A DNA stretch of 64,000 nucleotides, from the NCBI GenBank assembly GCA_026168455.1, contig CM047426.1, forward strand, positions 43,108,307-43,172,306. Reading direction: 5' to 3'. The stretch is from Theocolax elegans (taxonomy: Eukaryota; Arthropoda; Insecta; Hymenoptera; Cerocephalidae). The notes beneath the pieces are model-generated. The model ran no database searches and had not been told where the DNA came from. It saw only the letters and a program-made list of their open reading frames with translations. The position numbers and the translations under genes were made by a program. How positions within the stretch are numbered: position 1 is the stretch's first letter; each line of letters starts with the position of its first letter. Positions 1 to 64,000 of the stretch are shown piece by piece.

Positions 1-273
1 ATAGAAAAAGAAACATATTCCCCGGACTATAGACCACCAACACCTCGCTACTCTCCTCCACGCGATATCAAACAGACGAAAAATAAAAAGGAAAAGCGAA
101 CAAAAAAACATAGAAAACACAAAAGAGATAAAAAGGAAACACGAGAATACAAACTAAAGAAAAGGAATCCTGAACAACATCATAAGAAAAATGAGCCAAA
201 ACCCTTCAAAATTCCGAAAACCAAGACCTTTAATCCAGGACCACCAGGACAAACGCAAGCAGTATTATTTTAA
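1..273 (+). CDS. C-terminal fragment of a lysine-rich protein, possibly retroelement-encoded
   Basis: Frame 1 is open from the window edge to a TAA at 271-273, giving 90 residues. The start is outside the window. The N-terminal third is proline and tyrosine rich (YSPDYRPPTPRYSPP). The rest is very basic, with KNKKEKRTKKHRKHKRDKK and a tail ending in GPPGQTQAVLF. No catalytic motif is visible. A hairpin and a purine tract follow directly, which is the layout of an LTR-retroelement ORF running into its polypurine tract, but it could equally be the last exon of a host gene. I do not recognise the family. Confidence 0.4.
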   Translation: MEKETYSPDYRPPTPRYSPPRDIKQTKNKKEKRTKKHRKHKRDKKETREYKLKKRNPEQHHKKNEPKPFKIPKTKTFNPGPPGQTQAVLF

Positions 274-280
274 TGCATTT

Positions 281-345
281 TTTTTCTTTGGAAGAGTTAC
301 CGTACGGCAACTTTCCAAATTAGGAGGGTCATGTAAGGAATAGAA
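281..345 (+). other. Hairpin plus purine tract, possible LTR boundary
   Basis: GGAAGAGTTACCG and CGGCAACTTTCC form a hairpin at about 290-317, with a wobble pair and one bulge. It is followed by TTAGGAGGG and then TGTAAGGAATAG at about 334. A purine tract followed by TG is typical of a polypurine tract abutting a 3' LTR. No matching second LTR is in the window, so the reading is tentative. Confidence 0.3.
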
Positions 346-1620
346 AAATTTTATTATTATTTTATAACTATAATACAATTGTAACTATAGATATACATCG
401 TATCTATAAATTCTAAATGAAACTGTTACAAAAAAAAGTCAATCTGTTGTATCTTTACAAAAGAAAATTATAATCAAAGAGTCTCTCAGTTTAGTCAGAC
501 GCGTATCATCGAAATGTAAATATTCAGCTAAGAAGTCATAACTTAGTTTTCACAGTTTAAAAGAAACATATACACTCTTTTTAATTTGAAAGTTGCTTAC
601 AATCTTTTAAAATATTTAAGTTAATTTTTAATTATGCATTATTACATTTATATTTCATATTTTCGTATTCAACCATTAAGTTACAGAAAGTATTTTGTAG
701 TACCATTATACTGTAAAGAGTGATTGAATAAATAAAAATTAAATATGTAATCATTGATTCAATTAAATATTATTAAAAAAAAAAACAATATATAATAATT
801 GAACGTATATACGTGTATATATGTATGCGTATATGAATGTACGTATACATTTGTATATGTTTAATTCAATTACTCTTCAGTATTGCCGACTTTATAATAA
901 TTAATAAAATTGTGTTATGTCTTAAATAAACAGATAAAATAGGTTTATATTATAAATAATAAATTTGATAATTTATACAAGGAATAAAGGTAATATGTTA
1001 TATTCAATGGTCAACTAATTCTACAATTCATTTAATTTTTTTTGGGAATTAAATAAATTTTCCTTGTATAAAATACATAATAGTTCAAATGATAAATACA
1101 ATTTAAATTATACAATAAGATATATTAGCAAACACTAATTTATTATATATTAATTTCAATTCTTATATTAACTTGACAAAATATAAAATTGTAAAAGGAT
1201 AAAATAATTCAAGAATTTCCCAAGCAAGAATATATATATAGCAAAATAAGATTTCCTTTTTATAATCAATAAACGACGATATTTAACAATGTTGATAGCA
1301 GTAGATTTATATAAACTTGTTATTTATTTTAATAAGGATTCAGATAACAACTTTCAATATATTTATAAATATTAGAATATTAAAGTAATAGTTATAACAC
1401 ATAATTTTTCAATTTATTGTTTTACATTTTATAAACGAAAAAAAGGGATATCCTTATTAAATGAAACAAATTCGAAATTGAATCAATGTATAAATATGTC
1501 AAAATAACAGAAATGGAGTAATAATTATAGTTAAAAGGAAGATGCATTATAATTTGAATATACGTCGAATAATCAAAAGGGGAAGTAAGGAGAAATAAGA
1601 TCTACTCCCACTAATTAATC
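346..1620. other. AT-rich stretch without recognised genes
   Basis: I see no coding exon or recognisable element. It could be the body of a long LTR beginning near 334, because a good TATA box follows at 1640, but no LTR end could be fixed. Confidence 0.4.
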
Positions 1621-1639
1621 GATGCTCCTCGACCGATTG

Positions 1640-1680
1640 TATATAAGAGGGCAGAAAATTCGGTATCGAAGATTTGTCAT
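1640..1680 (+). promoter_or_regulatory. TATA-box promoter candidate
   Basis: TATATAAG at 1640-1647 is followed by GAGGGCAG and, about 30-40 bp downstream, by TATCGAAG and GTCAT, where a start site would be expected. It is the best Pol II TATA box in this part of the window and points at the hairpin array. A GTAAGT at 1843-1848 could act as a first splice donor. It may belong to an LTR. Confidence 0.5.
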
Positions 1681-2640
1681 ATGCTCATAAGCATTGATAG
1701 TTCGACGGTTGCGTCCCATAGGAGCAACATCTTTTTCATCACTTATTTCATACGCGTTATAGTGTTACTCGTGTTTCGGTAATTCGATTTTTCTTTTTAT
1801 TATTTCATATATTGTGAATCGTGCCTGTTTGCTTTAAGATTTGTAAGTAAAAAAAGAAATATTTGAATAATATACATATATGTTATGAACAAAAATAAAA
1901 TATTTTATTTTATATGCTACCTTATCCGATACACAAAATAACGCTGTTAAACTGCGTTATTTTACTATATCTTTAAAATTTTTTTTATCTTATGCTGTTG
2001 AACTGCATTTGATTTTCTATTTTTATTTGTATCTAATAGTTATATGTATACCTATATGCATATTAACTATTTGTTAAAATTTACTAAAAAGGATTCGCTG
2101 TAGAACTGCGGATCTAGCTAACTCTCTCTCTTTTCTTACTTGATAACGCTGTAGTGCTTCATTTCGAGTATTTAAACGTTCGTGCGAGTATATACGTATA
2201 TATGCACATATGCATGTATGACTGTATAGTCGAACATACGTTCTCTAATTGCATGCTAATCAAATCTGATATATCTATATATACATATATATTTATTATA
2301 TCTGGTTGTCGTGGCCCGTAGGCTCCATCTTTTATTACATATCCTTACCTATCTTTAATTTTTCGCTGTAGCACTGCGAAAAATTAGAATAAGAAATCCA
2401 AATAGAAACGCTGCAGAGCTGCGGTTCTTTCCTTCCATTCAAAGCTAATAATCCGCTATCAAATATTGCATAAATTTGGAGCTGTTAAACTGCTTGATAT
2501 TTATGTAAAATTTGAATCGACGCAAAAAGGATAAATTAAATCACAAATCGCTGTTGAACTGTGATTGTGGCATAATTTATCCAAAATCCAAATACATTAT
2601 CCAAAGCTTAGCTTTTGAGCTGCTAAGCATTAATCCAATT
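1681..2640 (+). ncRNA. Candidate structured RNA: nine hairpins with one conserved 9-nt loop
   Basis: Nine hairpins share a loop of about TGTWRNRCT closed by GC...GC. Loops (stem extents) are: TGTTAAACT 1945-1953 (1935-1944 with 1954-1963, 10 perfect bp); TGTTGAACT 1996-2004 (ATGC/GCAT, then ATC/GAT); TGTAGAACT 2099-2107 (2092-2098 with 2108-2114, one T-G wobble); TGTAGTGCT 2150-2158 (weak, outer ACTTGA/TCGAGT); TGTAGCACT 2367-2375 (2354-2366 with 2376-2388); TGCAGAGCT 2412-2420 (7 bp, one mismatch); TGTTAAACT 2483-2491 (2459-2482 with 2492-2515, about 20 pairs); TGTTGAACT 2552-2560 (2529-2551 with 2561-2582); TTTTGAGCT 2613-2621 (GCTTAGC/GCTAAGC). Stem sequences are unrelated between copies yet paired, with wobbles, which argues for selection on RNA structure. 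Two further hairpins (1707-1735 and 2304-2330) share the pattern GGTTG...CCCRTAGG...CATCTTTT. A TATA box lies upstream. I know no family with this loop. A cluster of small-RNA precursors is an alternative for the two long stems. Confidence 0.6.
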
Positions 2641-2888
2641 ACACGAGATAATATTAGTAAAATTGCAAACAGAGCTTTCTCCAATAAAATAATTATATTT
2701 CAATAATCAAAATAAATCCGAGGAAATTATATGCCCATTTTAAATAAAAAAAATATATAAAATATAGAGAAGATTAAAACATTAAAATTTTCAATAAATG
2801 GGGTCCGTTTCAACGGTTTAACGTAGACAAGAACCCACCATTTTAACGATATTAGCCGCTCGATATTGTTAAAACTATTTTTCTATCG

Positions 2889-2890
<2 letters not shown>

Positions 2891-2952
<62 letters not shown>
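2891..2952. repeat. (TA)n microsatellite
   Basis: This is an uninterrupted AT dinucleotide run directly abutting the GGGTGGTTCTCTGTGA terminus of a fold-back element. Similar runs flank nearly every copy of families A and B. Confidence 0.95.
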
Positions 2953-2954
<2 letters not shown>

Positions 2955-3989
2955 GTGGTTCTCTGTGACATCGAAGATGAAAAAAATAAATATTGCTATA
3001 ACTTTGGGAATACGTTTTAGAGGTATCCAGTAGTTCTCCTGAATTTTTTCAGATTTTTTCTGCGCCATTATTTTAAGTTACAGAGAGTCAAAGTTGACAT
3101 TTTAGCACTTTTTTGCATTATATGCCCATTTTCATGAATTTTTAGCTCCCAGGGGATGCATTTTTCACTAAAAACATAAGTATGACTTTTTTTGTAAAAT
3201 TTTCCGAACTTTTCATTAAATATACTTTAAAAGACATAAATGTATGCTGTCACACTCTTGTAAGCCATTTAAACCTTAAATAGTGAAAATCAGCAATTCT
3301 GCTCCGGACTCTGGTAACCTAATACTGTCTAAAAGATGTCTTTTTATAGTCAGAAACTGTCTAAAAATTTCCAGAGTGGGTCTAAATCAGTAAGATCACT
3401 TATGGTCAAAATGTCCGAGAAAAGTGCCCGAAATAGTAATAGAAATGTATATTTGACGCCTTACAACGATGAATGTATTAGTATGCTCATTGCAAAAAAA
3501 TTTATGCACTCACCTTGGAGTGGTAGAAAAATATCTCAACTTGTTTCAATATCCATCTAATCTCCTGTAAGCTGCTAAAAACACAAATATTATTATACAA
3601 TTATAAAAAATTAATTTTAAACATTTGTAATGCAGGATTTTGAGTTTTACAACCCTTACAAGAATTATAATACCAATTTGAAGGATTACTATAAATATAT
3701 TAACATTATTATTACAATAAATGAATATACGTATTTAATACAAAAATATATCAACAAATCAGATCTGATATTATTCTAAAGTAAAATATTTAGTTCGTTG
3801 AGACCGATATTATATATTATATACATATACATATTTACGAGCGATAAATTCATTTTGTTTCAAATAATTTGCGACTCGGTTGCGTACGTCGCACTCTGGC
3901 TGATGGTCTTTCCCACCGGTAAATGGAGATGACTATACTCGTTGGAGAGAATGTCGTCTTCCTCTCTCTCTATATACATATATATATAT

Positions 3990-5233
3990 GGGCTATTTCA
4001 CGTCAAGTGGTACGATGAAAATTTTAAATCGCTCCAAAATTTGAATTCAGGCTGGAAATATCTTTCAGAAGATAGAAAAAAATTTTTAGGTGTTAAAAAT
4101 AATTTGCCTAAGAGTTATTCCACCATGAAAAATGGAAATTTTTCAATTTTTTAGAAAAATTTCTATTTTCAAAGCCATTTATCTCAAAATCTATTGACGT
4201 TTTTGAAAAAACATTAAAAACAACTTTTGTTCAAAATAATCTTTAGAACTTATCTACCTGGGTTACAATTCTTAATTTTAAAATCTCGAAGAAATATAAC
4301 GCCCGGAAATATTGAATATCAAAAAAAGGCGACCACGCCACAATCGATTTTGATCTAACACCGCTCAAAAGATCACATTTTTCGCGAGCTTTCGAATGGC
4401 GGTGGTTAGATTATTGGCCAAGACCGTTGGTGTAAGTTATACCCCATAAACCTCATAAAATCACTCATTTTTATGTATTTTAGGGCATTTATCTCAAAAT
4501 CTATTGATTTTTTTGAAAAAACATTAAAAACAACATTTGGTCAAAATAATCCTTAGAACTTAACTACCTGGGTTACAATTCTTAATTTTAAAATCTCGAA
4601 GAAATATAACGCCCGGAAATATTGAATATCAAAAAAAGGCGACCACGCCACAATCGATTTTTCGCACAACCACATTTTTCGCGAGCTTTCGAATGGCGGT
4701 GGTTAGATTATTGGCCAAGACCGTTGGTGTAAGTTATACCCCATAAACCTCATAAAATCACTAATTTTCATGTATTTTAGGGCATAACTTACAACAGCGG
4801 TCTTGGCCAATAAGCTAACCACCGCCATTCGAAAGCTCTCGAAAAATGTGATCTTTTAAACAGTGTCAAATTGAAATCGATTGTGGCGTGGTCGCCTTTT
4901 TTTGATATTCAATATTTCCAAGTGCCCTATCTCTTCGAGATGTTAAAATTAAGAATTGTAACCCAGGTAGATAAGTTCTAAAGATTATTTTGAACAAAAG
5001 TTGTTTTTAATGTTTTTTCAAAAAAATCAATAGATTTTGAGATAAATGGCTTTAAAAATATAAATTTTTCTAAAAAATTGAAAAATTTCTATTTTGATGG
5101 TGGAATAACTCTAAGGCAAATTATTTTTAACACCTAAAAATTTTTTTCTATCTTCTGAAAGATATTTCCAGCCTGTTTTCAAATTTTGGAGCGATTTAAA
5201 ATTTTCATCGTACCACTTGACGTGAAATAGCCC
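3990..5233. mobile_element. Fold-back element family B, complete copy
   Basis: The termini GGGCTATTTCACGTCAAGTG at 3990 and its reverse complement ending at 5233 are both preceded or followed by (TA)n. The inverted arms reach several hundred bp. Inside, a block of about 300 bp (4190-4460) is repeated in tandem (4490-4760) and then again inverted (4780-5080). There is no transposase. The TA flanks suggest mobilisation by a Tc1/mariner-like enzyme (inference). Confidence 0.8.
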
Positions 5234-5286
5234 ATATATATATATATATATATATATAGCCGCAGAACATCTGTTCATCTTGCGAC

Positions 5287-5355
5287 AGGCGTCTAAGGTA
5301 AGATCTCCAGTTCCTTACTGAGGAGACTAAACTGGAGATCAAGGACGAAACGCCT
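5287..5355 (+). ncRNA. Hammerhead ribozyme with 11-bp loop-loop complementarity
   Basis: All core positions are present. Stem III is AGGCGT (5287-5292) with ACGCCT (5350-5355). C17 is at 5293. Stem I is TAAGG (5294-5298) with CCTTA (5313-5317). The core is CTGAGGA (5318-5324). Stem II is GAC/GAC (5325-5327 with 5344-5346, central mismatch), followed by GAA (5347-5349). Loop I (5299-5312) contains GATCTCCAGTT and loop II (5328-5343) contains its exact reverse complement, an 11-bp kissing or pseudoknot contact. Predicted cleavage is after C5293. It has the same architecture as 27772-27836 with unrelated pairing sequence. Confidence 0.75.
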
Positions 5356-6049
5356 TTAATAATTTTTCTTATGAAGGCCGTGCTCTGAGAAATACCACCA
5401 ACCACAGTGGGCAAAGAGTACAATAGGCCTGTTTTATTCAAAAGCAAAATATTTAGTTCGTTGAGACCGATATTCATATATTATATACATATACATATTT
5501 ACGAACGATAAATTCATTTTGTTTCAATGAGTAATATGATTATGTGACAGTGACAAGTTTGTGAAATTCAAACAATGTATTGCTGAATAATAATAATAAT
5601 AATGTTAATATTTGATAGTAATCCTTCAGATTAGTATCATAATTCTTAAAGTGGTTGAAAAATTGAAAATCCAGCATAATAAATGTTTAAAAATTAATTT
5701 TTTATAATTGTATAATAATATTTGTATTTTTCGCAGCTTACAGGAGATTAGAGGGATATTGAAACAAGTGGAGATACTTTTCTACCACTCTAAGGTAAGT
5801 GCATAAATTTTTTTGCAATGAGCATGCTAATACATTCATCGTTATAAGGCAACAAATATACATTTCTATTACTGTTTCGGGCACTTTTCCCAGACATTTT
5901 GACCAAAAGTGATCTTAATGATTTAGACCCACTCTGGAAATTTATAGGCATTTTTTGACTATAAAAAGACATCTTTTACGAAATTTACGACCGTTTACGA
6001 AATTTAATTATTATCACCGGAATATATAATTAAGTATTAAATTAAAGAT

Positions 6050-6315
6050 GCCAACGTTGTGACAAAGTTGTGGCGACTTTATTTTAGCAACATTCCAACG
6101 TTATGAAAGTTGCCACGTGGGAAATGTTCGTTGCTCTTCAACGTTACTTAGACGTTGTTTCAACGTTGGTTTCCACCCATCGCGGCAATTTACAAAATAT
6201 TAGCGGAAATTTCCCACGTTACAGCAACGTTTCTCTAACATTACCGCAACTTTCATAACAACTTTGGAATGTTGGCACAACGTTTCCACAACGTTGAATG
6301 CTGTTAGGAATAGCC
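6050..6315. repeat. AACGTTG-rich palindromic repeat, copy 1
   Basis: The block is built of AACGTTG/CAACGTT words in both orientations, and its halves are roughly inverted (GCCAACGTTGTGACAAAG against CACAACGTTTCCACAACG). A relative lies at 60155-60350. It is probably a non-autonomous element. Confidence 0.6.
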
Positions 6316-6571
6316 GAAGGATATAACTCGAAAATAATTGGAGGTAAACAGTCAAACCGATATTTAAACTTAAATATTTCACATTGATCTACAAAAACAA
6401 TTGTTCGTTTAAATAACGATGTTCATTTTTAAGCTTTTCGTCGGCTTGATTACGAAGTATTTTATTTAGTTGTTCTGAAAATTAATAATTAATACTTTTT
6501 ATTTTATTTTATTATTAATTTTTTGTACAGTATATATTATAAGTATATAATAATTATAAGTGTATAATAAT

Positions 6572-6844
6572 CTAATCAAATAAATAAGAATGCACCTCAT
6601 TTTCACTCGAATTTTGTATGTCCCTTAGAGGCGCATTACGTACACCCTTAGGTGATTTTAAAGTTTTTGCATAGTTAATGCGCGGCTGCTTAGAATTCAT
6701 CCAATCACCGTTTGATGCAGTAGTACTTTTATGTACCGAATTATTTTGAGTAAATTGACAAATTTGGTCATATTCATCATCTACTCCGTTTACCATTAAA
6801 GGAAAGCCATGATTCTGGATGAATGACTTTCGTTGAATCATCAT
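6572..6844 (-). CDS. Unrecognised 90-residue open frame
   Basis: The frame begins with MMIQRKSF and includes DEYDQICQF and a basic KTLKSPKGVRNAPLRDIQN block. Its composition is less biased than the surrounding random frames, so it could be a real exon or a small gene. A possible splice donor (GAG|GTGCAT) lies before the stop. I see no domain I can name and no partner exon nearby. Confidence 0.25.
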   Translation of the reverse strand: MMIQRKSFIQNHGFPLMVNGVDDEYDQICQFTQNNSVHKSTTASNGDWMNSKQPRINYAKTLKSPKGVRNAPLRDIQNSSENEVHSYLFD

Positions 6845-7072
6845 TTTTGAATTTCAGAACGTAGTATTCTGCCGTGAAAAAGGAAAACATACATAAGTGA
6901 CATTTTTTTCGAAAATGAGTTTTTGGTATCAATGAATTCCGTAGAAATTGTTGAATTTATCTATTAAAAAATTAAGGTAATATAACATGCTGTTTTTCTA
7001 AAAAAACTTAAAAAAAATATCGGAAGTACCTGATAATTTTAAAATTTATTAAAGTAATATGGAAAAACTACC

Positions 7073-7518
7073 GTAAGTGACTTTCCGTTGGGTAAAAGTG
7101 ACGTAAGTCGTGTAGTCTCATTATAAAATGTTAAATAAAAGCTTACGCAAAATCTTTTGAGTAAGTTTTTCGTGTAAAAATGTGACTGAATACTACTTAC
7201 TTGTTGAAAATTAAAGTTCGCACCGATTAATGTAAGTTCTTTATAATAATTTTGACTCAACTTTGAACTGTGATATATAGAAATCTACGTAAGTACTTGT
7301 ACAATTAATTTAATGTATAACATATAAAAGTACTTTTTGCAGATTGATATTTAAATTTTTTTCATTCTTCCGTTCAAATAATTTCATTTATTTTATTTAT
7401 GTAAGTTTTAATGTATAAAAGTATGTCCGAGTTCATTTACGTTTTAACTGAAAAAACACGCAAGTGCTTTTTACTTAAGTTTTTGATAAAATATTTTACT
7501 AAATAAAATCACGTAAGT
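7073..7518 (+). repeat. Cluster of seven GTAAGT words, possibly a decayed ~57-bp tandem repeat
   Basis: GTAAGT occurs at 7073, 7103, 7161, 7232, 7289, 7401 and 7513, with a near copy (CGCAAGT) at 7459. Several spacings are close to 57 bp or its double (58, 57, 112, 112). Four copies read CGTAAGT. The intervening sequence is too diverged to prove a repeat unit. Confidence 0.4.
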
Positions 7519-7559
7519 ACATTCTTTACATTTTTTAAAGGATTTTTTTTCAATTCAAA

Positions 7560-8549
7560 TTTTTAATGCACTATTAGATAGAAAATACCTGTTTTAATAT
7601 AAGTCCTAATTTTTATTATTTAAAACATTATTTTCATAAATGATTTTAAATAAATCAGTTTATCTTAATTTTCTCAGTTTCATTGGTTTTGTATTTATGT
7701 AATTTTTTCTTTTTCACGGCACAATAGTTTGTGGGAATTATACTAAATTTTATTGAAATTTCAATGAAGATGTATTCTACTTGTCACAGAAAATCCAATT
7801 TGTTATTTATTCATGTTTTAATTAATTTTAGTAAATTTTTTTTAAATCAGCGCTTCTTAAAAAATTGGTTTATATTGCTGTAACTTTTGGAGCATTAATA
7901 AAAAAACTCTGTAAATTTGACAGATTGCTGAATTTGATATGTTCTTTAAGAGATTTTTACTATTTTGATGTGCTGTATACAGAAAAAGTATGACAGTCTT
8001 CCAAAGTCATATTGCTATTAATTTTTCGACGAGTTTCGCATGAATTCTTTTACTTAAATTTTATTTTCTACTTCATTTTTGGAAGCACATACTTGCGCTA
8101 TACGTCAATCTATTTCTTTTTACATCTACTAAATGTAGAATTTTAAAATTTAGTGAAATTCCAGTGACACAATTTCATACCATTTAAACTTTTTATTGGA
8201 AGGGAGCACATCAAAATATGGAAAACTTGTTTTATGTACTATTAAAATAGAATACTTGTTTAAAGTTTCAACCATTTCCAAACAATGCTCCAAATTTTAC
8301 AGTATCCATAATAAATTATTTTTTCCAAGTGACACGATATTTCATCATTTTTCTTACATTTTTCAATTATTGAACCATCAATTTGAGGCAAAGGAGTTTG
8401 ACAAAGTATCTATTGAGCTTAAACCGTATAGATGGTGTATAGAACTATAAATTGAAACTGGTACAAAGAGGTTAGACACATTTTAAAGCTGCTAAATCGA
8501 TGAGTGACACAAACAAAAAGTTAGGGAGATTTGCCCATATAAGTACATG
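7560..8549. other. AT-rich stretch without recognised genes
   Basis: This is low-complexity AT sequence. An 84-codon frame at 8196-8450 has no recognisable motif and looks random. Confidence 0.5.
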
Positions 8550-8563
8550 AAATATACCAAAAT

Positions 8564-8776
8564 TTTTTTTTTTTATTATTTTAACGTCGCTCTTTTTATG
8601 CTCCCAAACCGGTGGTAATCAGCGACCGAGGTCATACGATGTCTTGGTGAAGAAAGCACTTGTTGAAAATACATTCGCCAGTGGTGCTTGTATTAATCGG
8701 CCGGGGCCAGGAATCGAACCTGGGACCTCCAGATTACGAGCCCGACGCCCTACCGACCAAGCCATCGCAGGCCTCT
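8564..8776 (-). mobile_element. tRNA-derived SINE, copy 1, with 14-bp target duplication
   Basis: Read on minus, it has a tRNA head with A box (TGGCTTGGTCGGTAGGGC) and B box (GGTTCGATTCC) and the anticodon loop CTCGTAA. A body with ATTCGCCAGTGG follows, then an A-rich tail (poly-T on plus at 8564). The element is flanked by AAATATACCAAAAT at 8550-8563 and 8777-8790, a clear target-site duplication. The second copy is at 56016-56229. Confidence 0.9.
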
Positions 8777-8992
8777 AAATATACCAAAATGAAAACAATA
8801 AAATCTACATTATATTAAAGTTATCTTTTCGAGCGATTTTGTAAAAACTCCCCAATTCTTGCGAAAAATACTTAAAACATATGTATTTTATGATAAATAT
8901 GTGTTACATAAGTTAATGATTTATATTACTGACAAAAAATTTATTATTATAATTATTAAGTTATATTAAAAAAAATGATAAATTATAACGTC

Positions 8993-9160
8993 CGTCCGTC
9001 CGTCCGTCCGACAAACATCATCTTGGCGTGAGAGTGAACGAGAAAGAGCGAAAGAGACAGTGAGAGGGAGAGATAGAGAGTCAGATAGGCAGATAGTGAA
9101 AATGAGAGAGAAAGAGAGAGAGAATGAGAGAATGAGAGATATAGAGAGAGAGAGAGAGAT
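8993..9160. repeat. (CCGT)n and (GA)n microsatellites
   Basis: There are five CCGT/GTCC units near 8991-9011, then a long degenerate GAGA tract. The tract continues into (ATTG)n at a LINE 3' end. Similar GA tracts recur at 9480-9600, 9950-10200, 14325, 32890 and 35010. Confidence 0.85.
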
Positions 9161-9480
9161 TGATTGATTGATTGATAAGATTTTATTGGGCCTTTGGGGT
9201 AGATACCCCGTAGGCACTTTACGTTTGTACAGCGACGCTTTACACAAGTTAACAAAATAAAATAACAATATTTGAGATATAAAATAAATATAAAATAACA
9301 TGATATATACAAAATAAAACAATATAAAATAAGATGTACAATATAAAAATAATTTGAATAAATAACAAAAAGCAAAAAACGATGATACATATTTAAGGCA
9401 CTCGCACTTAACCTATAATACTTTAGAGGTGAGGGACCCGTGGCACCGTTATCCCTTCGTTCCTTATGAGAGAGGCAATG
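9160..9480 (-). mobile_element. LINE 3' end (UTR) fragment
   Basis: TTGATTGATTGATTG at 9160 is followed by TTTTATTGGGCCTTTGGGG and CCCCGTAGGCACTTTACG. This matches the organisation of the 3' end of the LINE at 35045 (ATTGATTGATTGA, TTTATTGGG, GGGGAAAACCCCGTATACAC). The ATTG repeat is the minus-strand 3' tail. Confidence 0.6.
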
Positions 9481-9517
9481 AGAGATAGACAGAGAGAGAG
9501 AGAGAGAATGAGAGAAT

Positions 9518-9567
<50 letters not shown>

Positions 9568-9589
9568 AAATGAGAGATATAGAGAGAGA

Positions 9590-9960
9590 GAGAGAATCTT
9601 CATCTGGTATTTCGGGGAAAGATCCCCGTATACATATTATGAATATAATTTGCGCAGTAACAAATAAACTAAAATTAAATAAAATCAAATAAACTAAAAT
9701 TAAATAAAATACAGCGTAAATACAAAAGTAATCAAATCAAACACTCATCACGCTAGAGAACAGATAACAAAGTAACATGAGATCATAAATACACGGATAA
9801 ACATATAAATAGATAATTGAATAATTAAGTAACAATAATAACAAAAAAATAGAATAAAAATATAATAACAATAAAAAAATAAAACCAGTAAAGTAAACAT
9901 AACAATAACAATATAAAATATAAAATAAAATATAAAATATAAAATATAAAGAGAGAGTGA
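9590..9960 (-). mobile_element. Second LINE 3' end fragment
   Basis: AATCTTCATCTGGTATTTCG, then GGGGAAAGATCCCCGTATAC, follows a GA tract, again like the tail of the LINE at 35045. The rest is AT/AAAT-rich UTR. Confidence 0.5.
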
Positions 9961-10204
9961 GTAAAAAGGAGTTACAGAGAGAGTTAGAGAGAATGAGAGA
10001 GAAAGACAGAGAGAGAATAAGAGATAGAAACAGAGAATGAGAGGTAGAGAGCGACAGAGAGAATGAGGGAGAAAGTGATAAAGTGCGAGAGTGAGAGCGA
10101 GTAAGAATGAGGGAGAGTGAGGGAGTGCGAGAGTGAGAGTGAGTAAGAATGAGGGTGTGTGAGGGAGAGAGATAGAGATAGATAGATAGATAGATAGATA
10201 GGGA

Positions 10205-10560
10205 CAAAAGGGATGCGCACACCATCACCCAGCTCAAAGCATGGCTTGTCTTCCTTGTAAAATTTCGAACAATATTTGCGACATCCAAATAAAATTGCTT
10301 GAGTTTTAGAGCTGTTGAACTTAAATGAGGCGCCCTCAGCCCATGCAGACAAGTCCTGAGCGACCCTCTGAAGCCTCGCTATTGCCCCATGAATGTCATG
10401 ATAAGGAACCTGAATGTAAATCTGCAGATCATCTGCGTACAAAATATATTTGACCCCCGCAGAAACCAGCAACTCGCGTAAGTCACTAATATATAAACAA
10501 AACAGAAACGGTCCCAGGACTGACCCCAGTGGTACTCCTGAATTGGTTGCAATCTAGGGA
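10205..10560 (-). pseudogene. LINE reverse-transcriptase fragment
   Basis: Two adjoining frames give the RT motif GVPLGSVLGPFLF, then KYILYADDLQIYIQVPYHD with the catalytic YADD box, and a thumb region (AWAEGASFKFNSSKTQAILF). A frameshift separates the first motif from the second. The coding sequence stops at a GATA/GAGA microsatellite. This is the typical RT of an APE-type LINE, and only about 115 residues remain. Confidence 0.8.
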
Positions 10561-10569
10561 GGCAACCCA

Positions 10570-11354
10570 TCTTCGTATAAAGATATTTACTCGAATATTC
10601 GTATCATACTTCTATATGAAATTTTTTCTCTAAAACTATTAATCTCAGGAGAAAATTTATAGAGATATTTTTTATTGCAAATGAAAAGAAGAATCTACCA
10701 ATATTTTAAAAATTATTAATTATCTTGAATTAAAAAAGTTCATGTTCATCGGCAATTGACACTCATGTTGAACTTTTTTATTTTTGCAGTTAACCTTACA
10801 GAAAAAAGTGTATATCTTTTATCCTATTAATTATGCCACGAAGCGGTTTGGTACACACAAAGTACATGTAATTAGATGTATCTGTGATTTTTTTCAGTAT
10901 TATCAATTGTGTCGAACAATGTCAAAAATCAATATATATGACTTTTTAGTGACTTAAGGTCAGTAAAAGTGCAGTAATATTCAATTAATGGTTATAATTG
11001 AAATTTTCCTATCCTTTTTTCCTATCGAAGTAAAGCATCTAAAAATTTTTTTACATATTCTAGGTTCAAAGAGGAGTTGTTTAGCAGAATATCAATAATT
11101 TAAATATTTTCATCTGCTGATTTCACATGAAATGCCTCTAATGTAAATAATAAGATTAGAATTAATTATTGAGAATAACAAAAATTGTTATTGATATAAA
11201 TAGTAAAAATGATTATTCTTTTATTAATTATTACGGATTTATCTCAACAAATTATATAATTGTAATATTTATTTAATTACTAGTACTATAAATTATTTTA
11301 CTAAATAGTTTTTAAAAAATAATTTTTTATTATTTTTATTATATTACATTATAT
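10570..11354. other. AT-rich stretch without recognised genes
   Basis: I found no element or exon. It separates the LINE fragment from the hammerhead palindrome. Confidence 0.5.
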
Positions 11355-11820
11355 TAAATTAATTAATATTTTTATCGGTCTTACAGTCAATTATATGGGC
11401 AATCAGATTGCCCCTACTTATAATCACCCCCGAAGAATCTATAAAAATAAAAATAAAAAATATAAAATATAAAAAAATAAAAACACTAACTAAACATAAA
11501 AACAAATTATTAATAAAGCAATCTGACTGCCCCCCTGCACCAAAAATCTACTAACCCCAAATATGATGTCCCTGATGAGGAGCAGCAGCGAGCTCGAAAC
11601 GTCGGACATCATATTTGGGGTTAGTAGATTTTTGGTGCAGGGGGGCAGTCAGATTGCTTTATTAATAATTTGTTTTTATGTTTAGTTAGTGTTTTTATTT
11701 TTTTATATTTTATATTTTTTATTTTTATTTTTATAGATTCTTCGGGGGTGATTATAAGTAGGGGCAATCTGCTTGCCCATATAATTGACTGTAAGACCGA
11801 TAAAAATATTAATTAATTTA
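11355..11820. mobile_element. 466-bp near-perfect palindrome with hammerhead core at its axis
   Basis: Arms 11355-11571 and 11604-11820 are each 217 bp and pair without indels. I found one clear mismatch (CAGATTGCCC against GGGCAAGCAG near 11405/11770). The 32-nt spacer 11572-11603 is exactly the core of a hammerhead ribozyme, so the whole palindrome is an extended stem I. The near identity implies recent origin or gene conversion between the arms. Confidence 0.9.
11565..11610 (+). ncRNA. Hammerhead ribozyme, short-stem-III (Penelope-like) type
   Basis: Stem I is GATGTCC (11565-11571) with GGACATC (11604-11610). CTGATGA is at 11572-11578. Stem II is GAGC/GCTC (11580-11583 with 11592-11595) with an 8-nt loop and one extra G at 11579. 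GAA is at 11596-11598, stem III is just ACGT (11599-11602), and the cleavage-site C is 11603. A self-complementary ACGT stem III is known from hammerheads of Penelope-like retroelements that work best as dimers. All invariant nucleotides are present. Confidence 0.85.
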
Positions 11821-11829
11821 GTTATACTA

Positions 11830-12880
11830 CAGTCGACATAAGTAATATTTTATTAATTACATTATATTGTAAATTAATGGTAAAGAAATATTATTTTAGC
11901 AATAATATTTAACTGCGAGCGAAGCGAGCAATTTGCCTAGTCAATTATTAAATATATAAATTAAAAGTACTGAAAAAAACTATTAATTTTTACATTTGAA
12001 ATATGTACTTAATTGTAAAAAACGAGATTATTTATTACACGTAAGTTTGTTTTTAAAATTTATAGTAAATCGCAAACGATAAACAGTAACTTTGCATTAC
12101 AAGTAAATTAAAAACTATACAAGTTATGAACGAAAAAATGTTTTTATCTACTATAAAGAATACTACGATCTACTCTTCGTTTAGTATTTTTACCTGATTT
12201 TTGTAGTGACATTTTTCTCCGGAGTTTTATCGACAGTCATAATATATTTACGAGTTCTTAGAATATGAAGGGGTATGACCTCGCTCCGAGCGTAGTTTTA
12301 GTATATCAACATTCTGGGAGAAGTGAAAGAAGCACAGCGAAAAAGAGAGAAAGAAAATGTAGACAAACAAAGGTCAAGAATAAAAGTATATTGATGTGGA
12401 ATATATTATTTACCTAGTTTGTGTGTGATTTATGTATATATTTATCTCTTCCTTGTATATTCCTTCTTCCAATAAGTGAATTTTCTTCTTTTTCCGTCTA
12501 TCTGAGCGTCCAAATATCTAGTCAAGTAAAAAGCTCACTTTTTCCTTGTTATACAAACCTTAAAATAACTCAGAAATTGTATTACTTAAGTTGAATTCAG
12601 TAACTCTACCGCCGATGAAAATATTACCGATCTTAGAATCACGTGACTATGGCTAAGGCCACATAAGCGCGTAACATTGCGTTGGACTGCACACAAATAT
12701 GAATGTTGCTCTATGATATATGTACTCTGAGACGGTGATTGGTCGATTTTTTCGAAACTACCAATAACGTTGTAATTTACAAACATCATTTACGGTTACT
12801 CAAAGTCGAAAGCAGTCGTGCAAATTCGTATGCGCTTGTGTGAACAGGTCTTATATATTCATAACGAAAAGAAAAGAGAG
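11830..12880. other. Non-coding stretch, no element identified
   Basis: The sequence is AT-rich up to about 12200 and then of more balanced composition, with CACGTG near 12640. That could be a promoter region, but nothing firm supports it. Confidence 0.4.
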
Positions 12881-12888
12881 GGAGAAAG

Positions 12889-12936
12889 ATGCCGGTACAA
12901 GACAAATTCCAGATCATCGGCATCAGCAACTTGCAA
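12889..12936 (+). CDS. Possible first coding exon of an unidentified gene
   Basis: ATG at 12889 opens 16 codons (MPVQDKFQIIGISNLQ) that run into a splice-donor-like GTAAAT. A second candidate exon follows at about 13061-13140 (frame VVLITGAYSLKEEQESLIQA), with TTCTTAG before it and GTAACG after it. Both are short and the joined product is not recognised, so this is weak. Confidence 0.2.
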
Positions 12937-13149
12937 GTAAATAAATGCGTAACGGCTGTGTGTTACATAGTTCGCTTCTCAGTATTTTTCGTGATTTCTT
13001 ATGAAATATCGGTCGCGTATAAAATAATAGTATTAATTAATTGAAGCTACTTTTCTTAGAGTAGTATTGATCACTGGAGCTTATTCGCTTAAAGAAGAGC
13101 AAGAAAGTTTAATACAAGCTTTATTCAACATTTGTTTAAGGTAACGCAT

Positions 13150-13745
13150 ACTTTTATTATTTAATTAATGCAATAATTATTTCAATTCTTTGGTAAAAGT
13201 GGAAGGTTTTTTTAATTAATGAAGCTGATTTTACTACAAATTGATTAGTACACATTCTATTTTTTCATATTGCAACATAAGTACCAAATTTTACTATATA
13301 AAATTGTAGGTTAATACAATTTTTCTATAAACTATAAAAATTATTTAGGCATATTCCATTTTCATTTAGTATGTATATATTACAGGTAATAATACTTTTA
13401 AGTACCACTTTGTCTGAAGATATAGCAAAGTTTAGTAAACTAAATTAAATTCGACCAGCATTATTTATTTCAATGGTTGTTCATATTGTAAACTTAATGA
13501 CATATATATCTTTACGGCAGTATGGATATTGACTGTGTAAATTGAAGAGTGAATCATAAGGAAAATTTATAAATACATATCGCAATATCGCATATTGCAA
13601 AACTTCTTTCATCACTGCAATTATTGGATACCATTTTAGTAAAATAAGAAAATAAGTCAACTATAATATACCACGTATTTGTAACATATTTATAAGTTAT
13701 ATATACTTTTTTAAAATATATTATACTATAAATATATTATAAAAT
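13150..13745. other. AT-rich stretch without recognised genes
   Basis: I see no exon or repeat, other than a possible short frame after a TTACAG acceptor at 13380-13390. Confidence 0.4.
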
Positions 13746-13752
13746 TTTATAA

Positions 13753-14260
13753 CCGACACGGTAGCGGAGTGGCGGAGACGCACCTCGGCCGATCACGAAA
13801 GTTAAGCAGCACTGAGTGCGGTTGGTACTTGGATGGGTGACACCATTCTTGTGCGGCTTTCGCAATCGGTTAGGTGTTTTTCTACACTTCACAACGTGAG
13901 CGGAAGGTGTGGAACATTCGGTTTCGGTGTTTGGGCCTACGCAAGGTGACCTGAACATCTAAACAGAATGTTTCAATAAACCGGCCGTCTCGGGGAAGGT
14001 TTTCCTACGAGGTTTTCCCTTCCTCGCGGGCATAACCCCGGGCGAATGCGAGACGGTGGGGACCGGGAGTGGAAAAAACTGGAATGTCTTCACCCCCACA
14101 CATAGGTGGTAGGGGTGTCCCTGTAAAAACCCATTTAATAATGGGTATACGGGGTGATGAGCAAAGAAAATATAAAAGTATAATAACGTAAAAACATACA
14201 AGCATGAAATATAAAAATATAAATACGCTCTCAATAATAACAATAAAAACACATTAAATA
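13753..14260 (+). mobile_element. 5S rRNA-derived SINE (SINE3-like)
   Basis: The head at 13790-13845 keeps the internal promoter of 5S rRNA (CGATCACGAAAGTTAAGCAG, GGTACTTGGATGGGTGA). The 5' part and the sequence after GGGTGA diverge from functional 5S. The body is GC-rich (CGGCCGTCTCGGGGAAGG, CGGGCATAACCCCGGGCG), with a weak AT-rich tail. It is not a working 5S gene. Confidence 0.75.
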
Positions 14261-14324
14261 AATAATTCCTGGCAAATACTTAAATTAAATAATATATTCG
14301 CATTACGTGTATAACCCTGATTTG

Positions 14325-14925
14325 GAGAGAGAGAGATAGATATAAGTTTATTTATGCGGTATAAAAATTTACAATTCTTAAATAAAAATAAATACTATAT
14401 AAAGGCTTGTATAAATAGAATATTGCACAGTGTTATCATAGTTATGAAATATCTTAGTCACAGATTAAATACAAATACGACGAATATCATAGTAAGCCAA
14501 CAGATAAAATGTAATACAAATAAAACTACAGGCAATACATAGTCAGTTATAATACTAAAACATAATTTAAAATTGGATGACATATAAAGCAGACATTCGT
14601 CATCACAATCTCTCGTCGTATAGCATCCCTTAAATACTTTCATTCATGTCTACATGGGGCGATACAACATAGAATAAGAAAATAAATAAATGAATAAATA
14701 AGACAATATAAATAAATAAATAAACAGTACATTAGGTTAAAACTGTTTTAGTGCCGAGCAGTGTCTCGGAGCTGCGGCCTTTACTGAGGCTAGGACAAGA
14801 ATTTCTGTTTGTAAGGACTTCCATAGATGCGCACCTAGCACTTGGAGGAAGTGTTTATCAGTCTTGGTACGCATCAAGGGAGGTACGAGTTTTCTTATAA
14901 CTCCCCTTCCAGAACCCCTGAGTGT
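14325..14925 (-). pseudogene. LINE C-terminal fragment with 3' UTR
   Basis: On minus, a 60-residue frame ends at about 14733 (KLVPPLMRTKTDKHFLQVLG, then AHLWKSLQTEI). This has the look of the C-terminus of Jockey/CR1-type ORF2. An AT-rich UTR follows and terminates in GAGAGAGAGATAGA at 14325. The 5' part has been replaced by the Polinton fragment. Confidence 0.55.
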
Positions 14926-15300
14926 ACATAGTAATTATATCTAGTAGTAATTCAAAAGTAGTTATTAAATCAGCGTTAAAAGCTGCACGAGATGGCGTAA
15001 AGAAGGTGGGAGGTAAACGTAAAATAATATTATCAAGAATACTACCCATTCCAAAAATGGGTGGTTTCTTACCAGTGCTCATTCCAGTTTTTGCAGGTCT
15101 CAGTACCGTTGGTTCTTTGGCAGGTGGCGCTGCTGGCATAGCAAATGCTGTTAAAAAAGCTAGTGCTGCTAAGAAACAATTGGAAGAACAAAAAAGACAT
15201 AACCTACATATGGAATCACTATACCTATTGGAAAAGGTTTATATTTGAAACCACATCAAAAAGGTTTCGGTATAGTCGTTAATAATAGCAATAAAATATG
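14922..15300 (+). pseudogene. Polinton/Maverick pX-like core-protein fragment
   Basis: The frame 14922-15248 has a basic N-terminus (ALKAARDGVKKVGGKRK), then GGFLPVLIPVFAGL, a small-residue helix (GSLAGGAAGIANAV) and QLEEQKRHNLHMES. This basic, cleavable-leader-plus-hydrophobic organisation is that of the small pX-like virion/core protein carried by Polintons and adenovirus-like elements. A frameshift near 15222 breaks the frame, and the continuation (IGKGLYLKPHQKG) lies in another frame. No other Polinton gene is recognised nearby. It is an endogenous, non-functional remnant. Confidence 0.6.
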
Positions 15301-15395
15301 TAGGAACAACGTGAGCACTTGGTAATATACTCTCGTTCCATAATAACATCAATCTGTATTAATATAAGTTCGTCCGAGTTTGTTTATGTGTTTCA

Positions 15396-15945
15396 GGTGC
15401 GGCATACGAGAACGACGGCATCAACACTGCACCGGATATTTTCTCAGCTGATCCTTCCTCACCAGGTTCCTGAGCATACTGCTTTATTCATACTTCTTCA
15501 TCAAGCTAGATTATTCAAGGTAATGGCACTAATTATGTTTCTTTCTTCAATATTGATATCTTGTGGAGGTACTATCTTAACCTCACTTTACCTATCCTTC
15601 TTCTTACCTGTAACTAGGTTTTAATAACCTGCTGCTTTTCTTAACTCTAATTTCTGTTCAGTATTATTTATTAATACTGTTACAGGTACTCGAAGGAGGT
15701 TTTACAGCAGCGGATGACCACCACTTCCTTTGATCAGGCTGGATTCGACTTGACTTTGTCCATGCACCTGTCAAGTACTGTCTACACTACCTCAACTTCT
15801 ACCTTATACGATTACCTTCTCCAGGATATAATGAACAGGGCTCAAGACAGGACATCAACCGACTATTCAAGGATTACACAACAAAGGAATGGATATTATA
15901 TTATGCGGAATACTGACAGGAACAGTGATTTTGTGCGTGTGCCAT
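15396..15945 (+). other. Possible exons of unknown origin
   Basis: After GTGTTTCAG at about 15395 a frame reads GAAYENDGINTAPDIFSADP and stops at 15474. After TTACAG near 15687 another reads LEGGFTAADDHHFL, with a frame resuming at PGYNEQGSRQDINRLFKDY. The biased composition suggests former coding sequence, perhaps of the same mobile element as the pX fragment. I cannot assign it. Confidence 0.25.
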
Positions 15946-15951
15946 ATATAT

Positions 15952-16939
15952 GGGATATTTCACGTGAAATGGTCCGATCAAAATTTTAAAATGCACCAAA
16001 TTTTGGGTACACATTGCAAATGTTTTTCAGAATACAGAAAAAAATTTTTTGGTACTGGAATCTATTTGCTCAAAAGTTATTCTAACCTCAAAAAGTGAAT
16101 TATTTCAAGTTTTTTTCAACCTAAGCTGGGTTTACCACTATTCAACTCAAAATTTATCAACTTTTACTATAGAATATTATATGTAACATTCGTTGCTAAT
16201 TATGTCTAGAATTTATTCTTCTGGGTTAGAATTTCTAATCTCAAGGTCAATGTTACATAAACTACATGTCAATATTCAACTTGATAAAAGTGTAAGTGCG
16301 CCAAAGTTGATTTTTTTATCCATAAGTCTAAAAGAAAGCTTGGAGCAATACCTTTCAAATGGTCTGTAGCATTTTTGTGGCCTTCAATTCTGTAAAAAGT
16401 TATGATAATTTAAAGAAAGAAAAAATTCACAAAAATTAACATGGTAATTCCCATTTAAATTTTTAAAAAAATTTCGTGTTTCTTCAAGTTATCATAACTT
16501 TTTACAAAATTAAAGGCCATAAAAATGCTATAGACCATTTGAAAGGTATTGCTTCAAGCTTCTTTTTAGACTTTTGGATAAAAAAATCAATTGTGGCGTA
16601 CTTACACTTTCTTTAAGTTGAATATTCACATGTAGTTATGTAACATTGACCTTGGGATTAGAAATTCTAACCCAGAAGAATAAATTCTCGACATAATTAG
16701 CAACGAATGTTACATATAATGTTCTATTGTAAAAGTCGATAGATTTTGTGTTGAATAGTGGTAAACCCAGCTTCTATTGAAAAAACTTGGAATAATTCAT
16801 TTTTTGAGGTTAGAATAATTTTTGATCAGATTCCAGTACATAAAAATTTTTTTCTGTATTCTGAAAAATATTTGCAATGTGTACCCATAATTTGGTGCAT
16901 TTTAAATTTTTCATCGGACCATTTCATGTGGAATATCGC
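15952..16939. mobile_element. Fold-back element family B, diverged complete copy
   Basis: The left terminus is GGGATATTTCACGTGAAATG at 15952 and the right terminus its reverse complement, ending near 16939. Both abut TATATA. Arms are several hundred bp. It contains no ORF of interest, and sequence divergence from the 3990-5233 copy defines a subfamily. Confidence 0.75.
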
Positions 16940-16961
16940 ATATATATATATATATATATTA

Positions 16962-17172
16962 TAACGGGTACGGATTTTCGAGTGTCGGCGCAGGTTAGGT
17001 CCCTGAATTATCGGCGACGTTCGTCGATAGGACCAAGTCGACTAGCCGGGATAATTGCGAATGGTAGCGCAGTGGTGAGGCTTCTGCCTCGCGCTCCCGG
17101 GATCGTGGGTTCGCGCCCCGATACCTTCGTTGATTTTTTTATTCCTTATATTCAATCCGTACCCCGTTACAA
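16962..17172 (+). mobile_element. tRNA-like SINE enclosed by short terminal inverted repeats
   Basis: The A box (TGGTAGCGCAGTGG) and B box (GGTTCGCGCCCC) lie 40 bp apart at 17062-17122. The block is bounded by AACGGGTACGGATT at about 16965 and AATCCGTACCCCGTT at about 17155-17169, an imperfect 14-15 bp inverted repeat, and it sits between two TA runs. The pairing of an internal Pol III promoter with terminal inverted repeats is unusual. Confidence 0.55.
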
Positions 17173-17183
17173 TATATATATAT

Positions 17184-17455
17184 GGGTGGTTTCTGTGAAA
17201 TCGAAGATGAAAAAAATTAATATTTCTACAACTACGGGAATATATTTCAGAGGTATCCAGTAGTTCTCCTGAATTTTTTCAGATTTTTTAGGGGCCTTGT
17301 ATTTTAAGGTACAGAAAATCAATATTGACATTTTAGCACTTTTTTACATTATATGCCCATTTTCATGAATTTGTAGCTCCCAGTGGATACATTATTCATT
17401 AAAAACATAAATATGACTTCTTTTATAAAATTTTCTGAATTTTCTGAATAAACGG
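17184..17455 (+). mobile_element. Fold-back element family A, terminal fragment
   Basis: It begins GGGTGGTTTCTGTGAAATCG at 17184 after (TA)n and follows the family A arm for about 270 bp (TTTTTACATTATATGCCC, TCATGAATTTGTAGCTCCC) before losing similarity near 17455. Confidence 0.8.
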
Positions 17456-17460
17456 TTCAG

Positions 17461-18480
17461 TAACTTTCGGTAAATTTGATGCGCGGCACGCCAACACTCT
17501 CCCCTCACCGCGCGGACTAGTTTGGAGAGGCGCGCGTCTCACACCACGTACCGCGGCCTACAAGCTAACTAACTACGCAATTAAGACGAGGCCGGTTTAT
17601 GCTGCATTTTAATTTAACGAAACATGTTTTCTTTTATGTAATTAACGTAATTATTCGTATAATTAACCTGAATATGTCCCGGAGATATTAGTTTCTTTCA
17701 TTATTGTCATATTGAAATAACGATTTAACATAATCAATAATTGAATAATCAATTAGTTATTGTAAAACGGGCTTTTCGCGTTAGAAAATTAAATATGCAT
17801 TAAATAACGTTGATAAACGATATATTAAACTTGAACGATTAATTAAAGGATTTAATTATGTTAAATAAGTAAATTAATTATTAAATATTAACAAACAAAA
17901 AAAGGGAAATTAATAAAATCTTCATAGAAAATCATGCGCGTGTATCTATAGCGTTAAATCAATAATCATCGATCGCGCATTAGATAATCTTTGAGATAAC
18001 GAGATACCTTAGTCCATATAAGGGCTAGCGCAGTCATTTAATGATTATTATGGTTTTCGACTCAGAAGAATTTTTTTTCTTCAAAATTTCGGATTGGCAG
18101 AGAGGCGTCCATATCCTTCCGGGAGACATTCGAGGATTTTTGAAAATTCGATTAACAAGAGTAAGTATGAACCAGGGGCTGGGTAGCCAACAGGCGAACT
18201 TAAAAATACGGTCTTTCTAATTAAAATAAATTAATTTGTAAAGTGTTTAAAATTCTGAAAAAAATTTGTTAGAGGTCATCGGGACTCCTCAGAGAAAGAG
18301 AGACTTCTCTGACTTTATCTGTCTATCAGCGGCGATGTATCGAGTACTTATTATATCAGCCGACCTGTGTGCAATTTAAAAAATGTTTTACGTTAATAAA
18401 GGTTAAAAAAAAAGTTGAGAGAACGGATAAGATTTTTAAGCTTAGAATTTTTAAGTCGCGCAGTGGTGCCACTACATAAT
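17461..18480. other. Unassigned region with a GC-rich start
   Basis: The first 130 bp are GC-rich (GATGCGCGGCACGCCAACAC, CACCGCGCGGACTAG) and the remainder AT-rich. It resembles LTR or leader sequence of a retroelement but has no matching partner here. No coding frame is evident. Confidence 0.35.
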
Positions 18481-18502
18481 TTAAAAGCGCAAAATTTCAT
18501 TT

Positions 18503-18670
18503 GAGATAGGGGGTTCTTCAACCGAGGCGCGAGATAGGGCGTTTTCCAAGCGGATCGCGAGATAGGGCGTTTTACAAGCGAGTTCCGAGATAGGGCGTTT
18601 TCCAAGCGGATCGTGAGATAAGGCGTTTTCCAAGCAAGTTCCGGGATAGGGCGTTTTCCAAGCGGATAGA
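18503..18670. repeat. 28-bp tandem repeat, six units
   Basis: Units start at 18503, 18531, 18559, 18587, 18615 and 18643, exactly 28 bp apart, and begin GAGATAGGGCGTTTTCCAAG. The second half alternates between CGGATCGC-type and CGAGTTCC-type ends, a hint of a 56-bp higher-order unit. The frame across it on minus is repetitive and is not taken as a gene. Confidence 0.9.
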
Positions 18671-18679
18671 CTGTTCTTC

Positions 18680-20315
18680 CACTCAGCCGACGACTATTCT
18701 TTTTTATTATAAAAAAAACTAAGATGAGGTTTTTGGTTACAGTGAATATCGATATGATAATCACTCTTCATTTATCCTCCATTTATTGCTAGATGGAGGA
18801 GGGGCAAGAGGGTACGGGGGAAAAATTTGAAAAATTCCAAAAATATTTTATAAGGGTTTTCTGTAAAAGAAAGTGGTCACAAAAACTCTAATTACTCTAA
18901 TAAATTTTTATAACATATATAATATAATATATATAATTTAATGAAATACATTTTTTATCTGACGATACGTTTTATTTTTTTTTATTACATTTATATAGAT
19001 TTTTTTTACAAACATTTTTCATCATCTCCTATTTCTAAAATGTAAAATGCGTGAGGAAGGTGGTTAAAAAATTGAAAATATTATTTTTCTTTCATTTTTT
19101 TAATGTAATACCAAATTTTTTAAAAATTTTTTATAAAAGATTTTTGAAAATAAAACAAAATTAATAAAATGTGAAAATAAATTTTTTAGCCAGAATTTTA
19201 ATCTGAAAATTTTTTTTATAAATTCAATTATTATGTATAATTATTTGTTTGAAAGAATAATTGAATACATACGATGAATTAGCTGAGTTTAGTAGTTTTG
19301 TATGAAATTTTAAAGTTTTTCATCTCCTTTTCGTGAAACATCATGAAAAAGCATGAAATATATGTAAAATGGTCAAGGAATAATTTTACATTCTAATTTT
19401 TCTTGTTGAAAATATTATTCTGGTAGATAAATAACGCATTTGTTACTAGATTGATGTAGCTTCTTACAGGAATAGTGTGGAAATATTGTAAGTAATGATA
19501 TATGTGTTACTACGTATTAAAAATAAAAATTAAAATTCCTTACTCCAGTGTAAGTTTTATCATGTCGATTATTTTTAATTTTTTTTTAATTGTTTCAGTA
19601 TTATGTAGAAATATGTTCCGTATCTATAAACTCTTGTGTAATTGACTAAGATTAAATAAGTATATACAATGGTGCATATATAATACACTGTTATTTTTAT
19701 TTTATTGACTAAAAAAAATTATTTGTAACTGAATACTAGGTTAATTAATTACACATTATATAATATTTTACATTTTTATTCAATTAAATTGTAAAATTAT
19801 AAATTTAAAAAAAATATAAAATATAATTATATATTTAGTGTAATTTCGACCGAGGAATTGTTGCTAGTATAAAAATAAATTATGTTTTTCGTAATTTCTA
19901 ATTGACCTCCCCTGAATTTTCCTCTCCTTATACGGGTCCTATATTACGCTTATGGATTCTTGAATTTATAATTTATTTTAATTTTCTTTCGCAAACAAAC
20001 GAACCCACACGTTGAAGATTTGCTCGAGGTCCTTCCGAGCGTTCATCGTCGTCGTCGATCATTTCGCCTCGATATAACAAAATTAAATTATTAATGCATG
20101 CAATAAAATTTTCTGCTTTTTCTTTATTTTAAAATTCTTTTGCTGCTTGTTCCTGCTTGGTTACGAAGTTGCATTTATTTATTTTATTTTGCATAGCTCA
20201 AATTTTATTATTATTATGATTTGAAAGAATTCATAAGACGATGCGGAACATATGAAAGGATCTATTTTGTAATGAATCAAATTTTAAAAGAGTAAAAAGG
20301 AGGTTGCAGTATGTT
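18680..20315. other. AT-rich stretch without recognised genes
   Basis: The sequence is AT-rich and low in complexity. Short GC-richer islands at 18780-18815 and 20010-20065 show no coding or repeat signature I can name. Confidence 0.5.
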
Positions 20316-21644
20316 GTCACACTCTTGTAAGTCGTTTAAACTTTAAATAGTGAAAATCAGCAATTCTGCTCCGGACTCTGGAAACCTAATGCTGACTAAA
20401 AGATACTTTTTATAGTCAGAAAGTGGCTATAAATTTCCAGAGTGTGCCTAAATAATTATTATCACTTATGGTCAAAATATCTGGAAAAAATGCCCGAAAT
20501 ATTAATAGAAATGTATATTTCTTTCTTTATAACGATGAATCTATTAGCATGATCATTGCAAAAAAATGTATGCACTTACCTTGGAGGGGTAGAATAGTAT
20601 CTCCCCTTTTTTCAGTTTCAATCTAATCCCCAGTAAGCTGTTAAAGACACATATACTATTATACAATTATAAAAAATTAATTTTTAAACATTTACAATGC
20701 TGGATTTTCAATTTTATAACCACTTTAAGAATTATAATACTAATCTGAAAGATTACAATAAAAGTATCAACATTATTATTATTATTATTCAGCAATACAT
20801 TATTTGAATTTCACAAACTTGTCACTGTCATAATCATAATTAACAATGACAATAATTAAATTATATAATAATTAATGTAAAAATTATGTTAATATATTTA
20901 TAGTGATCCTTTAGATTAGTATAATAATTCTGGAAGAGGTTGTAAAATTGAACCTCCAGCATTATAAGTGTTTAAAAATTAATTTCTTATAATTGTATAA
21001 TAATATTTGTGTTTTTAACAGCTTACAGGGGATTAGATGGATACTGAAACAAGTAAGAGATACTTTTCTACCCCTCCAAGGGAAGTGCATAAATTTTTTT
21101 GCAATGATCATGCTGATAGATTCATCGTTATAAGACAACAAATATACATTTCTATTAATATTTCGGGCACTTTTTCCAGATATTTTGACAATAAGTGATC
21201 TTGATGACTTAGACCCACTCTGGTAATTTATAACCAGTTTCTGACTATAAAAAGACATTTTTTAGACAGCATTAGGTTTCCAGAGTCCGGAGCATAATTG
21301 CTGATTTTCACTATTTAAGGTTTAAACGACTTACAAGAGTGTGACAACTTACATTTATGACTTTAAAAGTATTTTTAGTGCAAAATTCAGAAAATTTCAC
21401 AAAAGAAGTCATACTTATGCTTTTAATGAAAAATTTATCCACTGGGAACTACATATTCATAAAAATGGGCATAGAATGTAAAAAAGTGCTAAAATGTCAA
21501 TTTTGACTCTCTGTATCTTAAAATAATAGCCCCGAAAAAATCTAAAAAAATTCAGTAAAACTACTGGATATCTCTGAAAGATTATATTCCCACGGTTATA
21601 GCAATATTAATTTTTTTCATCTTCGATTTCAGAGAGAACCACCC
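20316..21644. mobile_element. Fold-back element family A, copy missing its left terminus
   Basis: The right arm is complete and ends AGAGAGAACCACCC at 21644. The left arm begins internally at about 20316 (TTGTCACACTCTTGTAAG). The MSFYSQKL frame is retained in the right arm at 20962-21258 (minus) and is degenerate in the left arm. Confidence 0.75.
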
Positions 21645-22199
21645 ATAAATGCATAAAATAAAAATAATAATAATATTGTTATTAATTACTTGGGTGTTGA
21701 GATACACACTATGGCCAAATAAGGCCTTTATAATGTTTAGGTTTTCTACTATTAGTAACTATAAGTATAGAAAATAATAATTTATCAACATTTAACTTGT
21801 AATTTATCAGAATGTATAATTATTAAACATTCATTTCACTTAATATTGAAAAGAAAATAATCCTATGCGTATTATAGTTCATGTAATTATTAATATTATA
21901 TGCACTTGCTAAAGTATAGAACACATATATTGGCTTAATAGGAAATAAAAAATGGTTATTCAGTAACATTAATAAAGATGGAGACTGATAGAACATCCAC
22001 TTTAATAACAATATGTTTTCTCAATTATTCAGGTCACTTGGCATTGGTATAAAGATCATGGTATACGTGTAAAAGTCACAAAATTATAAAATGACTTTCA
22101 AACTTGTCAAAGAAATGACATAATTTGTACTTTGATTATTGACGCTCTCTATAATTTTATTGTATGTTAACTTCTATGTCGATCTGTAGGAGGCCAGTG

Positions 22200-23060
22200 G
22201 AGGGAAAAAACATGACAAAATGTCCAAATTTCCTATTTTTTCTTAAGCGACGTTTCGTACGCTTGGTATGTCAACCCATCAAGCTAATTTATTAAATCTC
22301 AAGACAAAACCATTTTAAAAACAGATTATAAATTTATACCAACATCAAATAAACTTTAAAACAAAAAAAATTACCTTTAAAAATAAGTCACGATTACTCA
22401 CAGAGTCAAAATTTAAATGTATAGATATGAAAACATATCTTATCAGAAGCCAAGTTCAACTGTCAATAATGAAAATAAAAGCGACATTGCTCGTATTTAT
22501 ACACAGCTGGTGAGAGTAAACATAAACAAATACATATGAAACTAAGATTTTAAATGTCTTATGACCGATTAATAGCATCTATTTAACGTATATAAATCTT
22601 CTTTCTTATTAATACTAGTATTATATACTTTATTTGAATCATTTCCGATATTATTCTTTTGTTATAATTAGGCTCATAATCTATTATTTCCGTATTATTT
22701 CAGTCAAATTTATGTAAAATGTTCCTTTAATGTTGGTTTACAATAGATTTTTCATTTCTATTTTTAATGACTTTCTCAATTCGTGTTTTTAAAGACCTTA
22801 CCGTTACACCAATATAAGAAGCTGTGCAATTTTTGCATGTAAATTTATATTGAACATTAGTTCAAATTTTTTAATAGAATTCTTATCTAATTTTATAATG
22901 GATTATCGATTTTTTTCAATAATTAGTTTTTAATATGTGCGATAAATAATCGAAATTTTGTTTAAATGATAAAGAAACTGTGAATTTTTTATTAATATTA
23001 GAAATTATTTCGGCCTGACTGTTATCTGTACAATATGTAATTTAATTTAAACGATTTTTA
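22200..23060 (-). mobile_element. Penelope-like element fragment with GIY-YIG endonuclease
   Basis: On minus, 22740-22856 encodes FTCKNCTASYIGVTVRSLKT followed by RIEKVIKNR, a GIY-YIG nuclease of the CxxC(x)SYIG type used by Penelope-like retroelements. Upstream the same strand retains FTVSLSFKQNFDYLSHILK. Downstream, in another frame, it reads EPNYNKRIISEMIQIK and SINKKEDLYTLNRCY. Frameshifts and stops make it a remnant. At 22249-22285 a degenerate hammerhead (TTGATGG...GAAACGTCGC) lies at its 3' side, as expected for the family. Confidence 0.7.
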
Positions 23061-23069
23061 ATATTTTAG

Positions 23070-24741
23070 TTAATAAATTGAAGAGAATAGTCATTATTAA
23101 TTAATATTTCTGTGATTATTTTAAGATTCTTGTAGTGATGGTGACCTTTATGCGACCTCCTTCAGATCAGTATGGGGGGGGGCAGATGTCGTTAATCCCT
23201 AACGACGATATTCTTTTTGATATGATTTGGTGGAAAGTGCTCATTCGATCGTCGCGTCATGGTCTATCTTGTACGATTAGATGTTGTTGAACAGTACAAG
23301 TATAAATAGAGACCTGTAAAGATTATGGTACAAGGTCTGGTTGGCCCAGCATTTAACTTCCTTGGACTCATCAACATCATATTCTAAGTATTGAGCATTC
23401 CATCATTTTTAGTATGGATTTTCTACAACATTGGAATATAGAAGTCAATCACTATAGAAGTCACTTCGTCATAGATAAAGCTTGTAATAAGGAATGGAGG
23501 ATTTTTTCTGAACATGCTGTATGACGGAAATCGTCACACAATTTATTCGCGCAAACCGTCAGAGCCTTTGGTATGTCAAGGCCAACCGGCGCAACTTGTT
23601 TACTTTGGTTCGAATGTGAGTGAGTACGTGTTGTGTGATTGTTCCGCAAAGATTCTAGAGATGTAAATAGTATATTATGACACTGTTGTGGGAGATGGTT
23701 ATCTACCTTGCTCGAGGTTGTTCGCACGAGCGAAGCGATTGAGAACTTTGAAAAAGGTAAAAAAACATCTTCCATAATAGTTTCATACGATATTTTATAA
23801 CATTAGAACCTCAAAATCTGAAATGAAAGTGGGATTTTGAGGTTAAAATGTTTTAATAATAATTATTTAGACTCGAGAGTGAGTTAAATATTTGAATTTT
23901 TTTACTTCACACATACTTCAATAGTCGACATTTAACCTAATATTTTGTATTAGTTGTTTGCTGCGATTTTTAATATATGTAGAAACTTTTTTCTCTTTTG
24001 TGTATTTAATATATATTTCCGCACATTTTTTGTCAGTTATTTAGTCTCGTTTGTTTGTTAAATAGTTGGTTACAAGTATTTTCGGTGTGCTTGAGTTACA
24101 TAAATATTTAATTTGTCACGTCCAGACTTGTACCAATTATTATAAAAATATTACAAGAATGGTTAATAAACCATTCGCGTTTCTTTCACTCTTGTTTGAC
24201 TAGGACTAGCCTTACGTCTCCGGGAGTAGCGAGTGAAGTTATTTTGAGAGTAGAGATTCAGTATATAATGTGATATAATAACATATATTTTTGTATTAAT
24301 CATGCATTATTTATTTAAAATAGTTAACATAATTATATAATCTCTTCTTTTTAAATGAACATATATAAGTAAATTCTTCCAGCTTTTTAATGAAGAAAAC
24401 CGTATATAGAATGACAATATTTTATAAACAATTGCATAAAATTATTTAAGTTTATAAACAATTTTAATATTGAGAATATAGACAATTGTACGGCGAACAC
24501 GTTAACAAATGATCTTGTTTAGAATTATTATAAATAAATTGCAATTCAAACAATAAATATTGTAAATAAAATGCGATGTAAAAGAAGAATTATTATAAAT
24601 AAATTACAGTTCAAAGCAATAATTATTGTAAATAAAAAGCGGTTGGTTCAGTAATTGAAATGATAGAAAATATCAGATTTGCCTTTACGTATATTACAAA
24701 GCGTATAGATAGCCGAAGAGAATATACCTTAAGTACCCAAA

Positions 24742-24786
<45 letters not shown>

Positions 24787-24815
24787 CTATGTATATCTAT
24801 AAATTGATCAATCGG
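23070..24815. other. Unassigned sequence with an imperfect duplication
   Basis: No element is identified. A frame at 23461-23775 (minus) has no motif. AATAAACC with TTTCTTTCACTCTTG near 24165-24195 could be an LTR polyadenylation region. A roughly 75-bp unit (GAATTATTATAAATAAATT...) is repeated twice at about 24512-24650. Confidence 0.35.
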
Positions 24816-25415
24816 TACTTATGCCGACAAATTCTTACGGGAAATGGGAATTGTGCTTACTTTGGGGTAATTATGCCGACGTCAGCATAATTCCACCGAA
24901 AATTCAACCATGTATCCGTACTTATGCCGACACACAAAAATCGGAAAATTATCTTTGTGAGCCCCGCTTTGACGTTATAATATTAATGAAGGATTGAAGC
25001 TATAACCTCATTCGAAGTGCCGGAGGCCTCCATAAGGTCAAAATGTGCTTTTTTACCCGTGAGGGGTATTTAGGTATTTGGGTTATTGGATATTTGGGTT
25101 ATTGGTTTTTTATGCTACTTATGCGACAAATTCTTACGGGAAATGGGAATTGTGCTTACTTTGGGGTAATTATGCCGACGTCAGGCATAATTCCACCGAA
25201 AATTCAACCATGTATCCGTACTTATGCCGACACACAAAAATCGGAAAATTATCTTTGTGAGCCCCGCTTTGACGTTATAATATTAATGAAGGATTGAAGC
25301 TATAACCTCATTCGAAGTGCCGGAGGCCTCCATAAGGTCAAAATGTGCTTTTTTACCCGTGAGGGGTATTTAGGTATTTGGGTTATTGGATATTTGGGTT
25401 ATTGGTTTTTTATGC
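24816..25415. repeat. Two-copy 300-bp tandem duplication
   Basis: The unit starts TACTTATGCCGACAAATTC at 24816 and recurs 300 bp later at 25116 almost unchanged (one C deleted near the start of copy 2, one G added in CGTCAGGCATAA). Copy 1 is preceded by a long TA tract. The near identity indicates a recent duplication. Confidence 0.9.
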
Positions 25416-25469
25416 ATTATTCTATCAATTAATATTCTCCCCCTTATATCTGGGTCGTTACATATGTTT

Positions 25470-25900
25470 TATAACCTCAAAACACCAAGATAACACGTAG
25501 TGTCACTATAAGTACCGATACTGGTGTTTATATATATATATAAGGAACGAATGTCTGCCTCGAACGTAGGTAGCGGCATCAAGTGGCTTAGTAATGTCCT
25601 GCTAGACCTGCGGACGCCGACGTTAGATCCGTATGCGTACGGAGCTCGATGATAGTCAGATGTCAAAGTCGCAGTTCCTTGACTAAAGCTCAGATACAAG
25701 GGATGCATCTCGATTTCCAAATACAAGATTTCTCTCGAATTTGAATGTATATTATTAAAAGTCCGAGTAGCAGAGCTTCGCTCTCGGATAGGCATTAAAG
25801 AGTTGACTAGCAGAGCTTTGCCTTACGGAAGCTTTTGACGCAAAACTAGGAGTAGCTGTATCCGTTCTGGGTCCTCTTTATATACCCTAAAAATCTATGC
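25470..25900 (-). promoter_or_regulatory. LTR-like sequence with TATA box on minus
   Basis: Read on minus, TATATAAAGAGGACCCAGAAC near 25897 is a strong TATA box. It is followed by CTCTGCTA repeats and a GC-richer leader. At the other end is ACATATGTAACGACCCAG and AAGGGGGAGAAT. This arrangement resembles an LTR of a Gypsy-group element, but the pair is not found. Confidence 0.3.
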
Positions 25901-25904
25901 ATAT

Positions 25905-26670
25905 GTTCTTGTCTTACGCTTTATTTTAGATGGAAATTGCGTAATAAGTTCTCGATGTTTCTGTGCTTGCATCCGATTGAACCGTTCGATGTGCGCGATC
26001 AAAAAATGATTGGATTCCATGCATTATCTGTATCGCTTCGTAGTTAATACGGAGAATTTACTACCCTCTTTCATCACTGCGACATTACCCAAAAAGGGTC
26101 TACTTTTACTTGGCCACTTAAATTATTGCTTGCTTCTAATGCTCGAGTTTCTAGTCCATGTCTCTCATCGCCGGCTCTTCTCCGAGCATTGATATTACAG
26201 TGAAATATACTGTAACTCTTGTGCAACACCATCGTTTTGATCTCGCTATCGGCAATCCGATTAAATAAAATTTTAAACTCTATGTATCGATCACTTTATC
26301 AATTGAAATGTTCGTAAATGAATCTGTCGTTTAGCTCTATATATTAGGCTTTTTATTACTACATTTACTTAGAATCATTCTGTATCAACCTTATTTCGTT
26401 CGGCTTCTACGCTGTAATTTTATTATATACTACGCAGTACTTGTTACAAAAAATAATAATATAATTATCGTCGGGATGCGACAAATGTGTAAATTTAATT
26501 GTTATACTTGTTAATAAGTTAAATAATTAAATTTTCTTTTCCTTTTTGTTCAATTATATGACAAAAGGAAGTATAAATTATTTCTATTCAGTAGCAGAAT
26601 AAATTATTTATTTAGTCCTTTTTAGGATAAAATAAATATTTTTCGCTAGAAAAAAAGAAAAATGACGTTT
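25905..26670. other. AT-rich stretch without recognised genes
   Basis: I see no supported exon, repeat or element. Confidence 0.45.
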
Positions 26671-26676
26671 GGGACG

Positions 26677-27545
26677 ACAACTAGTGAAATAATTCAGAAA
26701 ATAGAAAATTTAACGTTTGCTACAGATTATTTCGATATATAAAATATATCGGGCTTTGCGAACCAATATGCTTTATTAAGCGAGGCTTATAATAGTCTTC
26801 GTCCACTATGGTTGGTGGTAGTCCCAGAGTAAACCTTTACAGAAACTAAAAAAAGAATTATAGATTGGCGTTTCGACCACAGCTCTCTAAGTGCTAAGAA
26901 CTCCCACCAACCAGAGCGCGACGTGTTTTCACCCGAAGTCGCGAGTTTTAAGAAAATTGAAAACTTAACGTTCGTTACAGATTATTTCGATACATAAAAT
27001 TTATCGGGCTTTATGAACCAATATACTTTATGAAGCCAGGCTTATAAGACTGCGTCCACTATGGTTGGTGGAAGTCCCAGAGTAAGCCTTTCCAAAAATT
27101 TATAAATATTTATAAATTGGCGTTTTTTTTAAATTTTTGGATCAAATATATTGGTTTGCAAAGCCCGATAAATTTTATATATCGAAATAATCTGTAACGA
27201 ACGTTAAGTTTTCAATTTTCTTAAAACTCGCGACTTCGGGTGAAAACACGTTGTGCTCTGGTTGGCGGGAGTTCTTACCATCAGGAGGATTCGACTGTTC
27301 TCTCTACCTACTAGAGAAACAGTCAAAAACAAGGCACAAGTATAGCCGCATTACATCTATTTGACGCCGCTTTCCATCTGCGATGGGCTTCTATGGAAGG
27401 CCAATTTATAATTTTGTTTTTAATTTTTGGAAAGACTTACTCTGGGATTTCCACCAACTACAGTGGACAAAGAGTATTATAAGCCTCGCTTAATAAACCA
27501 TAATGGTTCGCAAAGCCCGATAAATTTTACATACCGAAATAGTGA
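26677..27545. mobile_element. Composite inverted/direct repeat element, family C
   Basis: The block AAAATTTATCGGGCTTTGCG ... GCTTATAA ... TCCACTATGGTTGGTGG occurs at 26740-26840 and 26990-27090 in direct orientation, and inverted at 27150-27260 and 27430-27535. Part of it (CACCAACCACAGTGGGCAAA) also appears at 5389-5415 beside the hammerhead there, so the hammerhead unit and family C are related. No transposase is present. Confidence 0.65.
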
Positions 27546-27644
27546 AATAATTATTTTGTTGCAAACAATCGGGGATTTACAACATTTTGTAAATACTGAA
27601 AATTCGTGAATTTATTGCTTGTTTATATTATAAGTTATATGATA

Positions 27645-28072
27645 AATGAATTTATTGATCTCCACAAGCCAAAGAGACATTCCTCACACCTCAAGTAAGG
27701 CGGACTGTCTTAATACCAGCCACTATAGAAACCTCACAGGATGACTGTTTGAAAAAAGACTAAGACAAGCTGTATCTAGAGACGAGATGCCTGGACTCTA
27801 CTGATGAGCCAACCAGGCATACTCAGGGCGAAATACAATAAATATTCTATTCTTTTCTTATTTTTTTTTCGTCTTTTTAAGTTTTTATTAATTTTATATT
27901 GCAATCAATTAAATTTTATATATTTTTTTTGACTTAGCTTATCTTAGTGTTTTTTCAAACACTCATCCTGTGAGGTTTCTATAGTAGCTGGTATTAATAC
28001 ATTCCGCCTTACTTGAGTTGTGAGGAATGTTTCTTTGTCTTGTGGAGATCAATAAATTCATTTATCATATTT
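27645..28072. mobile_element. Fold-back element family D containing a hammerhead
   Basis: Left arm 27645-27770 (GATAAATGAATTTATTGATC, ACATTCCTCACACCTCAAG) and right arm 27945-28072 are inverted copies with about 10-15 percent differences. The interior begins with a complete hammerhead (27772-27836), followed by T-rich sequence. No protein-coding capacity is seen, so mobility must be provided in trans. Confidence 0.75.
27772..27836 (+). ncRNA. Hammerhead ribozyme with 8-bp loop-loop complementarity
   Basis: Stem III is GTAT (27772-27775) with ATAC (27833-27836). C17 is 27776. Stem I is TAGAG (27777-27781) with CTCTA (27796-27800). CTGATGA is at 27801-27807. Stem II is GCC/GGC (27808-27810 with 27827-27829), and GAA is at 27830-27832. 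Loop I (14 nt) contains ATGCCTGG at 27787-27794. Loop II (16 nt) contains CCAGGCAT at 27813-27820, its exact complement. Cleavage is predicted after C27776. Loop and stem lengths match the ribozyme at 5287, while the pairing sequences differ. Confidence 0.85.
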
Positions 28073-28079
28073 TGTAAAT

Positions 28080-28564
28080 ACCCCTACTTCTTTTTAAATA
28101 GTTTAATTTTTTTGTGTTAGTAGTGTGAGTTATAACGGTAAATTATTTGTGCTTGAATAATTAAATAGTATTTTGGTGTGTGTCAATCACAAGACACTAT
28201 ATTTGTAAAATTATTTATTTAGGCTTGCTTGTGAGTTGAATAATTGAATTGTTTTAGTTTCTTCTTTTATAATTTTTTTGTTGAATTTATTAACAGATTG
28301 GAATCTTGATTATTTCAATCTCCATAACAAACTTAATTGTCCTTTTCGAAATTCTTTTTATTAATAACTATTAGTGCTGGGAGGAGCGAAATATTTATAT
28401 AGTGTCTTGGTGTGTGTGCGTCACAATACACTATTTTAAACATTAATAAACTATTTTAGAAATAAATTTGTTTTGTCCTTTTACCATTTAGAGGACGGGA
28501 ATTTTCTGGTTCAAAAAAGTTTCTTTTTTTAATAAAATTAATGTATAAAAACATGGGATCACTT
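28080..28564. other. AT-rich stretch with short repeats
   Basis: GTGTCTTGGTGTGTGT-type words recur near 28170 and 28400, and ATTTAGAGGACGGG at 28487 echoes the end of the piggyBac-type element beside it. No gene is seen. Confidence 0.4.
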
Positions 28565-28568
28565 TTAA

Positions 28569-28716
28569 CCCTTAGAGGACGGGGATTAGGGTTTACTGTT
28601 TTCTCTCACTTTTCTATAGGAATCTAGTTTTTGTGATGTCTCACATTTCAAAACTAACATATGTAAAGGGTCGATGATGGGCATGGCCCGTATAGGGGCT
28701 TCCCGTCCTCTAAAGG
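28569..28716. mobile_element. piggyBac-type MITE with TTAA duplication
   Basis: CCCTTAGAGGACGGG at 28569 and CCCGTCCTCTAAAGG ending at 28716 are inverted repeats flanked by TTAA on both sides (28565-28568 and 28717-28720). TTAA target sites and a CCYT-type end are the hallmark of piggyBac. At 148 bp it is non-autonomous. Confidence 0.8.
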
Positions 28717-28729
28717 TTAAGGAAGAAAT

Positions 28730-29020
28730 AAATTTCGCTAGAAGAAAATCTTTTGGAATTTGATTAGTGAAATAATTTTGTTGGTACACTAGTCATCGCA
28801 AATTTACAATTTATTGTAAATAAGCCGAAGCCAAATTTTTTTTACTCGTTGGAAGTAATAATTATTTTATTGTGGTGAGTTCAATAATATAATTTCCAAT
28901 TAAAAATTGGATACTTCCGAAGTATTTAAAACACTAGGGATTTCAACGTTAACGTTCATCAACATTAACAAATCACCACTTAAAGGTTGAGCCTGGTGCA
29001 AAACCGGTCCGTTTTAAGCC
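28730..29020. other. Non-coding stretch
   Basis: I see nothing recognisable. It precedes the Gypsy pol remnant. Confidence 0.4.
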
Positions 29021-29034
29021 AAGACGTATGTCTC

Positions 29035-30660
29035 CCAAGTTCCTCGAATTTAAAAGATGTTTGATAAGGTCATTATTGAACCGAGTGCAAATGATTGATC
29101 AGCTGCTCCGGTCATCGTTCGCAAGGACCATGGAAGTTATCGCTTTTGTATCGATTTCTGAGACCTTAATGCAGTCACAAAGCGGGATTCTTATCCAATT
29201 CCTAATATGGATACCATATTGGAAAAGTTGTATAATGCAAGATATATATTGAAAATTGATCTGAGAAAAACATACGTCCAAATATTAATGGCGGCGAGCC
29301 GGCATTATACTGTATTTGCTGTACCAAGGTCGGGGCTCATGAATGCTACTATGACCTTTGCATGGAATTAATTACCCTGCTCCTCGTAAGGTCAAACAGC
29401 TGGGATCATTTCTTGGGATGGTAAGCTAGTATTAGCGATTCATCAATCGAGAAACAGACATGAAGGCTCCCCTTATCAAGTTGCTGCGTAAGGACGAGCC
29501 TTGAGAATTTGGCGAGGAGCAGGAAGAGGCGTTTCCGTCTAAAGTGACGCAAGTGACTTATCGATAAGTGCCGTATTAACGCAAATGAACGACGAAAGTT
29601 TCGAGCATCCGATTGTCTACGTCAGTCGACTACTAAATCGTGCTGAACGTAATTACATGACAACGGAAAAGTGTATAAAAAAGGAGTTTTGCACTACATC
29701 CCAGATGCGCTTTGCCCTTGAGCCCGACGGAGAAGGGATTGCTTCGTTCGTAGTAATTACGGATCCATGGTATATCGCGAGATTAAATGATGTACGCTCG
29801 TATCCTTAAAGATTTCCGCAGATTTATAAGCGATAAAATACTGGACTCTGTAATAGAACGAGAAGAAGGCTGACGCCTTATTCTATCCTTAGAGCAGAGG
29901 AATCGTATTTTTGAGGATTCTCATTTCCATCCATCTATAGGTCACATACGAATCGAAAATACTTACGAACGCATTGCAGAAGACTATTATTGGCCAGGTA
30001 TCTACATCGATAGCCGCTAATTTTTTTACAGTGTTTGATTTGTCGGAGCTATAAGACGTCTCAAACAGGTACTCAATGGTTGATCGCTAATAGCAACATT
30101 GAAAGAACGTGGGCTGTTGTGGCAACAGACGTAATGGAGCTGCCACGTAGCAAAAGTCAATAAAAATACATTATTAAATTTTAAGACTTGGTTACGAGAT
30201 GAATAGAGCTTAAACCATTACGTACGGCAACCGGCAAGTCGGTGACGAAAGCATTCGAAGAATTCGTAGTCTTCCATTGGCAGATACCAGATTTCCTAAT
30301 AACGGGTAATGGGACTGATTTCGTTAACAGTGCAGTGTCGCGAATGCTGCATAAGTATAGCATAAAATATGACAGGACCCCTCCTTACTGGTCACAAGCC
30401 AACCCAGTCAAGAAAACTAGTACGATGTTAAAAACGAGGATTGCGAGATTTGTAAATTCGAATTATCGTCGATGGTACGAATATTTGCACGAATTTTGTC
30501 ATGCAATAAATACGACAATGCGGTCAAGTACGAAAGTTTTACCAACGTTCTTAAACTTCTGGACGATTTCTTTCTGGATCATAAACTCCTGGACAATCCC
30601 GAAGTATGGCCAGATCAACTTGATGCTCTGTGCGACTTAGTCAAGAAATACATTGACTAG
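29035..30660 (+). pseudogene. Gypsy-type LTR retrotransposon pol remnant
   Basis: Domains appear in the expected order but in broken frames. The RT part (about 29095-29345) includes VRKDHGSYRFCIDF, DLNAVTKRDSYPIPNMDTI and LKIDL. A linker and RNase H N-terminus (29380-29600) are followed by RNase H (FEHPIVYVSRLLNRAERNY, 29600-29690). Integrase zinc-binding and core sequence (29900-30600) includes EDYYWPGIY, DFLITGNGTDFVNSAVSRML and YWSQANP. The YxDD active-site segment of RT is missing, and many stops and frameshifts are present. No LTRs are recognised. Confidence 0.85.
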
Positions 30661-30974
30661 GAACAAAGACGTTAAGAATAGACCTACAACAGAAACAAAC
30701 GGATTGCCACGTTTTATGTGGGCAATCTAGTCATGAGAAAGTGCCATATACATTCCCAAGGTGCCAAAAACATTTGCTAGGCTGGAAGTAAAAGATATAC
30801 TGTATCCAGTGGTTCTGAGACTTGAAGTCTGGTCGGAAACGGACCGAAGTACACATGCCCAACGAGAAAAGATATCTATCACCTCGACTTGTTAAATAAT
30901 AAATCGACAATTTTCCCTTATTTATCATTTTTTTAATCACGACTAATTAGCTTCTGATTTGTTTTAGCTTCCAG

Positions 30975-31310
30975 ATGGACCGAAATGGCGAATTCATCAT
31001 TCTAACAGAGGAGATATTTCAAGAACGAGCGATCGAACGCGACGAAGAAGGTCAGCGTTGGTTTGAAAAGGAGACGGTAAGTAATCCTCGTGTGCAATTG
31101 CCATGTGCCCGAGACCTGGAGACAGGAGACGGCGTCATTCCATCCCTGATCCAGCTCATCCAGCTGGAAGGGGAGACACCGACATCGGAGGGCAACGATG
31201 AGGTAATCGCGGATTCCCTCGACTGTCTCGAGTTGCCTATCGATGACCCGCTGGCTATATATGAACAATCTGTAAACGATATATATATAACGATATCAAT
31301 TCATCACTAA
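30975..31310 (+). CDS. Unrecognised acidic 111-residue open frame
   Basis: ATG at 30975 directly follows a TTTAGCTTCCAG acceptor-like site. The product is acidic and GC-richer than its surroundings (FQERAIERDEEGQRWFEKE, LETGDGVIPSLIQLIQLEGE). It lies just behind the Gypsy integrase, so it may be a downstream Gypsy ORF or a captured exon. No motif is recognised. Confidence 0.35.
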   Translation: MDRNGEFIILTEEIFQERAIERDEEGQRWFEKETVSNPRVQLPCARDLETGDGVIPSLIQLIQLEGETPTSEGNDEVIADSLDCLELPIDDPLAIYEQSVNDIYITISIHH

Positions 31311-31489
31311 ACAAGCTTCAGTGATGAATAGATATCGTGATATATGTCGTTTAAAGAGTCGATACGAATGTTTGTGAGGTTGCGTGACCACAGGAATTAT
31401 GACTCAACTTAGGGTTTATAGGCTTCAAATGCTAGCATAATGTAATCATATCCAGCGATAAATGAAGCAGATAATTTAGTATATTTGTT

Positions 31490-31965
31490 CTGTTGTGAGT
31501 TGTGGCGAACTATAAAAAGGTCGAGCCAAGTGTGAGACATGTTTCCGGAAAGAAGCATGATCTGTGGGATCCGAGGAAACAATCATGAGATCAAGTTCTC
31601 TTAAATGATTTTTTATAAAGATGACCCCGTCATTTGTAGAAAGTCATATATTGAAATTAAAATCACCCGTAATAATTAAGTGCGGATAATTCGTCACGAA
31701 TTCAGACAGTTTGTCCAAGTAGACCGAGAAAAATGCAGCGGTTGATCTCGTGTACACCATACCAATAACAACCTTAAAGTTATCGCGGGTGATCTTAAGC
31801 AATAGTGGCAAGTGTGCTCGAACTGTCCTTATTTATTAAAAATGTTTCGGTGAGAGCGATGATGTCGATTTCTAGAGAATTAATAGTTGATTCTAGGCAT
31901 AAGAAGTGAGTTTTAAGACGATTAATGTTAGAATGAAAAATGAAAATGCAATTGTTATGGTTGAG
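31490..31965 (-). pseudogene. LINE apurinic endonuclease fragment
   Basis: On minus the broken frames read INRLKTHFLCLESTINSLEI, DIIALTETF, and further on SHTWLDLFIV. These match the corresponding parts of the LINE at 34985-38515 (NINRLKTHFSSVESLIAPS, SSHTWLDLFIV). It is a truncated relative of that element. Confidence 0.7.
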
Positions 31966-31969
31966 GTAT

Positions 31970-33900
31970 AGAGAGCGATTAATATGTCTGGCTTGATTAG
32001 TATGTGTATCAGAAACTGATGATGAGCTGATACTAAATGAGAAGTATAAATGAGATAGGAATCGGCCCGACCGTCAGTGTTTCATTCGGCCTCCATGCGA
32101 TTCGGTATTCAACGAGAAATCAAGCTTCTCCGAGGAATCATGGCTTCTGAATCATCCTCGGACTTAATGTATATCACTAATGTTTATTTCACGCACGAAA
32201 ATAGTCATGTTTCGGATAATGGGGTTGGCAAAATTTCATTTACTTGCGTGATGTGCGGCTTTACTTCAAAGTGCATGCATTAATAATTAATTTATAGTAA
32301 TCAATAATTAATAGCAAAATTTTCACGCATGAACACTGAATTTAACATAAAACTATTACTAGTCTATCGTCTTAGATGAGCTTAATTTTAATACAATAAC
32401 GCGCGTGGGGGGAGTGAGGGAAGGGGTCGTTGAACGGAGGATGGGTAGATGAAAGGAAGTGTTAGGGTTTTAGATAAGGAACGTGCACGCGAGTCCTGTT
32501 GCAAAGCAGTTGTAGTACGAGGGCCCCTCGGCGGTTCCTAGTTGCGCGTCCCTATTATCTGTACTTTAAATAACGGCAACACTGTAATCTCTAATGCACG
32601 GTCAACGATTTCGGAGTTAGACAGAGAGATGTCGAGCCATACGCCCAAGAGAAAAACCTCATAGAAATTAACCAGCTTGAAACTCTCGTTAGTCGCGTGT
32701 TCTAGGTATTTTATTCGCTGCATTTTCGAGAACAGTAATACGTTGCGAGAATTCTGTAAGGCGACTCACTTTCGAAGCTCTTCACTCGGTTACCTTGCAT
32801 GATAAACCCGTTATGCTAGTATTAATATCTTCTAATTTCTTATCTAGAATACTACAGTATGATTTGAACTACTCCAGACAGATAATGAGAAAAAGAGAAA
32901 GAGAGATAGAGGGAGATAGAGATCGAGAGAGAGAGAGAGACCGGTATGCTATCGTTATTCTAACTATATGATCGCTGTATAACAGTAAGTGGTACCACTT
33001 CGCGCGATTATATATTTAATTACCTATTAATTATTAATTAATTTGATGTGCTTTATCAGTCACGTTTACAGTATAATTATTCGTGATATTCCCCCCTCTC
33101 TCTATGAGCCGGCATGTAATTTATTGCAGAGAGCTCGTCGAGAAAGATAGAAATTGTATTTTGTTCCTTTTGTTACTCATTTTAATATCCGGCATACGAT
33201 TCCTTCCGTGATCTTAAAAGCCGCCCGTATACAGATCGACCGATGCTCAAACTTTATATTTCCACAACGCGGGAAAAATAAGTTTGTTTAAATACGGTCA
33301 GTTAGACCATAACGCTGACCGTTTGCGCGGCAACCACATTGTTACAACCTATAGTTACTACGACGTAGACCAAATATATTTTATTTTATCTTTATTAGGA
33401 TTGTTAATATTTATTTTAGGCAAAATACTTTAATTTGTCGTAACAAAAGAAAGTATCACTTTTCCGGAAAACGTATCTTTACCGAACTCTAGAATATGTC
33501 TACTACTATAAAAATGTAAACAAAGCCAGAGGTTTTGGCACTAACGTTCCATTTTATGATAGGAATAAGCATATAATGATACATTACGCAAGAAAAAATT
33601 TGACTAATCGCTTACAAATCAATAGCAAATAAAGATAAATAATCATAACTAAGTTTGAAAGAAAGCTGATAACGAGTAGATTAAACTAAAAAAAGTAGCT
33701 TAAATATCTATATTGGTTTAAAATTATGAAAGTAAAAATAATTTAGCGATCTTTTAATGCAAATAATGAAAAATGTACTGATTTTTTTAGACCAAATTGT
33801 TTTCTTATTTTTCTTTTTATCATTACTTTAGACCAGATCAAGATATTAGAGCTCCTTTTTTTTAAATCCAATCCAATAATAAATAAATCCAATCATTTTA
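31970..33900. other. Stretch without a firm gene, with a GA microsatellite
   Basis: A degenerate (GA)n lies at 32888-32942. The part at 32400-32730 has LINE-like frames (FYEVFLLGVWLDISLSNSE on minus) that may be another decayed endonuclease copy. The rest is AT-rich, and no HGD exon was recognised in it. Confidence 0.35.
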
Positions 33901-33904
33901 TTTC

Positions 33905-34020
33905 ATTCGACGAAGCTTACTTGGGCTGTAACATTATTATATTCAATAATAAGCACCTGAATAGGTCAGCAAACCTGTCAAACTAAACGTTGTGCATTTA
34001 AATACATAAATTGGATTTAT
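33905..34020 (+). mobile_element. Penelope-like 3' terminal fragment with degenerate hammerhead
   Basis: AAGCACCTGAATAGGTCAGC, then AAACCTGTCAAAC and TAAACGTTGTGCATTT, resemble the Penelope-type CTGATGA...GAAACGTTGTGC hammerhead and its AT-rich tail. A sister copy is at 57213-57310. Core changes (CTGAATA, TAAAC) should make it inactive. Confidence 0.5.
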
Positions 34021-34064
34021 TTATTATTATTTATTTTATAATATTAAAATATTTCATTTCATAC

Positions 34065-34201
34065 TTGATTAGGATTTGGAGAAATTTTATTCCAGTCATA
34101 TGTTAGATGAACTGCAACATCAACTAAGGGTTGAAACATTTCGTGAGTAACTGAAGGTCTTATTCGATAAAACCAAGTTCTTCTGTTTTCTAGTCGAGGC
34201 A
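34065..34201 (-). CDS. HGD: Homogentisate 1,2-dioxygenase, internal exon (third coding exon by homology)
   Basis: This 137-bp exon is bounded on minus by TTTTAG|TG and CAA|GTATGA. After the split codon it encodes PRLENRRTWFYRIRPSVTH followed by EMFQPLVDVAVHLTYDW and NKISPNPNQ. This corresponds to the HGD segment that follows the N-terminal YxSGF...YAEQLSG block. HGD is the iron-dependent cytosolic enzyme that opens the ring of homogentisate in tyrosine catabolism. The exon starts in phase with the end of the exon at 58372-58507 (one base plus two bases), so the two splice together over about 24 kb of mobile-element-rich intron. The frame is intact. Later exons, with the metal ligands, are not recognised in this window. 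Confidence 0.85.
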
Positions 34202-34209
34202 CTAAAAGA

Positions 34210-34984
34210 AAAGTATACATTAAGAAATAGTAAATGTTCAAAATCTTTCCAATTTAAAAAAATTTTAGCACATTGCTTTTGATAGTCTAAAACCTTATCT
34301 ACTGATTCTATTGTCAGAATTATTTACCTATGGTTTTTATGGAAATAATGACGAATAAAAAAAATTAAATTTGTAATAATTCATTGTTGAATTATTAAAA
34401 TATCGATAGTTGAGGGTCAATAATAAATAAATCCTATTAATTTATTTAAAGGAACAAGCCAATGTTAAAATTTAGAAAAAGTTATTCAAAACATAATTAA
34501 TAATTTCCTCATAACAATTGAAAACATTTCTTAAACAAATTATATTATGTTCAACATTTATTTAAAAATTTTTTGGCCTATTTATGTCACATAACTATTT
34601 TAATTAATTATGAGACTCCGTGCTTTGATTTTTTCCTTAATGGACTTACCGCAGGATATCTCCGGAACCATTTCATCGAATAGGCTCAAATTGTAACAGT
34701 ACCTTTTTAATATGATTTTAATTCACTTTAGCGGAACAAACTATGTTAACATTGCAATAAAAAAATTATTATTAACAAATTAATAAAATCAATTGAAAAA
34801 TTATATAAAAAACAGCTAAAAAATTTTTTATACAAACATTTAGACTTGTATCAAAATTCTGCTCCACTTAAGTGGACTTAAATCATATTTAAAAGTTACC
34901 GGTAAGTCTATTATGGAAAAAATCAAAGCACGGAGTCTAATCTTTATCTTTATCTTTATATATATTAAGATTCTTCCTACCGTC
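34210..34984. other. HGD intron, AT-rich, nothing recognised
   Basis: An imperfect inverted repeat of GACTCCGTGCTTTGATTTTT (34613) and AAAATCAAAGCACGGAGTC (34920) bounds about 325 bp, probably a small MITE. Otherwise it is featureless. Confidence 0.45.
34613..34939. mobile_element. Small MITE-like inverted repeat
   Basis: AGACTCCGTGCTTTGATTTT at about 34611 and its reverse complement at about 34919-34939 face each other, and the inverted similarity continues inward (TGGACTTACCG with CGGTAAGTC). It has no coding capacity. Confidence 0.6.
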
Positions 34985-37900
34985 CGTCCGATTGTTCAGA
35001 CGTGGAGAGGGAAATGGTGAGAGAGGGAGATAAAGTGAGTGATAGAGATTGATTGATTGACTGAGTTCTTTATTGGGTAATTTGGGGAAAACCCCGTATA
35101 CACTTTAGCTAAAACAAATCGCAGGTAAAAATTATAAAATATGGATAAAATTAATTAAATACAAATGAAAACGTGTCGAAGAAAAGAAAAAAGTAGTAAA
35201 ATAACAATATAACAAAATAACAATAAATAAATATTTAACTCGCAAATACAAAATAATTTAACATAACAATTCAACATAAGCGCATACAAAATCCAATCGC
35301 AAAACAAAGTCCAAGAGATTAAAACAAAATAAAATAAAATAAAAAGAAATAAAATAAAACAAACGGAGACGTCAGCGCGAAATACAAAAGAAAAAATAAA
35401 TAAATAAAATAAGAGAACGACTAGAATTGCAAATACTTAATATTACTTTATTTCATTTTATTTTATAAATCAGGCAAGGGAGGACACACTATGCCTTCAA
35501 CTGACACCCTCGAATCCCAGGCTTGTCGATCAAGCTCAGTGATATAGGATAGTAAGGAAGCTTTAAAGGGAGTGAAGAGGAGCGGGTCGAAGTCAGCGAA
35601 AGGTAGATGATTAATGAGACGAGAGGCAGTGATTAGGAAGGAGTTGTTTAGGGCTTCGGTTCTAGGAGGGAGATAAAATAGGGACAAGGGAGAGTGGCGA
35701 GAGGATGAGCGGGATAAAAATGAGGAATCACGTGCGATGAAATGGCGTGCAATGTAGGACGGGGAATTGTGAGAAAGGATATTATATGCGATACAGCCAA
35801 TGAAAAGGGATCTCCTGAGCTCAACCGACAGCCATCCCAGCTTGAGACGGTATGGTGTCACGTGCTCGCACCAGGGTATGTTCCCCCACACATAGCGAAC
35901 ACAAGCATTCAAGAGTCGTTGGAGTCGCAGATTCCTGGTCGCATCTAAGTCATGGAAGACTGCGCACGCATAATCAAAGTGTGGGAGAACAAGCGACTCG
36001 ACTAAATGTTTCCGGTTCTAGCGCGAGAGTGCCCGTCGGAAAAATCTCAAGGAGTGGAGGACTCCATGAATGCGCTGTGAGATTGACGCAACCTGACGAG
36101 ACCAATCCAGGGTAGGAGTAATCCAGATGCCCAATGATTTGACTTGCAATTCATAATTCAGTAGGTTATCTCCAATTCTAACCTTCGGAGCAGAATCTAG
36201 CTGAATGCGCGAAGTATAAGCTTGACTCCCCATGATCATCACCTTCGTCTTTTTCACGTTTAGACTTAGCCCATTTGACCTCGCCCATTTATCCACCGCG
36301 TTGGCATCCTCTGAAATTCTCTGAACTCTCTGAGCGAGATCCGCCAGGTAAAAAGAGTGATAGATCTGGGTGTCATCCGCGAAAATCATATAGTTAGAAT
36401 GCTTTAAAACACTCGGCAGGTCATTAATAAAAATTGAGAACAAAAGAGAGCCCAGGACACTGCCCTGTGGAACTCCCCTGGATGTGTCAAGCCAGGCCGA
36501 GGTATTCCCTAGTTCGTCCACCACTGCCTGAGAACGGCCTACAAGGTAGTGAAAGAACCAGGTTAAAACCATATCCGAGCACCCCAAAGAACGTAGTTTA
36601 CGGAGCATAATATCGTGCGGCACCGAATCGAACGCCTTGGAAAAGTCCAACAGGATGAGGATGGTAATCATGCGCTTGTCAATCGCTCTCCTAACATCAT
36701 CCAAAACACCAATTAGTGCCGTCTGGGTACTGTGCCCCCGGCGAAAGCCCACTTGTCTCTCAATAATTAAGTTATTGGAATTAATAAAATCAGTAAGTTG
36801 TTCGTGGACTAGCTTCTCTAAAATTTTGGAGATTTCGCAGAGCTTAGCAATGGGCCTGGTATCAGACGGCGAGATCACCCTGTTCGACTTAGCCAGTGGA
36901 AAAAGTAAGGATTTAGTCCAGGGCTCCGGAAAGAAACCTGTTGAAAGAGAGGAATTAAACAGATCAACCAGATGAGGTGCTATCTGAGGTGCCAAGCATT
37001 TTAGCATGGGAACAGAGATCCCGTCATAGCCTATGGCCTTAGAGGAAGCCCGGGATATGGTGGAAAGCACCTTATGAGGAGTGACAGGAGCGAAACTGAA
37101 GGAAGTTGAGGGATAATTGGAGGGTAAAAAGTCCTGAGATGCGATGAGTAACTGAAGATGAGCCAATGTGAAATAAGAGGGTGAATATGATATGAAAGCC
37201 TAATGGTTATTAAGCTGATCGAGTGAAAACAGACTAAGAGATGACTGAGCTGGTTTAGCCACAAGACCCATGTTCCTGAGCTCCCTCCACAGACCTGAGG
37301 AATTGGCTGCAGACTTGATTTTGTGGTTATAAAAAGTAAATTTACTCAAGTCTAAAGAGTTTTTAACCAGACTACGGAGGTCCTTGTAAATGTGGTAGTC
37401 AGAGCTCAGGCCCGTGGTCAAGTACCTCTTGTAAGCCATGTTCCGAGCCTTAATGTTTTGCTTAATGAGTGGAGTGATCCATGATTTATTAGAGCATTTA
37501 ATGGTGGTGAGCTTTGCTGGTGCTAGGGAGTCGAATGTAGATAAAATAGAAGTGACAAGATTGGAGAGGAGGTCATTGATAATGATGGGTGACGAAGAGA
37601 GTGACAGCGAATTAGACTGAAACAGAGAGTTTGAGGGAGAAGGAGAAGGAAAGATTGTGCGGCCAGGCGAGGTATGCGACAAATGAGTAGATGATCGATA
37701 AGATGACATGATAGTGGTGTTAAGATGAGATGAAGCTCGATCAAAAGTATTCGAAAACAATGCAGCCGCCTCCGACAGATCGATCAACGCAAGGTTGCGC
37801 GACCAGAACCTTTTTGATTTCGGCAAAGGTTTACTAAAGTCTAGTTCGAGAATGATGAAGTTATGCCCTGCTGCAAAGGGCACGAGTGATTTCGTATACT

Positions 37901-38515
37901 TATAAACTGGCAGAGGATTTCGAACAATAAATAAATCGAGCCATGTGTGGGATGAAATATTAGCTGTGTGAGTATGATGAGTAGGGTCGGATTCAATTAG
38001 AGAAAGGTCTAATGGCTCTAAGTAGGACTACAACATGGCGGACGACCCATCCTTTTTGCCCATATTGATATTAAAGTCTCCGGTGATTACCACTTGATCG
38101 CATGTATGTAAGAACTTTGATACAGAGTTAAAAAATTCGAATGGGTACGTCGCTGTGGGCCTTTGGTAAACCACACAAAAGAGTAACGAACTGGAGCAAC
38201 CATAAATCTGAAAAATCATAAACTCTGGAGAGTTGGGAAAAACAGGGTCCGAGTGGGCGACTAACTTAACATCAAGGTTATTCTTAATGTAAGCCGCAAC
38301 ACCCCCCCTCCTTTCCAACTCGATCCAATCTATATAATCTATAGTTTGGAAGGCCTAGTATATCGGAGGAGTCGTAATCCTTAAGAAAAGTTTCGGAAAA
38401 GGAAATGATATCGTGATTTGAAGGTGCAATTAATGATTCAACGGATGAGAAATGAGTTTTTAATCGGTTGATGTTAACATGAAAGATGGAAAATGTAGTG
38501 TTAGTGAGAGATGGT
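34985..38515 (-). mobile_element. Near-full-length CR1/Jockey-group LINE, frameshifted
   Basis: On minus, 5' to 3': the endonuclease start at about 38500 (NINRLKTHFSSVESLIAPS); RGGVAAYIKNN, FCVVYQRPTA and VVITGDFNIN (38318-38028); HTWLDLFIVRNPL and the linker (37980-37200); reverse transcriptase (37166-36018); a C-terminal domain (35912-35463, PPRTEALNNSFLITASRLIN); and a UTR ending at CCCCGTATAC...TTTATTGGG, (ATTG)n and a GA tract near 34985. Frames are broken between blocks, so it is dead. It lies inside the HGD intron, and its 5' end meets the OSGEPL1-like exon. Confidence 0.9.
36018..37166 (-). pseudogene. LINE reverse transcriptase ORF segment
   Basis: This is the longest intact part (382 codons) of the LINE polyprotein. 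It has AIGYDGISVPMLKCLAPQIA (RT motif 0/1), QVGFRRGHSTQTALIGVLDD, LLDFSKAFDSVPHDIMLRKL (catalytic D), SRGVPQGSVLGSLLFSIFIN, YMIFADDTQIYHS (catalytic FADD) and GLSLNVKKTKVMIMG. All RT residues needed for catalysis are present in the segment, but flanking frameshifts separate it from the endonuclease and C-terminus. Clade placement (CR1/Jockey group) rests on these motifs and the RNase H-less C-terminus. Confidence 0.9.
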
Positions 38516-38708
38516 GCCTGGCCAGCCGACCCTCATTTCGACGATGTGTTTCTATTTTACTACATGAAGTTATGCTCTCATGAGACTTTCTGGCAAATAA
38601 ATGTAAGTAAAATAAACCAATTGATAACAATTCATCACATTTGATAGCTTGCAAATAATCTGAATGGACTTCCCAGTTACTTGAGTAATATAATAAATGA
38701 TATATTAG

Positions 38709-38918
38709 TTGGGAATTAATTGCATTACCTAATATTTTACCAGTACTGTCAACAATTGCTATGCCAGTGTCATCGCAACTTGTTTCTATACCAAGTACAA
38801 TGGGTGCTTTATGTTTTGCACTATAATTACTTAGTAGTTTAATGTTTAAGGTTTTATTATTGCACAAGTTTCTTGAAAGTCGCCCAAAAATTCTGATAAC
38901 ATTGCTTGTCCAATGCAT
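38709..38918 (-). pseudogene. OSGEPL1: OSGEPL1-like (mitochondrial TsaD/Qri7) first exon, isolated
   Basis: ATG at 38918 opens a basic, Arg/Asn-rich leader (NVIRIFGRLSRNLCNN) suited to mitochondrial import. It is followed by PIVLGIETSCDDTGIAIVDS and GKILGNAINSQ, the N-terminal nucleotide-binding signature of the Kae1/TsaD/Qri7 family that makes the t6A modification of tRNA. Homology stops near residue 70. The family HxExH-type metal motif and the rest (about 330 residues) are not found, and the LINE 5' end starts about 190 bp downstream. It is probably a stranded duplicate or an exon disrupted by insertion. A functional nested gene with distant exons is less likely. Confidence 0.65.
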
Positions 38919-38924
38919 TACTTA

Positions 38925-39198
38925 ACCTAGTGTCGATTCATTTCTACAAACATTAATTATTCTTAGCCATTACAACTAATCAATAAATAATATTTAATTA
39001 ACTAAAAATTGTAGTTTTTTAAAAAATTAATAAAAGTTTGTTCTTGGTTTTGTTGTACTTAATGTTGTTCGGTGGATTAAAAATTTACCTATCAAAATGC
39101 GTCTGCTACAATCACGCACCCGTGCACGTCATAAACCAAACAAAATGCGTAACAACTGAGAGTAGCAGTATTAGCAATATATATATATATATATATAT
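38925..39198. other. Short spacer ending in (TA)n
   Basis: It would be the upstream region of the OSGEPL1-like exon. No promoter motif stands out. It ends in a TA run abutting family A. Confidence 0.4.
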
Positions 39199-40853
39199 GG
39201 GTGGTTCTCTGTGACATCGAAGATGAAAAAAATAAATATTGCTATAACTGTGGGAATATGTTTTAGAGGTATCCAGTAGTTCTCCCGAATTTTTTCAGAT
39301 TTTTTCTGGGCCATTATTTTAAGTTACAGAGAGTCAAAGTTGACATTTTAGCACTTTTTTGCATTATATGCCCATTTTCATGAATTTTTAGCTCGCAGGG
39401 GATGCATTTTTCACTAAAAACATAAGTATGACTTTTTTTGTAAAATTTTCCGAACTTTTCATTAAAAATACTTTTAAAGACATAAATGTATGCTGTCACA
39501 CTCTTGTAAGCCATTTAAACCTTAAATAGTGAAAATCAGCAATTCTGCTCCGGACTCTGGTAACCTAATACTGTCTAAAAGATGTCTTTTTATAGTCAGA
39601 AACTGCCTAAAAATTTCCAGAGTGGGTCTAAATGATTAAGATCACTTATGGTCAAACTATCCGGGAAAAGTGCCCGAAATATTAATAGAAATGTATATTT
39701 GTTGGCTTATAACGATGAATCTATTAGCATGATCATTGCAAAAAAATTTGTGCACTTACCTTGGAGTGGTAGAAAAGTATCTTCACTTGTTTCAGTATCC
39801 ATCTAATCCCCTGTAAGCTGCTAAAAATACAAATATTAATATAAAATTATAAAAAATTATTTTTTAAACATTTATAATGCTGGATTTTTAGTTTTACATC
39901 CCTTACAAGAATTATAATACTAATCGGAAGGATTACTATAAATATATAAACATCGTTATTACAATAACTGAATATACGTATTTAATACAAAAGATATATA
40001 AATAAATCTGATCTATAATTATAATGAGTAATATAATAACGTGACATTGACAAGTCTGTGAAATCTAAACAATGTATTGCTGAATAATAATAATAATAAT
40101 GTTGATACTTTTATAGTAATCATTCAGATTAGTATTATAATTCTTGTAAGGGATGTAAAACTAAAAATCCAGCATTATAAATGTTTAAAAAATAATTTTT
40201 TATAATTTTATATTAATATTTGTATTTTTAGCAGCTTACAGGGGATTAGATGGATACTGAAACAAGTGGAGATACTTTTCTACCATTCCAAGGTAAGTGC
40301 ATAAATTTTTTTGCAATGATCATGCTACTAGATTCATCGTTATAAGGCAACAAATATACATTTCTATTAATATTTCGGGCACTTTTCCCGCATATTTTGA
40401 CCATAAGTGATCTTAATGATTTAGACCCACTCTGGAAATTTTTAGGCAGTTTCTGACTATAAAAAGACATCTTTTAGACAGTATTAGGTTATCAGAGTCC
40501 GGAGCAGAATTGCTGATTTTCACTATTTAAGGTTTAAATGGCTTACAAGAGTGTGACAGCATACATTTATGTCTTTTACAGTATTTTTAATGAAAAGTTC
40601 GGAAAATTTTACAAAAAAAGTCATACTTATGTTTTTAGTGAAAAATGCATTCCCTGGGAGCTAAAAATTCATGAAAATGGGCATATAATGCAAAAAAGTG
40701 CTAAAATGTCAACTTTGACTCTCTGTAACTTAAAATAATGGCCCAGAAAAAATCTGAAAAAATTCAGGAGAACTACTGGATACCTCTAAAACTTATTCCC
40801 ACAGTTATAGCAATATTTATTTTTTTCATCTTCGATGTCACAGAGAACCACCC
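39199..40853. mobile_element. Fold-back element family A, complete copy
   Basis: The 1655-bp element runs from GGGTGGTTCTCTGTGACATC at 39199 to its reverse complement ending at 40853, with TA runs on both sides. Arms of about 750 bp flank a spacer of roughly 140 bp. Each arm holds two divergent frames, one reading outward (MAYKSVTAYIYVF..., 39314-39514 minus and 40538-40738 plus) and one inward (MSFYSQKLPKNFQSG..., intact at 40246-40470 minus, with one stop in the left arm). No transposase is seen, so it is probably non-autonomous with a TA target. Confidence 0.85.
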
Positions 40854-40863
40854 ATATATATAT

Positions 40864-41045
40864 GGGATATTCCACACGTAGTGGTCCGATCAAAATTTTA
40901 AAATGCTCCAAATTTTGGGTACACATTGCAAATGTTTTTCAGAATACAGAAAAAAATTTTTAGGTACTGGAATCTATTTGCTCAAAAATTATTCTAACCT
41001 CAAAAAGTGGATTTTTCCAAGTTTTTTTCAACACCAGCTTTTTTG
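40864..41045 (+). mobile_element. Fold-back element family B, terminal fragment
   Basis: GGGATATTCCACACGTAGTG at 40864 follows family A after only about ten bases of TA and matches the 15952 subfamily for about 180 bp. Confidence 0.75.
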
Positions 41046-41049
41046 TTCA

Positions 41050-41870
41050 AACGGAAAAGTACGGAAAATCATGTATTTTCGGTGCAGAAATTTTGTAAGG
41101 TATCCTTGATGTATGATCCTATAACTTTATAGATCGATTAATTATTCAATTATCAAGTGCCTCTGTATTTGGGATTCAAATAAAATAGCGTATTTTATTA
41201 AATAATTGTAATAATTAAGTTTTTTTGCTCCGTCGGTAACCAGTCAGATGTACCACCCCCATAATTTCTCAATGTATTTTTTCGATGAATTTAGTATCGC
41301 ATGTATAGTGTTCGCTCTACACCGTCTTTTCTGATGTAGAGCACCTTACATCTTAGTTTTCGCCAACATCTTAAAACGCGGTGATCGGGCACTTGTTTTT
41401 CAAAGTAACGCGCATGCGTTTTAACGATGAATTTAGTCACGCGGGTACAGTGTTCGCTATGCACTGTCTTTTACAGAGAAAAAGTCTCGCAGTGTATTAA
41501 TAGTACTAGTGGAATAGTGGATAAAGCGCGCTACGCACGTCGTAGTTTTATGGATGGATATTATCGATGGATATTTGTATTCGTATAGGCAATTGGAAAT
41601 ATGTATTTGTTACGAAGCCAATAAAGCTATTTTAATCGTATAGGCAGTGAAGATATATTTATTGGTATAAGTGGGCGTAAATTCGAACTATTACAGTATT
41701 AACGATTCGACGAATAATGTATTAATTGCATTTTAAATATTAGATTATATTTTCCAGTCTAATCTACATTCTTGTCTAAGACGAGAATTTTTTTTATTAA
41801 TTATATTATTAACAATAATAAATTTAAATAATAAACAGAATATTTTCATACGGAAGTAAAATTTATTTTC
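41050..41870. other. Unassigned sequence with a short direct repeat
   Basis: CGATGAATTTAGT...CAGTGTTCGCT occurs at about 41284-41330 and again at 41424-41470. No gene is recognised. Confidence 0.4.
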
Positions 41871-41877
41871 ATTTTTT

Positions 41878-41962
41878 TATATCGTCGTGATTTACGAAGA
41901 CCAGCCCATCTGAATGCTTTATTAAATGTAAACGTGCTAGTCTTCTTAAATACGACGATATA
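41878..41962. ncRNA. Isolated 85-nt precursor-like hairpin
   Basis: TATATCGTCGT (41878-41888) pairs perfectly with ACGACGATATA (41952-41962). The stem continues through ATTTA/TAAAT, GAAGAC/GTCTTC and AGC/GCT with one bulge and two mismatches, about 25 bp in all, leaving a terminal loop of about 30 nt. Its size fits a microRNA precursor, but a tiny MITE is equally possible. Confidence 0.4.
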
Positions 41963-42101
41963 ATTCTTCAGCAAAAATTATTTTACGAAACCGCGAAAAT
42001 ATTTAGATAAAAATTTTCTAATAAGAAAAGGAATTAGGTGATAAAAATTTTTAGAGATTAAGGTGCTGTCACGATTTTTAGTGAAACAAAGTTGACAATT
42101 T

Positions 42102-42318
42102 AATTGGAACCTTCTTGAAGAAACATTTGAATTGGAACCTTTTTGAAATAAACATTTGAATTGGAACCTTTTTGAAATAAACATTAGAATTGGAACCTTT
42201 TTGAAATAAACATTTGAATTGGAACCTTTTTGAAACAAACATTTGAATTGGAACCTTTTTGAAACGAAAATTTGAATTGAAACCTTTTTGAAACAAAAAT
42301 TTGAATTGGAACCTTCTT
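42102..42318. repeat. 29-bp tandem repeat
   Basis: The unit AATTGGAACCTTTTTGAAAT starts at 42102, 42130, 42159, 42188, 42217, 42246, 42275 and 42304. Only the first unit is 28 bp. The apparent minus-strand protein is a by-product of the repeat. Confidence 0.95.
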
Positions 42319-42329
42319 GCACTAAGGCG

Positions 42330-42800
42330 ACGAAATTTAAACCTCCATTTTTAAATTTTCCAATGGAAATTTTCAAATTCCGACTTTAGAATCGGAAAGA
42401 GCGGAAAATTTTAGTTTAGAAAAGTGCTTCTGGTTATTATTTTTGTTTTTTTTCGACAATTTTCTAGGCAAAAAACCAATCGACTATAAAATGTCCGCTT
42501 AGGAAGAAATGGGTTAAGATAAGCGGGCACCGTTATAAGTATAGGCCCGTTCGAGCGTACAGCAACTCGCCTTCTCCCACTGCGGGAGTTACCCCCATCT
42601 TTCGGTGGTAATACTGTACCAGTTTCAAATAAAAGGCGCATTTAAACTAAGATGTCTTGATCATAATTATTTAGTTCCTTCCACCATTTCCTCTATGCCG
42701 TCCGAGCTCACGGAGAGTGATTATATCGGGCTCTATTTAATTATACGTATAATTCATGGAGAATTTATCAAAATTATTATTTTAATAACATTAAAAAAAA
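42330..42800. other. Region upstream of a LINE RNase H ORF
   Basis: A GC-richer block at 42535-42610 is of unknown origin. No gene is supported. Confidence 0.35.
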
Positions 42801-42804
42801 TTCG

Positions 42805-43890
42805 ATGCTAAATACTTATAGTCTACCATTTTTTGCACATTTTTCTCCTAACATTTGTGACTTTAAATTGGGCTCCTTTTTAAAAGATAAATCCAAGAAT
42901 GCTAATAGTGATTTTAATTCGTATGTGAAAAAATTCTATTCTAATCCTAGATTTGTTTTTACGGACGGATCTATTGATGCTGGTGATGGGTATGGTTCGG
43001 GTATTTATTTCCCATCATTAACCAACGGTGATTTCTCATATAGGATTCTAAATGGCAGCTCCATTTTTAGTTGTGAGGCTTATGCTATTTTTCAAGCCCT
43101 TTTGGTGATTGAATCTCAACCTTTGGGCTCTTTCATAATATTCTCGGATTCTAAAAGCTGTATCTCGTCTTTGAGTAAGATAGGATTAAATTCTTATATG
43201 CAGGATTTTATTATGCTCATTAAAGCGAAAATTTTTGTATTTAACGAGTTGGGTTACTACATTCAAATAGTATGGATCCCAAGCCACAAAGGCATTAGTG
43301 GGAATGAAAAGGTTGACTTAAGTGCAAAGAATGCATGTAAGAATGATCATATTCATTACAGGGAGATATCATACATTGACAAGTATAAATTTATAAAGAA
43401 AATTACTGTAGGGCTTATGGACAAGTACATTGTAAATTATAATAAGGGATTAAAATATTTAAACTTAAATAAGGGTTTTAATATGAAACCGTGGTTTTAT
43501 AGGGTTAAGCTTGATAGAAGAAGAATTTGTGTTATTAATAGGCTGAAGACGAATCATAATAGAACTATGTCTCATTTGTATAACAAAAATATTGTCCAGA
43601 ATGTCATATGTGAATGTAACGAAGATGTTCACAGTGTTGATCATCTGATTTGGGACTGTCCCTTGTACACCCTGAAAAGGAAAAAACTCTTAGAATCTTT
43701 GAAACCCTACAAGATTCAGCTTGGTTCAGACATTGTTTTGCTCTGTAATACTAGCCATTTTACTATAAGTTTAATTTTTGTTAACTTATTTTTACCAGGC
43801 CACACAGACTACCAACAGCATCACCACCCAAACCGAATGACCTCCGCTTCAACTCACTCTTCTCAAGGGCTGGTTGGTAGATACTGGTGA
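42805..43890 (+). CDS. LINE ORF2 C-terminal part with RNase H domain
   Basis: This open frame of 361 codons has a type I RNase H with all four acidic positions: FVFTDGS (D), FSCEAYAIFQ (E), IIFSDSKSC (D) and WIPSHKGISGNEKVDLSAK (final D). A C-terminal Cys/His segment follows (ICECNEDVHSVDHLIWDCP), common at the end of I/R1/LOA-type LINE ORF2 proteins. RT and endonuclease are missing upstream, so it is a 5'-truncated insertion although this part is intact. The last 30 residues (PGHTDYQQHHHPNRM...) run into a GC-rich 3' UTR and may not be original coding sequence. Confidence 0.85.
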   Translation: MLNTYSLPFFAHFSPNICDFKLGSFLKDKSKNANSDFNSYVKKFYSNPRFVFTDGSIDAGDGYGSGIYFPSLTNGDFSYRILNGSSIFSCEAYAIFQALLVIESQPLGSFIIFSDSKSCISSLSKIGLNSYMQDFIMLIKAKIFVFNELGYYIQIVWIPSHKGISGNEKVDLSAKNACKNDHIHYREISYIDKYKFIKKITVGLMDKYIVNYNKGLKYLNLNKGFNMKPWFYRVKLDRRRICVINRLKTNHNRTMSHLYNKNIVQNVICECNEDVHSVDHLIWDCPLYTLKRKKLLESLKPYKIQLGSDIVLLCNTSHFTISLIFVNLFLPGHTDYQQHHHPNRMTSASTHSSQGLVGRYW

Positions 43891-44370
43891 GCATTGGACG
43901 AACCGTTTCGAGCTACCGCCTCCAGGGACTCCGAGGATCTGAGTGGACCCGTCACCTCCATCTAGGCGAGTACCCACCACGGCAGCGAAGCCGTTAGGAA
44001 CAACTTAGCGAAAGCCAACTCGGCCGAAACGACCACCGAGTCCGCCAGCTGCACCACCTCCACCTACTCTGCGAGTGACACCAACCGCCATGACTAAACG
44101 GCTAAACCCCGACTGGTGGCCGACATCCTGCTGCCATCTACAAAGCGCCTCCCTCTTCCTTCGAAGACGACTCGCCGCTAAAGCGGCCCGCGCCCGGGTT
44201 GGTCTATCTTGACCAACCCTACTAGAACTTCAACACGTGAGTGAGGCTTACCGACGGTCACCCGATCGTCCAATTCTGGCCACGAATTTCTCGAGGCCAA
44301 GACCTTCTCGGCCTTCCGGTCGACATACCGTCGACACTGAACTTACCAGCGTCAACCGAAATTTTAAAAT
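43891..44370 (+). mobile_element. GC-rich 3' UTR of the RNase H LINE
   Basis: The strong composition shift (GC-rich, no frame) begins inside the ORF near 43795 and ends at AATTTTAAAATTAAATTAAAT at about 44360, which looks like the element tail. Confidence 0.5.
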
Positions 44371-44374
44371 TAAA

Positions 44375-45213
44375 TTAAATGTTTGTTCGTTTGCCTCAAA
44401 TGCAATTATACAGTAAGTAATGGACAGATTTTATCAGTAAAACATATTAATGTTAATATTGCTCTAAAAAAACTCACCAGGAGCAGAAAAATAAATATTA
44501 TTAATAAATGCGGCCACTGCTGCTTTTATAATGTAATTGAAGAGTTGGACTGCAAAGTGAATTGTACACAAATGAAACAAAAATACTCGTTTCTTTATAT
44601 GGATGATCTCCCACGTATTAAAACTAAAAACTCCAATGTGGATAGGTTTTAATGCCAAAGGACTGTTCGATGATACTAAGAAGTAAGTTGTTTTGTATTC
44701 AACACCCATAAATGCTTTCCCATCTCAAAAATCCGTGGTCTTGGAAACAATGAAAAAATCGCTGAAAATAGCTGATGCATGTAATAAAAATTGTGCCCAA
44801 CAACTCACGATTTAGCTATAGCTAAAATCGCGTTACAAATTCAGTCGACAGAGAAACCTGCATTCGATAGACTATTTACTCATTTAGGAAAAACTGCCAT
44901 AAATCTTATGTTTTTAATAAAAAAGTGTTAAAAGATGAGTTTAAAAATTATTGTAAAAGACAGTAAAATAGTCATTTAAGTGCGACTTTACGGACATATG
45001 TACGTAAAAACTAAAAAATTACTTTACGGCCTAAAAACAGTACGTAAAGTTGAATTATACGAATTCTTTATTAATATTTTTGGAAATTCAATTTAATAAA
45101 ACAAAGTGTATAAAATACTTCTTTTTTCAATATGGAAAAGGTCACCAAACCGAACGTTTTAAAAATATTGTCTCGGTAACACAAAAAATTCTCCACATAA
45201 CTTATACATATAT
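44375..45213. other. Unassigned sequence
   Basis: An 89-codon frame (44383-44652) is Cys-rich (FVCLKCNY, INKCGHCCF) and may be decayed coding sequence, but I cannot name it. The rest is AT-rich. Confidence 0.3.
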
Positions 45214-45660
45214 GGGCCATTTCATGTCAACTGATTGGATCAAAATATTAAAATGCACCAAATTTTAGGTACAGACTAAAAATGTTACCCAGAAAATAGA
45301 ATAATAGTTTTTAGGTGTTAAAAGAAATTTATTATATTTAAAATTTATTTTGAATAAAAAAGTCGATTGTGGCATATATGTCGCCTTATTTTAAACACCA
45401 ATGTTAACTTGTACTTTATAAATAATCGACATTGAGATTAATAATTCTAACCCGAAAGGATAAATTCTAAACAAAATCAGCAACCAATGTAACATATAAT
45501 GTTAACTATTGTTAAAAAAAACATGAAATAACTCACTTTTTAAGGTTAGAATAACTTTTAAGCAAATTATTTTAAATACCTAAAAATTTTTTTCTGTTTT
45601 CTGGATAAAATTTCCAGTTTGTACCCAAAATTTGGTGCATTTTAAAATTTTGACCACCCC
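45214..45660. mobile_element. Fold-back element family B, short diverged copy
   Basis: It starts GGGCCATTTCATGTCAACTG at 45214 and ends with the inverted AAATTTGGTGCATTTTAAAA near 45645. It is internally deleted (about 450 bp) and its right terminus is damaged. Confidence 0.65.
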
Positions 45661-45664
45661 CTAG

Positions 45665-46035
45665 TAGAAATTTCAATCTAAGAACTAGGAATTAAATATT
45701 GGTATTAAATACCTTGTGGTGAAACGCTTTTTCACCCATTTTGTCAACACTTAATAGAATGACCATAACCTCAAAACATTTGAATAATGTTTCCAACTTT
45801 CCGGTAACAGTAAACTTAAAAATTCCTATAATTTCGGATGGGTTTTTAACGTTTTCGTCTAATTTACAACAAATTTCTGTTATATTTCCAGTATTTACGA
45901 AGATAAATGAGATTTTATTATATTCTTACTTGTTCATTTTTAATAGACATTTAATAGTACATAACTAGACTCAAATTTGATCTATTTATAAGCTAAAAAT
46001 TAGCTCAAAACAGAATATAAATTATAGTTTAGTCT
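45665..46035. other. Unassigned AT-rich stretch
   Basis: A 75-codon frame at 45741-45968 has no recognisable motif. Confidence 0.4.
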
Positions 46036-46039
46036 ATTT

Positions 46040-46350
46040 AATGGTTAAAACAATGGGATCTCCTATATCACCATATTATTTGCAAATTTAGAAATGGATG
46101 ATCTCGATATAATGAACACCTTAAATTTACATATGAAAAAGAAAAAAATAATCACATGAACTTTCTTGAACTCACATTACTCAAAGAAAACAAAATAGTA
46201 TTATATTACAAACTGATATAGAAAACCAACTAATTCAAATCGGTTATTAAATTTTAATTCTAATCTCACAATACAAAAAACGAAAATTATTTATAATTTA
46301 GTAAAATTTGAATATTATTAAAGAAATACTAAAAATCGATGATTATCCTA
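46040..46350 (+). pseudogene. Penelope-like reverse-transcriptase fragment
   Basis: MGSPISP followed, after a frameshift, by FANLEMDDLD is the Penelope RT palm motif region. Next come FTYEKEKNNHMNFLELTL and LKENKIVLYYK, then in other frames YRKPTNSNRLLNFNSNL. At least three frame changes and stops are present. It is unlinked to the GIY-YIG fragment at 22200-23060. Confidence 0.6.
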
Positions 46351-46354
46351 TTGA

Positions 46355-47140
46355 ATCAAAAGGCTCGATATAGAGCCTGACGCAAGTATAGGAGCGAGAG
46401 CCATTATATACAGCTAACTAGCCCTTCAGATTTTTACTTTTCCAACCGCTGCATTATTACATTATGTATTTGTGCTATTGGCCACGCATTGCGTTCCTTA
46501 TTTATTAATCTTTACTGTACAACAAGTTTTACACGAATTCATTTACGCACAATCAAGAAAATCAATGTCAAAGATATTGCTTGCTGATTTCCTTACCTCA
46601 ATTTTCGTCTTCTCCCTTTTGATATATATATATATAGTCAACTTCAAACAAAATGAGATAGAGATAGTATAGATAATGCATGATATATTGATATAGAAAG
46701 AGAAACAATGCTTTCCAGCCCGTGAGAGAGCGCGCGTACAGAGGTCCCATTTAGATTAGCAGGCAAAAGTTTAGACGTGGCAGCAAGAGGGAGCTTGTGC
46801 TATTCTTAGCTGTCACACATTTTGTTTGGTTATTTACTTCTACCCTGTATGTATATACAAATTATGTCCGAGCAAACGATATCCGAGGCGAGACGAAACA
46901 TTACAAATTAATCGCGAAAAACAGTTCAGATGTGGCTATATAAGAATGTTAAACCGTTTGTATAAAGAAGAATTTGGTTACCCGAGACGGTCGAGATTCG
47001 AGAATTTTTTCTGGTTCTGGTCAATTCTCCCGATCTCTCAAAATTTCGGCTTAATCAAGAAAATCAACTTTGTGTTTATCATGTGTAATAACGAACGAAA
47101 AGTTCACTTACATCAGTGAGTTAATAGCTACACAAAAGAA
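46355..47140. other. Possible old promoter/leader region
   Basis: The sequence is mixed in composition, including a GC-richer block at 46720-46800 and TATATAAG at about 46938. It could be the 5' region of the ANKLE2-like/DNALI1-like pseudogene, but no motif proves it. Confidence 0.3.
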
Positions 47141-47149
47141 GCCATCCAA

Positions 47150-48128
47150 GAAAACGAGACCGTTTTTCGATAATTATACCAGAAAAGAACTTAAGCCAGT
47201 TCCTATTAAATTGGTAAACAATATTAGCATGAGATCGAGCAGCTGATGTCGAAGAAATCTACAAAGACTGATGCACATCATCAAATTTATAAAGAGTACG
47301 GATATAAACATAAACAATTCAATAAAGTAAGTAACTTTATCGTATATTTTTTTTGTTTTACAGCTTTTACTCAATTTAAACAATATTTCAATGAATAGTT
47401 AATAAAACAATTATTTATATTATTAGCATTCGCATATCAATGTTTTATGTATCTTTGGTATTTAGCTTTGTATGTATCTTATTGTATCTTCAAAAAAAGT
47501 CCAACCTTAATTAACATTGTATATATTTAAAATTGAAAGATAAGTAAGCATTGTAGATTTTTATACCATCTGAAATTGAAAAAGATGTCTTTCTATTTGC
47601 ATTTTTCATGGATAATAAACTATAAAAGCATAAAGTCTGTATGTAATACATTTGTTATCTTCTAGAAATTTTTTTTTAATTTATAGCGTCTACATATTTT
47701 TCAATAATAATTATTTTCAAATGTATTTCTATTAGAGAATTGGCTTAGAAAGAATATTGGCCTTTCTTGAAAGATTTTGCTGGTATGAGGTGTGCTGAAG
47801 GTTTGGAGAAATTGGAGGAATATCTAAAAAAACAATTTCAAGAAAAATCAAAGCCAATTTTATCTTTAGAAGAAAGTTTTATAAATCTTTTCCAAATGGT
47901 ACAGTTTAGTTTAACGTCAAATTTGATATTAAAATTTTTTTTAATATCTCATATTAACAATTGAACATATTTTTTAGAACAATTCAAAAAAGGAAATAGA
48001 TTTAGATGCTTTCTACGATAGATTACAATCTTTTGTGATAGAAATTCAGTCAGGCTCTGCTCAAGAAGTTGAATGGAATATTACCACCAAAAGAATAGGA
48101 AGAAAATGGACAAATTTGGAAACAACAG
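47150..48128 (+). pseudogene. ANKLE2-like gene fragment, broken
   Basis: The exon at 47736-47898 (after TATTAG, before GTACAG) encodes ELA, an in-frame stop, KEYWPFLKDFAGMRCAEGLE and KLEEYLKKQ. This resembles the ANKLE2 segment in which an RELA...EYW.FL motif precedes GLxxLEEYL. The next exon, 47978-48128, is open (DLDAFYDRLQSFVIEIQSGS, then KRIGRKWTNLETT) and could continue the same gene. An upstream open piece at 47220-47328 (DAHHQIYKEYGYKHKQFNK, with a GTAAGT donor) is not recognised. The stop, plus loss of the ankyrin/LEM parts, marks it as a pseudogene. The ANKLE2 assignment rests on one short motif. Confidence 0.4.
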
Positions 48129-48187
48129 GTATTGTAAAATTAGTTACTTAAAAATAAGTAATATTAAAAATTAAAATATTTATGTAG

Positions 48188-48847
48188 ATATCCAGTGTAC
48201 ACCAGCTACTAGGTTGGATGTGATTAACTTACAAGAACAGTTGAATATGAAATTAACTCAGCGACAAGCTAGAGAAACTGGTATTTGTCCTGTTCGAAGA
48301 GAACTTTACACTCAATATTTTGGTAAGATTTAATTTTATTACTAAAATTAAAGTGAAATCAAATTTAATTGAAATTATTCATTTAATTTAGAGACGAAAT
48401 CATAAGACAAGTTACAATTAATTTTGCAGAGCAAGGACTTCTCTTGCTTAGAGTAAGGGATGAAATTCAAATGACAATAGCTACTTACTAAACTCTATCA
48501 AAGTAGTATAGCCTTTGGAATGCGTAATGCTTTACAGGTAACAAGGATATAATGCATATTTAAATTACAATTCAATTATTTTAAGTCTATCTACTATTTA
48601 TATTCTATTCATACCATACTTACATATAAAAATATATTATTATTTTATAGGCTGAACAAGGTAAAGAAGACCTACTAGCAGCTGCCGATGAGCTTCAATT
48701 ACAAAAATGTGAACTTGAGAATCTCATAGCAGAGCTAAGACAAAAATTTGATCAAGCTGAACGAAGAGCTACAGAATTAAAAGATGCAGAAGAGAAAAAG
48801 CATATGGAGGAAATTCAATTTAAAAAAAAATAAATCAACAGTTAAAG
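48188..48847 (+). pseudogene. DNALI1: DNALI1-like (axonemal dynein light intermediate chain p28) pseudogene
   Basis: Exon 48188-48322 gives CTPATRLDVINLQEQLNM and RQARETGICPVRRELY. Exon 48394-48537 gives DEIIRQVTINFAEQGLLLLR and VRDEIQMTIATY, then a CAA-to-TAA stop and a 2-bp deletion before SSIAFGMRNALQ. Exon 48651-48847 gives AEQGKEDLLAAADELQ, a coiled coil ending EEKKHMEEIQF, and a frameshift in a poly-A run. These blocks match the p28 inner-arm dynein subunit in order. Introns with GT-AG ends remain, so this is a duplicated rather than a processed copy. The N-terminal part of p28 is replaced by ANKLE2-like exons whose phase matches. Confidence 0.85.
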
Positions 48848-48949
48848 GTAATGGTTAAATATATGCGTTATCGTTTATGTTAATTAAAAATATAACATAT
48901 TATTTCTTTCAGATATAGCAGTCAGGCAAAACTTGAAATTTTGAAATAT

Positions 48950-49392
48950 GTTAAGAATATTGCTTATAACTTATTTTAAAATCTTGCCAATAAATAAGTA
49001 CAAAATTGGTATAATCTTATAAACTCTTCAGATCATATAACTGTTTACCAATAAAAAAAAATAATAAATTAAATAACAGATAAAATAAAGATAACAAATT
49101 AAATGCAAGATTGAAAAATACAACATGTATGCCAAGCCGTATTTTAAGGCAAAATGTGATGTAAAAGTGAAATGTTGAAAAGAAATGCTCATAAGCTATT
49201 ATATAAATTCTATTTTCGTACTGTTTTATACCAATTACCTATAAATATATTTCTGAAGAATTAGAACAAAGTTTTAAAATATAAGGAAAACTATAAATGC
49301 AATTTAATTTATTCTATGTTCTAACAATATAAAAATTTTATTAATGTATAAACTGTAACTGTGAATTATTAAAAAAAATATTTGATTGTAAA
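48950..49392. other. AT-rich spacer
   Basis: I see nothing recognisable between the pseudogene and the CMC transposon. Confidence 0.45.
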
Positions 49393-49799
49393 CCCTGTCC
49401 AAAAAATCCAGATGGATTTCCAACTGGATTTCCAGGTGGATTTCGATCTGGATTCAGCTGGATTCCACCTGGATTAGACTGGATTTTGGGCCTCGATTTC
49501 CAGGTGGAATCCAGGTGGATTTTCAAGCTAGATTTCGAGGTGGATTGGCATGGATATCCAGGTGGATTCGCCTCGATTTCCAGTTCGATTTGCATGGATT
49601 ACCAGGTGGATTGGCATGGATTTCCAGGTGGATTGGTATGGATATCCAGGTGGATTGGCATGGATTTCCAGGTGGATTGGCATGAATTTCCAGGTGGATA
49701 TGCATGGATTTGTGGGTCAATTGGCACATTTATTAGTGTGTAGTAAAGTTTAGTTTTCTTAGTTGATTTTGTTTATATATTAGTAAAAAGGTCTTCAGT

Positions 49800-51233
49800 A
49801 TGTCCAAATTAAAAATTCAATACCATTCAGTATGTCCAAAATGTAAAACATATATTAGTATATTTAATAAAAGTCATCACCGAATCTTTTGTACCGTTTG
49901 TAAAGAATATGTGAATTTGAAAGATCCTTGTTACCGCGACTTTTACGTAACATTAGATGTAAAAAATCAGCTTAGATACCTCATAGAAGATAATGCAGAA
50001 TTTTACACCAATGTAATGCATCGCAGAGAAGCAGCAGACGGATCACTATTTAAGAACATATACGATGGAATAAAATATCAAGAATTTATAGAGTCGTTAC
50101 CTGCTGAGCATAAGGAATCGTATGGAACACTTATGTTTAATAGCGATGGTTCACCCATATTTAAAAGCTCAAAATTTTCTGTATGGCCGATTCAACTTGT
50201 CTTAAATGAGGTACCAGTTCACGTACGTAATGAAAGCCCCATAACATACGCTTTATGGTTTGGTCATAATAAACCTAACATGACTTATTTTTTACGTTCT
50301 TTTGTTGCGGATATGAATACTTTATCAGACCTCGAAATACCCTGCCAGCTAAACAATGAAATAAAGGGTGTTCATTTATATTGCGTGTGCTCTTGTGTTG
50401 ACTCTGTAGCTCGAGCACCGATGCAAGGCATTAATCAGTATAATGGATATTACGGGTGTAACTGGTGCCTTCATCCGGGAGAAGCCGTTCATCATGAAAG
50501 AGGGTCTATAATAAAATATGTATTGCTTGATTATGTTCCTGCTAGGAGAACTTATGAAGAAACTTTACAACATATGCAACAAGCAGTTGATGCACGTGCA
50601 CCAATTTATGGTGTAAAGAAAGCAGCAGCACTAATAAATCTACAAAAATTTTATATTGTTGACGGCTTTGTTCCGGATCCCATGCATTGCATAGACTTAG
50701 GAATAGCTAAACAGTTTACAGACTACTGGTTCAAATCTTCCGGCAAGCCCTACAGCATTTCAAATATATATATGGATAACATAAATGAAAATATTACGCA
50801 ATTTAAGGTACCACAACAGCTTGCCAGTCTATCACGCTCAATATATGATCGTAATTGGTGGAAAGCAAAAGAGTGGGTAAATTATGTTTTATTTTACAGT
50901 ATTGTAACATTAGCTGAAGTACCAAATTTTGACAAATTTTTACGACATTGGGCTCTTTTAGTGGAAGGCTATTATCTACTTTTAAAAGAATCAATTACAC
51001 AATTAGAATTGCAACGCGCTGACAATCTTTTAAAAAAATTTGTAGCTATGACTGAGGTTCATTATTAACCAGATGCGATGACTTTTAATGTCCATCAGCT
51101 AACTCATTTAGCACAAAGTGTTGCAGATTGGGGACCATTATGGGTACATTACGGTTACCCATTTGAATCTGGAAATGGTAAAATCGTGTCAAAAGTCCAT
51201 GCAGCAAAAGGCGTATTAAGTCCATGCCAATCC
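49800..51233 (+). pseudogene. CMC/EnSpm-type transposase, internal stop and lost C-terminus
   Basis: ATG at 49800 opens 422 codons. It starts with a zinc-like N-terminus (CPKCKTYISIF, FCTVCKEYV), followed by FNSDGSPIFKSSKFSVWPIQ (first catalytic D region), CSCVDSVARAPMQGI, YYGCNWCLHPGE and IVDGFVPDPMHCIDLGIAKQ, the conserved transposase blocks. A TAA at 51066-51068 interrupts it. The same frame then continues with DAMTFNVHQLTHLAQSV and DWGPLWVHYGYPFESGNGK, as the family does, until the minisatellite cuts it off near 51225. The stop is therefore a nonsense mutation and the C-terminus is missing. Confidence 0.85.
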
Positions 51234-53600
51234 ACCTAGAAATCCATGCAAATCGAACTGGAAATCCATGCCAATCCACCTGGATATCCATGAAAATCCA
51301 CCTGGAAATCCATGTGAATCCACCTGGAAATCCATGCCAATCCACCTGGATATCCAAGCCCATTCACCTGGAAATCCATGCCAATCGATCTGGAAATCCA
51401 TGCCAATCCACCTGGAAATCCATGCAAATCGAACTGGAAATCGAGACGAATCCACCTGGAAATCCATGCAAATCGAACTGGAAATCGAGGCGAATCCACC
51501 TGGAAATCCATGCCAATCGATCTGGAAATCCATGCCAATCCACCTGGAAATCCATGCAAATCGAACTGGAAATCCATGCAAATCGAACTGGAAAAAGAGG
51601 CGAATCCACCTGGATATCCATGCAAATCGAACTGCAAATCCATGCAAATCGAACTGGAAATCGAGGCGAATCCACCTGGAAATCCATGCCAATCCACCTG
51701 GAAATCCATGTTAATCCACCTGGAAATCCATGTTAATCCACCTGGAAATCGATGCAAATCCACCTGGAAATCCATGTCAATCCACCTGGATATCCATGCC
51801 AATCCACCTGGAAATCCATGTGAATCCACCTGGAAATCCATGCCAATCCACCTGGATATCCATGCCCATCCACCTGGAAATCCATGCCAATCGATCTGGA
51901 AATCCATGCTAATCCACCTGGAAATCCATGCAAATCGAACTGGAAATCGAGGCGAATCCACCTGGAAATCCATGCCAATCGATCTGGAAATCCATGCCAA
52001 TCCACCTAGAAATCCATGCAAATCGAACTGGAAATCCATGCCAATCCACCTGGATATCCATGCCAATCCACCTGGATATCCAAGCCCATTCACCTGGAAA
52101 TCCATGCCAATCGATCTGGAAATCCATGCCAATCCACCTGGAAATCCATGCAAATCGAACTGGTAATCGAGACGAATCCACCTGGAAATCCATGCAAATC
52201 GAACTGGAAATCGAGGCGAATCCACCTGGAAATCCATGCCAATCGATCTGGAAATCCATGCCAATCCACCTGGAAATCCATGCAAATCGAACTGGAAATC
52301 CATGCAAATCGAACTGGAAATCGAGGCGAATCCACCTGGAAATCCATGCAAATCGAACTGGAAATTGAGGCGAATCCACCTGGAAATCCATGCCAATCGA
52401 TCTGGAAATCCATGCCAATCCACCTGGAAATCCATGCAAATCGAACTGGAAATCCATGCAAATCGAACTGGAAATCGAGGCGAATCCACCTGGAAATCCA
52501 TGCAAATCGAACTGGAAATCGAGGCGAATCCACCTGGAAATCCATGCCAATCGATCTGGAAATCCATGCCAATCCACCTGGAAATCCATGCAAATCGAAC
52601 TGGAAATCCATGCAAATCGAACTGGAAAAAGAGGCGAATCCACCTGGATATCCATGCAAATCGAACTGCAAATCCATGCAAATCGAACTGGAAATCGAGG
52701 CGAATCCACCTGGAAATCCATGCCAATCCACCTGGAAATCCATGTTAATCCACCTGGAAATCCATGTTAATCCACCTGGAAATCGATGCAAATCCACCTG
52801 GAAATCCATGTCAATCCACCTGGATATCCATGCCAATCCACCTGGAAATCCATGTGAATCCACCTGGAAATCCATGCCAATCCACCTGGATATCCATGCC
52901 CATCCACCTGGAAATCCATGCCAATCGATCTGGAAATCCATGCTAATCCACCTGGAAATCCATGCAAATCGAACTGGAAATCGAGGCGAATCCACCTGGA
53001 AATCCATGCCAATCGATCTGGAAATCCATGCCAATCCACCTAGAAATCCATGCAAATCGAACTGGAAATCCATGCCAATCCACCTGGATATCCATGCCAA
53101 TCCACCTGGAAATCCATGTGAATCCACCTGGAAATCCATGCCAATCCACCTGGATATCCAAGCCCATTCACCTGGAAATCCATGCCAATCGATCTGGAAA
53201 TCCATGCCAATCCACCTGGAAATCCATGCAAATCGAACTGGTAATCGAGACGAATCCACCTGGAAATCCATGCAAATCGAACTGGAAATCGAGGCGAATC
53301 CACCTGGAAATCCATGCCAATCGATCTGGAAATCCATGCCAATCCACCTGGAAATCCATGCAAATCGAACTGGAAATCCATGCAAATCGAACTGGAAATC
53401 GAGGCGAATCCACCTGGAAATCCATGCAAATCGAACTGGAAATTGAGGCGAATCCACCTGGAAATCCATGCCAATCGATCTGGAAATCCATGCCAATCCA
53501 CCTGGAAATCCATGCAAATCGAACTGGAAATCCATGCAAATCGAACTGGAAATCGAGGCGAATCCACCTGGATATCCATACCAATCCACCTCGAAATCTA
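51225..53600. repeat. 22-bp minisatellite with a 1034-bp higher-order duplication
   Basis: More than 100 units of AATCCACCTGGAAATCCATG plus two bases are present, with variant classes (CGAACTGGAAATC, CGATCTGGAAATC, GGATATCC, GAGGCG). A block around 51730-52005 recurs at 52764-53039, shifted by exactly 1034 bp (47 units). Being a multiple of 22 but not of 3 per unit, it is open in many frames on both strands. I regard none of those frames as genes. Confidence 0.95.
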
Positions 53601-53729
53601 GCTTGAAAATCCACCTGGATTTCACCTGGAAATCGAGGCTCAAAATCTAGTCTAATCCAGGTGGAATCCAGCTGAATCCAGGTCGAAATCCAGCTGGAAA
53701 TCCATCTGGATTTTTTCGACAGGGAACAC

Positions 53730-54382
53730 AATAATAAAATATAAATTCATTGTTTCTCAAATACATACAGTGTATACTTTTATTAACTTAATTGTATAAT
53801 TTCTCCCTTAGTACAATTTTCCAAAAAAATGAAACATTAAGCTAACTGAGATAATATTATACATTTATGAAGAAGAAATTAAAACTTTTGTTTCATCGTT
53901 ATTTAAAAAAACTCTTCTCTTGTAAAACTTCAACAAAAAACAAACCCTTATAAAATCTCCAAATTGTCATTTGTCAGAAATTGTTTTAAGTATTTTGGAT
54001 TTTTTGCTTAACCATCAAAAAATTAACAATTATTATATGTACTCTAATTTTTGCAGTAGACTGATGGTGATATTTGATATTAACAATGTAGACAATGGAC
54101 CATTCCATTGATCTTTATAAATTTCTTTTTTTATAGGTTTCTATTAAACCAAATAGAATACATTTATTTTCAGATGAACAGTGGTTTGGAAGCTTTTATT
54201 ATGAAATAGAAATAATAAATAATACTCTCATTTTTTACAAACTAAGTTTTAATTGAAAAAATGATGAAATACATACATTTTGCATTAAAAAAATTACAAG
54301 AAATTATTCCATACTTTATTTGAAAAAAAAATAGTTATAGTAAAAATTATAAATTTGTTGTCTAATAATTATCGTTATTTGT
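53730..54382. other. AT-rich stretch
   Basis: I see no gene or element. Confidence 0.45.
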
Positions 54383-57179
54383 GTCCTTAGAAAGTACTTA
54401 AAAAAACACCTTCGACGAAGGTGTCAAACTTCGCCAATATGGTTTCCAACCACACTTTCAAAAGCGATGACTGATAAAAAAATTTTTAATTCTTACTCCC
54501 ATAATTTTCTACTTATTTTTGTTTTTATAATTAAACATTATATATATTTTGCTTAAACTTCATAAGTAGTTTCTGCTATTGAAAGTACTGAAATCAAAGC
54601 GGAATAATCAACAAGTATTTTTTACCACGCCATAAATTTGTGTTTTTTTAAACACATACATTATATTGCTTACAATTTCATACAAATTTCTGCAATTGAA
54701 AGAACTGAAATCAAAATGGAATCGACAAGTATTGTGTACCATATCAACACAAACTTTTAATTTATTTATTATTATTTAAGGTACCTATTCAGATTAAATT
54801 TAAATAACTCGTTTATTCGTCATTTGTGTCTGTAGAAAGTACTTTATAAAACACCTTCGACAAAGGTGTCAAACTTCGCAAGTATGGTTTCCAATCACAC
54901 ATTCAAAAACAATGTCTGATAAAAAAAATGTTAATTCTTGCTCCCATCTTTTTTCTACCATCTTTTGTTTTTATAATTAGACATTTTATATATTTTGCTT
55001 AAACTTCATAAATTGAAAGTACTGAAATCAAAGCGGAAGAATCGACAAGTATTCTTTACCATACCATAAATTTGTGTTTTTGTTAAACACATCTTTTTTC
55101 TACTCATTTTTGTTTTTATAACTGGACATTTTATATATTTTGCTTAGCAAATAAGTAGTTTCTGCTATTGAAAGTACTGAAATCAAAGCGGAATAATCGA
55201 CATGTATTTTTTACCATACCAAAAATTGTATTTTAATTAAACGTGTATATATTGTTTCTTAATCTCCATAAAAAGTTTCTGCAATAGAAAGTATTGAAAT
55301 CAAAGTAGAATCAACAAGTATTTATTTTTAAAAATACAAATATCTTTTAAATTGAAAACAAACATTTTTTCAAAAAAGTACCTTACAAATTTACATTTCA
55401 ATTCTAGTCCTGTCATGTCCTACAAGCAATAGATAAATAATTTTTTAAAAATTTTATTAATTTCTGCAAAACTGATAAAAAATAAATTTCTCACTTTTTT
55501 ATTCTCTTTAAATACACAATGTATATCCTTCCCGTGTCTTGCAGCAATAGATAAACAATTTTATATAATAATAATAATAATAATAATATTCATTTGTGCA
55601 AAATTAATTTCTGCAAAACTAATAAAACAGTAATTTCTCTCTTTTTTATTCTCTTTAAATAAAATAATACTTGCACCACTCGTTGAATTGCCATCTTACT
55701 CTTGTATATAGTAAGTCTAATTCGAACTGCATAACACACTGCTTATGCATGTTTATATCAAGGGCTTATAAATATTTTAAAGTAAGATTAAGTATAAGAC
55801 TCAATGTTAACTCATGAGACCAGTATATATCGCAACAGCGATTAATTGTTATTTGACTTCTGCAGTTAAACAAAGTACCAGCACTTGACAACTATTTATG
55901 ATTAGAAAAAAAAATAGATAGGTTCAATTCCAAATTAGAAATATTACGTTTTAAATATTGGATTGCTTTATTTCAACTATTTTACTGTTTTAAAATTATT
56001 TCCAGTATACAAGAGAATTTTTTTTTATATTTTAACGTCGTTCTTTTTGTGCTCCCAATTCGGTGCTAATCAGCGACGATGGTCATACGATTTCTTGGCG
56101 AAGAAAGCACTTGGTGAAAATACATTCGCCAGTGGTGCTTGTATCAATCGGCCGGGGCCGGGAATGGAACCTAGAACCTCCAGATTACGAGCCCGATGCC
56201 CTACCGACCGAGCCATCGCAAGGCCTCAATATACAAGAGGATATATTAGTAAAACATAAAAACCTTCTGAAACACTTAACCAACGGTGGTGCAAGTATTA
56301 TTTTTTTAAAGAGAATAAAAAAGAGAGAAATTACTTTTTTATTAGTTTTGTAGAAATTAATTTTGCACAAATGAATATTATTATTATTATTATTATTATA
56401 TAAAATTGTTTATCTATTGCTGCAAGACACGGGAAGGATATACATTGTGTATTTAAAGAGAATAAAAAAGTGAGAAATTTATTTTTTATCAGTTTTGCAG
56501 AAATTAATAAAATTTTAAAAAAATTATTTATCTATTGCTTGTAGGACATGACAGGACTAGAATTGAAATGTAAATTTGTAAGGTACTTTTTTGAAAAAAT
56601 GTTTGTTTTCAATTTAAAAGATATTTGTATTTTTAAAAATAAATACTTATTGATTCTACTTTGATTTCAATACTTTCTATTGCAGAAACTTTTTATGGAG
56701 ATTAAGAAACAATATATACACGTTTAATTAAAATACAATTTTTGGTATGGTAAAAAATACATGTCGATTATTCCGCTTTGATTTCAGTACTTTCAATAGC
56801 AGAAACTACTTATTTGCTAAGCAAAATATATAAAATGTCCAGTTATAAAAACAAAAATGAGTAGAAAAAAGATGTGTTTAACAAAAACACAAATTTATGG
56901 TATGGTAAAGAATACTTGTCGATTCTTCCGCATTGATTTCAGTACTTTCAATAGCAGAAACTACTTATGAAGTTTAAGCAAAATATATAAAATGTCTAAT
57001 TATAAAAACGAAAAATGGTAGAAAAAAGATTGGAGAATTAAAATTTGTTTTATCAGACATTGTTTTTGAATGTGTGATTGGAAACCATACTTGCGAAGTT
57101 TGACACCTTTGTCGAAGGTGTTCTATAAAGTACTTTTTACAGACACAAATAACGAATAAACGAGTTATTTAAATTTAAT
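54383..57179. mobile_element. Large inverted repeat element with direct subrepeats
   Basis: Arms 54793-55685 and 56281-57179 are inverted copies of about 890 bp with scattered differences and small indels, around a 595-bp spacer. A direct copy of the outer part of the left arm (CACCTTCGACGAAGGTGTC, GAAAGTACTGAAATCAAAGC) precedes it at 54383-54770. The motif GAAAGTACTGAAATCAAAG recurs several times in each arm. A SINE has inserted in the spacer. No ORF is seen. Confidence 0.85.
56016..56229 (-). mobile_element. tRNA-derived SINE, copy 2
   Basis: It is the same family as 8564-8776: A box and GAGCCCGATGCCCTACCGAC region on plus, B box mutated (GGAATGGAACC on plus), body CATTCGCCAGTGGTGCTTG, and a T-rich (minus A-rich) tail. 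The target duplication TATACAAGAG is at 56006-56015 and 56230-56239. Confidence 0.9.
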
Positions 57180-57212
57180 TTATAAATACGGCAATATATA
57201 TATATAAATACT

Positions 57213-57310
57213 TATTTGACCAATAAATTCAGCACCTGAAGAGGTCTGCAAACCTGGCAGACGAAATATTGAGCACTTTAATAAATAAATTGAATTTATT
57301 TATTGTTGAC
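57213..57310 (+). mobile_element. Penelope-like 3' terminal fragment with degenerate hammerhead
   Basis: CACCTGAAGAGGTCTGCAAA, then CCTGGCAGACGAAATATTG and GAGCACTTTAATAAATAAAT, parallels 33905-34020 and keeps CTGAAGA and GAAA with a GTCTGC/GCAGAC stem II. The cleavage-site region has drifted, so activity is doubtful. Confidence 0.55.
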
Positions 57311-57314
57311 CATC

Positions 57315-58370
57315 AACGATCGACAATGTACTAAATTAAAAAAAATTAAATTTGATACATTTTTATGAAAGTTTTGTCTTTTGTGCACAAAACTCAACTA
57401 TCGTGCAAACGGTATAAATCTAATGATATATAATTCTTAATTTAATTCGGGGGGTAAAATGACTCTTTAAAAGTGAAATATACTGTAAAAATACAAATTT
57501 CTTTATACATGCTACATGTTCTTGGAAATTTGATTATGAGTAATAATTATAATTATACATAATTGTAACAATATATTTCTGTTAAAATCCAGATACAATT
57601 TTACCAAATGTTAAGATTTATGATCACACATACATTTACTAAATGTGATGTTTACCAAATGATTTTAAGCATCCAGGACCTTAGCCTGCTGGTCAAGGCC
57701 TCAGTCTCATAATAATCGAACAGTACTGCATAGTAACAATGTAAAAAAATATCCGTATTAATATTTTTTTAACATTTAAAGAATATGTTCGCTTTTGAAA
57801 AGTGCCTGTATTTGCACTATTAAGAAAGTAATTTTTCACTATTTGCTATTTACAGAGTTGAATTTCAAATATTCATTAAAAATATATACAAGATTTTGTT
57901 TTTTTTAATAAGTCGTTATTACTTATCTCAGAAAAATCGTCAGCCAGTTATTACTACAATCTTCAAAAGAAGTTTAAACTATATCGAAAATAATAATTGC
58001 AATTGTTTAATGGAAGAAATTAAACTGTTGACAGTATTCAGAAAAAACTTTTGATATTTAGGTCGAAATGGGTTAAATTAATGATAAACTTGAGATAAAT
58101 CAAAAGCTAAAATAATTTACAAAAACGAAATACAAAGTACCTAAACGAGTCTGCGTTGAGTATTAGAAAGTCAAATAAAAAAGTAAATTCTAATTTTTTT
58201 TAATTACTTTTGCCTAATTTTACTGAGTGAATTTTATTTATTTTAAAAAAAAACTATATTTTTCTATATTTTTTCATACGCTTTTTATTAGTTATATATA
58301 AACAAAGTTGTCTAGCTTTTTATTTATTTCTGATTAATAATATCAGAATTTGAAGAAGCTTGCAGAATTA
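57315..58370. other. HGD intron, AT-rich
   Basis: It lies directly 3' of the upstream HGD exon on the minus strand. Nothing further is recognised. Confidence 0.5.
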
Positions 58371-58371
58371 C

Positions 58372-58507
58372 CTGTGAAAGCAGTCCCTGAAAGCTGTTCT
58401 GCATATAAATTGTAAGGGCATATTTGAGGATTATTTTGTTCGACAGGAAGAGAACCGGGACATCGCGGATCCTCACTAGTAAACTCGTTGTTGAATCCTG
58501 ATAAATA
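58372..58507 (-). CDS. HGD: Homogentisate 1,2-dioxygenase, N-terminal exon (second coding exon by homology)
   Basis: This 136-bp exon is bounded on minus by GAATTTAG|TATTTATC and TTCACAG|GTAATT. It encodes [40 protein letters not shown] and GTAFT, the highly conserved HGD N-terminus after the short first exon that normally carries only the start Met and a few residues. It begins in phase 0 and ends with one base of a split codon, which matches the two bases that start the exon at 34065-34201. The frame is undamaged. The first exon and promoter should lie at higher coordinates but are not identified. HGD forms oligomers in the cytosol and acts in phenylalanine/tyrosine breakdown. Confidence 0.9.
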
Positions 58508-58514
58508 CTAAATT

Positions 58515-60150
58515 CAAAAACAAATTAGTAATATCTGAATATGTACGTGTACACTATATTAATTATAAATTAAATGTAAGATATATATTATTAATGAAAT
58601 TAATAATTATATTTTGAAGTATGTAAAATATTTATAATTAAATTAAATTTACATTATTTTATGTTATAAATTTTGAATTACTATAAATATTTTGAAATTA
58701 CAAAAGTAGTAGTGAACTTTTATGACAATTTATGATACTATTGCTTATTAATAAATAATTATCTATTAATTTGGTTAATATTTATTTTTTCGTCGGAATC
58801 TAAAAAGTAATATATTAATAATTATTATAAATATTTTACTAACTCTAAAATATAGCATATTATGCGGCTACTTATTTATTTTTATTTCATTATAACTACT
58901 TAATGAATTGTGCTGCGTTAAAATATAAGTACAAAAGAAAATTAAAAAGAATCCTTAGGTAGAATTAATAATGCTTCTGATAATTCGTTATTAGCGCACC
59001 TTCAGCTCGTCCCTCATCTTATTGACTGTTTAAAGAATACTCCTTGAGTCACAGATTCCAGCCGGTTTTATAACTGCGGCTGTAACTTGAAATTATGCAA
59101 ATGATGTTTACGACGATAGATCGAGCACCCAATCAAGAATCGTGGATTTGTAGGCACGACTAATTTACGTGTTAGTCACGAAGCAGATGGCTGATTTAAT
59201 TCTTACTTATACTTCTTTTTCTTTTCTTGTCTTATTCTACGCTATACATGAAACGTATTAGAAATATTTGTAAAGACGAGCCCCCGAGATATAAATGAAA
59301 AACCTTTGTCCATAAATATTACGCAACTGATTATTCGAATAATATTATATTATATAATAATAATAATAAAAATAATTAAAAACCTTTTATATACTATATA
59401 TTTACTACTAATAATTTTACATTCGATTTTCGGAATAAATACTTAAATTAAACTTTAATAAAGAAATTAATGTATTCCATTATTTAACAAAATGTTAGAA
59501 AATGCAAGATTTTAAATTAACCTCTTCTTATATACATACACATTAAAAACATGGAACAGTATATATATAATCAAGAATTAAACTTATTGTTTTCATATAT
59601 ATCTTATATATATTCTTATGCATCATATAAAAATATTTGAATTATTATGTACATTTTAAAATGTAAAGTCATTCAGAGATTGTGTATAAAAATTTTGTGC
59701 ATATGGTGATTCGTGCACTTTAGGAATTAAACACAAACAAATGAGGATTTATTGTTTGCAGTGTAGTAATATATATATATATTCTACACAATAAACTAAT
59801 TAATAATTATATTAATTATATTGATGAAAATATAATATGTAAAAAATATTTTTTAGATATTTCTTGAGTACGTAAATTTATTATATGCTCTAAATGCTAT
59901 TATATAGGAAATTTCATTATCATTCATTATTAAATTACACTATTTCGCATAGTCAAATAATTTTTCACTGCCAAAATAGTAAAAGTATTATCTATTTCAT
60001 ATAGTCAAATAATTTTTCACTTTTAAAATAGTAAAAGTAGAGACTGTTAAAAAAATTAAAACTATTATAAAAAAATAACAATAGTTATAAACTTTTATAA
60101 TTTTTTTTGAAGTCATAAGACCGAAGTTTGATCAGAAAAGAAGTGACCCT
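58515..60150. other. Region expected to hold HGD exon 1 and promoter; none identified
   Basis: The sequence is AT-rich except 58990-59170, which is of mixed composition and would be the best place for a promoter. A four- to six-codon first exon cannot be recognised by eye. Confidence 0.35.
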
Positions 60151-60154
60151 ACTA

Positions 60155-60350
60155 GCACGCAACGTTGTGGCAACTTTGTGGCAACGTTATCTTAGCAACA
60201 TTACAACGTAAGAAGCATTACGACATTGGAAAAACGTTGCTACAACGTGGGAAATGTCCGCTAATATTTTGAAACCAATGTTGAAATAATGTCTAAGCAA
60301 CGTTGAAAAACAACCTACAAAATCTGCTTTGTCTAAGTTGAATAAATGTT
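60155..60350. repeat. AACGTTG-rich repeat, copy 2
   Basis: CAACGTTGTGGCAACTTTGT, GCAACATTACAACG and GCAACGTTGAAAAAC relate it to 6050-6315. Confidence 0.6.
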
Positions 60351-60424
60351 CTGGGATAGTTTAATAATATTTATGTGAACGTATAGAAAAATTTTTAAAA
60401 TATTAAAAAGAAAATAAAAAAAAA

Positions 60425-60490
60425 TTTCTCGTTTGGGGATTAGAACCTCCGATCTTTAACTCCGGACGCTTGCTCTCTACCAATTCCCAT
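60425..60490 (-). other. tRNA-like sequence (degenerate Pol III promoter)
   Basis: On minus, TTGGTAGAGAGC resembles an A box and GGTTCTAATCCC a B box (one change from GGTTCGAATCC). Spacing fits a tRNA, with TAAAG in the anticodon-loop region. It is probably a tRNA pseudogene or SINE head next to the AACGTTG repeat. Confidence 0.4.
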
Positions 60491-60499
60491 ACGAAAATA

Positions 60500-61880
60500 A
60501 TTTGCATAATTTTCTGTAAAAAAATATACAATTTTTATTGCATATTTTTATGCAAAAATTAATACAAATAAACATACATTTTTCTGCACAATTTTTTGCA
60601 ATTTTACATATTTTTATGCAAAGATTTCGCACACATATTTTTGTACGTAATTTTATGCAGAAATTTCTTAATATATAATTATTTAATTAACAAGAGTCAG
60701 GAAAGAAATGTGAGGTAATTAAATAAAACCTAGAGATTATAAATTTTATAATTATATTAATTTATAAAAATATTTATATAAAATATGTATATAAAATATG
60801 TTTAAATAAAATAAAATATTTAGTAACCCATCAATTTATCAACTCTTGTTTTAATCTTTTTGCACATTCACTTAAGGGGATGTCGGATACTCCTGAAAAT
60901 ACCTACCTTACCGCCCTGGTGGAATCAACAAAAATTTTGTAGCCATTTACTGAGTAGCGTTCTCATGTCAATCTATAAACTAACTAGGACGCTTGGTCAG
61001 GTCGTGTACAGGAATGAAACGCTTTTTCGAACCTTTCCTCCCTATTTCATGGTTTTCATTCCATTTTACAAACCTTTTCTGAACATTATAAATGCTTTTG
61101 GAATTTTAAGTAGACTAAGAAAAATGGGCCATTTTAGCTAGGAATAATAGCTATGAACAAGCTCCTAAAAATGATTTGACTTAATTTGAGAGAAAAATGA
61201 TAAACGTTAAAATATCTTTAAAAGTACTATTTATATAGCGTAAATAAGCGTCTGTATCTATTACAAATGGTAAAACCGATCAAATTTCACAACACGCTTT
61301 AAGTTTTCTTTACAGGATTATACCCAAAAAGTTGTTTCATATTTGATGAAGGTTATGTCCATCTAAGAAATGGTCAAGAAAGCTGTGAAAAAGCGTTTCA
61401 TTTTGAGATAGAACCTGACCAGTTTCACTGGCCATTTCTTAATTTCAAGCCCATTTTTCATATTTAAAATTCTACTAGGGCGGTATAGTCGGTAATTTTG
61501 ACTTTTTCTTTTTTAAATAAGAATTGAGGTTTTATTTTGAAAAGTACGAACGTCAAGCCCTTCAATTTTTTATGAGGAAGCTCTAAATAAATTTTAAATC
61601 AGTAAAAATAAATATTTTTAATATGATTCTTTGGTTTGAAAATTTCGAACTCAAACATCGTACCTTTAATACATATAAAATTTAACGAAAATTTAGCTAA
61701 ATCATCACCATAATTTATATGAGGGCTTGACGTTCTTACTTTTTGAAAAAAATAAGAAAAGCAATAAAGAAATCTACTATTACCTTCCCCCACTCCACTA
61801 AGATTTTTAAGAATTGGCAGGTTCACGACATGTCTTAACAAATGTTATCAAAAAAATTTTATTCAAATTATTTTTATAAA
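60500..61880. other. Non-coding stretch
   Basis: A 93-codon frame at 60860-61141 and an 80-codon frame on minus at 61599-61841 show no recognisable motif. TTTTTATGCA-type words recur at 60540-60660. Confidence 0.4.
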
Positions 61881-61881
61881 G

Positions 61882-62616
61882 TGTAACGGGGTACAATCCC
61901 TCGCGTAGGTAGGGGTAAAGGGATCGGTTGCTACGGCACTGCCTAGTTATACTCCCTAGGCGGTGCCCCGAAAGTGCGCGGCGGATTCAAATCAGCGAAC
62001 CCCGCGCACGACTTGCCGTTGCGATGTCCGTTAACAACCGCGAGATCACTTGCCGATCTCGCGTCATTGTACAGCTATAAACGTCGTGAGCTGAAAAAGA
62101 CCGCGAATAATAGGCAATAAATTCGCGGTAAATTTATCTCGGCTGCTCCTGAAACGGAGAGGGCGGTATTCGGGATAACGGGAATAACGTACGCCGGTAA
62201 TTAATGATCAAACTTGTACTCGCTTTCTCTCTCGCACGCTTACGCGATCGCACTTTGGCTTCCTCGCCGACGCGCGCGGGCGAGATCCGCCGATCCCTAG
62301 CTTAAAGGTATAGCCGTAAAGAAAGAGTCTTTACGGCTTCGGTGGCTCGCGAGTGGTGCACCACGTACCTTTACTCTTACCGTCGACGCGTTTGGCTTCA
62401 CTAGTTTTCCCTCTCTGTTGAGCTCTCGCGCGCGGCAACTTCGCCGTCCTTGCAGGTTCCTGGGGAGTCGCTGGAGCCGTGCACTGAACACCAGCACGCT
62501 CACCCCACAAAATCACACACTCTTCGCGGCGCGAACTCCTGAACCCGGGCAAGAATCCGTAACACCGATTTTCCACTCTTGCCACGAATTAGCAAGGAAG
62601 ACACCGGCGACGTGTC
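61882..62616. mobile_element. GC-rich LTR-like island
   Basis: It starts TGTAACGGGGTACAATCC and is markedly GC-rich compared with everything around it (GTGCGCGGCGGATTC, CGCGCGGGCGAGATCC). After the MITE at 62619-63537 the same composition resumes at 63540-63740, so the MITE interrupted one unit. An LTR or solo LTR is my reading. A CpG-like promoter is possible, since AAGATGGCGGC (YY1-like) occurs near 63632. Confidence 0.4.
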
Positions 62617-62618
62617 TA

Positions 62619-63537
62619 CACTGAGAGAAAGGAATATTTGTGAGAAAGAAATTGTGCATTTGTTACTAAAAATTTACATTTACTTGTAACAAAACATATA
62701 TTTGTTTGATATTAACACGAAGTTCTTAACTACTAAGATTATAGATAATTTTAGAACTGCGTTTTTGTAAAGAAATAATTCTTAACAGTTAATGAATGCA
62801 ATCTTGTATATAAAACGTTACGATAATATTTAATATTAAGGGGGTTTCATACTCAATTTTTGATGATTAATTAATAAAAAAGTAGAAGTACCGTATGTGA
62901 AAAAATAAGAGAAGAATCGCCTTCGTTTATTGACAATCTAACTGTGTGCTGAATTTTAAATTAAAATATTATTGCGTTTTCGAAAAAGTCTTACCAAAAA
63001 TATCAAATTTTTTCACCTCGTTGAGGTTAGGTTTACATTTTTGTTAAGACTTTTCTCAAAAACGCAATATAATTTTAATCTGAATTTCGGCACACAGTTA
63101 TATTGTAAATGAAGGCGCCTCTTCTCTTACTTTTTCACATACTGTTTTATTATTACAAAATTACTAATATTCGCTATTGCCGATAAGGTAGGGAGGATAA
63201 ATATTGACTATGGCATCCCGTTAACTCAATGTGCATATTATGTACATAAATATTATTGTACAGAAGAAAATTGTATATAAATAAAATTATATCAGATTAA
63301 ATTAATATTATTAAGTAACGAAATAATGTGTGTTAATAATTACAACTCAGGCATTAACAGTTAATACTTGACTTTTGTAATTTTGAACACAAAATAGGAA
63401 TGAATGATAGTTTAACTGTTAAGAACTGCCTCAAATAATACTTAACTGCAAAGAAATATTCATTTGCTCCTATTTAAGTCATCAGATCTTAAATATTAAG
63501 AAACGTCAATTGACTCAAATATTCCTTTCTCTCAGTG
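62619..63537. mobile_element. TA-flanked MITE
   Basis: A 22-bp perfect terminal inverted repeat starts CACTGAGAGAAAGG at 62619 and ends at 63537, flanked by TA at 62617-62618 and 63538-63539, as in Tc1/mariner insertions. A second inner inverted repeat occupies about 62870-63155. No transposase is present. Confidence 0.85.
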
Positions 63538-63744
63538 TACATACGATGACTCGCATAAACTCTCTCTCTACTCTCCTCAGCAAGCTTGCGCGTCAGTAGT
63601 ATGTGGGGTACTATAGGAAAAAATGGCGGCCAAGATGGCGGCGGCGGTGGGGCGAAGTAGGAAAACTCGGAGAAAGTCGGGAATTTTGGCGGATGGTCGT
63701 GTGTCTGCGTGACATGAGTCATAGTGTTGGAGGTGTTGAGCGGG

Positions 63745-64000
63745 CCCTGTTGAAAAAATCGAGGTGGATATCCAGCTCGATTTCGAGGTCGATTTCGAGC
63801 TGGATTTCGAGCTGGATTCGACTCGATTTTCGCTCGATTTGACTCGATTTTTGGCCTCGATTTCGAGCTGAATCGACCTCAAGTGGAGACTCGATTTCGA
63901 GCTGTGGATCGGACTCGATTTCGAGCTCGATTGGCCTCGACTTCGAGCTGTGGATCGACCTCGATTTCGAGCTCGATTGGCCTCAATTTCGGGCTGTGGA
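63745..64000 (+). mobile_element. Left end of a second CCCTGT-type transposon, truncated by the window
   Basis: CCCTGTTGAAAAAATCGAGG at 63745 matches the terminus of the CMC element at 49393. It is followed by GATTTCGAGCTCGATTGGCC-type repeats analogous to, but distinct from, the GATTTCCAGGTGG repeats there. The element continues beyond 64000. Confidence 0.7.

What the first reader, a model, noticed from the sequence alone, without database searches (positions are those of the whole stretch)
1935..2632. Nine hairpins sharing a 9-nt loop: a possible new structured RNA
In the sequence, GC-TGTWRNRCT-GC occurs nine times in 700 bp. In eight copies both sides are clearly complementary, with stems up to 20 or more pairs whose sequences are unrelated between copies. 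A conserved loop with freely changing but paired stems is what repeated protein-binding stem-loops look like; roX and Xist repeat arrays are functional analogies only. A TATA box lies about 300 bp upstream. I know no RNA family with this loop.
Basis: partly seen in the sequence, partly recalled or inferred. Interest (0 to 1): 0.87.

Follow-up and report, generated by a model that had tools for sequence, protein, structure and literature searches.

The report
Hairpin array in insect retrovirus-like LTRs
The nine look-alike RNA hairpins are real, but they belong to the long terminal repeat of a virus-like jumping element in an insect genome; related elements keep the same kind of array with different stems, so it looks like a working part of the element's RNA.

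Summary
In detail: nine motif copies (at most one mismatch) at 1943-2623, all on +, eight with paired flanks. It is not a host lncRNA: window 332-2890 is the 3' LTR of an envelope-bearing Ty3/gypsy-type element. The LTR is multicopy (43 matches, 86-100%), solo copies have 4-bp target-site duplications, and the TATA box is the LTR promoter. Diverged families in the same genome keep the array with unrelated but complementary stems: in 34 hairpins picked by loop alone, 191 of 272 flank pairs are Watson-Crick against 97 expected. Following an accessory ORF to further families, I predicted arrays in their LTRs. Two loci of one related group had them with the same loop; another had hairpins whose loops had all changed. 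A splice-donor-like site lies 89-104 nt before the first hairpin in five loci of four families. Best reading: an array of protein-binding sites in the element's unspliced RNA, probably for packaging, read by an element-encoded protein. A Rev/Rex-like role of the small basic accessory protein is possible, but a sister clade without it has other hairpins in that place. Transcription, strand and binding are untested.

The parts
1..273 (+). 3' end of the element's small basic accessory ORF (90 codons to the TAA at 271-273; this copy has a TAG further upstream)
   Evidence: Translation and alignment to the intact F2 ORF; the tblastn match C2:43107893-43108468 has one TAG
318..331 (+). Polypurine-tract-like stretch AATTAGGAGGGTCA directly before the LTR
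   Evidence: Shared by window, L027, L029, L043 (L045 with one change further up) before TGTAAGG; same place in F2
332..2890 (+). 3' LTR (F1 family), lacking its last part after the (AT)n run
   Evidence: 43 genome matches; common start at 332; 3' end and TSDs seen in other copies
1640..1647 (+). TATA box of the LTR promoter
   Evidence: a TATA box with similar surroundings stands at the same place in F2, F4, F5 and F6
1708..1728 (+). Possible second kind of hairpin (loop core CCATAGG, 5-bp stem)
   Evidence: 5-bp stems are common by chance, so tentative
1843..1848 (+). 5' splice-site-like GTAAGT, 100 nt before hairpin 1
   Evidence: GT(A)A(G/A)T in F2, F5, F6 and GGTAAAAT in F4 at 89-104 nt; use not tested
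1935..1963 (+). Hairpin 1, 10 bp
1987..2013 (+). Hairpin 2, 4 bp plus 3 after an internal mismatch
2091..2115 (+). Hairpin 3, 8 pairs with two G-U
2148..2160 (+). Hairpin 4, stem decayed in this copy (GCTGTAGTGCTTC; relatives read ..CTGC)
2354..2388 (+). Hairpin 5, 13 pairs
2404..2428 (+). Hairpin 6, 7 of 8 pairs
2459..2515 (+). Hairpin 7, long stem with mismatches
2529..2582 (+). Hairpin 8, long stem with an internal loop
2606..2628 (+). Hairpin 9, 7 pairs

Best explanation
The array is a cis-acting RNA element in the LTR of a lineage of envelope-bearing Ty3/gypsy-type retroelements in an insect genome. SHOWN by sequence: it lies in a multicopy LTR, downstream of the TATA box and of a splice-donor-like site; diverged families keep 9 or more hairpins (F6 about 16) whose stems differ but stay complementary; loop sequence is family-specific and, in F4, changed in all hairpins. 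INFERRED: each hairpin shows its loop to one RNA-binding protein, several are bound side by side, and the unspliced genomic RNA is marked by it. The likeliest use is packaging with Gag as binder; the next is export or protection from splicing. The joint loop change suggests a partner that evolves with the element rather than a constant host protein.
For: LTR anatomy, element coding region. F2 as independent test set: 35 of 45 flank pairs against 18.6, 2 of 20000. Loop-only scans: F5 49 of 56 (7 of 20000), F6 56 of 72 (2 of 20000); motif on the element's + strand only, 35 hits in five stretches against 0 on -. Pooled 34 hairpins: 191 of 272 Watson-Crick against 96.6, 0 of 5000. Prediction from the accessory ORF met in F5/F6, and in F4 in altered form. 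Loop distance within families 1.98, between 3.23, 0 of 2000 permutations. Donor-like site 89-104 nt upstream in F1, F2, F4, F5, F6. Paired-motif pattern in the genome: 64 hits, 0 in the reversed control.
Against: No transcript, probing or binding data. Among 25 F1 copies there is no compensatory change, 41 one-side changes and 43 broken cells, and loops vary only slightly less than linkers (1.9% against 2.7%); the loop rate was reached by 6 of 92 shifted annotations, so within-family data say little. Between F1 and F2, 24 of 90 positions are paired in one family only and 8 in neither. Wobble pairs do not decide the strand: G-U 19, A-C 20 in the loop-only set. The poly(A) site is unknown, so the array may also lie at the 3' end of every RNA. 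Old fragment L052 has no donor-like site at that distance.
Confidence: 0.45

Rival explanations
1. Rev/RRE- or Rex/RxRE-like pair: the small basic protein encoded between env and the 3' LTR binds the hairpins and carries unspliced RNA out of the nucleus.
For: Intact 221-aa basic ORF directly before the PPT in F2, purifying selection against F1 (N part dN 0.17 with saturated dS; C part dN/dS 0.22), 57 genome matches. It led to the arrays of F4-F6, and none of 38 sister-clade env matches has an accessory match beside it (compared by eye).
Against: Sister-clade L077, without the accessory ORF, has two other hairpins with a shared apex after a GTAAGT, so arrays at this place do not need the protein. 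All parts of an element are inherited together, so co-occurrence is weak evidence. No homolog or fold known.
Confidence: 0.2
2. The hairpins bind a host RNA-binding protein (export, translation or silencing).
For: C at loop position 8 in 58 of 59, R at position 5 in 59 of 59, across families.
Against: Loops differ by family, and F4 changed in all hairpins; a constant host partner would not ask for that.
Confidence: 0.15
3. The element works as DNA or on the other strand: hairpins in minus-strand cDNA, cruciforms, or an antisense RNA.
For: A-C mismatches are as common as G-U (20 and 19), and the recurrent C-A at the third pair (16 of 57) would be a G-U pair on the other strand.
Against: Order of TATA box, donor-like site and array on +. 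No function of this kind is known to me for such arrays.
Confidence: 0.12
4. A host lncRNA (new structured RNA, or an ANTSR/roX-like gene) as first proposed.
For: TATA box and strong fold.
Against: The whole stretch is an LTR with many copies, TSDs and an adjoining provirus-like coding region. Co-option of this one copy was not tested, but its hairpin 4 is decayed.
Confidence: 0.03

Closest known systems
Retroviral packaging signals (psi) in the 5' leader (MLV and HIV-1 recalled; RSV from a figure legend in PMC5035971, passages seen)
   Same: Stem-loops in the leader near the splice donor, read by the element's own protein in the model.
   Different: Known ones have a few different stem-loops; here 9 to about 16 hairpins show one loop on unrelated stems. 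No packaging shown. In RSV the donor lies after psi, so place is not a fixed rule.
Rev/RRE, Rex/RxRE and constitutive transport elements (recalled; Rev/RRE passage in PMC5035971)
   Same: Structured RNA in retroviral transcripts, a basic accessory protein in the same element.
   Different: No single large structure; many short hairpins. Binding untested; a sister clade lacks the protein.
gypsy insulator array of su(Hw) sites in the gypsy 5' UTR (recalled)
   Same: An array of repeated protein sites in the leader of a gypsy-type element.
   Different: There duplex DNA sites without paired flanks; here the paired stems are what is kept.
Envelope-bearing gypsy elements and chuvirus-glycoprotein elements (PMC13172572, PMC10084718: passages; PMC7642597: listing only)
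   Same: Gypsy-type pol with a type III / Jingchuvirales-like glycoprotein; PMC13172572 notes gypsy elements with type III fusion glycoproteins.
   Different: The words hairpin and stem-loop are absent from PMC13172572, and hairpin from PMC10084718. PMC10084718 found no clear gypsy capture of the glycoprotein; here pol, glycoprotein ORF, accessory ORF and LTR stand in order in one family.

Membership tests
LTR retrotransposon | TG..CA ends with short target-site duplication | tested here: met
   11 loci with both ends located; 4 set aside (L027, L029 3' LTRs, L009 5' LTR, L040 without intact end); of 7 left, read by eye, 5 have an exact 4-base TSD and 2 match 3 of 4
LTR retrotransposon | LTR pair, PBS and PPT | tested here: met
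   F2 arrays in pairs 12.15-12.18 kb apart at three places; PBS-like TGGTGACAGCGG after 4 F1 LTRs; PPT-like tract before others. The tRNA was not identified; the window element's own 5' LTR was not found within 5 kb
Ty3/gypsy (Metaviridae) | RT-RNaseH-integrase order | tested here: met
   F2 L061: PF00078, PF17917, PF17921 in that order in one open frame; rve in F1 L051. No tree built
Envelope-bearing element | Fusion glycoprotein gene after pol | tested here: met
   PF24664, E 5e-229 in F2; broken in the window's copy
Retroviral packaging signal | Needed and sufficient for packaging of unspliced RNA | not testable with these tools
   Only place and conservation seen
Rev/RRE-like system | Element-encoded protein binds the RNA and exports it | not testable with these tools
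   Basic ORF present and conserved; binding unknown
Known Rfam family | Covariance-model match at gathering score | tested here: not met
   Only a tRNA elsewhere in the window; weak matches below gathering
ANTSR sex-determining lncRNA | Lies between CRELD2 and THUMPD3, with miR-315 near | tested here: inconclusive
   Definition from passages; no miRNA match in the window. The two genes were not searched for; the flanks are retroelement

The most novel reading that the evidence does not exclude
A modular RNA-protein tag system, new for LTR elements: 9 to about 16 interchangeable hairpins that show one loop sequence, placed right after the splice donor, read by an element-encoded protein (Gag or the accessory protein) with which the loops co-evolve, so that related families re-code the whole array together and tell their own genomic RNA from that of rival elements in the same cell.
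Probability: 0.25. Interest if true: 0.85.

Novelty: new variant of a known kind. Interest (0 to 1): 0.62.

Why it matters
I know of little on structured cis-acting RNA in insect LTR elements. Families with different loop codes in one genome are a natural experiment on how an RNA array and its protein partner co-evolve, and on how related elements keep their RNAs apart. Array and accessory ORF together make it testable whether Rev- or Rex-like regulation arose outside vertebrate retroviruses.

Tried and rejected
Host lncRNA (ANTSR, roX-type): set aside because the region is an LTR. The stem / U-U mismatch / 2 bp / triloop model from the fold: set aside because the inner pairs are not kept in F2. 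Strand from wobble pairs: a first count (beyond the third pair 35 G-U against 15 A-C) favoured +, but its F4-F6 hairpins had been chosen with G-T counted as a pair and A-C not; the loop-only set gives 19 against 20. Compensatory changes among F1 copies: none. Class B CCRTAGG hairpins: 13 of 18 have a stem of 5 or more against 27% of random positions, but the copies are not independent and the pattern was broadened; left open. Viral contigs: 8 hold the paired pattern, with little or no pairing of flanks and mostly as tandem repeats. Accessory protein: none of 177 scored candidates, no Pfam, no PDB match. Pattern for the L077 apex: 0 matches, but it fixed the loop length wrongly; the mended pattern did not complete. 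The env dN/dS used a wrong frame and is discarded. In one search a table of other mismatches came out all zero through a fault in my script and is not used.

Full report
OBSERVATION. The region folds far better than its shuffles (z = -8.4, 20 shuffles). No Rfam family matches at its gathering score.

WHAT IT LIES IN. The window's own assembly (658 Mb, 1277 contigs; the named relatives of its transposon proteins are mostly Hymenoptera) has 650 exact motif hits against 278 for the reversed control. A DNA search with window 1600-2700 gave 43 matches, the window itself included, at 86-100% (40 of 91 candidates scored, so a lower bound). Copies that reach that far begin sharply at window 332 with TGTAAGG and end with AAACGTCACA some 100 nt past an (AT)n run. 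Both LTR ends were located in 11 loci; 4 were set aside (L027 and L029 are 3' LTRs, L009 a 5' LTR, L040 has no intact end). Of the 7 left, read by eye, 5 have an exact 4-base TSD (L022, L024, L025, L030, L041) and 2 match 3 of 4 (L011, L012). Window, L027, L029, L043 and L045 share the same internal sequence up to a PPT-like tract, so they are 3' LTRs. L009, L031, L032 and L037 are followed by a PBS-like TGGTGACAGCGG. In the window the last part of the LTR is missing after the (AT)n run, where another repeat begins. No 5' LTR was found in the 5 kb left of the window.

THE ELEMENT. Those 5 kb (L051) have a gypsy-type integrase, a glycoprotein gene of PF24664 type (here in two overlapping frames, so broken) and a basic ORF that runs towards window 1-273. 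A young family (F2) has arrays in pairs 12.15-12.18 kb apart at three places, RT, RNase H and integrase in one open frame (L061), an intact glycoprotein ORF and an intact 221-aa accessory ORF directly before PPT and LTR (L059). Glycoprotein relatives number 382 (best 120 listed, 43-50% identical); those listed with a name are ants, a sawfly and a parasitoid wasp. The accessory ORF has no match at E <= 0.001 among 177 candidates of the large protein set but 57 tblastn matches in its own genome (64 of 64 candidates scored). F1 against F2 shows purifying selection: N part dN 0.17 with dS saturated, C part dN 0.23, dS 1.03.

DIVERGED FAMILIES KEEP THE ARRAY. F2 (L016) is 73% identical to F1 over part of the array. 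A loop-only search found nine motifs in its array stretch, in the same order, and their flanks pair 35 of 45 against 18.6 (2 of 20000). Between F1 and F2, of 90 positions, 58 are paired in both (41 unchanged, 7 changed on one side, 10 on both), 24 in one only, 8 in neither; F2 hairpins 8 and 9 need a bulge. F2 subfamilies L054-L058 keep some of the hairpins, broken or partly outside the fetched stretch. F3 (L003, L060) keeps some of the second half, decayed. An old fragment, L052, has three.

PREDICTION TEST. F4-F7 were found only through the accessory protein, and four of their loci were fetched downstream. L072 (F6) has 12 hairpins of the expected kind, and its continuation L075 three or four more. 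L071 (F5) did not reach the array; its continuation L074 has 10. F5 and F6 have similar LTRs by eye, so count them as one group. F4 (L070, L076) gave nothing by the original loop pattern but nine distinct hairpins of a changed kind, GC-TGYYGTTCA-GC and the like, with loop ends T-A, A-T or C-G, when any 9-nt loop between GC and GC was allowed; four of them occur twice, in a duplication. L073 (F7) showed no LTR. The lists used a pairing condition. The loop-only scan did not: F5 7 hits, 49 of 56 flank pairs (7 of 20000); F6 10 hits, 9 with full flanks, 56 of 72 (2 of 20000); F1 7 hits, 46 of 56 (15 of 20000); F2 8 hits, 49 of 64 (0 of 20000); the short L075 stretch, with 2 usable, is uninformative (10 of 16, expected 10.5). 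Pooled over 34 loop-only hairpins of F1, F2, F5 and F6: 191 of 272 Watson-Crick against 96.6 (sd 8.4).

LOOP. Over 59 hairpins (F1 9, F2 9, F3 3, F4 9, F5 10, F6 16, L052 3; the weaker F3 copies and L054-L058 left out) position 1 is U in 54, position 5 G in 52 and A in 7, position 8 C in 58, position 9 U in 54. In F1 and F2 this is partly set by the search pattern; in F4-F6 no loop pattern was imposed. Distances within families are 1.98 against 3.23 between (0 of 2000 permutations). A C-A mismatch at the third pair recurs, 16 of 57; on the other strand it would be a G-U pair. Its meaning is open.

PLACE IN THE RNA. F1, F2, F5 and F6 have in order a TATA box, one to three CCRTAGG motifs, a GT(A)A(G/A)T donor-like site, then the array 90-104 nt on; F4 has GGTAAAAT at 89 nt, a form I added to the pattern. 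L052 has GTAAAT at 122 and 201. The poly(A) site is unknown; AATAAA is frequent in this AT-rich sequence and I draw nothing from it.

SISTER CLADE. The glycoprotein search of the genome gave 71 matches (70 of 1504 candidates scored): 33 at 59-100% and 38 at 39-46% to F2 (my count). None of the 38 has an accessory match beside it (by eye). Two of the 38 were read downstream, in part. L077 has no accessory ORF and no class A hairpins. It has a GTAAGT and, about 80 nt on, two hairpins that share another apex (YCTCG..AGT-CGGGR) on unrelated outer stems. L078 (1.2 kb) has a GTAAGT and then a tandem repeat with a 179-nt period, with GGGTA-bearing segments that may fold (by eye). These two are suggestive only. 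They weaken the accessory protein as a required partner and favour one that all these elements have.

MECHANISM. Shown: LTR setting, stem complementarity kept across families, family-wise loops, place after a donor-like site. Inferred: transcription, folding, protein binding, and a role in marking unspliced RNA for packaging (most likely) or export. The + strand is supported by the order of promoter, donor-like site and array, and by the LTR's own direction, not by wobble pairs.

NOVELTY. I found no description of such an array in what I saw: listings; passages (for PMC12440569 and PMC12992720 also abstract and outline) of PMC12799146, PMC12594375, PMC12440569, PMC10084718, PMC13172572, PMC12992720 and PMC5035971. 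No paper was read whole. The survey these papers cite (Chary and Hayashi 2025) was not in the listing and was not read. Leader stem-loops in retroviruses are a known kind of thing (recalled); a long array of one loop on unrelated stems, re-coded by family, is to my knowledge a new variant.

Noticed in passing
window 2891-2952: (AT)n run in the LTR. In the window and L023 it is followed by a repeat starting GGGTGGTTCTCTGT, in L012, L028, L033, L034 and L040 by another starting GGGGTATTCCACGTG, as if several mobile elements target AT runs.
   Followed up: no
window 3975-4281 and 4943-5252: Two arms of a large inverted repeat, seen as paired matches to several loci at about 70-73%; looks like a mobile element next to the LTR.
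   Followed up: no
window 51182-53746: Long tandem satellite that gives open frames of up to 518 codons in several frames on both strands; likely not coding.
   Followed up: no
window 36018-37199 (-) and 42721-43890 (+): Non-LTR reverse transcriptase (RVT_1) with best named relatives in Trichogramma, and an RNase H ORF.
   Followed up: partly
window 38460-38921 (-): Open frame that looks like the start of OSGEPL1 (name recalled from the sequence; no Pfam match).
   Followed up: no
window 8698-8773 (-): tRNA-Thr-like gene, low-scoring; may be a tRNA-derived repeat.
   Followed up: no
L077 1820-1925: Two hairpins with a shared apex CTCG-loop-CGGG on unrelated outer stems in a sister-clade LTR; a possible second loop code.
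   Followed up: partly
L078 673-1200: 179-nt tandem repeat directly after a GTAAGT in another sister-clade LTR.
   Followed up: no
G000 C205:5983-6780 and 7481-9262: F2-like array pieces about 0.7 kb before a 43% identical glycoprotein frame: nested insertion or an exception to the clade split.
   Followed up: no
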